Below are positions 1-47,378 of a stretch of 47,378 nucleotides of DNA, piece after piece. The notes beneath the pieces are model-generated. The model did no database searches. It was given only the letters and a program-made list of their open reading frames with translations, and was not told the origin of the DNA. The stretch's first letter is position 1. Each line of letters opens with the position of its first letter. The stretch is taken from contig QHSL01000096.1 of assembly GCA_003220435.1 (NCBI GenBank), forward strand, positions 1 to 47,378, in the 5' to 3' direction. Made by a program: the position numbers and the translations under genes. Source of the DNA: Candidatus Rokuibacteriota bacterium. Lineage in GTDB: Bacteria; Methylomirabilota; Methylomirabilia; Rokubacteriales; CSP1-6.

Positions 1-901
1 AGAACATGAAGGGCGGCCTCGCGAGCATCATCATGACCGCCGAAGCCATTCGCCGCTCCGGCGTGCGGCTCGCCGGCGATCTCGTCGTCGCCTGCGTCGC
101 GGGTGAGACGCAGGGCGGCGAGGGCACGCACTACCTGATGGAGCGCGGGCTCCGGACCGATGCCGCGGTTGTCGCCGAACCCTTCGGCGCCGACCACCTC
201 GTCACCGTGCACTCCGGCATCGTGCACATGGCGATTCACGTGTACGGCGTGCACATCGGCCGCCTCGAAGGCACCGTAAACGCCGTCCACAAAATGACGG
301 CGGTCGTCGAGGCGCTGCGGCACGTGCAGTTCCGCCACACCCCTCGCCCCGACTTGCCAGCCTTTCCACGGCTCAACGTCGGCGGGATCCTCGGCGGGCG
401 CGGCCGCGACTACGTGCTGGTGGAGCCGCCGTACGTGCCGGACGTGTGCACGATCATCGCCGACGTCCATTTCGTCCCGGGCCAGACCGTCGACGGGATC
501 GTCGCCGACATCCGGCGCACGCTGGATCCGCTCGCCGCGCGGGATCCAGAGCTCCGCTACGAGATCGAGATCCCGCCGCCCGCTCGCCTCAAGGGCCGTC
601 GGCGACTCGTGATGGACCCGTTCGACATGCCGGTCGACGCGCCGATCGTTCAGGCGGTGGCGCGAAGCTATCGCGCGGTGACCGGAGGGGAGCCCAAGGC
701 CATCGGCGCCGTGCTCCCGCACTCGTACAGCGCCGACGACACCTGCCATCTCTGGAAGGCCGGCATCCCGTGCCTGCTGTACGGGCCGATGCGTGCGTGC
801 TGGTGAGCGAGATGGAGACGGTCACCCGGGTGCTGGCGGTGACCGCGCTCGACGTCTGCCGTCGAAAACCGGCCGAGCTGGCCCTGGCATCACGACTATG
901 A
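1..901 (+). pseudogene. M20 family metallopeptidase (ArgE/DapE type), 5' partial, frameshifted C-terminus
   Basis: The open frame from the left edge carries the M20 signature NMKGGLAS at its start (positions 3-26), followed by a lid domain and the late motif PHSYSADDTCHLW near 718-756. These are metal-dependent hydrolases that cleave peptide or N-acyl bonds. The frame ends early at 804-806 as LLYGPMRACW. The frame one base over continues from about 790 with DACVLVSEMETVTRVLAVTA and stops at 899-901, and it looks like the normal end of the family. A small segment between YGP and DAC therefore seems to be missing and the frame is shifted. The start of the gene lies outside the window. The family call is firm. 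Whether the break is real or an assembly error cannot be decided here. Confidence 0.75.
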
Positions 902-918
902 TGGTTGAAGGAGGACCC

Positions 919-1266
919 ATGGTCACCCTCGAGTTCCACGACCCATCCGGCGTCATCGCGGTGAAGCAGCCCCACGCGCCCCGCATCGCGAGCCTCGCGG
1001 GCAAGCGCGTCGGCTTCGTCAGCAACGAGCAGTGGCAGGCTTATCGCATGCTGCCGCTTCTCAAGAAGCTGCTCGAGGCCGACTTCCCCGGCATCGAGGT
1101 GCTACCGATCGACGCCTTCCCCCAGGGCAACGGAGTGATCGGCTCGGAGGAGACGGCGGCGCTCGTGAAGCAAAGCGGGGTCCAGGCGGTCATCGTCGGC
1201 AACGCGGCCTGAGGGTCCTGCGCCACTGCATGCGGCCGGGCGGCCGCTAGGCTCGCTCTCGGATGA
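919..1266 (+). CDS. Putative UGSC-family selenoprotein with in-frame UGA (Sec98)
   Basis: The ATG at 919 follows a strong ribosome site (AAGGAGG, 908-914). The frame runs 97 codons to a TGA at 1210 and ends in AVIVGNAA. If that TGA is read as selenocysteine, the next residues are GSCATACGRAAARLALG, stopping at TGA 1264-1266 (115 aa, Sec at residue 98). The result is the motif UGSC with a further Cys at 105. A family named UGSC (seleno)protein is known in which this position is U or C after a segment like LAGKRVGFVSN. A hairpin of bacterial SECIS type lies 19-34 nt past the TGA. The 3' end overlaps the convergent gene by 20 bp. Homologues probably continue further, so the C-terminus may be truncated. 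Function is unknown; a redox role is inferred from the motif. The alternative is a 97-residue protein ending at 1212. Confidence 0.7.
1210..1247 (+). promoter_or_regulatory. Putative bacterial SECIS element after the UGA codon
   Basis: After the in-frame TGA (1210-1212) comes a perfect 6-bp stem: GCGGCC (1232-1237), tetraloop GGGC (1238-1241), GGCCGC (1242-1247). The loop starts 25 nt after the UGA and its first bases are G. This fits the usual description of bacterial SECIS elements: a loop 16-37 nt downstream with G in the first two positions. In a GC-rich genome such a stem can arise by chance, so it counts mainly together with the UGSC coding context. Confidence 0.5.
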
Positions 1267-1468
1267 ACGCGCGGATGTCGTCGGCGATGTCGAGCAGCTT
1301 GGCCCACTGCTCCTTGTAGAGGGTGACCGGAAAGCGACCCAGGCCATACACCGAGACTCCCCCCTTTTCGCTGACCTTCATCGAGACGCCGCGCGTCGTC
1401 CTGGCCTTCAGCGAAGCGTTCTCGGCCTTGAGCCGCTCGACCTCCGCCCGGAGCTCGTCGTCGGCCAT
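1247..1468 (-). CDS. Small hypothetical protein with N-terminal coiled coil
   Basis: This 73-residue protein starts at ATG 1468. Residues 4-22 form a heptad-like coiled coil (DELRAEVERLKAENASLKAR). They are followed by a compact segment with KVSEKGGVSVYGLGRFPVTLY and an amphipathic C-terminal helix (KLLDIADDIRAFIRERA). It has no signal peptide or membrane segment, so it is probably cytoplasmic. It begins 5 nt past the stop of the amidohydrolase gene upstream in the same operon. Its end overlaps the recoded end of the UGSC gene by 20 bp. No function is recognised; the coding call rests on composition, operon spacing and protein-like sequence. Confidence 0.6.
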   Translation of the reverse strand: MADDELRAEVERLKAENASLKARTTRGVSMKVSEKGGVSVYGLGRFPVTLYKEQWAKLLDIADDIRAFIRERA

Positions 1469-1473
1469 CGTGG

Positions 1474-2277
1474 CTATCCCGGGAGATTCCAGCCGATCCA
1501 GTTGCAGACGGCGCGCCCCATGATCAGCTCCTTGTCCTTTGCCGAGAGCCAGGACAGCTCCTCGGTGAACATGGTGACGCACTGCCGCCACGAGCACGGC
1601 ATCCGCGTGATGTCGGTCCCCCAGAACATCCGTTCCGGACCGAACGCGTCGTAGAGCTTCCGGATGTGTCCGTGGATGTCGCGATACGGATAGGACTCGC
1701 TCGAATAGCTCGGCGCGCCCGTCGCCTTCAGCGCCACATTGCGATGCTTCGCCGCCGCGACGAGCGCCGGCAGGTTCGACCACGCGGCGTCGGGCCGCCC
1801 GAAGTGGTCGATGATCAGCTTGAGCCCGGGATGGCGCTCCGCGATCCGGCCGATGGTCTCCAGCAGCCCGGGCCCGAGCAGCGCGACCGCCAGCCCCGCG
1901 CGCTCGGCCGCCGGCCACAGCCAGTCGATCGTCCCGTCGGTCAGCCACGTCTTCTGGTGCGGTTGGAGCAACGCGAAGCGGAGCCCGCGCATCCCCGGCT
2001 GGCTCTTGACGGAGTCGACCAGCGAGCGGCTCTCCGGCTTGTCGAGCGGGAAGTTGCCCAGGATCGCCAGGCGGTTCGGGTGCTGGCGCGCCGCCTCGAC
2101 CGCCAGCGCGTTGGAATTGGGATCCCACCCGGGCGGATGAATCAGCGCCGCGTTGACGCCGCCTTCGTCCATCTCCTTCAGCACGTCGGCCGCGGTGAAG
2201 TCGGCGACCTGACGGTGGTTGGGATTCGTCGGCTTGTTGTTCTTCCAGATGTGGATCTGCGCATCGACGACCAGCAT
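1474..2277 (-). CDS. Amidohydrolase 2 family protein (TIM-barrel metal hydrolase)
   Basis: The 267-residue protein starts at ATG 2277 behind GGAAGGAG. It begins with MLVVDAQIHIW, the metal-binding DxH strand of amidohydrolase 2 (uracil decarboxylase-like) enzymes, here as DAQIH. Other family marks are LIIDHFGRP in the middle, for the second metal or substrate site, and FGPERMFWGTDITRMPC near the end, with the conserved Asp. Such enzymes hydrolyse or decarboxylate small cyclic or aromatic acids; the substrate is not predictable. It is the first gene of a two-gene minus-strand unit with the 73-residue protein. It has no signal peptide, so it is probably cytoplasmic. Confidence 0.85.
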   Translation of the reverse strand: MLVVDAQIHIWKNNKPTNPNHRQVADFTAADVLKEMDEGGVNAALIHPPGWDPNSNALAVEAARQHPNRLAILGNFPLDKPESRSLVDSVKSQPGMRGLRFALLQPHQKTWLTDGTIDWLWPAAERAGLAVALLGPGLLETIGRIAERHPGLKLIIDHFGRPDAAWSNLPALVAAAKHRNVALKATGAPSYSSESYPYRDIHGHIRKLYDAFGPERMFWGTDITRMPCSWRQCVTMFTEELSWLSAKDKELIMGRAVCNWIGWNLPG

Positions 2278-2400
2278 GGCGTGCTCCTTCCCGGCGCGGC
2301 CCGATGAGCCAACGCGTTGACGGTTCTTACTGCCGCTTTAGCCGAGATCGTGGCCATCTTCAAGTGCCGATGGTCAGAATCGGTCGGCGCCTGGAACAGT

Positions 2401-2429
2401 TTGACCCGCCCACGGCGGAACGATATGGC
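2401..2429 (+). promoter_or_regulatory. Candidate sigma-70-type promoter for the histidine kinase
   Basis: TTGACC (2401-2406), 17-nt spacer, TATGGC (2424-2429). It lies about 60 nt upstream of the kinase start, in the 211-nt divergent gap between the amidohydrolase and the kinase. The -35 box is good and the -10 box is moderate. Confidence 0.4.
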
Positions 2430-2488
2430 AGATCGCAACCGAAACAGCCCCTTACGAATCTGGCGCGCGGCGTGCACTCGAGTCGCTC

Positions 2489-4777
2489 GTGGAACTGCGC
2501 ATGCCTACTGTTCCGGCCGTCGAAGCACCGAGGGCGCTGCACCCTGAGCTGGCGGACGAACGCGTTCGGAGCGTTCGCAAGATCAACCTGGTCCGGCTCT
2601 GCGGCGTGTCCGCGTTTTTCCTCCTCTTCCTCGTGCTGGGCGGGCTCATGCGGATGCCCGCCTGGACGGGCAATCTCGAGCTCTTTGCCGTCTACTGGGT
2701 GATCACCTGTGGGGTGTTCTGGGCGAGCCGCCGCTTCGAGCGTCTCGCGCCATTCACCGGCGTCACCATCGCGCTCGTCGACATGCCCGTGGTGTTTCTC
2801 CTGCAGTGGGCCACGTTCCCGACCAGCCCGAGCGCGAGCGGCGTCGCCGGCTTCACCGTCGGTTTCTACGTGCTCCTCGTCATCCTGGCGGGGCTGTTCC
2901 TGGAGCGATGGTACATACTGTTCACGGCTGCGGTGGCCGCCGCGCTCGAGGTTCTGCTGCAGCACCTGGCAGACGTGAGCCTGGGCGCGATGATCTCGAC
3001 CCTGATCCTGCTCGCGCTGACCACGGTGGCGTGCACGTATTCGCGAGGCCGCCTCGTCGAGCTGGTCGCGCGCGTCGAAGCCGTCGCTCAGCACGAGACG
3101 GCCCGGCGGAGCGCCGAGGAGCGGTTGCGCGAGACGACCGGCCTTCTGGGCATCGCACAAACCCTGAGCGGGGTCACGGAGGTCCAGGAGGCGCTCCGGC
3201 GCATATGCCGTGAGTTGAGCCGCCTCATGGGCGCCGAGACCGTGGCCGCCTATCTCGTCGACCCGGAGCGAGCCAGCCTGCGTCCGACCGCCGCGTATCA
3301 CGTTCCGAAGGAGATGCTCCACGATTTGAGCACGACGCCGGTGCCACTCGCCGGCGTGGGTTTCGGCGATGCGCTCCAGTCGGGTCACCTGTTCTGGAGC
3401 GACAGCGTCCCCGAATCCTCCGACTTCGACTTCTGGCTCTTCCGAAGGTATCCGCACCAGTCCTCGCTCGTGGTCCCGTTGCTCGTCGACCATCGCGTCG
3501 CGGGCGCCTTCTACCTCGTCTGGTGGACGAGGCGGCGGACGTTCGATCGCGCCGCGATGACGCTGGTCGAGGCGATCGGACAGCAGGTCGGCAAGTTCAT
3601 CGAGAACGCCCGACTCTACGAGGAGCTCGAAAAGAACCAGCAGCGCCAGGCCCACGCCGAGCGCCTGCGGGCCCTGGGTGAGATGGCGGCGGGGGTCGCG
3701 CACGACTTCAACAACATGCTCGCGATCATCCTCGGACGGGCGGAGCTGCTCAGCGCTACGACGGACTCGCCGGACACGCGCCGCGCGCTCCGGTCTATCA
3801 CGACCGCGGCGCAGGACGGCGCCCGGACGGTCAAGCGCATCCAGGAGTTCACCCGGCGCAAACCGCCGCGGCCGCTCGAGCGGGTGGACCTCGGCGTGGT
3901 CGTCCGCGACGTCCTCGAGATGACCCGGGCCCGTTGGGAAGACCAGGCGCACGCCAGGGGGATCGGGTACGAGGTCCGTGTCGAGGGAGCTCCGGTGCCG
4001 CCGGTGATCGGGGATGCCGCCGATCTGCGCGAGGCGCTGACGAACCTCGTCTTCAACGCGCTCGACGCGATGGCGGCCGGAGGCCACCTGACAGTGCGGC
4101 TGGCCGAGGATGGGGAACGCGTCCGCTGCGAGGTGACCGACACCGGGGCGGGAATGACGCCGGATGTTCGCGAGCGCGTCTTCGAGCCGTTCTTCAGCAC
4201 CAAGCTCGAAAAGGGCAGCGGGCTCGGGCTCAGCGTCGTGTACGGGATCATCAAGCGGCTCGGCGGCGACATCCTGGTGGAGAGCACTCCCGGCATCGGC
4301 ACCACGTTCACGCTATGGCTGCCGATCGCCTTCGACGGGCCCGACCCGGCGACGCGCGACCGCCACGCGGTAACGCCTGTGCAGGCCGCGCGGGTCCTGG
4401 TAGTGGACGACGAGGCCGCCGTGCGCGAGGTGATCGGCGACATCCTGATGAGCGACGGTCATTCGGTGGTCTACTGTCCCGACGGAGCGTCTGCACTGCG
4501 CGCGCTGGAGGCCGACCCGTTCGACGCGGTCTTCACGGACCTGGGCATGCCGGGCCTCAGTGGATGGGACGTGGCCCGGGCCGTGAAGCGTCGGCGGCCC
4601 GGCACTCCGGTCAGCTTGATCACGGGCTGGGGTGACTCGGTCGACGCCACCGACGCCGCGCATCGCGGGGTCGACGTCCTGCTCTCCAAACCCTTCTCGA
4701 GCGCCGACATCCGGGAGGGTCTCGAGCGATGCCTGGCCTCGAACGGTCAGCGCCCCTCAGGGGCGACGAGCCCCTGA
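2489..4777 (+). CDS. Membrane hybrid sensor histidine kinase / response regulator
   Basis: The protein has 762 residues from GTG 2489; ATG 2501 is an equally possible start. Hydrophobic segments at about 38-55, 63-78, 90-110, 120-140, 143-162 and 165-182 form an N-terminal membrane sensor. A GAF-like domain follows (about 215-375). Next comes HisKA with His405 in AAGVAHDFNN, and a HATPase domain with N523, DTGAGM (551-556) and GSGLGLSVVYG. A receiver domain (about 634-748) has acidic pair D640/D641, phospho-acceptor D684 in FTDLGMPG, Thr712 and Lys734. It should autophosphorylate on His405 and pass phosphate to its own D684. No separate response regulator or DNA-binding partner is adjacent, so it is an orphan whose signal and output are unknown. 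It converges on the ThuA gene. Confidence 0.93.
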   Translation: MELRMPTVPAVEAPRALHPELADERVRSVRKINLVRLCGVSAFFLLFLVLGGLMRMPAWTGNLELFAVYWVITCGVFWASRRFERLAPFTGVTIALVDMPVVFLLQWATFPTSPSASGVAGFTVGFYVLLVILAGLFLERWYILFTAAVAAALEVLLQHLADVSLGAMISTLILLALTTVACTYSRGRLVELVARVEAVAQHETARRSAEERLRETTGLLGIAQTLSGVTEVQEALRRICRELSRLMGAETVAAYLVDPERASLRPTAAYHVPKEMLHDLSTTPVPLAGVGFGDALQSGHLFWSDSVPESSDFDFWLFRRYPHQSSLVVPLLVDHRVAGAFYLVWWTRRRTFDRAAMTLVEAIGQQVGKFIENARLYEELEKNQQRQAHAERLRALGEMAAGVAHDFNNMLAIILGRAELLSATTDSPDTRRALRSITTAAQDGARTVKRIQEFTRRKPPRPLERVDLGVVVRDVLEMTRARWEDQAHARGIGYEVRVEGAPVPPVIGDAADLREALTNLVFNALDAMAAGGHLTVRLAEDGERVRCEVTDTGAGMTPDVRERVFEPFFSTKLEKGSGLGLSVVYGIIKRLGGDILVESTPGIGTTFTLWLPIAFDGPDPATRDRHAVTPVQAARVLVVDDEAAVREVIGDILMSDGHSVVYCPDGASALRALEADPFDAVFTDLGMPGLSGWDVARAVKRRRPGTPVSLITGWGDSVDATDAAHRGVDVLLSKPFSSADIREGLERCLASNGQRPSGATSP

Positions 4778-4778
4778 G
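4756..4778. terminator. Stem-loop between convergent genes
   Basis: A perfect 9-bp stem, CTCAGGGGC (4756-4764), loop GACGA and GCCCCTGAG (4770-4778), includes the stop codon of the kinase and ends 3 nt before the stop of the convergent ThuA gene. No T-tract follows. It may act as a bidirectional terminator or 3'-end stabiliser. Confidence 0.4.
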
Positions 4779-4781
4779 CCG

Positions 4782-5591
4782 TCAGACGCCCACGCCCCAC
4801 GCGATCGCGTTGCGCAACAGCGTCAAGAAGGCGTCGCTCTCCCACGAGCCGCGGAACGTGAGCGGCGTCGAGTCCGTGGGGTCCACCGCCCGCCCCGCCC
4901 GGATGGCGGGGTTGTGGCAATGCCCCAGCGCGAAGTACGTGACGCCGCCCTGGCCGATCTGACGGGTGTAGCCGAGCACGCGGGTCTTGCCGTCAGACTG
5001 GAGCGAGGTGTCCCTGGGATACAGCGTGCCGATGGTCGGCGACGTCGCCTGCGCACCGTAGTCCGCGGTCAACAAGACCCGCGTCGAGGCCGGATGCTGG
5101 AGCTCGATGAAGTAGGGCTCGTCCTCGACGACGAACGATGGGCCGAGCCCTCGCGTCAGGCTCGTGGAGCCGTCGGCCACGTCGACGCGGATCTTGCAAA
5201 TCGGGGGATGCGTCAGAAAGTAGCTCCCGAGCAGCGCGTGGTGCTCGGTCTTCACGGTGCGGCGCTGCCGGGCGCCCTCGACTCGCTCGGCGCGACCGCC
5301 GCTGGTGCCGTGCAACCCGAGCCACCGTCCGCCATCCTCCAGCCAGCGTTGCAGGGCGCTGCACTGGGCGCCGTCGGGGTACGGGCCGGCCACGTACGTG
5401 ATCAGCAGCCGGCTCGCCGGCAGCCACTTCTCGACGTCTGCGAAGTCGTTCGCAACCGAGGCGGCGATGCCCAGCTCGGCCAGGAGCCCGAGCAGTCGCA
5501 GGCGGGCGTAGTCGTGGTCGTGCCCGGCGGCCGATCCAGGGGGAAAGCCGCCGGCGATGAGGTGCGCGCGGCCGAGCTTCGTCTCTGTCAT
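4782..5591 (-). CDS. ThuA-like (trehalose-utilisation fold) protein
   Basis: The 269-residue protein starts at ATG 5591 behind an AGGTGA ribosome site. It shows the pattern of ThuA domains, a class I glutamine amidotransferase-like fold: HDHDYARLRLLGLLAELG, then LLITYVAGPYPD, GRWLGLHGTSGG and LGSYFLTHPPICKIRV, and later YFALGHCHNPAIR. ThuA proteins are linked to sugar or glycoside metabolism, but their reactions are mostly unknown. No sugar genes are adjacent, so no substrate is assigned. It has no signal peptide. It is divergent from the isochorismatase-like gene, with 35 nt between starts. Confidence 0.8.
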   Translation of the reverse strand: MTETKLGRAHLIAGGFPPGSAAGHDHDYARLRLLGLLAELGIAASVANDFADVEKWLPASRLLITYVAGPYPDGAQCSALQRWLEDGGRWLGLHGTSGGRAERVEGARQRRTVKTEHHALLGSYFLTHPPICKIRVDVADGSTSLTRGLGPSFVVEDEPYFIELQHPASTRVLLTADYGAQATSPTIGTLYPRDTSLQSDGKTRVLGYTRQIGQGGVTYFALGHCHNPAIRAGRAVDPTDSTPLTFRGSWESDAFLTLLRNAIAWGVGV

Positions 5592-5612
5592 CGAATCACC
5601 TCGCGTCCAGTT

Positions 5613-5618
5613 TAGAAT
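5613..5618 (+). promoter_or_regulatory. -10 box of a probable leaderless promoter
   Basis: TAGAAT at 5613-5618 ends 8 nt before the ATG at 5627, and there is no Shine-Dalgarno sequence between them. Transcription would start at or next to the start codon. No clear -35 box is seen. Confidence 0.4.
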
Positions 5619-5626
5619 TCTGGGCC

Positions 5627-6241
5627 ATGACCACCAGAGCCACCGCCGATCGCATCGACGCTTCGCGCGCCGCCCTGATCGTCTACGACGCCTGCCGCCG
5701 CGCCCTGACCCCCGTCGATCCCGCGCGGCGCACGGCGATGCGACCCGTCCTCGACGCCTGGGTCGCCCTGATCGGCGCCTGCCGGGCACGCTCTATGCCC
5801 ATCATCTATACCACTCCGGTCAGCCGTGCGGACGGCGCCGACATCGTGCTGCTACCGACCGATCTCAGCGTCGAGACCGGGGTCCCGTCGCTCACCAACT
5901 GCGTCGAGGGCACGCCCGACGCCGGCTTTCCGGACGAGATCGCGCCTCGGCCCCAGGACTACGTGTACCTCAAGCGCCGCCCCAGCGCCTTCTACGGCAC
6001 CGGAGTGGCCGAGCTCCTGCGTACGCTCCGTCGTAGCGCGCTGGTGATCGGCGGCGGCGCCACGAATCGCGGCGTCGAGACCAGCGTGCGCGAGGCTTTC
6101 AGCATGGACCTCGACACCGTGGTCGTGCGCGAGTGCTGCTGGGGCGGCGACGCCGCTGCTCACGCCTACAGTCTCGACAAGTCCATGAAGATGTATGCGC
6201 GCGTCAGGACCCTGCAACAGGCTCTTGCCATGCTGGCGTAG
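5627..6241 (+). CDS. Isochorismatase-family hydrolase lacking the usual nucleophile Cys
   Basis: The 204-residue protein has the isochorismatase/cysteine hydrolase fold. Asp21 (IVYDACRR) and Lys116 (VYLKRRPSAFYGT) match two members of the Asp-Lys-Cys triad. The third position, normally Cys in a TNxCVE motif, is Gly149 in GGATNRGVETSVREAF. Nicotinamidases and carbamoylsarcosine hydrolases need that Cys. True isochorismatases (EntB/PhzD type) work without it, so an acid-catalysed vinyl-ether hydrolase or a non-canonical mechanism is possible. No siderophore or phenazine genes are nearby. Transcription appears leaderless. The gene stands alone between divergent and convergent neighbours. Confidence 0.82.
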   Translation: MTTRATADRIDASRAALIVYDACRRALTPVDPARRTAMRPVLDAWVALIGACRARSMPIIYTTPVSRADGADIVLLPTDLSVETGVPSLTNCVEGTPDAGFPDEIAPRPQDYVYLKRRPSAFYGTGVAELLRTLRRSALVIGGGATNRGVETSVREAFSMDLDTVVVRECCWGGDAAAHAYSLDKSMKMYARVRTLQQALAMLA

Positions 6242-6249
6242 CCGCGGGG

Positions 6250-6387
6250 TCGACACGTTCGGCCACTTCGAGCTCGAGCCCCGCCCCGGCGGCCGACCTC
6301 GACGACGGGGCCCGCGCGGCCTACGCGCGCTCCTACGACGGCTACCGGGCCGCGTACGCCGAACAGGTCGCGATCGAGAAGACGTGA
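6250..6387 (+). pseudogene. Possible short remnant of an FGGY-like kinase C-terminus
   Basis: This gap between two genes holds two short protein-like pieces in different frames: VDTFGHFELEPRPG (about 6249-6290) and DLDDGARAAYARSYDGYRAAY, ending AEQVAIEKT with a TGA at 6385-6387. Read together they faintly resemble the tail of FGGY sugar kinases (FEPDP...AYARYRALYP). This is weak pattern matching; the segment may be plain intergenic DNA. Nothing else is recognisable in 6242-6400. Confidence 0.2.
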
Positions 6388-6400
6388 GGTGCGCGCCGCA

Positions 6401-7105
6401 TCACTGACGCCGCTGGGCGGCGAGCCACTCCGCGGCCGAGGGCACGTTGGGATCGCGCGGCCGCAGATTGTAGTACGGCACCAGCGGGAAGTACGCGTCG
6501 GCCAGCCGGCGCAGCTCGGCGACGGGCTCGGGATGCAGATCGACGCGCAGGTCGACCAGCGCGTACGGCTCACGGTCCACCACGTAGATTCCGCTGGAGA
6601 CCTCACCGTTCGGCTGGCCGCCGGCGGCCTTTCCCGCCTCGAGCGATCTCAAGAGTCGCTCCCACAGCGCGAGACCGGCGCCGCGCTGGAAGGCGTCGAA
6701 CATGGCGTCGGCGACTCCCGCGCCCGCCACCATGTTGGCGGCGACGACCACGTTGCGATCGACGCGGTGACCGGCCCACGGCCTGTTGGCGGAGCCCGTG
6801 CGCGCGGCGGCCAGGCCCGTCACGTCCAGACACCCGAGCTGCCTCCGCTCGACGAACTGGTCGCTGGCGGCGATCTCCTCCAGCACGCGGGGCGCCGAGT
6901 GCCCGGCGCGCAGGAGATTCAGGCCGAGATGGCCCAGGCGCGGATTCGTGCTGGCCTGGGTGACGATCGCGCCCACGCCCGGGGCGACGTGAATGCAGCG
7001 CGAGCCGACCGCCATCTCGCTGGTCGCGATGGCGATCCCGAACATGCCGGTGCGCTCGCACCGGCCGATCAGCGAGAACGTCGTGAACTCGATGCCGACG
7101 GTCAA
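6401..7105 (-). CDS. DUF1028 family protein (Ntn-hydrolase-like)
   Basis: The 234-residue protein starts at TTG 7105 in a TTGA overlap with the stop of the alpha/beta hydrolase gene. It has the DUF1028 pattern: FTTFSLIGRCERTGMFGIAI at the start, then GVGAIVTQASTNPRLGHLGL, GHRVDRNVVVAANMVAGAG, and an aspartate-rich end (YALVDLRVDLHPEPVAELRR). The family adopts an N-terminal-nucleophile hydrolase fold, and some members sit with peptidases or amidases. Its substrate is unknown. It is the last gene of a five-gene minus-strand operon (11413 to 6401) that also holds an alpha/beta hydrolase, a proline racemase-family enzyme and two other catabolic enzymes. Confidence 0.85.
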   Translation of the reverse strand: MTVGIEFTTFSLIGRCERTGMFGIAIATSEMAVGSRCIHVAPGVGAIVTQASTNPRLGHLGLNLLRAGHSAPRVLEEIAASDQFVERRQLGCLDVTGLAAARTGSANRPWAGHRVDRNVVVAANMVAGAGVADAMFDAFQRGAGLALWERLLRSLEAGKAAGGQPNGEVSSGIYVVDREPYALVDLRVDLHPEPVAELRRLADAYFPLVPYYNLRPRDPNVPSAAEWLAAQRRQ

Positions 7106-8124
7106 GCGAGGCGCCGTCGCAGGTACTCGGCGATCTCCAGCGTGGCCGCCATGCCCTGGGGGATCGCCTTCGTCAGCGAGACGAACGCGTGGATCTGTCC
7201 CGGGTACTCGCGGTGGACGACGTCCACGCCGTCCTTGCGCAGTCGGTTGCCGTACGCCTGGCCCTCGTCGCGCAGCGGATCGAAGCCCGCGGTGACGATC
7301 AGGGCCGGCGGCTGACCGGCGAGCGTCGGCGCGCGCAGCGGAGACGCGCGCAGATCCATCTTGTCCGCTTCGCTTCGCAGGTATTGCTCGGAGTACCAGC
7401 GGATGCGATCGCGCGGGATCACGTGTCCCTCCGCCAGGTCACGGTGGGAGTCCGTCTCCAGCGTGAAATCGACGGCCGGATAGATGAGGACCTGGCACGT
7501 CGGCACCGGGGTGGCGCCGGAGGCGGCGAGCTGCGACACCACGGCCGACAGGTTCCCGCCGGCCGAGTCGCCCGCCACCGCCACCCGCGCGGTGTCGGCG
7601 TCGATGTCGTGTCCCCGGGTCCGAAGCCAGCGATACGCGGCGAAGCAGTCGTCGACCGCGGCCGGGAACTTGTGCTCCGGCGCCAGCCGATAGTCGATGG
7701 CGACGACGAGCACGCCCGCGTGCTGGGCCAGGCGCGCGCAGAGCCCATGATGGGTTTCGAGGTCGCCCTGCACCCAGCCACCGCCGTGGAAATACGCCAC
7801 GGTTGGCAGCGTGCTCCCGACCGTCGGGGCGTAGGCGCGCGCCGGGATCTCGCCGGCCGGCCCGGGGATGCGGATGTCCTCGACGCGCGCCAGGGCCGGC
7901 GCCGGCTCGTCCATCAGCATCACCATCGTGCGGAGCTGCTCGCGCAGCTCGGGCAGCGGCGGAAAGTGGCCGGGCACGCGAATGGATTTCACGAACTCGC
8001 CCACGATCTGGGCCTTGGGGTCCATCGTGCGATTGCCCAGGCGGATGCGATGGCCCTCGAGGAGGCGCAGCGCCTCCTCTTCACTGATCAACGTGTGAGC
8101 GAGCTCCGGCGTGGGGTGGCTCAT
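7102..8124 (-). CDS. Alpha/beta hydrolase, hormone-sensitive-lipase (HSL) family esterase
   Basis: The 340-residue protein has an N-terminal cap (1-85) and the HSL oxyanion motif HGGGW (113-117). The nucleophile is Ser187 in GDSAGG, with Asp282 in AGFDPLRDEG and His312 in GQIHAF. It should hydrolyse short-chain esters or lactones in the cytoplasm; no signal peptide is present. Two ATGs occur in tandem (8127 and 8124). The ribosome site GAAGGAG favours 8124, with 6 nt spacing. It overlaps the downstream DUF1028 gene by TTGA and follows the proline racemase-family gene by 35 nt, so all three are probably co-transcribed. Confidence 0.92.
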   Translation of the reverse strand: MSHPTPELAHTLISEEEALRLLEGHRIRLGNRTMDPKAQIVGEFVKSIRVPGHFPPLPELREQLRTMVMLMDEPAPALARVEDIRIPGPAGEIPARAYAPTVGSTLPTVAYFHGGGWVQGDLETHHGLCARLAQHAGVLVVAIDYRLAPEHKFPAAVDDCFAAYRWLRTRGHDIDADTARVAVAGDSAGGNLSAVVSQLAASGATPVPTCQVLIYPAVDFTLETDSHRDLAEGHVIPRDRIRWYSEQYLRSEADKMDLRASPLRAPTLAGQPPALIVTAGFDPLRDEGQAYGNRLRKDGVDVVHREYPGQIHAFVSLTKAIPQGMAATLEIAEYLRRRLA

Positions 8125-8159
8125 CATGGGCTCCTTCGTGTGCGGGTGCGCATCGCGGG

Positions 8160-9179
8160 TCAGAACCAGAGATCGGGCAGCGTGAAGCCGCCGCGGAACG
8201 GATCGGACGGATCGACGCCGTGCTGGAACACGCCGGTGATCCACGCCTGGCCGGCGATCGCGGGAACGATGGCCGACCGACCACCGACCATGCACGTGTT
8301 GACGATCCCGGCCTCGAACCGCGAGCCGATGATCGACTCGTGGACGAATCCCTGGCCGGGCGCGAGCTGTCCGCGGGCGTACATGACGGCCAATCTCGCC
8401 GACGTCCCGGTGCCGCAGGGGCTGCGGTCGATGCGGCCGGGCGCGACGATCACGGCGTTCCGGCTCACCGTGCCCGGCCCCGCGAAGGGCATGGCGAACT
8501 CGGTGAACGTGACCGTATGGATGTCCGGGTTCTCGGGATGGCGCACGGGAAGCTGCCGGGCGGCGGCGGCCGTGATGCGGTTGCCGAGGGTCACCAGGTC
8601 GCGTGCTTCCTTGGGCTCCACCGCGAAGCCGAGCGACGGCGCGTCGACGATCGCGAAGAACGCGCCGCCGTAGGCGACGTCGACCGGCACCGAGCCGAGG
8701 CCCTCGACGTCGAGCTTCGCGCCGAGGTGCGTGACGAAGCACGGGACGTTCGTGAACTTCACCTGCTCCACTTTGCCGCCCTGGCAGCGCGCCTCGACGG
8801 GAACCGGGCCGGCGGGCGTGTCCAGCGTCAGCGACGTCACCGGCTCGCGCATCGGCAGCATGCCCGTCTCGAGGAGGACCGTGACGGTACAGATCGTGTT
8901 CGAGCCGGACATGGGCGGATAGTCGGTCGCTTCCATGATGATCAGGCCGGCGTCACAGTCCGCCCGTGTAGGCGGCGTGACGAGGTTCACGCAGAGCGAG
9001 GGCTTGCCGCGCGGCTCGAGCAGGAGCCAGCGCCGGAGCTCGTCACCGTGAGTCTCCAGATAGCGCTTCCGCTCGAACATGGTCGCGCCGGGCGGCGGCA
9101 GCACGCCCCCGACGATCACGTGGTTGTCCTCGCCGCCGACGTGGCAGCCGACCACGGTCACCGTGCGCTCCCACTTCAC
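8160..9179 (-). CDS. Proline racemase superfamily enzyme, Ser/Cys type
   Basis: The 339-residue protein starts at GTG 9179 in a GTGA overlap with the LLM gene. The two active-site positions of this superfamily are visible. The first, usually Cys in MCGHG, is Ser91 in PPMSGSNT. The second is Cys255 in RSPCGTGTSARLAV. Cys/Cys members are proline racemases or hydroxyproline epimerases, and Thr/Cys members are trans-3-hydroxyproline dehydratases. Ser/Cys members have been described with mixed epimerase and dehydratase activity on hydroxyprolines. The likely role is hydroxyproline or related imino-acid breakdown, although no other hydroxyproline genes are adjacent. The family call is firm and the substrate is not. 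Confidence 0.9.
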   Translation of the reverse strand: MKWERTVTVVGCHVGGEDNHVIVGGVLPPPGATMFERKRYLETHGDELRRWLLLEPRGKPSLCVNLVTPPTRADCDAGLIIMEATDYPPMSGSNTICTVTVLLETGMLPMREPVTSLTLDTPAGPVPVEARCQGGKVEQVKFTNVPCFVTHLGAKLDVEGLGSVPVDVAYGGAFFAIVDAPSLGFAVEPKEARDLVTLGNRITAAAARQLPVRHPENPDIHTVTFTEFAMPFAGPGTVSRNAVIVAPGRIDRSPCGTGTSARLAVMYARGQLAPGQGFVHESIIGSRFEAGIVNTCMVGGRSAIVPAIAGQAWITGVFQHGVDPSDPFRGGFTLPDLWF

Positions 9180-10093
9180 CGCAGCGTCTCCTTCGCGAGG
9201 TCCAGGACGCGGTCGGCCAGCAGCGCGAGCATGCGCCACGCGGTCTGGTGGTGGCGCGTGGCCTCGACGTCGTCCGCGTAGGTGTCGAGGAGCACGTAGC
9301 TCGCCCCGAGCTTCGCCAGCGCCGCGAGATCGGCCCGCACCTGGTCGAGACTCCCCTCGCCGGCGATGCGTTGATCGTCAGGGAGGTTGGTGTCCGTGAT
9401 ACGGAGCCGAATTCGCGGGCACAGCGCCGGCAGCGGCCGGCCTTCTTTGTCGGCGATCTCGCGTAGGCGGGGTAGCCCCGTGTCGCGAAGCCAGGGAACG
9501 CGCACGCGAATCGGGTGCCACGCATCCCCCAGGCGCACGGCCCGTCGCATCGCCGCGTCGCTGGCGCCGCCGACCCAGATGGGCGGATGCGGCGAGCGGA
9601 TCGGGCGCGGACCCGTGCTCACGTCGCGGAACGAGACGAACGGGCCGGCGTGGGACGCCGGGTCGCTGGTCCACGCGGTCTTGATCGCGGCCAGGTAGTC
9701 GTTCGACATCGCGCCGCGCCGCTCGAACGGCACGCCGAGCGTCGCGAACTCCTGCTTGGCCCAGCCCACGCCGACGCCGAAGATGAACCGGCCGCCCGAG
9801 AGCTGGTCGATATTCGCGGTCAGGCGCGCGGTGTGGAGCGGATGCCGATACGGCAGGATCACGACCGTCGTGCCGAGCTCCACGCGTCGTGTCGCGCGCG
9901 CCAGCCACGCCAGCGTGACGAACGGATCGTAGTACGGCGCCGGGTACCGCGCGACCACGTCCGGCGTCATCGCGACGTGGTCGGAGATCATCACGAGGTG
10001 GTACCCGAGCGTCTCGGCGAGCTGCGTCCAGCCGGCGAGCGAGTCCGGGCTCACACCCGGCCCGAAGTTGAGGAGGTTCACCCCGATCCGCAT
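9176..10093 (-). CDS. LLM-class F420-dependent oxidoreductase
   Basis: The 305-residue protein starts at ATG 10093. It has the luciferase-like TIM-barrel pattern of F420-dependent enzymes: LAETLGYHLVMISDHVAM, then RRVELGTTVVILPYRHP, then LSGGRFIFGVGVGWAKQEF, and PIWVGGASDAAMRRA. Such enzymes move hydride between F420 (or flavin) and an organic substrate that cannot be inferred here. It is in the cytoplasm. It overlaps the proline racemase-family gene by GTGA and lies 3 nt past the amidohydrolase upstream. A second LLM enzyme sits at 38.2 kb. Confidence 0.9.
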   Translation of the reverse strand: MRIGVNLLNFGPGVSPDSLAGWTQLAETLGYHLVMISDHVAMTPDVVARYPAPYYDPFVTLAWLARATRRVELGTTVVILPYRHPLHTARLTANIDQLSGGRFIFGVGVGWAKQEFATLGVPFERRGAMSNDYLAAIKTAWTSDPASHAGPFVSFRDVSTGPRPIRSPHPPIWVGGASDAAMRRAVRLGDAWHPIRVRVPWLRDTGLPRLREIADKEGRPLPALCPRIRLRITDTNLPDDQRIAGEGSLDQVRADLAALAKLGASYVLLDTYADDVEATRHHQTAWRMLALLADRVLDLAKETLR

Positions 10094-10096
10094 CGC

Positions 10097-11413
10097 CTAC
10101 CAGGGCAGGATCGCGGGCTCGTACTTCTCGATCCTCTCCTTCACCGTCATGAGCGGCTCGATGCCGTAAAGGCGGCGCGCGTTCTCGCCCATCAACTTGC
10201 GCTGCGCCGCGGCCGGCACGCCGACCTCGGCCATGTGGCGCAACCCCTCCCAGGCGTCCTCGGCGTCGTGGTGCGGGTAGTCCGACGACCAGATGGCGAC
10301 GTCCTGGAAGACGTCCCACAGCCGGTAGACCAGCGTCTCGTCGGACTCGAAGCCGATGAAGCAGCGTTCGTTGAACACCTCCACCGGATCGCGGATGAGC
10401 CGATTGTCGCGCTGAAACGCGAACAGGTTCGAGAAGTTCGAGCTCCGGGCCAGGATCAGGGGCAGCCACGAGGCATTGGATTCGAGCACCGCCGCCTTGA
10501 GCCGGGGGAACTTCTCCAGCCAGCCGGTCTGCACCACCACCGTGACCCAGGTCATCGCCTCCATCAGAAAGCCCAGCGTCTCGGAGGCGTCGATGGCCGG
10601 GTCCATCGCCGCGGCGATGTTCGAGACGAACTGGCCGGGCGAGTAGACCACTGCCTCGTCGGTGAACAGGAGCCCCTGTCCCGAATGGCCGCGCGCCTGG
10701 GCCATTCGCTGGCCCCAGTCGGGCGTCAGAGCCTCGCGCGAGGGGAACGTGTGCATGGCGAGCACCAGGCCGGTGGCCTCGAGCTCGCGCCACACGGGAT
10801 CGAACTCCGGCAAGGTCGGGTAACGGCCGTTCCAGAAGCACGGACGCACCGCCGCCGCCTTGAAGCCGAGCGCGGCGACGCGCCTGAGCTCCGCGATCGA
10901 CGCCTCGACGCTCTGCAGCGGCAGCACGGCGCACGGGAACAGCCGCCGCCGGTCGGCGGCGCAGTAGTCGAGCACCCAGTCGTTGTAGGCGCGGGCGAGC
11001 ACCCCGGCCGCCTCGGCGCTGCGGACGAGCGCCAGCCGCACGAACCACGTCGGAAACAGCATGACCTGATCGGTGCCCAGCGCGTCCATGTCGCTGAGCC
11101 GCGCGTGCGGATCGCGGCAGCCGAGCAACCGCCCGAACTTCTGCTGCCAGGCGGGGGTGCCGGGGGTGAGCTTGCCCACTTCCTTCTTGTCCCAGCGCGC
11201 CCAGCCCACCTCGGCGGCGTTCGAGCGCTCGCGGGCGGCGGGGACCACGCGGCCGTTGATGTACAGCAGATCGCTGTCGGTGTGGAAGCAGAATTGCGTC
11301 TTGATCCACGCGCGGCTCTTGGCCGGGACGTACTCGTCCCAGACCGACGGCGGCTCGACGACGTGGCTGTCGCAGTCGAACACCGGAAAGTCCTTGCGTG
11401 CGCTGGTGGCCAC
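10097..11413 (-). CDS. Amidohydrolase 2 family protein, long form
   Basis: The 438-residue protein starts at GTG 11413, chosen because AAGGAGA lies just upstream; a longer frame to 11494 has no such site. FPVFDCDSHVVEPPSVWDEY gives the DxH metal motif. Late in the protein, DVAIWSSDYPHHDAEDAWEG holds the conserved Asp and His pair, and ENARRLYGI closes the barrel. This form (ACMSD/gamma-resorcylate decarboxylase-like) acts on aromatic or cyclic carboxylates, and here the substrate is unknown. It opens the five-gene operon running down to 6401 and shares a divergent promoter region with the SDR gene. Confidence 0.88.
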   Translation of the reverse strand: MATSARKDFPVFDCDSHVVEPPSVWDEYVPAKSRAWIKTQFCFHTDSDLLYINGRVVPAARERSNAAEVGWARWDKKEVGKLTPGTPAWQQKFGRLLGCRDPHARLSDMDALGTDQVMLFPTWFVRLALVRSAEAAGVLARAYNDWVLDYCAADRRRLFPCAVLPLQSVEASIAELRRVAALGFKAAAVRPCFWNGRYPTLPEFDPVWRELEATGLVLAMHTFPSREALTPDWGQRMAQARGHSGQGLLFTDEAVVYSPGQFVSNIAAAMDPAIDASETLGFLMEAMTWVTVVVQTGWLEKFPRLKAAVLESNASWLPLILARSSNFSNLFAFQRDNRLIRDPVEVFNERCFIGFESDETLVYRLWDVFQDVAIWSSDYPHHDAEDAWEGLRHMAEVGVPAAAQRKLMGENARRLYGIEPLMTVKERIEKYEPAILPW

Positions 11414-11463
11414 GATCAGGTCTCCTTGCCTCGCGGCGGCTTTCGCTCCCCGCAGAACTGGCC

Positions 11464-11469
11464 TATTGT
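11464..11469 (+). promoter_or_regulatory. -10 box for the SDR gene
   Basis: TATTGT within GGCCTATTGT lies 24 nt before the ATG at 11494. The same GGCCTAT(T/C)GT string recurs at 12308-12317, ahead of the ABC transporter remnant. The -35 region (TTTCGC, 17 nt upstream) is weak. Confidence 0.35.
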
Positions 11470-11494
11470 CTGGAATCGAGAACAGGCCTGTCAA
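11465..11494 (-). promoter_or_regulatory. Candidate promoter for the 11.4-6.4 kb operon
   Basis: On the minus strand TTGACA (11494-11489), an 18-nt spacer and GACAAT (11470-11465) precede the GTG at 11413, with a leader of about 45 nt. The -35 box is perfect and the -10 box has four of six consensus bases. It overlaps the plus-strand -10 box of the SDR gene. Confidence 0.45.
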
Positions 11495-12267
11495 TGACGC
11501 CGATGGAGAAAACGCCGGGCCTCGAGCGCTTCTCGCTGTGGGGGCGCGTCACGCTGGTCACGGGCGCCACCCGCGGGCTCGGGCTCGAGATCGCGCGGGG
11601 CATGGCCGCCGCCGGCGCCGTGGTCGGGATCAACGGCCGCAACGCCGAGCGGGCCCGAGAGATCGCGAAGGCGATTCCCAACGCCTTCGCGGCGCCGTTC
11701 GACATCACCGACCTGAGCGCCGCGGCGGCGGCGATCGACGATGTCGTGGCGCGGCACGGCCGTCTCGACTGCCTCGTCAACAACGCGGCCGTCCGCGATC
11801 GTCGGCCTCTGCACGACATCGGCGCCGAGGACTTCCGCCGCCTGATCGAGACCAACCTGGTTGCGCAGTACGCGCTTTCCCGCGTGGCCGTCCGGCACAT
11901 GGCCGCGTGCGGTCAGGGGCGGCTCGTGTTCATCAGCTCGATGGTCGGACCGCAATCCTTCCGGGGCGACCCGGCCTATGTCGCGTCGAAGGGCGGGCTC
12001 GAGGCCCTCATGCGCGCGCTCGCGGTCGAGCTTGGCGAGAAAGGCATCGCCGCCAACGCGATCGCGCCCGGGTTCTTCCTGACCGAGGGGAACGCGCCGT
12101 TCTTCGCCCACCCGCGCGTCGCCGAGCTGGCGCGTCGCATCCCGCTGCAGCGTTTCGGCCGGCCGGACGAGCTCGTGGGCGCCGCGATCTTCCTGGCCTC
12201 CGACGCCGCGTCCTATATCACGGGCCAGGTGCTCACAGTCGACGCCGGGCTCTCGGTCGCGCTGTAA
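11494..12267 (+). CDS. SDR family NAD(P)-dependent oxidoreductase
   Basis: The 257-residue classical short-chain dehydrogenase starts at ATG 11494. It has the nucleotide motif TGATRGLG (23-30), NNAA (96-99), Ser149 in VFISSMVG, and the catalytic YVASK with Tyr162 and Lys166. The C-terminus DAASYITGQVLTVDAG is typical of the gluconate 5-dehydrogenase/FabG-like group. It should oxidise an alcohol or reduce a ketone in the cytoplasm. No substrate is assigned. It is transcribed away from the amidohydrolase operon, with overlapping divergent promoters. Confidence 0.93.
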   Translation: MTPMEKTPGLERFSLWGRVTLVTGATRGLGLEIARGMAAAGAVVGINGRNAERAREIAKAIPNAFAAPFDITDLSAAAAAIDDVVARHGRLDCLVNNAAVRDRRPLHDIGAEDFRRLIETNLVAQYALSRVAVRHMAACGQGRLVFISSMVGPQSFRGDPAYVASKGGLEALMRALAVELGEKGIAANAIAPGFFLTEGNAPFFAHPRVAELARRIPLQRFGRPDELVGAAIFLASDAASYITGQVLTVDAGLSVAL

Positions 12268-12287
12268 CCCTCGGCGACCCGGGGCCC

Positions 12288-12317
12288 TTGTCACCGGGCC
12301 CGCTCCTGGCCTATCGT
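12288..12317 (+). promoter_or_regulatory. Candidate promoter for the damaged ABC importer locus
   Basis: TTGTCA (12288-12293), 18-nt spacer, TATCGT (12312-12317). The expected transcript start near 12324 gives a leader of about 118 nt that contains the hairpin repeat at 12365-12413. Confidence 0.45.
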
Positions 12318-12364
12318 GATCCGCTGTCCGGCGACGTTCGCTTGGCGAGTCTTTAATCGAGAGT

Positions 12365-12413
12365 CGCGCCTCGGCCGGCGGGGCCCCAGCCCCGCGACGG
12401 CCGGCAGCGCGCG
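12365..12413. repeat. REP-like hairpin repeat, copy 1
   Basis: This is the first of six copies in the window of a roughly 49-bp GC-rich imperfect palindrome (others at 23155 and 41665-41893). The core is GCGGGGC-CCCA-GCCCCGC with outer pairing stems. This copy differs near its end (GGCCGGCAGCGCGCGG instead of GGCCTGCGGCGCGC). It lies in the leader of the ABC importer locus, so it may fold in the mRNA. Confidence 0.75.
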
Positions 12414-12441
12414 GAGCGGCACGCCCGAGGAGGATGACCCG

Positions 12442-12897
12442 ATGGCTACTCGACAGTGGAGCGGCTGGATCGCGTGCACGGCGCTGGTGACCGTGCTGGG
12501 AACCGGGACGCCGGCCGGCGCCGGACACGAGGACGGCAAGGTCCTCCTCTTCTCGCAGCCGATCGCCAAGGCCGACTCCATCTGGATGGCGATCAAGAAG
12601 GGTTACTTCAAAGAAGCGGGCCTCGACGTCACCGTCAAGTGGTTTTCGTCGGGGACGACGGCCATGCAGACCTTCCAGGCGGGCAAGGAGGGCAAGCGCG
12701 GCTTCGGCGACTTCAACACGGGCGGCGAGCTGCCCGCGGTCAACTTCTGGCAGAACATGGACGAGGCCTTCACGCTCTTCGCGGTGGTCGAGCGCGACGC
12801 CGAGGGCTACTCACCGCGGAGGAGAACGTGGGCTTCGGTCTTCGCATCCAGGGCCTGGATCGCGCCCGCCGCGGACCCGTGGTCGAGCGTTTTCTGA
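12442..12897 (+). pseudogene. ABC importer substrate-binding protein (NMT1/TauA type), 3' truncated
   Basis: ATG 12442 follows GAGGAGGATG. Residues 1-28 are a signal peptide ending in PAGAG. The following VLLFSQPIAKADSIWMAIKK, with GYFKEAGLDVTVKWFSSG, matches the start of nitrate/taurine/thiamine-precursor binding proteins. Sense stops near codon 125 (about 12815). From there the protein-like sequence is in another frame and belongs to the ATPase that should lie downstream. This frame runs on as junk to a TGA at 12895. Roughly the last two thirds of the binding protein are missing. It is either a true internal deletion or an assembly join. Confidence 0.7.
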
Positions 12898-13302
12898 AGC
12901 TGGTCGGGCTGTGGGACGACCGCCAGAAGTTTCCACGCCAGCTCTTCGGGGGGCATGAAACAGCGCATCCAGATCGCCCGCGCGCTGGCCATCGATCCCG
13001 CCATTCTTCTGATGGACGAGCCCTTCGCGGCCCTGGACGCCATCACGCGACGCCTCATGCACGCCGAGCTCTTGCGGATCTGGGCGGCCACCGGCAAGAC
13101 CGTCGTGTTCGTGACGCACGATGTGAGCGAGGCGCTGGTGCTGGCCGATCGCATCGGGGTGATGACGCGCGGCCCGGCGGCCGGGCTCAAGGCCGTTTTG
13201 CCGATCCCGCTGCCGCGGCCACGCGACCCGGGCGACCCGCGCTTCGGGGAAACCTTCGGCCGCGTCGAGGCGCTGCTCCTGCCGGAGGCGCAGAGCGCGT
13301 GA
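12818..13302 (+). pseudogene. ABC importer ATPase (SsuB/TauB type), 5' truncated and frameshifted
   Basis: The sequence begins inside an ATPase with LLTAEENVGFGLRIQGL, so Walker A and the N-terminal third are absent. At 12946-12960 the expected signature QLSGGMKQ reads QLFGGHE. Removing one T from CTCTTCGGGG restores the frame. The rest, from 12955, is intact: Walker [16 protein letters not shown], the switch region [12 protein letters not shown] and a normal C-terminus. The stop overlaps the permease start by GTGA. With Walker A lost and a break in the signature motif, it cannot energise transport as it stands. Confidence 0.7.
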
Positions 13303-14069
13303 CCGATCGGGCGCGGGCCGCGGCGATGTTCTGCCTGTCCTTCGGCATCCTCGTCGGGATCTGGCAGATCGCCTCCACCTGGCTCGTGAGCCCGCACCTG
13401 ATTCCACCCCCGGGCGTCGTCCTGAAGACCGCGATTCCGATGCTGACCACCGCCGAGATCCCACGCCACGTGTCGGCCAGTCTCGCGCGGGTGGCGGTCG
13501 GGTTCGCGCTCGGCAGCACGCTCGGGATCGTGCTGGGCGTCCTCATGGGGCGCATCCGCTGGGTGCACGATCTGCTGGATCCGGTCATCGAGTTCTTCCG
13601 CTTTCTGTCACCCACGGCGATGATCCCGATCGCCGTGATCTGGTTTGGGATCGGGGAGACCTCGAAGTACTTTCTGATCTTCTGGGGCACGTTCTTCATC
13701 GTGCTGATCAACGCGATCCACGGCGTGATGGCTACCCCGTGGGCCCGCCTGCGGGCCGCAGAGTGCCTGGGGGCCACGCGGCTGCAGATCTTCACGCTGA
13801 TCGTGCTGCCATCGGCCGTGCCCTCCGTGGTCACGGGCATGCGGGTGGCGCTCGCCTCCTCATACCTGTCCATTATTCCGGCCGAGATCCTGGCCGCCGA
13901 CTCTGGGCTCGGCTTTCTCCTGCAGCAGTCGAGCCTGCTCGTGCAGACGAACCGGATCTTCGTGGTCCTCGCCGTCTTCGGTATCCTGGGCTACCTGTCG
14001 GACCGCGCTTTCCGCTTCGTGACCACGCGAGTCCTCTCGAGCTATTTAGAAGCGCATGGCGCCGCCTGA
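13299..14069 (+). CDS. ABC importer permease (SsuC/TauC/nitrate type)
   Basis: The 256-residue protein starts at GTG 13299, overlapping the ATPase stop by GTGA. It has about six membrane helices (for example 8-28, 63-83, 100-120, 123-140, 185-205 and 218-238). The cytoplasmic EAA loop [20 protein letters not shown] docks the ATPase. It belongs to the inner-membrane permeases of sulfonate, nitrate or pyrimidine-precursor importers. The permease frame looks intact although the binding protein and ATPase upstream are damaged. It would be non-functional here unless those breaks are sequence errors or partners exist elsewhere. Confidence 0.9.
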
Positions 14070-14261
14070 ACCCGGATCATTGATGAACGACGCCCGGGCT
14101 GACGGGCGGGTGGCGCGGGTGCGGGCCCTGCCGGCGGGGCGCAATGGGACCCCTTCGTACCTTCGCACTTCGAAGAAGTGCGTGGAGGTCGAACGGGTGA
14201 TGGAGCCCCGCCGACAGGACCCGCCCGTCGCCCCGGGCGTCGTTCATGAATAGTTCGGGTT
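14069..14261. repeat. Large 193-nt imperfect palindrome
   Basis: The gap between the permease stop and the RidA gene is one long inverted repeat. The outer arms 14069-14111 and 14219-14261 (43 nt each) pair at 37 positions and include the perfect 16-nt block ATGAACGACGCCCGGG. A second pair of arms is 14127-14140 with 14205-14218 (13 of 14), separated on the left side by a 15-nt insertion. ACCCCTTCG/CGAACGGGT pairs further in. The apex is a perfect 8-bp hairpin CGCACTTC-GAA-GAAGTGCG (14164-14182). No flanking target duplication and no ORF are seen. It could be a MITE, a large transcript-end hairpin or a structured leader; the ribosome site AAGGAG starts right after it. Confidence 0.8.
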
Positions 14262-14272
14262 AAGGAGAGATC

Positions 14273-15544
14273 ATGCCGAAGAAGAGCATCTGGCTGCCGG
14301 CCTCGTCCGCGACACCGCTGCGCATTCCCAACGCCGTGAAGGCCGGCCCCTGGGTATTCGCCTCGGGGACGATGGGCGGCCCCGTGGGCGGCGGCCTCGC
14401 TCCCGATGTGCGCGGCAACCCCAACCTGCCGCTGGCCGGCGAAGCGCGGGGCATCCGCGAGGCGCGCTACATCCTCACCACCATCGAGGCGGCCTTCAAG
14501 GCGGCCGGCACGAGCGTCGCGCACGGCGTGTGGCTGAACCAGTTCGTGACCGCGCGCCAGCACGTGGACCCATACCACGAGGTCCGACGCGACTTCATCA
14601 AGCCTCCGCGGCCGGCCAGCACCACGGTGGCGCAGCCCGCGCTGCTCGCGCCGGACGCCACCGTGCAGGTGGACATGGTCGCCTTCGATCCCACGCTGGC
14701 TCCCGCCAAGGAGGGGCTCACCTCCGACGAGATTCCCCAGCCGCTCTCGGGCGCCGGCTATTCGCCGGTCGTGCGCGTCGGCGACCATCTGTTCCTCGCC
14801 GGCCAGATGGCGACCGACTTCCGCACCGGAATCCCGCCCGAGGCTCAGGCGAGTCCGACCTTCTGGGAAGGCTCGCCGATCCGGCGCCAGACCGAGTTCA
14901 TCCTGAAAAATCTCGCCCGCGCGCTCGCGGCCGGCGGATCGTCGATGAAGGACGTCGTCAAGGCGCAGGTCTGGCTCGCCGACATCGCGGACCTGCCTCG
15001 GTTCGAGGACGCCTGGCGCGGCGCGTTCCCCGAGAGCCCGCCCGCGCGCACAGTGCTGGCCGCGAGCGACTTCGGCGTCGTGGGGGGGCTCATCGAGATC
15101 AACGTGATCGCCGTGCGGACCGGCGGCAAGGTCCGCAAGGAAGTCGTGCCGACGACGTGTCCAGTGCCGCTCGGCCATGCCAGTCCCCTCGTGCGCGCGG
15201 GTGACCTCGTCTTCCTCTCCGGCCTCTGCGCCGCCGACGGCGGGGGCGCGATCTCCGCAGCGCGCGTCGATCCCACGTTTCCGCACGCGGGCTCGTCGAT
15301 CCGCGCCCAGACCGAGTGGATTCTGACCCAGGCCGAGACGCTCTGCCGCGCGGCCGGACTCGGGCTCGACGCGGTAACTCGCCAGCAGCTCTTCTACACC
15401 GACCTGAATCAGTTCGACGCCTCCTGGCAGTCCATCGCCGCGCGACACGGCGACGGCATGCCGGCGACCTCGGTCGTGCAGGTGCCGGCCATGTCCGTTC
15501 CCGGGTGCGGCGTGACGATGGACCTGTGGGCGACGGCGAGCTAG
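14273..15544 (+). CDS. Triple RidA-like (YjgF/UK114) domain protein
   Basis: The 423-residue protein starts at ATG 14273 behind AAGGAGAGATC. It is built from three RidA-like units: about 1-140 (AGPWVFASGTMGG), 155-285 (VRVGDHLFLAGQMATD, RRQTEFILKNL) and 293-423 (VRAGDLVFLSGLCAAD, IRAQTEWILTQAE). Single RidA proteins of about 130 residues form trimers that deaminate reactive enamine or imine intermediates. A three-unit chain could fold as a pseudo-trimer. The catalytic Arg of RidA is not evident in the units, so a related non-RidA1 activity is as likely. It is followed by a peptide-type binding protein 11 nt downstream and is probably co-transcribed. Confidence 0.82.
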   Translation: MPKKSIWLPASSATPLRIPNAVKAGPWVFASGTMGGPVGGGLAPDVRGNPNLPLAGEARGIREARYILTTIEAAFKAAGTSVAHGVWLNQFVTARQHVDPYHEVRRDFIKPPRPASTTVAQPALLAPDATVQVDMVAFDPTLAPAKEGLTSDEIPQPLSGAGYSPVVRVGDHLFLAGQMATDFRTGIPPEAQASPTFWEGSPIRRQTEFILKNLARALAAGGSSMKDVVKAQVWLADIADLPRFEDAWRGAFPESPPARTVLAASDFGVVGGLIEINVIAVRTGGKVRKEVVPTTCPVPLGHASPLVRAGDLVFLSGLCAADGGGAISAARVDPTFPHAGSSIRAQTEWILTQAETLCRAAGLGLDAVTRQQLFYTDLNQFDASWQSIAARHGDGMPATSVVQVPAMSVPGCGVTMDLWATAS

Positions 15545-15555
15545 GGGAGAAATTC

Positions 15556-17097
15556 ATGAGGTCATCCACGTCGATCGTCGTCGTCTTCGTGACGCTCGTC
15601 CTGGGCTTCGGTGCCGCCGGCCCGGCGGTAGCGGCACCGGAAGGCACCTTGGTCTGCGGAGTCCACATCACGCTGGCACCCCGCTGGCTCGACCCCGGCG
15701 AGACCGAGGGAATCGCCACGCCGTTCATGGTGCTCTACGCGATCCACGACGCGCTGGTGAAGCCCATGCCGAGCGGCCTCTACACGCCGAGCCTCGCGGA
15801 GTCGTTCACGCAGTCGAAGGACGGGATCACGTACGAGTTCGTGATCCGCAAGGGTGCGAAGTTCCACAACGGCGAGCCCGTCACGGCCGCGGACGTGAAA
15901 TTCTCATTCGAGCGCTACAAGGGCGCGGGCGTGAAGATTCTCAAGGAGCGCGTGCGCGAGGTCCAGATCGTCGATGCGGTCCGCGTGCGCTTCCACCTCA
16001 AGGAGCCGTGGCCGGACTTCATGGCGTTCTACGGCACGACGGCCACCGGCGCGGGATGGGTCGTGCCCAAGGCCTACGTCGAGAAGGTGGGCGACGACGG
16101 CTTCAAGAAGGCGCCCGTCGGGGCCGGGCCGTACAAGTTCGTGAGCTTCAACCCCGGCGTCGAGCTCGTGCTGGAAGCCTTCGACGGGTTCTGGCGCAAG
16201 GCCCCTAACGTCAAGCGCCTCGTGCTGCGGAGCCTGCCGGAAGAGACGACGCGAGCGGCCGCTCTGAAGAATGGCGAGGTGGATATCGCCTATCTCCTGA
16301 CCGGTCCCGTGGCCGAGGACATCCAGCGCACCCCGGGATTCAAGCTGGTCTCGCGCGCGGTCGCTCCCTCGGTCTTCTGGCTCGATCTCCCGGACCAGTG
16401 GGATCCCAAGTCACCGTGGCACGACCGGCGCGTGCGTCAGGCCGCGAGCCTCGCCATCGACCGGCAGGCGCTCAACCAGGCCGAGACTCTCGGGTTCTCG
16501 AAGCCCACCGGCTCGCTGATCCCGGCCGCGCTGGAGTTCTCGAAGTCGTTCCCGCCGGATCCCTACGACCCCCCAAGGGCCCGGCGGCTCCTCGCCGAGG
16601 CGGGCTATCCCAACGGTTTTGACGCCGGCGATCTGTACCCGTGGCCGCCCTACTTCTCGATGGGCGAAGCGCTGATCGGGTACCTCCAGGCCGTCGGGAT
16701 CCGGACGAGGCTGCGGACGATGGAGCGGGCGGCCCTGACCACGGCCTGGCGCGACCGCAAGCTCAAGAACATCATCGTCGGCATCAGCGGCGCGGGGAGC
16801 AACGCGTCCACGCGGCTCGAGGCGTACGTGAGCAAAGGTGGGGCCTATACCGCCGGCGTCATCCCCGAGGTCGAGGACCTCTTCCAGCGCCAGGTGCGTG
16901 AGCTGGACGTGAAGAAGCGCGAGGCCATGCTGCACCAGATCCAGCAGATGCTCTACGACCGGGTGACGCACATCCCGATCTACGAGCTAGCGTTCATCTG
17001 GGGTGTCGGCCCGCGCGTGGAGGAGCCGGGCATCAACCTGGTCCGCAGCTTCGCGTACTCGGCGCCGCTGGAGGACGTGAAGCTGAAGCGGCCGTGA
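15556..17097 (+). CDS. ABC transporter substrate-binding protein, family 5 (peptide/nickel type)
   Basis: The 513-residue protein starts at ATG 15556 behind GGGGAGA. A signal peptide (residues 1-27, ending PAVAAP) sends it to the periplasm. It shows the family 5 marks: TPSLAESFTQSKDGITYEFV, IRKGAKFHNGEPVTAADVKF, APVGAGPYKFVSF, and a late RRLLAEAGYPNGF. Such proteins deliver peptides, nickel or other small molecules to a two-permease ABC importer. No permease or ATPase gene is adjacent, so it is an orphan component or serves a transporter elsewhere. It lies 11 nt past the triple-RidA gene. Confidence 0.9.
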   Translation: MRSSTSIVVVFVTLVLGFGAAGPAVAAPEGTLVCGVHITLAPRWLDPGETEGIATPFMVLYAIHDALVKPMPSGLYTPSLAESFTQSKDGITYEFVIRKGAKFHNGEPVTAADVKFSFERYKGAGVKILKERVREVQIVDAVRVRFHLKEPWPDFMAFYGTTATGAGWVVPKAYVEKVGDDGFKKAPVGAGPYKFVSFNPGVELVLEAFDGFWRKAPNVKRLVLRSLPEETTRAAALKNGEVDIAYLLTGPVAEDIQRTPGFKLVSRAVAPSVFWLDLPDQWDPKSPWHDRRVRQAASLAIDRQALNQAETLGFSKPTGSLIPAALEFSKSFPPDPYDPPRARRLLAEAGYPNGFDAGDLYPWPPYFSMGEALIGYLQAVGIRTRLRTMERAALTTAWRDRKLKNIIVGISGAGSNASTRLEAYVSKGGAYTAGVIPEVEDLFQRQVRELDVKKREAMLHQIQQMLYDRVTHIPIYELAFIWGVGPRVEEPGINLVRSFAYSAPLEDVKLKRP

Positions 17098-17189
17098 TCA
17101 GGCGCCCAGCGCCTCGGCCCCCGCGATCCCATCGGCTATTGACGAGGTCCGCGGCACGGGCACAAGATTGCCGGGAGGAGGAGTCAGAC

Positions 17190-17693
17190 ATGGCGGAAGC
17201 GACGCCCGTCAGGGTGAAGAAGCTCGGTCACGTCGTGTTCACCGTGACCGACATCGAGCGCACCACGAGCTTCTGGACGGAGATCATGGGGTTTCACGTC
17301 TCCGACCGCAACGAGCGTGGGATGGTCTTCCTGCGCAACGCGTCGGATCACCACACGATCGCGCTGGTGCCGGCCGAGACACGCGAGGTGCCACGCGAGG
17401 GGCAGCCCGGCTTTCATCACTGCGCCCTGGAGGTCGGCACCGTCTCCGAGCTGTTCAAGATCCGCGACTTTCTCCGCGGCCGGGGCGTGCCGATCGTCTA
17501 CGAAGGGCGGCGGGGCCCGGGGGGGAATCCGGGGATCGAGTTCAAGGATCCCGACGGGTTCAACATCGAGCTGTATGCCTCGATGGATCAGATCGGCCCG
17601 GATGGCCAGAGTCGACCGGCCGAGCAGTGGCGCCGGGCCAAGACGCTCGAGGAAGCAGTCGCCCATCCGCTACCGGGCGTGACCTATCAGTGA
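17190..17693 (+). CDS. VOC family (glyoxalase/extradiol dioxygenase fold) protein
   Basis: The 167-residue protein starts at ATG 17190 behind GGGAGGAGG. It has the vicinal-oxygen-chelate pattern: LGHVVFTVTDIERTTSFWTE (metal His near 14), GFHHCALEVGTVSEL (second His) and KDPDGFNIELYA (metal Glu). These three positions match the 2-His-1-carboxylate site of extradiol dioxygenases such as catechol 2,3-dioxygenase, so ring cleavage or a glyoxalase-like reaction is possible. It is cytoplasmic. It lies between two genes for exported proteins in the same direction; the gap upstream (92 nt) holds a weak TTGACG...CAAGAT promoter-like pair at 17139. Confidence 0.85.
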   Translation: MAEATPVRVKKLGHVVFTVTDIERTTSFWTEIMGFHVSDRNERGMVFLRNASDHHTIALVPAETREVPREGQPGFHHCALEVGTVSELFKIRDFLRGRGVPIVYEGRRGPGGNPGIEFKDPDGFNIELYASMDQIGPDGQSRPAEQWRRAKTLEEAVAHPLPGVTYQ

Positions 17694-17758
17694 TGTCTCG
17701 TGTTGGTCGCAGCGTTACGCGCGGTGCCCAGTCCCGTCTCGACCGGAGGAGTGCTGCC

Positions 17759-19468
17759 ATGCGCACCAGCCGACGACTGCTGTCGACTTTGTTCGCGATC
17801 GGACTGACGATGCTCGCCGGGACGACGGCGATCGCGCCCGCGGGGGCCCAGGACGCGGCGCAGATCGCGGGGACGGCCACGGTGTCCGGGATCGTCGAGG
17901 CGCCCAAGCCGTTCAAGGCGGCCCAGGTGCACTTCCTGAACGTGGACAAGAACGTCCTGTTCATGGTCTATACGAGCGGCGGCCGGTACCGGGCCGTGAA
18001 CCTGTTCCCCGGCAAATACGAAGTCACCGTCCGCAAGCCCGGCTTCTCGGCGGAGACGAAGAGCCTCACGCTCGCCGCCAACGCCCGGGAGGCGCTTGAC
18101 TTCTCGCTGAGGGAGGAAGCGGCCCAGCCCGTCCAGCAGGGCGTGTTCGGCTTCACCTCGCGCATCGCCGGCGCCACGCTCGTGTCCTACGACGAGCTCT
18201 ACCCGGCCGGTCCGGGCCGCGACCTCGTCGCGAAGACCTGCGTCTACTGCCACGGTAAGAACTTCCTTCCGGGCCGGCAGTACCACGAGACGCAGTGGAC
18301 CCACTTCGTGGATCTGATGCTGAGCCCCTCGTCCCCCCGCGGCGCGATGATTCCCGCGGGAACTCTCAGCCCAACCGACCGCGAGACGGTGATCGCGTAT
18401 CTCGCCAAGCACTATGGCCCCACGAGCGTGAAGCGCGCGCTGAAGGTCGACGCCGAATTCCCCCTGGACGAGACCGTGCTCGGAAAGGCCATGTACGTCG
18501 AGTACTACCTGCCGCTCGACAAGCAGCTCGACGCGGCCAACAAGCAGCGGCGCACCCAGGAGCCGCACTTCGATCCCGATGGCAACGTCTGGTACACGGA
18601 CCGCAGCATCCCCAATCGCATCGGCCGCGTGGACCCACGCACCGGTGAGTTCCGGGACTTCATGATGCCGGATCCGAAGGGGGATCCGCACGGTCTCACC
18701 GTCGACAAGGCCGGCCACGTGTTCTGGGCCGAGACCGTGGGCTTCCATCTGGGCCGCCTCGATCCCAAGACGGGCTCGATGCTCCGCTATCCGATGGACT
18801 CCACCGGCCAGAGCAAGGGCGCCCGGGGCCACACGCCGGTCATCGACTCGAAGGAAAACGTCTGGTTCACCGTCATCGGCGGCGACATGCTTGGTAAATG
18901 GGACCGCAAGACCGAGAAGGCCCGGGTGTGGAAAGTGCCGACGGCGGGCGCGGCGCCCTACGGCATCAGCCTCGACAAGGACGAGAACGTCTGGTTCGCC
19001 GAGTTTCGGCGTGGCAAGATCGGCAAGTTCGATCCGAAGACGGAGAAGTTCACCGAGTACTCAGCCCTGACGCAGCCGACGACGATCCGCCGGCTGGGCG
19101 TCGACTCCGCCGGCGCCGTCTGGTACGGCGGCTTCAGCACCGGCAAGCTCGGCAAGCTCGATCCGAAAACCGGCCGGATCGTCGAGTACGACATCCCCAT
19201 GCCTTTCTCTGAGCCCTACGACGTCTGGCCCGATCGACACGACCAGATCTGGATCAGCGACGGTGGCCAGGGCGGGAGCCTGATCCGTTTCGACCCGAAG
19301 TCCGAGAAGTTCACGTACTACCCGACACCGCAGACCACCGATCAACCGAAGCTCGCCATCACGCGCGACGGTGCGGTCTGGTATACGCCGCGCTCGTCAT
19401 CGAAGGCCGCAGCCGGGGTGCTCTACCCGGACGTGGGGAAGATGACGACGTTCGGCGCGCACTACTGA
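17759..19468 (+). CDS. Exported haem-binding beta-propeller protein (CarboxypepD-reg + CxxCH + Vgb-like)
   Basis: The 569-residue protein starts at ATG 17759 behind GGAGGAG. The signal peptide covers residues 1-30 (ending PAGAQ). Residues about 38-120 form a carboxypeptidase-regulatory-like beta sandwich (VSGIVEAPKPFKAAQVHF, FPGKYEVTVRKPGF). CVYCH near 160 is a single c-type haem site. From about 260 to the end, repeated W-YTD, PHGLTVDKAGHVFWAE and GKLGKLDPKTG strands make a propeller like virginiamycin B lyase. It should be periplasmic. Redox or lyase activity is inferred and the substrate is unknown. A longer relative with the same order of parts is at 32524-34680. Confidence 0.85.
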   Translation: MRTSRRLLSTLFAIGLTMLAGTTAIAPAGAQDAAQIAGTATVSGIVEAPKPFKAAQVHFLNVDKNVLFMVYTSGGRYRAVNLFPGKYEVTVRKPGFSAETKSLTLAANAREALDFSLREEAAQPVQQGVFGFTSRIAGATLVSYDELYPAGPGRDLVAKTCVYCHGKNFLPGRQYHETQWTHFVDLMLSPSSPRGAMIPAGTLSPTDRETVIAYLAKHYGPTSVKRALKVDAEFPLDETVLGKAMYVEYYLPLDKQLDAANKQRRTQEPHFDPDGNVWYTDRSIPNRIGRVDPRTGEFRDFMMPDPKGDPHGLTVDKAGHVFWAETVGFHLGRLDPKTGSMLRYPMDSTGQSKGARGHTPVIDSKENVWFTVIGGDMLGKWDRKTEKARVWKVPTAGAAPYGISLDKDENVWFAEFRRGKIGKFDPKTEKFTEYSALTQPTTIRRLGVDSAGAVWYGGFSTGKLGKLDPKTGRIVEYDIPMPFSEPYDVWPDRHDQIWISDGGQGGSLIRFDPKSEKFTYYPTPQTTDQPKLAITRDGAVWYTPRSSSKAAAGVLYPDVGKMTTFGAHY

Positions 19469-19531
19469 GTCTGCGCCGCGTCGGTCGGCATCCCGGGCTC
19501 CTGGTGACCGGCGGCGGCGGGATCGTCGCGG

Positions 19532-20620
19532 CTACCCGCGAGCCCGGCGCGCCGCCCGCGCCTCGACTAGCAGCACGCACAACACCACGATCGCCTGGAA
19601 CACGGCCCCGGCGCTCGCCGGCAGCTTCACGCTCCGCTGCAGCGAGTCGGCGCCGACCATGAGGACCGCCACCAGCGCCGAGGCCACAGCCACACCGATC
19701 GGATGCATGCGACCCAGCACCGCGATGAGAATCGCCATCGCCCCGTAGCCCGGCGTGAGCCCGAGGATCAGGCGGTTGTGGTAGCCGACCACCTCGATCG
19801 CGCCGGCCAGACCGGCGAGCGCCCCGCTGAGCGCCAGCGTCACCAGCGTGATGCGGCCCAGGCGCACGCCGCCGAGCGTCGCGGCGCGCGGGTTGTCGCC
19901 CACCGTGCGGATCTCGTAGCCGAGCAGTGTGCGGCCCAGAAGGACCGCGACGGCCGCGGACATCACGAGCGCGATGAGAACTCCGGCGTGCGCGCCCGCG
20001 GCGGGAAGTAGCATCGGCAGCGTCGCGCTCTCCGGCAGGACGCGCGTGATGGCCTCGCCCGTGATCGGATCGTTCCAGGGCCCGGTCGCGACCCACTCGG
20101 TGAGGTAGTAGGCGATGAAGTTGAGCATCACCGTCACGAAGATCTCGTTGACGCCCCAGCGCGCGCGCAAGGCGCCGGGGACGGCGCCGAGCGCCGCTCC
20201 CCCTGCGAAGCCGGCGAGGAGCGCCAGCGGCAGCATGAGGACGAGCGGGAGCGCGCCGCCCACCGCGAAGGCGAGGCCGGTGGCGACGATGGCGCCCGCG
20301 TACATCTGGCCGTCGACGCCGATGTTGAAGAAGCCGCCCTGGCGGGCCAGCATCACGGCCATGCTGCCGAGCAGCAGCGGTGAGATCTTGTTGAGGGTCT
20401 GCGCGATGCCGGCGACGCTGCCAAGCGAGCTCGACAGGATGGTCCGGAAGGCGAGCGCCACGTCGCCTCGCATCGCGAGGATGAAGAGCGCGCTGACCGC
20501 GGCGGCCAGCGCGACGGCCACGACGTAGGTGAGCACCGCCGTCGTGACACGCGACCGGCCGCCCGACCGCACCGGGACGACGACGGCCTCGGCGACGGCC
20601 GGGCGGCTCTCAGCGCTCAC
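19532..20620 (-). CDS. BMP-type ABC importer permease 1
   Basis: The 362-residue protein starts at GTG 20620, overlapping the ATPase stop by GTGA. It has about nine to ten membrane helices. Family marks of the branched-chain/nucleoside permeases are MLARQGGFFNIGVDGQMYAG, ARWGVNEIFVTVMLNF and TVGDNPRAATLGGVRLG. It forms the inner-membrane channel with the second permease at 23217-24155. The pair resembles nucleoside importers with BMP-type binding proteins (YufP/YufQ-like). It is the last gene of the hyu-importer operon. Confidence 0.9.
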   Translation of the reverse strand: MSAESRPAVAEAVVVPVRSGGRSRVTTAVLTYVVAVALAAAVSALFILAMRGDVALAFRTILSSSLGSVAGIAQTLNKISPLLLGSMAVMLARQGGFFNIGVDGQMYAGAIVATGLAFAVGGALPLVLMLPLALLAGFAGGAALGAVPGALRARWGVNEIFVTVMLNFIAYYLTEWVATGPWNDPITGEAITRVLPESATLPMLLPAAGAHAGVLIALVMSAAVAVLLGRTLLGYEIRTVGDNPRAATLGGVRLGRITLVTLALSGALAGLAGAIEVVGYHNRLILGLTPGYGAMAILIAVLGRMHPIGVAVASALVAVLMVGADSLQRSVKLPASAGAVFQAIVVLCVLLVEARAARRARG

Positions 20621-22143
20621 GGTGCGGCCGGATTCGCGGCGCCGGCCATGAGGCGCCCGATCGCATAGGGATCGAAGCGCTCGCGCCGAAAGTCGGCGAC
20701 GATCGCTCCGCGGAACATCACCACGATGCGGTGGCAGAGCTGTCGCAGCTCGTCGAGGTCCTCGGAGAACAGCAGCACGCCGCCGCCCGCCTCCGCGAAG
20801 GCCAGGCACCGGCGGCGCACGAACTCCGTCGCGCGCACGTCGAGTCCCCGCGTCGGGTTGGTGGCGACCAGCAGGCGCCCGCCGACGGCACGCGCCTGGG
20901 CCATCGCGCGCGCCACCAGGACTTTCTGGATGTTGCCGCCCGAGAGCTCCACGGCCATCGCGTCCTCGCTCCGGGCCCTGATGGCATATTCGGCAATCGC
21001 CTCGCGAGCCAGGGCTCGGGCTCGACCCCGGTCGAAGCTCAAGCCGCCACCGAACGCGAATGGATGCAGGCCCAGCACGAGGTTCTCCGCCACCGACAGG
21101 CCGGGCAGGAGACCGTCCGCGATCCGGTCCTCGGGGATCACGACCAGGCCGGCCGCGATGCGCGTCCGCACCGACGCGGCGGTCACGTCGCGACCGCCGA
21201 GCAGGATGCGCCCGCCGGCCGGCCGCAGCGCGCCCGCCAGCGCGTCGGCGAGCTCGCGCTGACCGTTGCCGGCCACGCCGGCGACGCCCACGACCTCGCC
21301 CGCGCCGACTCGGAACGTGCAGTCGGCGAGGACCGGCCGGCCGCGCTCCCCCTGCACCGCGAGGTCACGCACGTCGAGCACCACGTCTCCGCTCGACGCC
21401 TGGGCGATCGGGCTCGAGCTCTGGAGACGCTCGCCGATCATCAGCTCGATCAGCCGCCCCTCGTCCATCTCGGCGCGCGCGAGCGTCGCCACTTGAAGAC
21501 CGCCCCGCATGACGGTCACGCGGTCGCAGTTGGCGAGGATCTCGCGGATCTTGTGGGTGATGAAGACGACGGTGAGCCCCTGATCGGCCATCGCCCGGAG
21601 CGTCCCGAACAGCGTGTCGACCTCCTGCGGCGTGAGCATGGTCGTGGGCTCGTCGAGGATCAGGATGCCGACGCCGCGGTAGAGCGAACGCAGGATCTCG
21701 ACCTTCTGCTGCACGCCCACGGCGAGCCGCCGCACCTCGACGTCGAGGTCGAGCGCGAGCCCGAAGCGCGCGGCGAGGGCCTCGATGTCCTCGCGGTGCC
21801 GCTCGGGGCGCAGCCAGAGGCGCCCGCCCTCGCGGCCCAGCAGGACGTTCTCGAGCGCGCTGAAGGTGGGGATCAGCTCCACGTGCTGGTGGACCATGCC
21901 GATGCCGTGGCGGAGCGCGTCGCTCGGCGCCGAGATGGCAGCGGCGACGCCGTCGATGGCGATCTGGCCGCGATCGGCGCGGTAGAGCCCGCTCAACACG
22001 TTCATGAGCGTGGTCTTGCCCGCGCCGTTCTCGCCGAGCAGGCCGTGGATCTCGCCGCGCGCGGCGGTGAAGTCCACGCCGGCCAGGGCCACGGTCTCCC
22101 CGAACCGCTTGCCGATGCCCGACATGTGGACGCGCTCCGCCAT
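20617..22143 (-). CDS. BMP-type ABC importer ATPase, two fused ATP-binding domains
   Basis: The 508-residue protein starts at ATG 22143. Domain 1 has Walker A GENGAGKTT (about 38-46) and Walker B LILDEPTTMLTP. Domain 2 begins near 260 with GEVVGVAGVAGNGQRELADA, a degenerate Walker A usual for this type, and carries the signature ELSGGNIQKVLVARA. The layout matches sugar/nucleoside ATPases such as RbsA and YufO. It sits at the membrane and powers the two permeases in this operon. It lies 17 nt past the binding-protein gene and overlaps permease 1. Confidence 0.93.
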   Translation of the reverse strand: MAERVHMSGIGKRFGETVALAGVDFTAARGEIHGLLGENGAGKTTLMNVLSGLYRADRGQIAIDGVAAAISAPSDALRHGIGMVHQHVELIPTFSALENVLLGREGGRLWLRPERHREDIEALAARFGLALDLDVEVRRLAVGVQQKVEILRSLYRGVGILILDEPTTMLTPQEVDTLFGTLRAMADQGLTVVFITHKIREILANCDRVTVMRGGLQVATLARAEMDEGRLIELMIGERLQSSSPIAQASSGDVVLDVRDLAVQGERGRPVLADCTFRVGAGEVVGVAGVAGNGQRELADALAGALRPAGGRILLGGRDVTAASVRTRIAAGLVVIPEDRIADGLLPGLSVAENLVLGLHPFAFGGGLSFDRGRARALAREAIAEYAIRARSEDAMAVELSGGNIQKVLVARAMAQARAVGGRLLVATNPTRGLDVRATEFVRRRCLAFAEAGGGVLLFSEDLDELRQLCHRIVVMFRGAIVADFRRERFDPYAIGRLMAGAANPAAP

Positions 22144-22160
22144 GGCGCGCCGCCGACCCG

Positions 22161-23135
22161 CTACGGCGTCTTGTCGAGGACTTCCGGGATCGCCTTGCCC
22201 CCCACGACGTCCTTGAAGATCGCGCGCACTTTGTCGCCGACGCCCGGGGGCACGTTACGGATCTCGGATAGCTCCATGCCGCTCCCGGGCCGCATCTCGT
22301 AGTACCCGGTCCGCTCGCCCTTGAGAATCTTGCCCACGATCTCGTGGTAGGGCTTGTTGAAGTCGAACAGCAGCGAGATGGCCAGGTTCTTCGGCGCGAG
22401 ATCCCACTTCTCCGTGTAGAACGTCGTCAGGAGCACCGGACGCGGCGCCGCCTTGACGGCCTCGATGACGCCGGAGAGGCCGAGATTCACGAAGACGACG
22501 ATGAAGTCGGCGCCGGCCGCGATCTGGGCTTCGGCCGTCTGGCGCGCCTTCACCGGGTCGTTGAAGTCGCCGACCCAGTTGTAGAGGAGCTGGGCCTTCC
22601 CGTTCACATCTTTGATGGCCTGCGCGACGGAGTTCACGGAGGTGATCACGTCCGGCAGGCGCACGCCGCAGACCATGCCCACCCTGTCGGTCTTGGTGGC
22701 GAGCGCACCGAGGGCGCCCAGCACGTAGAAGCCCTGATGGAACTTGCGGCCGATGTTCCAGACGTTCTTCGGGAGATTCGGCAGCCGCCCCGACGCCTCC
22801 TGGATCCACGTGGCGTTCGAGAGCTGCGGCGCGAGCTTGTTCATGATCGGGATGAACTGCCCTCCGTGGTTCGCGACGATCTCGTAGCCGGCGGTGACGT
22901 ACTCGCGGGTGATGCGCTCGGCGTCGGCCACGACCACCGACTCCGAGTGCGAGACCTGGAGGTCGTACGTCTTCGCGACCTGCTGGAGGGCGAGATAGCC
23001 GACCGCGTTGAAGTCGGCGTCCTGGATGGGGCCCGGCATGATCATCGCCATCTTCCGCTTGGCCTGGGCGGCGGCGAGCCCGGGGCGCGCGGCGGCGCCG
23101 GCGAGAGTCAGGGCGAGAAAGCTTCGGCGGTCCAT
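22161..23135 (-). CDS. BMP family ABC importer substrate-binding protein
   Basis: The 324-residue protein starts at ATG 23135 behind AAGGAGA. The N-terminus MDRRSFLALTLAGAAA is a signal peptide, possibly Tat-type because of the RRSF motif. KMAMIMPGPIQDADFNAVGY begins the BMP/PnrA-like fold, with a later GADFIVVFVNLGLSGVIEA. BMP proteins bind nucleosides or purines, and some bind other small cyclic compounds. Together with HyuA and HyuB upstream in the operon this suggests a hydantoin-, oxoproline- or purine-derived ligand. A hairpin repeat lies between its start and the upstream permease gene. Confidence 0.88.
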   Translation of the reverse strand: MDRRSFLALTLAGAAARPGLAAAQAKRKMAMIMPGPIQDADFNAVGYLALQQVAKTYDLQVSHSESVVVADAERITREYVTAGYEIVANHGGQFIPIMNKLAPQLSNATWIQEASGRLPNLPKNVWNIGRKFHQGFYVLGALGALATKTDRVGMVCGVRLPDVITSVNSVAQAIKDVNGKAQLLYNWVGDFNDPVKARQTAEAQIAAGADFIVVFVNLGLSGVIEAVKAAPRPVLLTTFYTEKWDLAPKNLAISLLFDFNKPYHEIVGKILKGERTGYYEMRPGSGMELSEIRNVPPGVGDKVRAIFKDVVGGKAIPEVLDKTP

Positions 23136-23154
23136 CGAAGTCTCCTTTTTGTAA

Positions 23155-23203
23155 GCGCGCCTCGGCCGGCGGGGCCCCAGCCCCGCGACGGCCTGCGGCG
23201 CGC
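23155..23203. repeat. REP-like hairpin repeat, copy 2
   Basis: This copy runs from GCGCGCC to GGCGCGC and can pair 7 + 5 + 7 bp around the CCCA loop. It sits inside the operon between permease 2 and the binding-protein gene. In minus-strand transcripts it lies just ahead of the binding protein's ribosome site, where it could stabilise mRNA ends or change relative expression. Confidence 0.8.
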
Positions 23204-23216
23204 ACCGCTGCGGGGC

Positions 23217-24155
23217 TCACCCGCGCGCTTCTCGGTCGTAGGGCACAGCCAGCGCCTGCGGCGCGCGCGCGCCGCGATAGATGCGCACGAGCACGACGAG
23301 GGCAAAGAGGTACGGGAGCATCAGGAGAAACTGCACCGGCACAGCCTTCTCCACGATGCCCGCCTTGAACTGGAACGCCTCGACGTAGGCGAATAGCAGC
23401 GCGCCGCCGAGGGCGGTGAACGGCATCCAGCGGCCGAAGATGACGAGCATCAGGGCGAGCCACCCGCGCCCGGCCGTCATGTTGTCGCTGAAGGTCCCGG
23501 TGAGGACGATCGGCAGGTAGGCGCCGCCCAGGCCGATGAGCAACCCGCCCACCGCGGCCGCGCCGTAGCGCAGCCGCTCGACGCTGATGCCGAGCGCGTC
23601 GACCGAGCGAGGATTTTCGCCGGTGGCGCGCAGCCGCAGGCCCCAGGGCGTGCGGAAGAGCGCCAGATGAACCAGCGGGACGAGCAGAAAGGCCAGGTAC
23701 GTCAGCAGCGTCTGATGGAAGAAGACGTGCCCGACCACCGGCAGATCGGCGAGGCCCGGCAGCGGCACCGGCGCGAGCGTCTGGACACTGGGCGGGCTGG
23801 TCCGCACGCCGAAGACGACGCGGAAGAGGAGCGAGGAAAGCCCGACGCCGAGCACGTAGAGGCCGAGGCCGACCGTGATCTGCGGCCCGCCGAGCGCCAC
23901 CGCGTAGTAGACGAGCAGCAGCGTGAGGATCGCCGCCGCCCCCATCCCGGCGACGATGCCCGCGGCGGCGCTCCGGGTCTGCCACGTGACGACGAAGCAG
24001 GTCACCGCGGCGACGAGCATCATGCCTTCGATGCCGATGTTCAGGACGCCGCTCCGCTCGATGATCAGCTCGCCGAGCGCCGCGATGATCAGCGGCGCCG
24101 CGTAGACGAGCGTCTGCTGCCAGAGATGCGGATCGACCAGCAGCCAGAGGCTCAC
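23217..24155 (-). CDS. BMP-type ABC importer permease 2
   Basis: The 312-residue protein starts at GTG 24155, overlapping the stop of hyuB by GTGA. It has about eight to nine membrane helices and the family marks ELIIERSGVLNIGIEGMML, GGPQITVGLGLYVLGVGLS and RATGENPRSVDALGISVERL. It is the second, shorter permease of the nucleoside-type importer. Overlap with hyuB ties uptake and hydrolysis to one message. Its end is separated from the binding-protein gene by the hairpin repeat. Confidence 0.9.
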   Translation of the reverse strand: MSLWLLVDPHLWQQTLVYAAPLIIAALGELIIERSGVLNIGIEGMMLVAAVTCFVVTWQTRSAAAGIVAGMGAAAILTLLLVYYAVALGGPQITVGLGLYVLGVGLSSLLFRVVFGVRTSPPSVQTLAPVPLPGLADLPVVGHVFFHQTLLTYLAFLLVPLVHLALFRTPWGLRLRATGENPRSVDALGISVERLRYGAAAVGGLLIGLGGAYLPIVLTGTFSDNMTAGRGWLALMLVIFGRWMPFTALGGALLFAYVEAFQFKAGIVEKAVPVQFLLMLPYLFALVVLVRIYRGARAPQALAVPYDREARG

Positions 24156-26008
24156 GAGACGAAGTCCACGTCGGCGTGGTCCGTGCCGGCGAGTGTACGG
24201 TAGCCCGGCCCACGATCGAAGAAGGCCTGAGCGCCTCGCGCGGCCCGCACGCGGTGCCGGAGCTCGGCGGTGGCCGCGGAGTCGACGCGCGGCTCGCCCT
24301 CGGCATCGGACACCACCACCACGCCGTAGTCTTCGCGCGCCGCACGCCGGCTGACCTTGCCCTCGAGCACGTCCAGGGCCACCAGCTCGGGCTCGCGCTC
24401 GAGCGGATCGCCCCACCCGCCGCCGCCCGTGGTCTCCACGCGCACGAGCGTGCCGGCGGCGATGGGCTCGTCGTCCACCAGTCCGGGAAGCACGCGCTCG
24501 TTCGGGCCGCCGGGGTCGACGGTCACGCGGAACGGGGCGCTCGCCTTGCCACCGCGCAATCCCCAGCACGAGAGAATCGCGCGATCGGCGACGCAGAGGA
24601 ACGAGCTGTCGCGGAGCACGCGAAACTCCTTGAGGTAGCCGAGACCGCCGCGGCGGTACCCGGGCCCGCCGGAATCGGCGGCCAGCGCCAGGCGCTCGAC
24701 GCGTAGCGGAAAGCGCGTCTCCGTGAACTCCGCGGGCAGGTTCTTGCTGTCCGGCACGACGTGGACCGTGTCGGAGCCGTCGGCGTACCAGCGCCCGCCC
24801 GAGCCGCCCCCCAGCACCTCCCGCATCAGGTAGAACTCGCCCTCGTCGTCGACGCCGTGGAAGCCGGTGTAACGGATCGTTTCCTGGTCGGCCGGAATTC
24901 GGCCGTCCACGGCTTTCGCGATGACGCCGGCGAGGATCCCGAGCAGTCGCAGGATGACGAACGTGCGAGCGTTGGTGGGCGCCGGGAAGACGGGCGTCAG
25001 CAGCGTGCCCGGCGGCGGAAAGCGCAGCTCGATCAGCGGCACCACGCCCTCGTTGACGTCGAGCTCCGCCATGCGCTCCGGCGTGTCGGCCAGGTTCCTG
25101 AGAATGGGGGCCAGCCACTTCTTGAGGAACACCCCATCGGCGTAGTTCCCGGCGTGGTTGATCGGTCCCTTGGCCTGCGCGCTCGTCCCCGCGAAATCGA
25201 TCACCAGGCGGCCCTCGGTCTTGGTCAAGGTCATGCGCTGAGTGTGCAGGCGGGGCGGATCGACGCCGTCGTGTTCGGCGTAGTCCTCCCACACGTAGGT
25301 TCCGTCGGGTATGCGCGAAACGAGCTCGCGCCGAAACGTCTCGGTCGTCCGCTCGAGGATCGCGTCGAAGCACGCCTCGACCTGGGCGCGGCCATAGCGG
25401 CGAAAGAGGTCGGCGAGGCGCCCGGCCCCCATGCGGCACGCCGCCACCTCGCTGTCGAGGTCGCCCCGCAGGCTGTCGGGCAAGCGCGAGTTGCGCGTCA
25501 TGATGCGGATCACGTCCTCGTTCGCGTGGCCGGCCTGGTAGAGGCGCACCGGCGGCACGATGATCCCTTCCTGGTAGGCGCTGACCGCGTGTGACGGCAT
25601 CGAGCCGGGCACCGCACCGCCGATGTCGTCGTGGTGGCCGAACACCTGGACGAAGGCCACGACCGTCCCCTCGTCGAACACCGGCACCGTCACGCAGAGA
25701 TCGGGCAAGTGGCCGATGCCGCCCTCGGAGCCGTAGACGTCGTTGTGGAAGAACACGTCGCCCGGCCGCATCGCGTCGATCGGGAAATCGCGGACGATGG
25801 GCTGCACGAGCGCGGAGTACGAGCGCCCGGTCAGCTTTCGGCAGCGCCGATCGTGAATGCCCGCGCGGAAGTCGCGCGCCTCGCGGATCATCGGCGAGCG
25901 CGACGTGCGCTCGATGGCGGCCTCGACCTCCGCCTCCACCGACGCGAGCGCGCCCTCCACGATCTGGAGCACGATGGGATCCGAGGCCTCGCGAGCCCCC
26001 GCGGTCAC
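24152..26008 (-). CDS. hyuB: Hydantoinase B / oxoprolinase family subunit
   Basis: The 618-residue protein starts at GTG 26008, overlapping the hyuA stop by GTGA. It has the HyuB pattern: SPMIREARDFRAGIHDR, then DVFFHNDVYGSEGGIGHLPD, VFGHHDDIGGAVPGSMP, AGTSAQAKGPINHAGNY and the glycine-rich end ETTGGGGWGDPLERE. HyuA and HyuB together perform ATP-dependent opening of hydantoin, 5-oxoproline or acetophenone-type substrates. It is slightly longer than many HyuB proteins (about 520-580), with a C-terminal tail after residue 550. It is cytoplasmic. The exact substrate cannot be told. Confidence 0.93.
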   Translation of the reverse strand: MTAGAREASDPIVLQIVEGALASVEAEVEAAIERTSRSPMIREARDFRAGIHDRRCRKLTGRSYSALVQPIVRDFPIDAMRPGDVFFHNDVYGSEGGIGHLPDLCVTVPVFDEGTVVAFVQVFGHHDDIGGAVPGSMPSHAVSAYQEGIIVPPVRLYQAGHANEDVIRIMTRNSRLPDSLRGDLDSEVAACRMGAGRLADLFRRYGRAQVEACFDAILERTTETFRRELVSRIPDGTYVWEDYAEHDGVDPPRLHTQRMTLTKTEGRLVIDFAGTSAQAKGPINHAGNYADGVFLKKWLAPILRNLADTPERMAELDVNEGVVPLIELRFPPPGTLLTPVFPAPTNARTFVILRLLGILAGVIAKAVDGRIPADQETIRYTGFHGVDDEGEFYLMREVLGGGSGGRWYADGSDTVHVVPDSKNLPAEFTETRFPLRVERLALAADSGGPGYRRGGLGYLKEFRVLRDSSFLCVADRAILSCWGLRGGKASAPFRVTVDPGGPNERVLPGLVDDEPIAAGTLVRVETTGGGGWGDPLEREPELVALDVLEGKVSRRAAREDYGVVVVSDAEGEPRVDSAATAELRHRVRAARGAQAFFDRGPGYRTLAGTDHADVDFVS

Positions 26009-28095
26009 GCCGGCCTCCGCGTGAGCACCAGATTGCCGAATCGGTCCACCTCGGCCGTGAGTCCGGGGAAGATCACGGTCGTGGCGCCGAACTCTTCGAC
26101 GATCGCGGGAGCGGCCAGCACGTCGCCCGGGGCCAGGTGCCTGCGCTCGTAGAGCGCGCTCGGAAGGGCGAGGCCGTCGAACACGACGGCCCGAGTCCCG
26201 CGGCGCGCGCGCTCCGGCCGGCCGTCGCCTGGCGGCAGCTCGGCCACCTTCGGGCGCTCGATGGGGCCGATGCCGGTCGCTCGAAGATTGACCCATTCGA
26301 CGATCTGGCGTCCCGTCGCCCGCGCGCCCGGCGTCTGACGATAGGAGTAGCCGAAGCGCTGCTCGTGCGCGGCGTGGAACCGCTCGACCGTCTCGGCGGC
26401 GAGGGCCTCGCCGACGGGTCCAGGCGGGAGCTCCACCCGCACCTCCCACGCCTGCCCGAAGTATCTGAGGTCGGCGCTGCGCCCGATACGGATCTCGTCG
26501 TCGGCGAAGCCTTCGGCGCGCAGCGCCGCGCGGGCGCGAGACTCCAGGTGCCTGAAGTGCTCCTCGACCCGGGTGGGCTCGAGCCGGTCGTGGCGCTGAA
26601 CGAGCGTCTGGACGTAGTCGTTCTTGACGTCGACCACGAGCAGGCCGAGCGCGGAGACGTTGCCGGGCGAGGGCGGGATGAGCGCGGCGCGCAGCCCGAG
26701 GAGGTCGAGCAGTCGTCCCGCCAGCAGGGGGCCGGCGCCACCGAATGCGACCAGCGTGTAGTCCCTCGGGTCGAGCCCCCGTTTGACGCTCACCTGACGG
26801 ATCGCGTTGGCCTGGTTCCAGGCGGCGATCTCGAGAATTCCCTCCGCAACGCGCGCCGGCGGCAGGCGCATCGCCTCGCCGAGGCGGGCGAGCCCCCGTT
26901 CGGCGGCGCCGACGTCGAGCGCGATCTCGCCGCCGAGCAGCGCGGGCGGGATGCGGCCGAGGAACAGATGGGCGTCGGTCGCGGCCGTTCGATCCCCGCC
27001 CCGGCCGTAGCACATGGGACCGGGGTCGGCGCCTGCGCTGTCGGGTCCCACGCGGAGGCCGCCGTCGCGTCCGACGCGGGCGATGCTGCCGCCACCGCTG
27101 CCAACGGTGACGATGTCGACCATCGGCACCTTGACCGGGAAACGTCCGACTGCGCCGTCCGTGGTGATCCCGGGCGTACCGTGCTCGACCAGGCACACGT
27201 CGGTGCTGGTCCCACCCACGTCGGCCGTCAGCACGCGGTCGTAGCCGGCCGCGACGGCGAGCGCGCTCGCGCCGAGGGCGCCGGCGGCGGGGCCGGACAG
27301 GATGGTCGTGATCGGATGCTCGGCCACCTCGCGCGCCGAGATCACGCCGCCATTCGACTTCATCACGTAGAACGGGACCGCTGGGCCCAGCTCGCCCGCG
27401 AGCCGCTCGTGGATGGCGCCGACGTAGCGCGCGACTCGGCCCTTGACGAACGCGTCCACGAGCGTCGTCATGGTCCGCTCGTACTCGCGGTACTCCGGGA
27501 GCACCTCCGACGAGATGGACACGTGCGCCTCCGGCAGCGCGCGGGCAATGATGTCGCGCATACGCCGTTCGTGCGCCGGGTTCGCATAGGCGTGGATGAA
27601 GCTGACGCCGACGGCCGTCAGCCCCTTGCGTCGGAGCCAGGCGGCGACTTCGGCCGCCGCCGTCTCGTCGATCGGCGTCAGCACCTCCCCGTGGAAATCG
27701 ACGCGCTCGGCGACCTCGCGCACGTGATGGAGCGGCACGAGGCGTTGCGGCTTCACCCAGAAGTAGGAGTTGCCGTAGCCTTGCGGCACCGACTGCCGGG
27801 CGATCTCCAGCACGTGCCGAAACCCGGCGGTGGTGACGAGCGCCAGCCCGTCGTAGCGCTCCGCGAGCAGCGCGTTGGTCGCGACGGTGGTGCCGTGCGA
27901 GACCGCCGCCACCTCGCCTCCGCCCGCCAGCCGCAGGACCTTGCGGATCCCCTCGAGCACACCGAGCGAAGGATCCTGCGTGGTGGTCGGCGTCTTGGTG
28001 ATGACGACGGCGCCGGTCGACTCGTCGACGGCGACGACGTCGGTGAACGTGCCGCCGGTGTCGATGCCGATACGGAGGCGGCGCTCGGCCTTCAT
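26005..28095 (-). CDS. hyuA: Hydantoinase A / oxoprolinase family ATP-binding subunit
   Basis: The 696-residue protein starts at ATG 28095. It shows the N-terminal nucleotide fold LRIGIDTGGTFTDVVAVD, the segment KSNGGVISAREVAEHPITT, the core LTADVGGTSTDVCLVEHG and the late ALGLLVVDVKNDYVQT. Length and order match HyuA of the N-methylhydantoinase/5-oxoprolinase group. It binds ATP and works with HyuB. It leads an operon that continues through hyuB, permease 2, the binding protein, the ATPase and permease 1 (28095 to 19532). No good ribosome site precedes the ATG. A TATGAT box lies 31 nt upstream. Confidence 0.94.
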   Translation of the reverse strand: MKAERRLRIGIDTGGTFTDVVAVDESTGAVVITKTPTTTQDPSLGVLEGIRKVLRLAGGGEVAAVSHGTTVATNALLAERYDGLALVTTAGFRHVLEIARQSVPQGYGNSYFWVKPQRLVPLHHVREVAERVDFHGEVLTPIDETAAAEVAAWLRRKGLTAVGVSFIHAYANPAHERRMRDIIARALPEAHVSISSEVLPEYREYERTMTTLVDAFVKGRVARYVGAIHERLAGELGPAVPFYVMKSNGGVISAREVAEHPITTILSGPAAGALGASALAVAAGYDRVLTADVGGTSTDVCLVEHGTPGITTDGAVGRFPVKVPMVDIVTVGSGGGSIARVGRDGGLRVGPDSAGADPGPMCYGRGGDRTAATDAHLFLGRIPPALLGGEIALDVGAAERGLARLGEAMRLPPARVAEGILEIAAWNQANAIRQVSVKRGLDPRDYTLVAFGGAGPLLAGRLLDLLGLRAALIPPSPGNVSALGLLVVDVKNDYVQTLVQRHDRLEPTRVEEHFRHLESRARAALRAEGFADDEIRIGRSADLRYFGQAWEVRVELPPGPVGEALAAETVERFHAAHEQRFGYSYRQTPGARATGRQIVEWVNLRATGIGPIERPKVAELPPGDGRPERARRGTRAVVFDGLALPSALYERRHLAPGDVLAAPAIVEEFGATTVIFPGLTAEVDRFGNLVLTRRPA

Positions 28096-28125
28096 GCCGG
28101 GGATGAGGAGCGCATGGGACGACCG

Positions 28126-28131
28126 ATCATA
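28126..28131 (-). promoter_or_regulatory. -10 box for the hyu-importer operon
   Basis: On the minus strand TATGAT (28131-28126) in GGTATGATC lies 31 nt ahead of the hyuA ATG. No good -35 box is seen. The same GGTATGATC string occurs in the same position relative to the divergent gene at 34734-34729. Confidence 0.4.
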
Positions 28132-28145
28132 CCTCGCGGAAGACG

Positions 28146-28174
28146 TTGAGCCGAGCCCTCGGTTGACGTATCGT
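28146..28174 (+). promoter_or_regulatory. Candidate promoter for the nbaC-patatin unit
   Basis: TTGAGC (28146-28151), exact 17-nt spacer, TATCGT (28169-28174). The ATG at 28203 is 28 nt downstream, with GAGGAGGG as ribosome site. It closely matches the promoter at 34765-34793 in boxes and spacing. Confidence 0.55.
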
Positions 28175-28202
28175 GGCGAGGACGACGAGGAGGGTCAGCA
28201 CA

Positions 28203-28724
28203 ATGGACGAGATGAAAGCGGTCGATCTCGGTCAAGTCATGAGCAGCATTCGCGGCTCGGGCCGGCCCACCTCGGTCCTGTGGCAAGCCCCCGACAGCAT
28301 CGCCTTCGTCGCGCGCGGCCGGGAGTTCCGCAGCGAGTTCCACAGCGACCCGAGCGATGAGGTCATGTACATGATCAAGGGCGACATGAACCTCCACTAC
28401 CGAACCGACGACGGCGACGAGAAGGTCGCCGTCGTCCGCGAAGGCGAGATCATCTATTGCCCGGCGGGCACCCCGCACTCGCCCCGATTCTCGCCCGATT
28501 CGTTCGTGCTCGTGCTCGAGCGCAAGCGGCGGCCCCAGGAGCGCGATCGCTTCACGTGGTACTGCGGCCAGTGCGGCGCCCAGCTCCACGAGAGCGTCAA
28601 GCAGGTCGCCGACTACCGCGAGGATCCGGTGTCGCGCGCGTACGAGGAGTTCTACGGCTCGGACACCCACCGCACCTGTCGTCGCTGCGGCGCCGTGACG
28701 CCGCGCCCGCCGGCCCAGGGCTGA
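28203..28724 (+). CDS. nbaC: 3-hydroxyanthranilate 3,4-dioxygenase
   Basis: The 173-residue cupin starts at ATG 28203, chosen for its GAGGAGGG site. The catalytic Fe ligands of this enzyme are visible as His47 (SEFHSDP), Glu53 and His92 (GTPHSP). Substrate residues match as Arg43, Arg95 and Glu106. A rubredoxin-like second iron site has Cys121/Cys124 (CGQCG) and Cys159/Cys162 (CRRCG). The spacing agrees with the known bacterial enzyme. It opens the ring of 3-hydroxyanthranilate in tryptophan (kynurenine) or nitrobenzoate breakdown, giving a quinolinate precursor. No other kynurenine genes are in view. Its stop overlaps the next gene. Confidence 0.92.
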   Translation: MDEMKAVDLGQVMSSIRGSGRPTSVLWQAPDSIAFVARGREFRSEFHSDPSDEVMYMIKGDMNLHYRTDDGDEKVAVVREGEIIYCPAGTPHSPRFSPDSFVLVLERKRRPQERDRFTWYCGQCGAQLHESVKQVADYREDPVSRAYEEFYGSDTHRTCRRCGAVTPRPPAQG

Positions 28725-30280
28725 ACGCCCCCGATCGGCGTCGTTCGCCGCTCCCGACGCTCGCGCTCGCCGTCCTGCTCGTTCACGGCTGCGCGCTGAC
28801 GGCACACTTCGCCTACACGAACACTCGGCTCGAGACGCCGGAGCCGAAGGCGCCGCACGCGTCGTTCGAGATCCGCAAGCGGCCGAGCAAGCAGCAGGGC
28901 GACGTGCTCGTGCTGCTCGCGCTGTCGGGAGGCGGCTCGCGCGCCGCGTATTTTTCCGCCCGCACGATGCAGGCGCTCGAGCACGTACCCGGGCCGAGGG
29001 GGACCCCCCTCAATGTGTTGAACGAGGTCGACCTCATCTCCTCCGTTTCCGGAGGTTCGCTCGCCGCGGCCTACTACGCGAGCAGCTACGAGCCCGGGGT
29101 CGCGCCCATTCCGAAGGGTCGCCGGGTCTGGGACGAGCGCACCGTCACCGATCTCATGAGCCGGAACTACATCGCGCGCTGGGTCGCCAACTGGTTCTGG
29201 CCGGCGAACATCGTCAGGTTCTGGTTCACGGCCTTCGATCGCACCGACATCATGGCGCAGACCTTCGCGGACAACTTCTTCGACAGCCCCCGAACCGGCA
29301 TCGACCTGCGCATGCGCGACCTCAACCCGGGCCGGCCGAACTTGATCCTCAATGCCACGATCGGCAGCCGCAGCTACGACACGGAGGATCCGGCGCGCGC
29401 GAAGCGGTTCGGCACCGTCTTCACCTTCACCCACGAAGACTTCGCGGCGAAGCTCAACTCCGAGATCGCCGATTACGAGCTCGCGCGGGCCGTGATGGCC
29501 TCGGCGACCTTTCCGGCGGCGTTCAACTACATGACGCTCCGCGACCTCCACGAGCCCGCCGGGTGCCCGGACCATGGCAAGCCCTGCTACGTCCACGTCT
29601 TCGACGGCGGAAACTCCGACAACCTCGGGCTGCTGAGCCTCAAGCGCGTGCTGCTCTCGAACCATGCGGCGAAGATCCGCGACGCTCGGCGCATCGTGGT
29701 CATCTTCGTGGACGCGTTCCGGCATGCGCTGGGGGCCGACCCGACGGCGGCCGACCCGCGCGGCGTCATGAGCTACGTCGTCGACCACAACTTCCTCGAT
29801 GCCACCGACTCCCTGCTGGAGGGCAATCGCGAGCGGACCCTCGACACGTTCTTTGCGCGGACCATCGGCGCCTACACGAAACCGGAGCAATGCCAGCGCG
29901 ACAACCTGCCGGACCACGCGTGTGTGGCGAGCGCCGGCTGGAGGGGGCCGCGCCCCGACGAGCTCACGGCCGCGCTCCGGGCGAAGATGTTTTTCTTCCA
30001 CGTCACGTTCGACGCGGTCACCGACGGTCCCGTGCGCGACCGACTCCATGCGATCCCCACCACGTTCACCTTCGCGGACGGCGAGATGGAGGCCATCCGA
30101 GGGGGCGTCGCGAACATCTTCGGGGATGGGGCGAACCGCGCTGCCCGCGACTGCGTCCAGCTGCTCGCAGCGCTGATCGACGCCCCCGCGGTGACCCGGC
30201 CGGTGGTCGAGGGCAACCCGTGGTGCGGCGGGGGGTCACTCGGCGAGAAGGGAGAGCGTCAACGACTCCAGAAGCGTTGA
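28721..30280 (+). CDS. Patatin-like phospholipase, probable lipoprotein
   Basis: The protein has about 519 residues. The start is uncertain: no ATG, GTG or TTG lies near. A CTG at 28721 in a CTGA overlap with nbaC fits the overlaps seen elsewhere in this window. A short hydrophobic stretch (LPTLALAVLLVHGC) ends in a lipobox-like Cys at about residue 24. The patatin fold shows the oxyanion turn LSGGGSRA (69-75), nucleophile Ser110 in SVSGGS and the Asp of VFDGGNSDN. It should hydrolyse acyl chains of lipids at the membrane or periplasm. It converges on the MFS gene with 11 nt between stops. Confidence 0.82.
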   Translation: MNAPDRRRSPLPTLALAVLLVHGCALTAHFAYTNTRLETPEPKAPHASFEIRKRPSKQQGDVLVLLALSGGGSRAAYFSARTMQALEHVPGPRGTPLNVLNEVDLISSVSGGSLAAAYYASSYEPGVAPIPKGRRVWDERTVTDLMSRNYIARWVANWFWPANIVRFWFTAFDRTDIMAQTFADNFFDSPRTGIDLRMRDLNPGRPNLILNATIGSRSYDTEDPARAKRFGTVFTFTHEDFAAKLNSEIADYELARAVMASATFPAAFNYMTLRDLHEPAGCPDHGKPCYVHVFDGGNSDNLGLLSLKRVLLSNHAAKIRDARRIVVIFVDAFRHALGADPTAADPRGVMSYVVDHNFLDATDSLLEGNRERTLDTFFARTIGAYTKPEQCQRDNLPDHACVASAGWRGPRPDELTAALRAKMFFFHVTFDAVTDGPVRDRLHAIPTTFTFADGEMEAIRGGVANIFGDGANRAARDCVQLLAALIDAPAVTRPVVEGNPWCGGGSLGEKGERQRLQKR

Positions 30281-30291
30281 GCGCCGCCGCC

Positions 30292-31557
30292 TCATCCGCC
30301 GGCTCTCCTGGGGGGCGGAAGCCGCCACACGATCAGGCCGGCCGCGGCGTAGGAAATCATGAACGGGATCAGCGCGTACGTGTAGCTCTGAGTCTGATCG
30401 TAGATCCAGCCGGTGAACACCGCGCCGGGGACCGACGCGATGCTCTGCAGCATGCCGATCCAGCCACGGATCGTGGCGAAGTTGCGGCGACCGAAGAAAT
30501 CGCCGACCAGGGCCCACGTCACCGAGTTGATGCCCTCACCGCACGCGAACAGCATGGCGAAGAGGACCATGTGCCAGAGCGATCCATCGCTGTACACGAG
30601 CACGAGGAGTCCGAGCGCGCCCAGCAGCATCCCCGCGCCGCCGATCCTCTGCTTCGATCGCCAGTCGCCGAGCCATCCCATCAGCGGTCGCGTGACGACC
30701 GTGCCGAGCGCCGTCAGCCCCACGAAGACCGCGGCCGTGGGCTGGTCCAGTCCCTTCCACACCAGCAGCGGCACCAGGTGGACGGACACGCCGCTGTACG
30801 GGATGTTGCGCAGGCCATGGAACGCCGCCAGTCCCCAGAAGGCCGGCATCCGCGCTGCCTCGGCGGCGGAAAACTCCACGGCCCCGCCGAGGCGAAGGCC
30901 GGGGCCGACCGCGCCGGTCGCGTGAGAGCCCTCGCGATCGCCATCGGGCAGCAAGCCCATGCTCTCCGGCGAGTGGCGGACGAGCAGCACCAGCGGGAGC
31001 AGCAGGAGCACGACGAGGCCGGAGAGGAACGCGGCGGGGCGCCAGCCCAGGTTCAAGACCGCGAGCGCCACCAGCGGAAAGATCAACACCCCACCGATGG
31101 CCTGGCCGGTCTGGACGATCGACATCGCGAGGCCTCGCTTGCGACGAAACCAGTGATTGACCGCGGCCATCGTGGCCTGGTTGAAGCCGGCCTGGAATCC
31201 CATGGTCAGCGGGCCCATGAACACCAGGACGAAGAGGACGTAGCTGTGGACGAAGGACAGCAGCATGAACCCGAGCCCGGCCAGCGTGGTCCCGACGACC
31301 AGCATCACCCGCACGTCGAACCGATCGATGAGGTACCCGACGACCGGCCCTTCCAGCGCGGCCTCGAGCCGGGCGAGGGAAAAGGGCAGCGAGGTCGCGG
31401 CGCGACTGAGGTTCAGCTCGGTGAGCACCGGAAGAAAGTAGAGGGTGAACCCGGTGTTGAACGTCCCGCCCTTCACGGCGTCCTGGATGCATCCGATGAT
31501 GACGATCCACCAGCCATAGAACAGGCGACCCGGGCCCTGCGAGAGGAGTCGCCTCAC
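30292..31557 (-). CDS. MFS transporter
   Basis: The 421-residue protein starts at GTG 31557, overlapping the dehydrogenase stop by GTGA. It has about twelve membrane helices in two halves joined by a hydrophilic loop around 195-225 (LLPDGDREGSHATG). Loop motifs such as VVGYLIDRFDVRVM and NHWFRRKRGLAMS are the major facilitator A-type loops. It resembles oxalate/formate antiporter-like and monocarboxylate transporters. With a D-2-hydroxyacid dehydrogenase directly upstream, a hydroxy- or keto-acid substrate is a fair guess, not a proof. Confidence 0.9.
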   Translation of the reverse strand: MRRLLSQGPGRLFYGWWIVIIGCIQDAVKGGTFNTGFTLYFLPVLTELNLSRAATSLPFSLARLEAALEGPVVGYLIDRFDVRVMLVVGTTLAGLGFMLLSFVHSYVLFVLVFMGPLTMGFQAGFNQATMAAVNHWFRRKRGLAMSIVQTGQAIGGVLIFPLVALAVLNLGWRPAAFLSGLVVLLLLPLVLLVRHSPESMGLLPDGDREGSHATGAVGPGLRLGGAVEFSAAEAARMPAFWGLAAFHGLRNIPYSGVSVHLVPLLVWKGLDQPTAAVFVGLTALGTVVTRPLMGWLGDWRSKQRIGGAGMLLGALGLLVLVYSDGSLWHMVLFAMLFACGEGINSVTWALVGDFFGRRNFATIRGWIGMLQSIASVPGAVFTGWIYDQTQSYTYALIPFMISYAAAGLIVWRLPPPRRAGG

Positions 31558-32513
31558 TTCGGGTTGAGAATCCTGAGCGGCGCTCCTTTGAGGTAGGCGG
31601 CGACGTTTTCGACGGTGTCCCGGTAGCGGACGCGGTACTGCTCCTCCGTGACGTAGCCCGCGTGAGGCATGAGCAGCGTGTTGTCGAGTCGCGTGAACGG
31701 ATGGTCGGCGGGCAAGGGCTCCTCGTCGAAGACGTCGAGGCCCGCGCCGGCGATCGCGCGCGCCTCGAGCGCACGGACGAGCGCCGCCTCGTCGACGATG
31801 GGGCCTCGCGCGGTGTTGACGAGATAGGCGGTCCGCTTCATCACGCCGAGCTCGCGGGCGCCGACCAGCCCGCGTGTTCGCTCGCTCAGCTGGACGTGGA
31901 TGCTGACGACGTCCGACCGCGCGAACAGCTCCTCCTTGGTGACGAGCTTGGCCCCGCACTGCGCGGCGCGCTCGGCGGTCAGGTTCTGGCTCCACCCGAT
32001 CACCGACATCCCGAAGGCGGCGCCCACCCGGGCGACCGTCGCGCCGAGTCGCCCCAGACCAAGGACTCCCAGCACACGATTCGCGAGGCTCATGCCGACG
32101 GTCGTGCCCCATCGACCGGCGCGCGTCGCGGCGTCCTCGCGCGGGATGTGGCGGACGAGAGCCAGGATCAGACCCCAGGTGAGCTCGGCCGGCGGGCTCT
32201 CCGGCCCACCGGCGGTGCCGCAGACCATGACGCCCCGGTCGGTGGCCGCCTGGAGGTCGATGGCGGCGTTGCGCATCCCGGTCGTCACGAGCAGACGAAG
32301 ATTCGGCAAGCGCGCAAGCAGATCGTGGCCGAAGGGCGTACGCTCCCGCATGCAGGTCACGATCTCGAAATCCCGCAGTCGATCGGCGACGGCCGCGAGA
32401 TCGCTCAGGTGATCCCGGAAGACCTCGACGCGACACTCCGGGGCGAGCACGCTCCAGTCCGCCATCTGGAGCGCGACGCCCTGGTAGTCGTCGAGGATCG
32501 CGACCTTTCGCAT
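31554..32513 (-). CDS. D-2-hydroxyacid dehydrogenase
   Basis: The 319-residue protein starts at ATG 32513. It has the NAD-binding motif VLGLGRLGATVARVG and the catalytic set of this family: Arg in VNTARGPIVDE, Glu in DVFDEEPLP and His in MPHAGYVTEE. It should interconvert a D-2-hydroxyacid and a 2-keto acid with NAD(P) in the cytoplasm; glycerate/phosphoglycerate-like relatives are common. It sits between the haem-propeller protein gene (10 nt upstream) and the MFS gene, which it overlaps. The three form one minus-strand operon. Confidence 0.93.
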   Translation of the reverse strand: MRKVAILDDYQGVALQMADWSVLAPECRVEVFRDHLSDLAAVADRLRDFEIVTCMRERTPFGHDLLARLPNLRLLVTTGMRNAAIDLQAATDRGVMVCGTAGGPESPPAELTWGLILALVRHIPREDAATRAGRWGTTVGMSLANRVLGVLGLGRLGATVARVGAAFGMSVIGWSQNLTAERAAQCGAKLVTKEELFARSDVVSIHVQLSERTRGLVGARELGVMKRTAYLVNTARGPIVDEAALVRALEARAIAGAGLDVFDEEPLPADHPFTRLDNTLLMPHAGYVTEEQYRVRYRDTVENVAAYLKGAPLRILNPK

Positions 32514-32523
32514 CCGTGCCCGG

Positions 32524-34680
32524 TCAGTGCGCGAGCGGATCGGGGCGCAGCTGGAAGTGCACCACGATCGGCTTCTTCCCCTTGCCGCCCTCCATGAGCC
32601 ACGGCGCCCGGTCGCCACTGGTCGTCCAGAGCCCCCGGCCCTTCCAGCCGGCGGCGGGGTCGTCGATGCGCCCGTCGAACCCCTTGGCGTAGAAGCCCAG
32701 CGGGTACGGCACCCGCAGCACGATCATCTTGCCGTCCTTGAGCGCGATCAGGCCGTCGTTGAGGTTGCCGGTCGACATCGGCACGTCCGCGCCGAGCCCG
32801 AACGTGTTGTGCTGATCGACCCACGTGTAGTAGCTCGACTCGGCGCTGTTCTCGCCGATGCCCTGGAAGCCGGGGCCGGGATACTGATAGAACGCCCAGC
32901 CCTCCGGACAGTGATCGCCGGTGGCCTTCGGTCCGTTGAGCGGGCCCTTGCACTTGCGCCGGTCGAAACTTCCGATGTGGCCGCTTCCCATCGACGCCCA
33001 CACGACGCCCTGCTTGTCGATGTCGGCGCCGCGAATGCCGAAGTAGGGCTTCGGCACGTTGTAGATCTCCGCGAGCGTCGTGGCCGGCGGGTTGGACCCC
33101 GGAACCAGCCGCACGACCGCGGCGGTGCCGCCGAAGACGCCGACGGAGCCCCAGATCGAGCCGTCGACGGGGCTCGGCATCACGGCGTAGAAGTTGCCGG
33201 CGATGCGCTTGTCCTTGGTCGGATCGACGGGTTGATCGGGCTCCACGTAGTCGTCGCGCTTGCCGTTGCCGTTGGTGTCGAGGACGAGCGCGGTCCACCC
33301 CTGCGACTTGGCCGCGTCGCCCGTCTCGTCGAACATCCGGGTGTTGACCCAGCCGACCACCGGACCACCGCCGCTGGTCCACACCGTCTCGTTGGCGTCG
33401 TAGCCGAACTGCAGGTGGTGCGTCTGGAAGCACGTGTCGACGAACGTGTACTTCATGGTCTTCGGGTCGAGGAACGTGAGCGCGCGGTTCGTCCGCTCCA
33501 GCGGGAACAGCTTGGCGGAGGGATGGTCCGAGCCCGGCTGGCAGAAGCTCGGGTTCTTCGGGCCGCGCACGGTCGCCGCGAACCACACCCGTCCCTTCCG
33601 GTCGAACATCCCGTTGTGGTTGTTAGCCTTGGTGTCCCAGAGCTTCTCCTCGCCCCAGTACGCCGACGGCGCCATCGGCCGCTCGAGCGCGGCGTGCCCG
33701 GGGCCGAGCGCTTCAGGCGTGTCGGCGTCGCGCACGGGCGCCCTGAAGGTCGTGACGGTGTGCGTCCGGGGATCCAGGATCGGGTACTCGTCGGTCGCGT
33801 ACTCGGGCGAGCCATACAGTTTGCCGTAGGCGTTCACCGTCGGGTAGCGCCGGTCCGAGGCGATCAGGTCGTGCAGGTATTTCTTCGGATCGCCCCACTC
33901 CCACGTCGTGACGACGATGTTGCGCTCGACACCCTGCGGCCGCGGCGGCTTGCTGTGCGGCAGCTCGCCCTTGGCGACGCGATCGGTCCAGTCGCCGAAG
34001 TACTTGAACGGCACGCCCCCGAGCACCTGCGTGAGCGGGTTCAGCATGAACGTGGCGGCCTGCCCCGACTGCACGCGACGGATCCACGCCCTTTCCCCGG
34101 TTTCGAATTGCCCGAGCGAGGCCGGGATCGTCCGCGTCGAGAGCTGGCCCAGCTGGTGGCAGCCGACGCACGAGCGGTTCTTCACGACGACGAGCCAGTC
34201 GCTCTGCGAGATGTTCGCGGGAATGTTGCTCTTGCCGCCGAACTGCTCGGCGTCAGGGATCTTCATCATCGAGTACCAGTAGATCGCCGGGTAGTACTGC
34301 GCCGCGGCGGCCGCGTTCGGCGCCGGCACCGCGCGCAGGTTCAGCGGCTTGCCGGGCTCGCCGTCGACCTTCGGCGAATCGATCAGGCCGTACCCGCGCA
34401 CCCACACCTTGTAGGTGGCCTTCGGCAGGTCGGGGACCACGTAGCGCCCCTGGTCGTCGGTGACCACGATCCGCGCGAACCGGGTGGGAAGCTCGGTCGT
34501 CTCCGCGATCACCCACACGCCGGCTTCGGGCCCGCTCGGGCCCGTCACCACGCCGCCGATGTCGTCGGCGTCGATGCTCACTGTGGGCTGGGCGTCGAGG
34601 TTCATCACTGAACCGGCGCTGAGCACGGCGATCGCGATCGTCGCCAGGCCAAACCAGAGCGCCCCCTTCGTTCTCGTCAT
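32524..34680 (-). CDS. Exported haem-binding protein with CarboxypepD-reg domain and propeller-like repeats
   Basis: The 718-residue protein starts at ATG 34680 behind AAAGGAG. The signal segment covers residues 1-31 (ending NLDAQ). A carboxypeptidase-regulatory-like domain follows (IGGVVTGPSGPEAGVWVIAE, TDDQGRYVVPDLPKATYKVW). CVGCH near 169 is one c-type haem site. The remainder has repeated beta-strand segments with DRKGRVWFAATV, LTFLDPKTMKYTFVDTC and RGADIDKQGVVWASMGSG, plus a Ca-site-like DTNGNGKRDD. It should act in the periplasm. It is related in layout to the 569-residue protein at 17759 but longer. Substrate and redox partner are unknown. Confidence 0.85.
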   Translation of the reverse strand: MTRTKGALWFGLATIAIAVLSAGSVMNLDAQPTVSIDADDIGGVVTGPSGPEAGVWVIAETTELPTRFARIVVTDDQGRYVVPDLPKATYKVWVRGYGLIDSPKVDGEPGKPLNLRAVPAPNAAAAAQYYPAIYWYSMMKIPDAEQFGGKSNIPANISQSDWLVVVKNRSCVGCHQLGQLSTRTIPASLGQFETGERAWIRRVQSGQAATFMLNPLTQVLGGVPFKYFGDWTDRVAKGELPHSKPPRPQGVERNIVVTTWEWGDPKKYLHDLIASDRRYPTVNAYGKLYGSPEYATDEYPILDPRTHTVTTFRAPVRDADTPEALGPGHAALERPMAPSAYWGEEKLWDTKANNHNGMFDRKGRVWFAATVRGPKNPSFCQPGSDHPSAKLFPLERTNRALTFLDPKTMKYTFVDTCFQTHHLQFGYDANETVWTSGGGPVVGWVNTRMFDETGDAAKSQGWTALVLDTNGNGKRDDYVEPDQPVDPTKDKRIAGNFYAVMPSPVDGSIWGSVGVFGGTAAVVRLVPGSNPPATTLAEIYNVPKPYFGIRGADIDKQGVVWASMGSGHIGSFDRRKCKGPLNGPKATGDHCPEGWAFYQYPGPGFQGIGENSAESSYYTWVDQHNTFGLGADVPMSTGNLNDGLIALKDGKMIVLRVPYPLGFYAKGFDGRIDDPAAGWKGRGLWTTSGDRAPWLMEGGKGKKPIVVHFQLRPDPLAH

Positions 34681-34728
34681 GGCACGACTCCTTTCAGTTG
34701 CGCGACCATCCCCAGCGCTGGCGACCGG

Positions 34729-34734
34729 ATCATA
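34729..34734 (-). promoter_or_regulatory. -10 box for the haem-propeller operon
   Basis: On the minus strand TATGAT (34734-34729) within GGTATGATC lies 49 nt upstream of the ATG at 34680. It is the same string as in front of hyuA. No good -35 box is seen. Confidence 0.4.
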
Positions 34735-34764
34735 CCGCGAAGCCACCATCTACGACGGGCGACG

Positions 34765-34793
34765 TTGAGCCCCGGTCCCGGTTGCCGTATGGT
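34765..34793 (+). promoter_or_regulatory. Candidate promoter for the FAD oxidase, leaderless
   Basis: TTGAGC (34765-34770), exact 17-nt spacer, TATGGT (34788-34793). The ATG at 34802 is 8 nt after the -10 box, so the transcript would begin at or next to the start codon. Confidence 0.6.
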
Positions 34794-34801
34794 GGCGAGA
34801 G

Positions 34802-35959
34802 ATGACGCACACCGCCGAGGTCGTGATCGTCGGCGCCGGGATCATGGGCGTGAGCACCGCCTATCATCTGGCGCGGCTGGGCGTGCAGCGGGTGATCGTG
34901 CTCGAGCGCGACACCGTCTGCTCCGGCTCGACCGCGCTCGCCAGCGGCGGCATCCGTCACCAGTACGCCAATCGCCTGGGCATCGAGCTGACGACCCACA
35001 GCATCGTCACCTACGAGCGCTTCCGCGACGAGTTCGGCGTCGATCCGAACTTCCGGCAGCACGGATACCTGATCCTGATCGCGACGGAGGACGAGCTGGC
35101 GACCGCGCGGCGCAGCGTGGCGCTCCAGCGGAGCCTGGGCGTCGACGTCGAGCTGCTCGACGCGGCGGCGACCCGGGCGCTGTGCCCGTACCTCAACACC
35201 GACGACCTGCTCGGCGCCACCTACACCCCGCGCGATGGCTACGCCGACCCGTACCTCTGCGCGACCGCGATCGCCGCCCGCGCGCGCGACCTCGGCGTGA
35301 TGATCAAGCAGCAGCACGAGGTCCACGGGTTCCTGCGCGATGGCGACCGCCTGCGCGGTGTCACCACCGCGGCGGGCGCGTTCGAGGCTCCGGCCGTCGT
35401 CATCGCGACGGGCGCCTGGTCGGGGGTGGTGGGCAAGCTGGCCGGCGTCGACATCCCCGTTCGCCCGCACCGGCGCCACAAGTTCATGACCGCTCCGTTT
35501 CCGGCGGAGCGGATCCCGGCGGCCACCCCGTTCGTCATCGATCCGCACCGGAACTTCTCCCTACGCCGCGAGGGGCCGGGGCTCCTGCTCGGCCACGGGC
35601 GCCGCGACGAGCCGGATGGGTTCAGCACCGAGATCGACCGGAGCCTCGAATCGCGCGTGGTCGAGCGCGCGATCCACCGCGCGCCGGTGCTGGCGGACGC
35701 CGCGCTCATGCGCGCGTGGGCGGGGCTCTACGAGATGACGCCGGACCAGACGGGAATCGTCAGCGCCGTCCCGGGCACCGAGGGGCTGCACGTCATCGCC
35801 GGCTTCAGCGGCCACGGCTTCATGCACGGCCCGATCGCCGGTCAGCTCATGGCCGAGATGCTCGTGCACGGCCGCGCCGTCACCATGGACGCGGCCGCGC
35901 TCGACCTCGCGCGGTTCGCGCGCGGCGAGGCGCACGTCGAGCCGCTGACGTTTGTCTGA
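34802..35959 (+). CDS. FAD-dependent amine/amino-acid oxidoreductase (DAO family)
   Basis: The 385-residue protein starts at ATG 34802. It has the FAD motif VIVGAGIMGVSTAYHL (residues 6-21), followed by SGSTALASGGIRHQYANRLG. The C-terminal FAD-contact segment is GLHVIAGFSGHGFMHGPIAG. The architecture is that of glycine oxidase, the sarcosine oxidase beta subunit and D-amino-acid dehydrogenase. It would oxidise a secondary amine or amino acid. No sarcosine oxidase subunits accompany it. It is divergent from the haem-propeller operon and converges on the TrpX-like gene. Confidence 0.9.
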   Translation: MTHTAEVVIVGAGIMGVSTAYHLARLGVQRVIVLERDTVCSGSTALASGGIRHQYANRLGIELTTHSIVTYERFRDEFGVDPNFRQHGYLILIATEDELATARRSVALQRSLGVDVELLDAAATRALCPYLNTDDLLGATYTPRDGYADPYLCATAIAARARDLGVMIKQQHEVHGFLRDGDRLRGVTTAAGAFEAPAVVIATGAWSGVVGKLAGVDIPVRPHRRHKFMTAPFPAERIPAATPFVIDPHRNFSLRREGPGLLLGHGRRDEPDGFSTEIDRSLESRVVERAIHRAPVLADAALMRAWAGLYEMTPDQTGIVSAVPGTEGLHVIAGFSGHGFMHGPIAGQLMAEMLVHGRAVTMDAAALDLARFARGEAHVEPLTFV

Positions 35960-35987
35960 GCGCGCCCGCGTCAACGCACGACGTTCG

Positions 35988-37037
35988 TCACTCGATCACC
36001 GTGCTGGCTCGGAGCAAGACCTTCGGCGGGATCGTCAGCCGCAGTGTCTTGGCGGTTCGAAGGTTGACGACCGTCTCGAACTTCCCCGCCTGCTCCATCG
36101 GCATCTCCGACGGCCTGGCCCCCCTGAAGATGCGGTCCACGAATCCCGCGGCGCGCCGCCAGACGTCCGGGAAGTCGACGCCGAACGCGAGGAGGCCGCC
36201 CGAGTCCGCGTATTCACGAAAGCCGATGCTCGGGAGCCGATGTCGCTCCGCCAGCCCCGCCAGCCGCGCCGCTTGCGCGACGAAGAGCGGGTCTTCGTAC
36301 ACCGTGACGGCTTCGGCGCGCGCCTTCACGATCTGCGCAAACGCCCCATCGAAGTCGTCCGGACTGCGGGCGAGCACCTGCACGGTGTCGACGCCGACCG
36401 ATCGCGCCGTCTGGGCCATCGCGTCGAAGGTCACGACGTTCGACGGGTTCGTGCCATTCATCAGGACGGCGACGCGCTTGACGCCCGGCAGCGCCTCTTT
36501 GAGCATCTCGATGCGCTTGGCATTGAGCTCGGGGAAGAAGAATGTGGAGCCGGTGAGGTTCCCGCCCGGCCGGGCCAGACTCTGCACGAGACCGGTCGCG
36601 ACGGCGTCGCCGGTCAACGTGACCACGATGGGGATGGTCGTCGTCGCCGCCTTCGCCGCCCGAGCGCCGGGCGTGCCGTGCGTGAGGATGAGATCGACGT
36701 TCAGGCGCACGAGCTCGACCGCAAGAGCGGGAAGGCGTCCATAGTCACTCTCGGCCCAGCGATACTCGATGGTGACGTTCTTGCCTTCGAAGTAGCCGTG
36801 TTCCCGGAGCCCCTCGCGGAACGCATCCATGAACGCTCCGTGCGACGTGCGCGAGGTCGTTCCCAGGAAGCCGATCCGCCAGACCTTGCCCGTCTTCGGC
36901 TCCTGCGCCCTGGCCGCGAGCGGCGGCGCGACGATACCGAGGACGACCATGCCGACGAATGCCCGTCGGGCGATCACCGGACGACTCGCGAGGACGCGGC
37001 GGCGCGAGATCGCGCGCTCGAGACGCGCAGGGTTCAC
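35988..37037 (-). CDS. ABC transporter substrate-binding protein, TrpX/ABC_sub_bind family
   Basis: The 349-residue protein starts at GTG 37037, chosen for the GAGGGG site just upstream. A long N-terminus with several Arg pairs leads to a hydrophobic export segment (MVVLGIVAPPLAARAQ). The mature part shows the family marks KVWRIGFLGTTSRTSH, FREGLREHGYFEGKNVTIEY, DLILTHGTPGARAAKAAT and RPGGNLTGSTFFFPEL. These are periplasmic binding proteins of uncertain ligands, very abundant in some soil bacteria and often lacking neighbouring permeases, as here. It stands alone between the FAD oxidase and the WD40 gene. Confidence 0.88.
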   Translation of the reverse strand: MNPARLERAISRRRVLASRPVIARRAFVGMVVLGIVAPPLAARAQEPKTGKVWRIGFLGTTSRTSHGAFMDAFREGLREHGYFEGKNVTIEYRWAESDYGRLPALAVELVRLNVDLILTHGTPGARAAKAATTTIPIVVTLTGDAVATGLVQSLARPGGNLTGSTFFFPELNAKRIEMLKEALPGVKRVAVLMNGTNPSNVVTFDAMAQTARSVGVDTVQVLARSPDDFDGAFAQIVKARAEAVTVYEDPLFVAQAARLAGLAERHRLPSIGFREYADSGGLLAFGVDFPDVWRRAAGFVDRIFRGARPSEMPMEQAGKFETVVNLRTAKTLRLTIPPKVLLRASTVIE

Positions 37038-37111
37038 GATGGCCCCTCGGCGGCCAGTATAAGGCGAATCTGCCGGCGCTCCGCCAGCGCGGGCGAGCGC
37101 CGATCGTCGCG

Positions 37112-37117
37112 TAAAAT
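37112..37117 (+). promoter_or_regulatory. -10 box of a probable leaderless promoter
   Basis: TAAAAT at 37112-37117, one mismatch from consensus, ends 6 nt before the ATG at 37124. There is no room for a ribosome site. No clear -35 box is seen. Confidence 0.45.
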
Positions 37118-37123
37118 CCTGGC

Positions 37124-38208
37124 ATGTGCGGGCGGACGTCGGTCGTGACCTGGCTCCTGCCCCTCGTCGTCGCGGTCGCCGCGCTCGCGATCGGCTGCAG
37201 CCGGGACGCGCCGCCGGCGCCCGTCGCGGTCGCCAAGGTCGCCGACATCGTCGACGTGAACACCTCGGGCGGCTTCGTGGACTCGGTGGCGCTGGCGCCG
37301 GATGGCAGCCTCGTGGCGACCGGCCAGCGGAACGGACCGATTCGACTCTGGGCCGCGGCGGATCCCAAACAGCCGATCGCCCTCGACGGACAGCGCCAGG
37401 CCATCGTCGACCTCGCGTTCTCGCCCAACGGCAGCCTGCTCGCCTCACTCGGGCGCGGCAAGGAAAGCGCCCTGCGTCTCTGGCAGCCGGGCGATCGCGT
37501 CGGCGCCCGAACGTGGGTGGAGGCCGCCGCAGTCCCCGTGGGCCGCTGCCTCGCGCTGCGCTTCGACGGCTCGGGCGCGCTCCTCGCGGTCATGTGCGAG
37601 CGCGAGGTCCTGCTGGTCGACGTCGCGACGCGGCGGGAGTCGTCACGTCTGTCGAATCCCCACAAGGAGGAGCTGACCGCCTTCGACCTGGTCCCGGACG
37701 GCACGAAGCTCTTGACCGCCGGCCACGAGGGCGACGTGACCGTCTGGGACGCGCTGGCCGCGACGCCGATCCGCACCTTCTCGGTCGGTCGATCGCGCCG
37801 CCCTGGTCGGCCGCCTCCCGGCCTGCCGGCGCCCGAGGTGTGGGCGGTCGTGGTCGCGCTGTCGCCCGATGGCTCGCGTGCCGCCGTCGTCACCATCGAG
37901 GGGACGGTCTACGTGTGGAACACCGCGACGGGAGCCGAGGTGCTCGTCGACGTCGATGCCGAGGCCGGCGGCCCGCCGGCCGGCTCGCTGAGGTTCGCCA
38001 GGGACGGTCGACTCCTCGCGCCGACTGGTGCCGGTACGGTCTGCGACTCTTCGACGTGTCGCGCAAGACGTCGCGAAAGGTCACGATGGGGGGAAAGGCG
38101 TACCATACGGTTGCCGTCACGAACGACGCCACGGCGTTCGCGGCGGTTACGTCGGTGCTGACGGGCAGCACGTTGACCTACGACGTCGAGATCTGGAAGA
38201 TCGAGTGA
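37124..38208 (+). pseudogene. WD40-repeat lipoprotein with C-terminal frameshift
   Basis: ATG 37124 begins a lipoprotein signal (LVVAVAALAIGC, Cys near 25). Propeller repeats follow: VDSVALAPDGSLVATGQ, VDLAFSPNGSLLASLG, LTAFDLVPDGTKLLTAGHEG with DVTVWDAL, and VVALSPDGSRAAVVTIEG. The frame turns to Arg-rich junk near 38030 and stops at 38161. The neighbouring frame there reads YGLRLFDVSRKTSRKVTMG and DVEIWKIE, ending at TGA 38206-38208, which is a normal last repeat. One base appears lost or two gained around 38020-38040. It would otherwise be an exported beta-propeller of about 360 residues with a scaffold-type role. It is followed 7 nt later by the LLM gene. Confidence 0.7.
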
Positions 38209-38215
38209 GGGCGAT

Positions 38216-39097
38216 ATGAAGATCCGCATCGGAGTTGGAGCCGGCGCCACGACCTCGACGCCCGACACGCTGACCGAGCTCGTCACCGGGCTCGATCAGC
38301 TGGGCTTCGACTCGCTGTGGGTCTCCGAGGTGCTGACCGGGCCCCTGCTCGATCCGGTCGTGAGCCTGGCCTGGGCGGCCTCGCGCAGCTCGCGCCTGAA
38401 GCTCGGAACCACGATGCTCTTGCCCGGACGCCACGTCCTCAGGCTCGCCAAGCAGCTCGCGAGCCTCGACGTGCTGTGCCAGGGCCGGCTGCTGGTGACA
38501 CTGGTCCCGGGGCTCACGTACGCACCCGAGCGCGACGCGATCGGCGTCGAGCCCAAGCAGCGCGGCGCGTTCATCGACGAGGCCCTTCCGCTGCTGCGGC
38601 GGCTCTGGGCGGGCGAGACGGTCACCCACGAGGGGGTGACCGGCAGCTTCCGCGACGTCAAGCTCTCGCCGCGTCCGGTGCAGCAGCCGCTCGAGGTGTG
38701 GCTCGGCGGCATGGTCCCCGCGGCGCTCGAGCGCTGCGGGCGGTTGTCCGACGGTTGGCTACCCTCGCAGTGCACGCCCGAGGAGGCGGCGGCGGGGCGC
38801 GCCGTCATCGAAGACGCGGCGGCGCGGGCGGGCCGCTCGATCAGCAGCGAACACTTCGGCGTGAGCATCGGCTACGCGACGGCGCCGATCGATCCGGCCA
38901 CCGCGCGCGTGATGGCCGCCCGGCGTCCTCGCTCGCTCGAGCTGACACCGGTGGGGCTGCCGGCGCTGCGCGCGTGGATCGAGCGCTTCCTGGCCGTCGG
39001 CTTCTCGAAGTTCGTGGTGCGCCCGGTCGTCGCGCCACCGTCGTGGCGCGAGGAGCTCGAGGCGCTGTCGGCCGCCGTGGGAAATTTACAGACCTGA
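38216..39097 (+). CDS. LLM-class F420-dependent oxidoreductase
   Basis: The 293-residue protein starts at ATG 38216. It has luciferase-like marks: LVTGLDQLGFDSLWVSEVL, SSRLKLGTTMLLPGRH, LDVLCQGRLLVTLVPG and VWLGGMVPAALERCGRLSDG with GWLPS. It is probably an F420- or flavin-linked oxidoreductase in the cytoplasm; the substrate is unknown. It lies 7 nt past the frameshifted WD40 gene and its stop abuts the stop of the convergent SGNH gene. It is distinct in sequence from the LLM protein at 9176. Confidence 0.9.
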   Translation: MKIRIGVGAGATTSTPDTLTELVTGLDQLGFDSLWVSEVLTGPLLDPVVSLAWAASRSSRLKLGTTMLLPGRHVLRLAKQLASLDVLCQGRLLVTLVPGLTYAPERDAIGVEPKQRGAFIDEALPLLRRLWAGETVTHEGVTGSFRDVKLSPRPVQQPLEVWLGGMVPAALERCGRLSDGWLPSQCTPEEAAAGRAVIEDAAARAGRSISSEHFGVSIGYATAPIDPATARVMAARRPRSLELTPVGLPALRAWIERFLAVGFSKFVVRPVVAPPSWREELEALSAAVGNLQT

Positions 39098-40720
39098 TCA
39101 GCCGCCCAGAAACTCCTTGATGAGCGCCCGCGAGATCAGCTCCCAGACGTTGGGCGGCAGCACGGGCTGGACCGCGGCCGAGGTGTCGTCCGGGTCCTTG
39201 AACAGAAACAGCAGCTCGGTAATCCCGTCGGCGGAATAGCTCGGCCCGGGCGCAAACCCATCGCCGTCGCGGTCGATGTACGGATCGGTCGCGAGGATCG
39301 CGGCCAGATCGTACGGCGGCGCGTTCAGCCCGAGGGCGGCGTTCAGCTTCCCGAGGACGAAGTTCGCGATCAAGGCCTGGGCGGTGTAGTTCGGGTGCAC
39401 GCCGTCGAAGCCGAAGCTGCTGCCGCGAATCCACTTGCGGCTCAGGACGGTGTCGCCGATCACGATAGGGGTCTCGCCGGTGAGCCCGGCGTTGAGGTAA
39501 TCCGCGATCTCGACGACGTGGGCGTTCGGCCCGTAGGCGGTGGCCGCGCTCCGGATCGCGCCGTTGAAGGCGTCGATGCGGGCACGGATGTAGGCCTGCT
39601 CACTCTCGGAGAGCACCATGCCGTCCTGCTGCTGGCCGTTCGCCTCGAGAACCCCGTTCACGTAGTCCACCGAGTACCCCGAATCGAGCAGCGCGTACAT
39701 GAAGCCGAACGTGAGCAGCGAGATCCGATCCCCCCGGGTCGGATCCGTGATGGGCTCGCCGGGCGGCGCCACCCGCTTGAAGCTCGCAGGCACCGTGTAG
39801 TCGGGGTTCAGCTTCCGGAAGTAAAACTCGAGATCCTCCGAGTCCATCAGGTAGCCGACCGAGCTGTAGTAGGGCAGGGTCAACAGGAACAGCTGCGCGG
39901 TCACCGCCGGGCTCACCTCGGACTTCAACCGCGCCAGCAGGTGGCCGTACTGCGCGGCGAAGTCCTCGACCAGGGTCAGGTTCCGGTCGATGGCCGCTTG
40001 CGTGTACGGCTCGAAGGAGAGCTCACCAGCCGCCTCGCCCTTGGCGAGCAGCGCGCGCGCCAGCGGCGTGAGCTCGGCGGCCACCTGCTCGAACGGGATG
40101 GGCAGGAACGAGGGATTCGAGCCGCCCTCGCCGAGCGCGGCGGTGCTGGAGTCGTTGTTGCCCACCCAGAAGACGACCACGGGCCGGCTCGTGCCGCCGT
40201 ACTGGTTCATGAGCCAGACCGCCGAGTCGATCATCGAGGCCTTCTTCTTGAGCTTCACGTTGATCGGATAGAAGACCTTGTCGTACTTGTCCTCGAAGAG
40301 GGGCGGCAGCAGCACGTCGGCCAGGTACGCGTCGGTGACGTACGAGGTCTCGGCGCCGGCGCGCCGGTAGTACTGGATCCCCTCCACCGAGAAGGAATCG
40401 GCGCCGTCGACTCCGACGTTGGTCGGGATCTCGAACGGACGAATCCGGTTCTCCTGGTTGTCGAAGAGGGGCTGGGAGAACGTGAGCGTCGAGACCCCGG
40501 CGAGCGCGTCGGCGATTTTCTGGAGATAGGCGTGGAGCGTGTTGGTCGCGTTGTTCGTCGCGTTCATCGTTCCGTGCGTCAGGCTGTCGCCGATGCCGAT
40601 CAGAAGGAGCTTCGGCTTTCCGGAATTCGTCGCCGGCCGCTCGGCCGCGAAGGCCGACGACGAAGCGAGCAGCATCGACAGGACGAGCGCGATCCACGAG
40701 TGACCGGGGCGGTGGGTCAT
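39098..40720 (-). CDS. Exported SGNH/GDSL-type hydrolase
   Basis: The 540-residue protein starts at ATG 40720 behind GGAGAG; an ATG at 40732 is possible. The signal peptide covers residues 1-25 (SSAFA/AE). GDSLTHG holds the nucleophile Ser46, WVGNND is the block III Asn, and FDGVHPNY holds the Asp-His pair. This is the full SGNH esterase set, although the protein is much longer than the usual 200-300 residues because of a large insert between blocks. Near the C-terminus DRDGDGF resembles a calcium loop. It probably acts on esters of lipids or polysaccharides outside the cytoplasm. Confidence 0.87.
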   Translation of the reverse strand: MTHRPGHSWIALVLSMLLASSSAFAAERPATNSGKPKLLLIGIGDSLTHGTMNATNNATNTLHAYLQKIADALAGVSTLTFSQPLFDNQENRIRPFEIPTNVGVDGADSFSVEGIQYYRRAGAETSYVTDAYLADVLLPPLFEDKYDKVFYPINVKLKKKASMIDSAVWLMNQYGGTSRPVVVFWVGNNDSSTAALGEGGSNPSFLPIPFEQVAAELTPLARALLAKGEAAGELSFEPYTQAAIDRNLTLVEDFAAQYGHLLARLKSEVSPAVTAQLFLLTLPYYSSVGYLMDSEDLEFYFRKLNPDYTVPASFKRVAPPGEPITDPTRGDRISLLTFGFMYALLDSGYSVDYVNGVLEANGQQQDGMVLSESEQAYIRARIDAFNGAIRSAATAYGPNAHVVEIADYLNAGLTGETPIVIGDTVLSRKWIRGSSFGFDGVHPNYTAQALIANFVLGKLNAALGLNAPPYDLAAILATDPYIDRDGDGFAPGPSYSADGITELLFLFKDPDDTSAAVQPVLPPNVWELISRALIKEFLGG

Positions 40721-40753
40721 GACGCTCTCCATAGCCTCGCGACCCGCGCCTTG

Positions 40754-41650
40754 TCAAGCACGCGCGGCGGCCGCACGCGCGGCGGCCAGCTTCTCGGCGC
40801 GCGCGCGAAGCGGCGGGGTGCCGAGCCGCTCCGACCAGGTCGCGAAGTCGTCGCGCGGCCCTCTCCATCGCAGCGCGTTCACGTCGGCGTCGATCGGGGC
40901 GTCCGTCCGGAGCACGGCGAGCACCCGGAACAGCAGCGCGAGCTTGCGTTGCCCGGCGAGGGTCTCCGCGAGCCGCGCCGCCCCGCGAAGGGCCACGGCC
41001 CACTCCGCGGCCCGCGCTGGAATGTCCTCGAGGTGCGGATAGCGCGCGAGCACCGTCGCCGCGGACCGGGCCCCCCAGCCCGGCAGCCCGGGGTAGCCGT
41101 CGGCGGTGTCGCCCACCAGCGCCAGCCAGTCGGGAATCGACGTGGGGGACACGCCGAACTTCGCGCGCACGCCCGACTCGTTGCGCAGCTCGCGCGTGCG
41201 CCGATCGAGCTGGACGACACGGTCGCCACGCACGCACTGCGTCAGGTCCTTGTCCGGGGTGCACAGGATGACCTGCTCGACGCGCGGATCGGCGGACGCC
41301 ATCGCCGCCGCCGCGGCCATGGCATCGTCGGCCTCGAACTCGACCATGGGCCAGACGACCACCCCGAGCGCGCTCAGCGCCTCCTCCAGCGGCTGGAACT
41401 GGCCGTAGAGCAGCGGGTCGATCCCCTCGCCCGTCTTGTAGCCAGGCCAGAGCGCGTTGCGGAACGACTCGATGACGTGGTCGGTCGCGACGCCTACGTG
41501 CGTGGCCCCGCCCTCGAGCATCCCCAGGACCGACGCGACGACGCCGCGCACCGCGCGCAGCTCCGCCGGCGCGCTCCGGTCGAAGGCCGCCGACGGCGAC
41601 ATGAAGTACCGGAACAGCTCGAACGTTCCGTCGATCAGATGGACGAGCAT
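40754..41650 (-). CDS. 5'-3' exonuclease / flap endonuclease (PolA N-domain-like)
   Basis: The 298-residue protein starts at ATG 41650. It shows the FEN-type metal sites: LIDGTFELFRYF with Asp7, EFEADDAMA, CTPDKDLTQ and GDTADGYPGLPGWGARSAA with the helix-hairpin-helix turn. It lacks polymerase parts, so it is a stand-alone nuclease that removes 5' flaps or RNA primers. The upstream side is A-rich and directly borders the four-unit hairpin-repeat array, with no clear ribosome site. It is followed by the SGNH gene 33 nt later. Confidence 0.9.
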   Translation of the reverse strand: MLVHLIDGTFELFRYFMSPSAAFDRSAPAELRAVRGVVASVLGMLEGGATHVGVATDHVIESFRNALWPGYKTGEGIDPLLYGQFQPLEEALSALGVVVWPMVEFEADDAMAAAAAMASADPRVEQVILCTPDKDLTQCVRGDRVVQLDRRTRELRNESGVRAKFGVSPTSIPDWLALVGDTADGYPGLPGWGARSAATVLARYPHLEDIPARAAEWAVALRGAARLAETLAGQRKLALLFRVLAVLRTDAPIDADVNALRWRGPRDDFATWSERLGTPPLRARAEKLAAARAAAARA

Positions 41651-41654
41651 ATTT

Positions 41655-41894
41655 TTTTCATCGCCGCGCCTCGGCCGGTGGGGCCCCAGCCCCGCGACGG
41701 CCTGCGGCGCGCACTTTTCATCGCCGCGCCTCGGCCGGTGGGGCCCCAGCCCCGCGACGGCCTGCGGCGCGCACTTTTCATCGCCGCCCCTCGGCCGGCG
41801 GGGCCCCAGCCCCGCGACGGCCTGCGGCGCGCACTTTTCATCGCCGCCCCTCGGCCGGCGGGGCCCCAGCCCCGCGACGGCCTGCGGCGCGCAC
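41655..41894. repeat. Tandem array of four 60-bp units carrying the REP-like hairpin
   Basis: Four head-to-tail 60-bp units each contain the hairpin repeat (copies at 41665-41713, 41725-41773, 41785-41833 and 41845-41893) joined by an identical short linker ACTTTTCATCG. Units 1-2 share GCCGCGCC and GGCCGGTGGGG, and units 3-4 share GCCGCCCC and GGCCGGCGGGG, which suggests stepwise duplication. Since 60 is a multiple of 3, frames stay open on both strands. On the minus strand this gives 20-residue repeats starting MKSARRRPSRGWGP. The array fills the gap between soxA and the exonuclease gene. Confidence 0.9.
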
Positions 41895-42679
41895 TACGGC
41901 CGGACGCCGGGCGTCTCCATGGTCATCCCGCGCGCGCGCCACATCAGGAACAGCTCGAGCTCCACGAGCTCGGGCGCGCCGTACTCGTACCCTTCCGCGC
42001 GGATCCCGACGAGACAGTTGCGCAGCCGCCGCTGGAGCGAGCCGAGGCTCTGCCATTCCAGCCGGTAGACCGGATAGCCGGTTGGATGCGCCTGCGGGAT
42101 CGCATTACCGGCGAGCCGCCGTCCCCAGTTGTCGTCGTGACACTGGCTGCAGGCCAGGTTGAGCTGCCCCTGCCGCCGGTAGAACGCGGCTCGCCCGTTC
42201 TCGAGGAACGGCTGCGTGCGGGCGTCGACGACGACGTCGATCGGCAGGCCACGCGACTGGCGCCCCACGTACGCCGTCAGCGCCAGGAGCTCGCGGCTCT
42301 CGTAGGCGAGCGGCGGTGCGCGCTGCCGGTCGACGCGGCACAGGTTGATGCGCTGCTCGAGATTCACGGGCCGCTTCAACGCGGCGTCGAACGCCGGATA
42401 GCGCGCGGCCACGCCTTTCATGCCGGCGCTCGCGTCGCCGTGGCAGTCGGCGCAGGCGCGTCCGGCCGCACCGGTCTTCCGAGCCCAGAGCGTGCCGCCC
42501 TCGAGCACCGCGAGCATCCCGGGATTGACGGTGTCGTCGTCCTGCATCGCGCGCGTCTCGCGGCTCATGAAGTCGTAACCCGAGCGGCGCTCGGCCCGCG
42601 GGATCTCGCCGGCGAACGTCGCCCCGGCGAGGACCATCACCGAGAGCGCGGCGAGGCGGCGGGGGGCTCTCCCGCTCAA
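41894..42679 (-). CDS. soxA: Sulfur-oxidation dihaem cytochrome SoxA
   Basis: The 261-residue protein starts at TTG 42679, overlapping the soxZ stop by TTGA. The signal peptide covers residues 1-25 (ending TFAGE). Two haem sites are present, CADCH and CSQCH. The Cys in LRNCLVGIRAEGYEYG fits the modified-Cys haem ligand of SoxA, followed by the usual ELVELELFL end. SoxA with SoxX forms the c-type cytochrome that links thiosulfate to the SoxY Cys in the periplasm. It is the last gene of the sulfur operon. No soxB follows; the hairpin array does. Confidence 0.9.
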   Translation of the reverse strand: MSGRAPRRLAALSVMVLAGATFAGEIPRAERRSGYDFMSRETRAMQDDDTVNPGMLAVLEGGTLWARKTGAAGRACADCHGDASAGMKGVAARYPAFDAALKRPVNLEQRINLCRVDRQRAPPLAYESRELLALTAYVGRQSRGLPIDVVVDARTQPFLENGRAAFYRRQGQLNLACSQCHDDNWGRRLAGNAIPQAHPTGYPVYRLEWQSLGSLQRRLRNCLVGIRAEGYEYGAPELVELELFLMWRARGMTMETPGVRP

Positions 42680-42930
42680 TCGACCGAGATGGTGGTGGTT
42701 TCGGCCGCCGAGAAGCCGTTGTCGCCGGTCCACTGGAACGTGAGCGTCCCGCTCTCGGTGGCGACGGTCGAGAAGACGAAGAACGGATTGGCGGCGATCG
42801 CCGGATGGAGCTCGGCCCGGAAGACCTCGGTGCCGTTGTAGGTGCACACGAACTGCCGAATGAGCGTCTTGATCTCGATGATCTCGCCGCGTCGGGCTCG
42901 CGCCGGCACGTTGACGAGCGCGTTGGCCAC
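42676..42930 (-). CDS. soxZ: Thiosulfate oxidation carrier-complex protein SoxZ
   Basis: The 84-residue protein starts at GTG 42930. It shows VNVPARARRGEIIEIKTLIR, FVCTYNGTEVFRAELHPAIA and TGTLTFQWTGDNG-like strands (here ESGTLTFQWTGDNGFSAA), typical of the SoxZ immunoglobulin-like fold and slightly shorter than many SoxZ proteins (about 95-105). It pairs with SoxY to carry sulfur intermediates. It has no signal peptide, as usual, since export is by its SoxY partner. It lies 2 nt past soxY and overlaps soxA. Confidence 0.9.
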   Translation of the reverse strand: MANALVNVPARARRGEIIEIKTLIRQFVCTYNGTEVFRAELHPAIAANPFFVFSTVATESGTLTFQWTGDNGFSAAETTTISVD

Positions 42931-42932
42931 GG

Positions 42933-43397
42933 CTACGCGTCCTCGAGACAGGCGGCCAGTGTCACCACGACCGCCGCGGTGGCGGACCAGAACGAGCCGT
43001 CGCTCAGCTCGCCGATCGCGGTCACCGTCTGGGTGTTGGCGAGGCGGATGCGAGTCGACACGCGCGCCTGACCGGCGCGCGGCCCGAAGCGGAAGCTCAC
43101 GACGTCGGGCTGCGGGTTCAGCTCGGTGAAGATGTGAATCGCCTTCACGTGGTCGGCCGGGGTCATCGGGCTCTCGACGCTGACCGTGAGCGGCACGGTG
43201 TTGCCGTTCTCGGAGAGCGGCGGCAGTTCGAGCTTCACTCGGCCCTTCGAGACGCGGGCGGAGCCCACCACCTTTCGGATGGCGTCCTCCATCTCCTTCG
43301 GGGTCGCGTGCACGGGCGCGACCGTGATGACCGCCCCGAGCCCCAGCCCGGCCGCGGCGGCCGCGAGGAACTCGCGACGGGACCTCTCGCGGTCCAT
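42933..43397 (-). CDS. soxY: Thiosulfate oxidation carrier protein SoxY with variant C-terminus
   Basis: The 154-residue protein starts at ATG 43397 in a TGATG overlap with soxX. The Tat signal SRREFLAAAAAGLGLGA exports it. The core KVKLELPPLSENGNTVPLTV-like segment (here GRVKLELPPLSENGNTVPLT) and HVKAIHIFTELNPQPDVVSF are SoxY strands. The flexible arm that normally ends in GGCGG reads VVVTLAACLEDA here. The sulfur-carrying Cys is kept, but the glycines around it are replaced and three extra residues follow. It may still carry sulfur, or it may be a divergent subgroup. Confidence 0.87.
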   Translation of the reverse strand: MDRERSRREFLAAAAAGLGLGAVITVAPVHATPKEMEDAIRKVVGSARVSKGRVKLELPPLSENGNTVPLTVSVESPMTPADHVKAIHIFTELNPQPDVVSFRFGPRAGQARVSTRIRLANTQTVTAIGELSDGSFWSATAAVVVTLAACLEDA

Positions 43398-43825
43398 CAG
43401 TCCTTCAGCGTCGTCAAGAAGGCCACCACGTCCTCGATCTGCTCGGCGTTCAGGACGGGCTTGTCGCGCCACGCCGGCGCCACCCGCAGGAGCCCATCGG
43501 TTCGATGATACGCCGGCATGATAGTGGCCGGGTTGATTCGGCTCGAATCGACGATCCGCAGCCGCAGCTGGCCCTCGGACCAGCGCTTCCCGGCGCCCGC
43601 GAGATCGGGCGCGAGATTGCCCTGGAAGCGCTCCTCAGGAAACGGTCCGCTGTGGCACAGCAGGCACAGGCCGACCTGGCGGCTGGTGATGATCGCGCGG
43701 CCGCGCACCGGGTCGCCCTTGGCCCCGGTGAGCGACGTCGGGATCGAGTCTTGCGCGTTCGCCGGGTCGCCGCTCGCCGCGCCCAGCCCGCAGCAGGCGG
43801 CGACCAACACCGCGGCGAATCTCAC
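43397..43825 (-). CDS. soxX: Sulfur-oxidation monohaem cytochrome SoxX
   Basis: The 142-residue protein starts at GTG 43825, overlapping the fccB stop by GTGA. A signal peptide (about 1-23) precedes CLLCH, a single haem site. The pattern GNLAPDLAGAGKRWSEGQLR and ATIMPAYHRTDG supplies the Met axial ligand. The end VLNAEQIEDVVAFLTTLKD is typical of SoxX. It pairs with SoxA in the periplasm and passes electrons to a cytochrome c. It overlaps soxY by TGATG. Confidence 0.9.
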   Translation of the reverse strand: MRFAAVLVAACCGLGAASGDPANAQDSIPTSLTGAKGDPVRGRAIITSRQVGLCLLCHSGPFPEERFQGNLAPDLAGAGKRWSEGQLRLRIVDSSRINPATIMPAYHRTDGLLRVAPAWRDKPVLNAEQIEDVVAFLTTLKD

Positions 43826-45096
43826 CCGAACGCCTCGGTGGTGATCGTGCGGAACCACGCCTCGGCGAGCACCGCCTCGGCCTTTCGCGCTTCGCGCGGC
43901 GCGTCCGACGGGCTCACGCCGCCAGAACCGGGAACGTCGGCGAGCTGTCCGCCCGTGGGCTGGTAGACGCCGGCGACGGAGATCCCGTAGTCGGGCGCGA
44001 CCAGGCTGTAGCAGGTGTTGATCAGCTTGGGGACGGACGGCGTGCCGCCGGCGACGAGCGTGGCCACCGCGGCAGCGCACACCTTGGCCTGAGAGTTCGC
44101 GGCGAAGGCCGACTTCGGCATCGCGCCGGCGATCGCGGCGTCACCGATGACGTGGATGCCGGCCTGCAGCTTCGACTCGAACGTGACCGGATCGATCGGG
44201 CACCAGCCGCTGCGGTCGGCAACGCCGGCGGCCTCGGCGATGCGGCCCGCCTTCTGCGGCGGGATGACGTTGGCCACCTTCGCCTGATGCTTGCCGAAGT
44301 CGGTCACCAGCGTGCTCGTCGCGGCGTGGACCGAGGTGACGTTGCCCCCCTTGGAGAGCGGCACCCACTCGAGCAGGCCCGGATAGAGCTCGGCCCAGGC
44401 GGCCTGGAACAGGCGCTGCTTCGAGAACGCGTCCTTCGCGTCGAGCACGATCAGCTTGGACTTCGGCTTCTTCGTCTTGAGGAAGTGGGCGATCAGGCTC
44501 GCGCGCTCGTAGGGCCCGGGCGGGCACCGGAACGGGTTCGCCGGCGCCGAGATGACGACGAGCCCGCCGTCGTCCATGCCCTCGAGCTGACGGCGCAGCA
44601 ACAGCGTCTGCTCGCCCGCGCGCCACGCGTGCGGCATCTGGCCGGCCGCCGCCTCATCGTATCCCGGGAGCGCGCCCCATTTGATGTCGATGCCGGGCGC
44701 CAGCACGAGCCGGTCGTATGGCAGCCTGGCGCCGTCGGCGAGCGTGACCGATTTGCCCTGCGCGTCGACAGCGGTCGCGGTGGTGCGGGCGATGGTGATG
44801 CCGTCGGCGGCGACGCGCTCGTAGGTGAACCGCTGGGCGGAGAGCTCGCGCAGGCCGCCGATCACCGCGTTGCTGAACGGGCACGCGGTGAACGTCGCGT
44901 TCGGCTCGACCAGCATCACCGCGATGCGCGGGTCGGCCTGGCGCAGCGCGCGGGCGCAGCTGGCGCCGGCGAAGCCGCCGCCGACGACCACGACGCGGGG
45001 TCCACTCGCCTGGGCGCGAGCGCGACGCGGACCAAGAGCGACCGTGGCGGCCGCCGCGACGCTCAGCTCGAGAAAGTGTCGGCGGGTCGCCTTCAC
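43822..45096 (-). CDS. fccB: Flavocytochrome c sulfide dehydrogenase flavoprotein (FccB-like)
   Basis: The 424-residue protein starts at GTG 45096, overlapping the small cytochrome stop by GTGA. A Tat-like signal (TRRHFLELSVAAAATVALGP) precedes the FAD motif VVVVGGGFAGASCARAL. The redox Cys residues appear as TACPFSNAVIGG and FRCPPGPYERASL, and IHVIGDAAIAGAMPKSAFAA is the second FAD motif with the usual family ending. It should oxidise sulfide to sulfur in the periplasm and pass electrons to the adjacent cytochrome. Placement between the cytochrome and soxX supports a sulfur role. Confidence 0.92.
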   Translation of the reverse strand: MKATRRHFLELSVAAAATVALGPRRARAQASGPRVVVVGGGFAGASCARALRQADPRIAVMLVEPNATFTACPFSNAVIGGLRELSAQRFTYERVAADGITIARTTATAVDAQGKSVTLADGARLPYDRLVLAPGIDIKWGALPGYDEAAAGQMPHAWRAGEQTLLLRRQLEGMDDGGLVVISAPANPFRCPPGPYERASLIAHFLKTKKPKSKLIVLDAKDAFSKQRLFQAAWAELYPGLLEWVPLSKGGNVTSVHAATSTLVTDFGKHQAKVANVIPPQKAGRIAEAAGVADRSGWCPIDPVTFESKLQAGIHVIGDAAIAGAMPKSAFAANSQAKVCAAAVATLVAGGTPSVPKLINTCYSLVAPDYGISVAGVYQPTGGQLADVPGSGGVSPSDAPREARKAEAVLAEAWFRTITTEAFG

Positions 45097-45383
45097 CGCT
45101 GCGCGGCGTACCAGGCGGCGATCGCCTGGATCTCGGCGTCCGTGAATCCCTTGGCGATGCGATCCATCACGGTGCCGGCTCGGGCGCCCGAACGGAAGTC
45201 CTGCATGGCCTTGACGATCTCGGCGCGGTCGCGACCAACGAGCCGCACGACGGGGGACTGAACGCGCGCCGACGAGGGATGACACCCCGAGCACGCCGCG
45301 GCGCCGGCCGGAGGCTCGGCCGATGCGACAGTAGCCGCCGCGATCGTCACATACGCGATCGCGGCGGCCAGGGTGCTACGCAC
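45093..45383 (-). CDS. Small monohaem cytochrome c (FccA-like electron acceptor)
   Basis: The 96-residue protein starts at ATG 45383. The signal peptide covers residues 1-22 (VASAE). CSGCH at about 31-35 is the haem site, and GTVMDRIAKGFTDAEIQAIA carries the Met ligand and the closing helix. Size and position next to FccB fit the cytochrome subunit of sulfide dehydrogenase, here with one haem. It also begins 3 nt past the molybdopterin oxidoreductase, so it may serve that enzyme as well. Both roles are inferred from context. Confidence 0.88.
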   Translation of the reverse strand: MRSTLAAAIAYVTIAAATVASAEPPAGAAACSGCHPSSARVQSPVVRLVGRDRAEIVKAMQDFRSGARAGTVMDRIAKGFTDAEIQAIAAWYAAQR

Positions 45384-45386
45384 GCT

Positions 45387-47378
45387 CTACACCATCGTGA
45401 TGCCGTGGTTCTTGAGCGGGAACGTGCGGATGCGCTTCCCGGTCGCTCTAGCCATGGCGTTCAGGACAGCCGGCGCCGCCACGCAGATCGTCGGCTCGCC
45501 GACGCCGCCCCAGAACCCGCCGGAGGGCATGATGATCGACTCGACCTTCGGCATCTGCGCGATCTTCATCGAGTCGTAGGTGGTGAAGTTCGTCTGCTCG
45601 ATGGCGCCGTTCTTCACGGTGCACTCTTCCATGAACACCGCCGACAGCCCGTAGACGAACGACCCGGCGATCTGCCGCTCGATCTGGGCCGGATTGACGG
45701 CGTGGCCCGGATCGGTCGCGCAGACGATGCGGCGGACCTTCACCTTGTCGCCGCCGGTGACGGACACCTCGGCGCACGCCGCCACGTAGCTGCCGAACGC
45801 CATCATGTGCGCCAGCCCTCGGTGCACGCCCTGCGGCGCCGGCTTGCCCCACCCGGCGCGGTCGGCCACCGCGTTCAGCACCGCGAGGTGCTTGGGATGC
45901 TTGGCCATCAGCTTACGCCGGAACTCGAGCGCGTCCTGACCGGCGGCCGAGGCGAGCTCGTCCATGAAGCATTCCAGGAAGATCGCGTTCTGGTTGATGT
46001 TCACGCCGCGCCAGAATCCGGGCGGGACGTGGGTGTTGCGCATGGCGTGGTCGATCAGGAGATTGGGCACGGTGTAGCCGAGCGTGAAATCGCCGCTCGG
46101 ATCGAGGCCCTGGAACGTGGCGTTGTCCCGGCCGTCCTGGAGATTTTGCGGGAACACGGCGGACAGGATGGACTGGCCCGACAGCCGCATGTGCAGTCCG
46201 ACCAGGTTGCCGCTCGCGTCGAGCCCGCCCGTCATCTTCGCCTGCATGACCGGGTGATACCGGCCGTGCGTCATGTCCTCCTCGCGCGACCACAGCATCT
46301 TCACCGGCGTGCCCGGGATCTGCTTGGCGATCAGCACCGCCTGCGTGACGTAGTCGTGGAAGGCGCCGCGGCGGCCGAAGCCGCCGCCGATGACCATGAT
46401 CTTGTAGACCTCGCACTTGTCGGCCGGCAGGCCGGAAGCCGCCAACGTCGCCGCGAACGCGGCTTCGCCGTTCTGTGTCGGCACCCAGACCTCGCATTTG
46501 TCCGCCGTGAACTTGGCTGTCGCGTTCATCGGCTCCATCGGCGCGTGATTCAGGAACGGGTACGCGTACACCGCCTCGACTTTCTTCGCCGCGCCGGCGA
46601 TGGCGCCCTTCACGTCGCCGACCTGGGTGCGCACGAAGGCCTGATCGGCGCCGAGGCCCTCCTTGAGCATGTCGGCGATCGTGGCGCTCGACACCTTCGC
46701 GTTCGGCCCCTCGTCCCAGGTGATCGGCAACGCGTCGAGGGCCTTCTTGGCCTCCCACCACGTCTCGGCCACGACCGCGACCGCCGAATCGCCGACCTGG
46801 ACCACGTGCTTCACGCCCGGCATGCCCTTGACCTTGTCGGCCTCGAAGCTCTTTACCTTGCCGCCGAACACGGGGCAGTCCTTGATCGCGGCATTGAGCA
46901 TCCCCGGCAGCTTGAGATCGAATCCGTAGACCTGCGCGCCGGTGACCTTCGTCATCGTGTCGAGGCGCTTCACCGACTTGCCGATGATCTTCCACTCCTT
47001 CGGATCCTTCAGCGTCACCTCGGCCGGCGGGGTCAGCTTCGCGGCGGCTTCCGCCACCTTGCCGTAGGTGGTCGTGCGGCCGGACGGCTTGTGCGTGATC
47101 ACGCTGTTGGCGGCGCTGCACTCGGAGGCGGGTACGCTCCACGCATTCGCCGCGGCCTGTACGAGCATCATGCGGGCCAGCGCGCCGCCCTTGCGGACGT
47201 ACTCGTTCGACTCGCGGATGCCCCGGCTCCCGCCGGTGGAGAAGTTGCCCCACGGGCGCTTGCGCGCGACGGACTGGCCGGGCGTCGGATATTCGGTCGT
47301 CACCTTCGTCCAGTCGGCCTCCAGCTCCTCGGCGACCATCTGCGCCAGACCGGTGAGCGTGCCCTGCCCCATCTCGGA
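45387..47378 (-). CDS. Xanthine dehydrogenase-family molybdopterin subunit (IorB-like), 5' partial
   Basis: At least 663 residues are present and the start lies beyond the right edge. It opens with EMGQGTLTGLAQMVAEEL and has the two molybdopterin regions: MVIGGGFGRRGAFHDYVTQA with VPPGFWRGVNINQNAIF, and the late GFWGGVGEPTICVAAPAVLN with the catalytic Glu, then RTFPLKNHGI. This is the isoquinoline 1-oxidoreductase beta-type subfamily rather than CO dehydrogenase, since no AYRGAGR loop is seen. Such enzymes hydroxylate N-heterocycles or aldehydes and often pass electrons to a c-type cytochrome, which follows directly. A small [2Fe-2S] subunit would be expected upstream, outside the window. Confidence 0.92.
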   Translation of the reverse strand, partial: SEMGQGTLTGLAQMVAEELEADWTKVTTEYPTPGQSVARKRPWGNFSTGGSRGIRESNEYVRKGGALARMMLVQAAANAWSVPASECSAANSVITHKPSGRTTTYGKVAEAAAKLTPPAEVTLKDPKEWKIIGKSVKRLDTMTKVTGAQVYGFDLKLPGMLNAAIKDCPVFGGKVKSFEADKVKGMPGVKHVVQVGDSAVAVVAETWWEAKKALDALPITWDEGPNAKVSSATIADMLKEGLGADQAFVRTQVGDVKGAIAGAAKKVEAVYAYPFLNHAPMEPMNATAKFTADKCEVWVPTQNGEAAFAATLAASGLPADKCEVYKIMVIGGGFGRRGAFHDYVTQAVLIAKQIPGTPVKMLWSREEDMTHGRYHPVMQAKMTGGLDASGNLVGLHMRLSGQSILSAVFPQNLQDGRDNATFQGLDPSGDFTLGYTVPNLLIDHAMRNTHVPPGFWRGVNINQNAIFLECFMDELASAAGQDALEFRRKLMAKHPKHLAVLNAVADRAGWGKPAPQGVHRGLAHMMAFGSYVAACAEVSVTGGDKVKVRRIVCATDPGHAVNPAQIERQIAGSFVYGLSAVFMEECTVKNGAIEQTNFTTYDSMKIAQMPKVESIIMPSGGFWGGVGEPTICVAAPAVLNAMARATGKRIRTFPLKNHGITMV

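Follow-up and report, generated by a model that had tools for sequence, protein, structure and literature searches.

The window, by which we mean the whole 47,378-nucleotide stretch of DNA analyzed here (the entire contig C142), very probably contains the first 112 codons of a gene of a known selenoprotein kind, broken at nt 1255 and fused there to the 3′ portion of a convergent gene. The UGA at 1210 sits at the conserved selenocysteine (Sec) codon of a known protein family. The window gene itself is neither a new family nor a new kind, being one more UGSC copy, and a broken one. The original prediction was right that the frame is of the UGSC family and carries a Sec codon, and the genome proves to use Sec; the breakage of the gene at codon 112 had been missed. 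The features of the region are given below in window coordinates.

3–903, plus strand: fragment of an M20 (ArgE/DapE-like) deacylase gene, identified by alignment with L101, L103, and contig C116 and by NCBIfam DapE-ArgE
919–1254, plus strand: UGSC-family selenoprotein gene, codons 1–112, the 5′ fifth of about 570 codons (PF24696, E = 4.3e-14)
1210–1212, plus strand: TGA predicted to be read as Sec, codon 98, with a TGA at the equivalent codon in 45/45 homologues and Sec machinery in the genome
1232–1247, plus strand: 6-bp hairpin with loop GGGC, a candidate SECIS, its inner stem kept in 46/46 sequences
1247–1468, minus strand: convergent small gene of 73 aa, whose C-terminal tail the join has cut as well
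1255–1263, plus strand: join, seen as three non-family codons (ALG) preceding a stop; UGSC matches end at 1255, and convergent-gene matches start at 1255–1262
1264–1266, plus strand: second in-frame TGA, a chance stop made by the join, where homologues read on
1474–2277, minus strand: amidohydrolase-like gene, an undisrupted open frame of 267 aa and the downstream neighbor

The Sec frame and its family

An ATG at position 919 opens a plus-strand frame of 97 codons that runs to the TGA at 1210–1212. Reading through this TGA yields U-GSC-ATAC-GRAAARL-ALG, after which a second TGA follows at 1264; the first stop and the read-through motif were both reproduced as originally described. Membership in the UGSC family was likewise confirmed, with residues 7–112 matching Pfam PF24696 at E = 4.3e-14 and 53.5 bits, above the gathering score of 25 bits. 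The piece covers only positions 3–107 of the 172 in this profile; a complete domain would extend to about profile position 170. Against NCBIfam NF041046 (UGSC_fam), the match was weak (26.7 bits) and below the equivalog cut-off of 125 bits. A complete relative from the same subfamily also fell under this cut-off (47.1 bits), indicating that the subfamily is divergent, besides the window copy being truncated.

When 84,980 species genomes were scanned, 45 close relatives of the window gene were recovered at 60–90% identity, six of them in Rokubacteria and most of the others in Betaproteobacteria MAGs; with one relative, L017, identity over residues 1–112 is 90%. Comparison of residue 98 across homologues, a check proposed with the original prediction, found a TGA at this codon in all 45; the residues after it are GSC in most of them, GAC in many, and GTC in a single case. 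When the codon-98 TGA alone is read as Sec, gene length is 564–576 codons in every one of the 42 homologues that are not cut by a contig end. These complete homologues consist of the UGSC domain fused in frame to a C-terminal part of about 380 residues, for which no Pfam family was matched. The originally proposed frame, 919–1266, would give about 115 aa, which is no complete protein; complete homologues are fusions of 564–576 aa, and the window copy is cut near nt 1255. A natural short UGSC variant was also considered and was rejected, since none of the 45 homologues ends near residue 115. Some MAG records carrying UGSC genes (L029, L030, L034, L038–L040, L046, L054, and L060) are labelled Bordetella parapertussis or Chitinophaga pinensis; their UGSC genes resemble those of Betaproteobacteria MAGs, and the labels look like automatic misnaming.

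A UGSC-containing selenoprotein was described in 2008, in a survey that held 255 Sec sequences and already reported fusion of UGSC to another domain (PMC2398784). The window gene was originally put forward as a probable new selenoprotein, a claim that does not stand, since the family has been known since that year and TGA 98 is a known Sec codon. With the described family (PF24696/NF041046; PMC2398784), the window copy has in common the motif, the position of Sec, and the sequence over residues 7–112. It differs in lacking everything past codon 112, and members of its own subfamily are fusion proteins about 570 aa long.

The assembly holding the window (5.44 Mb in 147 contigs) has soil Rokubacteria MAGs as its nearest named relatives. 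It encodes a tRNA-Sec, which scores above the Rfam cut-off and is called the same by ARAGORN, with SelA and SelB genes adjoining it, as well as a SelD gene that has its own in-frame TGA. A genome search for selA, selB, selD, and tRNA-Sec had been suggested; all four are present, including the selB and tRNA-Sec on which the Sec reading had been made to depend. From the conserved TGA together with this machinery, we infer that the in-frame UGA 98 is the site of Sec insertion in intact relatives, where SelB and tRNA-Sec would insert Sec. The SelD gene (L067; G000:C100:66727-67671) probably encodes a selenoprotein itself, given its in-frame TGA.

Seven UGSC loci occur in this genome, the window gene included. 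Among the six others, the profile match reaches position 170–171 in five and position 159 in one. A divergent UGSC locus of the same genome, L014 (G000:C144:29926-30402), reads U-S-T-C rather than U-G-S-C and shows no clear hairpin. At L110 (G000:C135:11139-11915), the genome encodes a protein related to the C-terminal partner domain, on a contig that holds no UGSC match.

The break at nucleotide 1255

The DNA of relatives matches the window UGSC gene as far as nt 1255 and not beyond. Their next match is the convergent small gene, starting at window position 1255–1262, which in the relatives is separated from where the UGSC match ends by about 1.4 to 6.3 kb. Homologues continue with E-A-x-G-I-P-T-V where the window has ALG and TGA 1264; the end at 1266 is a second stop and no natural gene end. 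Lost at the join are codon 113 and everything after it in the UGSC gene, together with the final residues of the convergent gene, whose tail reads RAFIRERA* in the window versus RAFIRDHDGELKAKEPR* in C116. The two sides of the join share a few bases only. The missing C-terminal part was sought in the other frames past 1255 and was not visible there, the convergent gene being found instead. The neighboring M20 gene is also damaged in the window, having lost 6 nt at one place and 31 nt at another, and the 31-nt loss shifts the frame at about 785–790; a Peptidase_M20 match was found in a relative.

A second contig of the same genome, C116 (5,437 bp), matches window positions 1–354 and 1257–1385 at 98–99% identity. 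Between these shared flanks, C116 has 662 bases versus 902 in the window, and its insert carries codons 373–568 of the UGSC gene, with 84% identity to the protein from G005. A search of the assembly for codons 114–372 returned distant paralogues only, at 30–45% identity. At the other end of the window contig, no overlap above 83% with another contig was found beyond short repeats. At window positions 41655–41895, four 60-bp units that share 98% of their sequence are arrayed in tandem; related pieces, 78–97% identical, occur on many other contigs, and the array looks like a dispersed repeat.

An AlphaFold model of L017, a complete homologue (mean pLDDT of 84, pTM of 0.85), places strands at 30–35 and 90–96 ahead of Sec 98, with a helix at 99–114 and strands at 119–124 and 146–149 after it. 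A protein ending at residue 115 would thus be without strands 119–124 and 146–149 and without the whole C-terminal domain. Judged by this model, the window product, which would stop just after the post-Sec helix, would not be a working enzyme. No relative among solved structures was found by sequence, and a fold search returned generic Rossmann-like matches only (best E = 4e-3). Over codons 1–112, dN/dS is 0.14–0.22 between the window and relatives and 0.16–0.32 between intact pairs, giving no sign of relaxed selection within these codons. As codons 1–112 look selected, any real break must be recent.

An artefact at a contig end is slightly favored over a recent real deletion as the origin of the break. 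We give about an even chance to assembly error or strain mixing, such that the organism would have an intact M20 gene, a UGSC fusion of about 570 codons, and the convergent gene, with C142 and C116 being wrong or partial paths. The broken piece lies within the first 1.3 kb of its contig; C116 and the window overlap at 98–99% identity yet hold complementary pieces of one gene; and the complete gene is present in six of the eight congeners, all of which argue for an artefact. However, only a few bases are common at the joins, fewer than in usual assembler overlaps, and damage is also seen in G003 and G008, in the latter case well inside a contig. To the rival explanation, a real and recent erosion, we attach a probability somewhat short of even. 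The population would then be losing the M20–UGSC gene pair through several deletion alleles, the window and C116 each representing one. Consistent with erosion, the adjoining M20 and UGSC genes are both damaged, UGSC was not found in the examined G003 stretch, G008 keeps only codons 471–570, and the joins show short microhomology of the kind expected from deletions. Erosion would nevertheless require the coincidence of two different deletions in one gene and one bin, both at contig ends, and codons 1–112 still look to be under selection.

A functional 115-residue selenoprotein with its own SECIS, as originally proposed, is highly improbable. The Sec codon, the motif, and the machinery on which that proposal drew are all real, but no homologue ends near residue 115, the same join cuts the convergent gene, and two strands of the central sheet of the UGSC domain would be absent. 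It is very unlikely that the window piece yields a working short selenoprotein. The case cautions that a genuine Sec codon may belong to a gene fragment; any predicted read-through should thus be compared with the length of its homologues and with its place on the contig. As a broken copy in a known selenoprotein family, the window copy itself matters little.

The candidate SECIS hairpin

The stem GCGGCC/GGCCGC begins 19 nt after the UGA, with 25 nt from the UGA to the loop. The SECIS-like hairpin of the original prediction thus exists, with its 6-bp stem and GGGC loop; taken alone, however, it is no better than chance. The 56-nt fold showed no greater stability than its shuffles (z = +0.58), and when the same peptide was recoded synonymously, about 78% of the versions formed a stem of at least 6 bp in the allowed range. 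Five inner stem pairs are kept in all 46 sequences and hardly vary, making covariation uninformative, and stem pairing holds in 80.7% of cells across these sequences versus 79.5% in shuffles. Wherever the 46 sequences retain the residue, codons TGC105, GGC106, and GCC109 show no synonymous change. A 7-bp stem is found at this location in five more distant paralogues of the genome, and two of its pairs carry compensatory changes; in four of the five, stems extend to 8–10 bp, a length reached by 1–6% of synonymous recodings. A SECIS in the UGSC family is plausible, while the window alone gives no proof, and the family supports the hairpin through conservation only.

Likeness to GrdB and PrdB

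Residues 70–123 gave weak NCBIfam matches of the PrdB and GrdB types (E of 0.05–0.2). In GrdB and PrdB proteins (PF07355, TIGR04483, and TIGR01918) of the glycine, sarcosine, betaine, and D-proline reductases, the segments GVDAVI...U-G-(S/T) and G(I/L)PTV align with UGSC. Rokubacterial PF07355 proteins continue past their TGA as U-G-(T/S)-(C/S)-x-R-C-G-A and then A/E-x-G-(I/L)-P, and profile comparison of this region with UGSC gave 95.6% probability and E = 1.3e-8, an E-value calculated for a single comparison, with 35% identity over 80 columns of the alignment. Unlike GrdB and PrdB, UGSC proteins are without the N-terminal part of GRDB (about 320 residues), have a different C-terminal domain, and give no above-cut-off match to these families; the N-terminal part of GRDB was sought through PF07355, which was reported for neither the window protein nor the complete relative. 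The profile comparison points to a Sec domain shared by UGSC and GrdB/PrdB proteins.

The intact protein would probably be a U-x-x-C redox enzyme with a Sec domain like that of the glycine and proline reductase B subunits. A broader proposal, which we hold tentatively and consider less than probable, is that the UGSC family is a sibling of the GrdB/PrdB Sec domain, so that the UGSC fusions of soil Rokubacteria and Betaproteobacteria may catalyze selenium-dependent reductions of small substrates, amino or carboxylic; their genes lie near those for amidohydrolases and an M20 deacylase. Such a link would give the UGSC family a testable biochemical lead. Sec-containing GrdB/PrdB members were found in the genome of the window and in its relatives. 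In Rokubacteria, L123 (G000:C17:17044-18078) and L116–L122, L124, and L125 are GrdB/PrdB-like, with a Pfam match that ends exactly at an in-frame TGA, and these proteins are likely selenoproteins. The TGA is followed by G-T/S-(C/S)-x-R-C-G, and the relative L125 reads U-GSC-HRCG.
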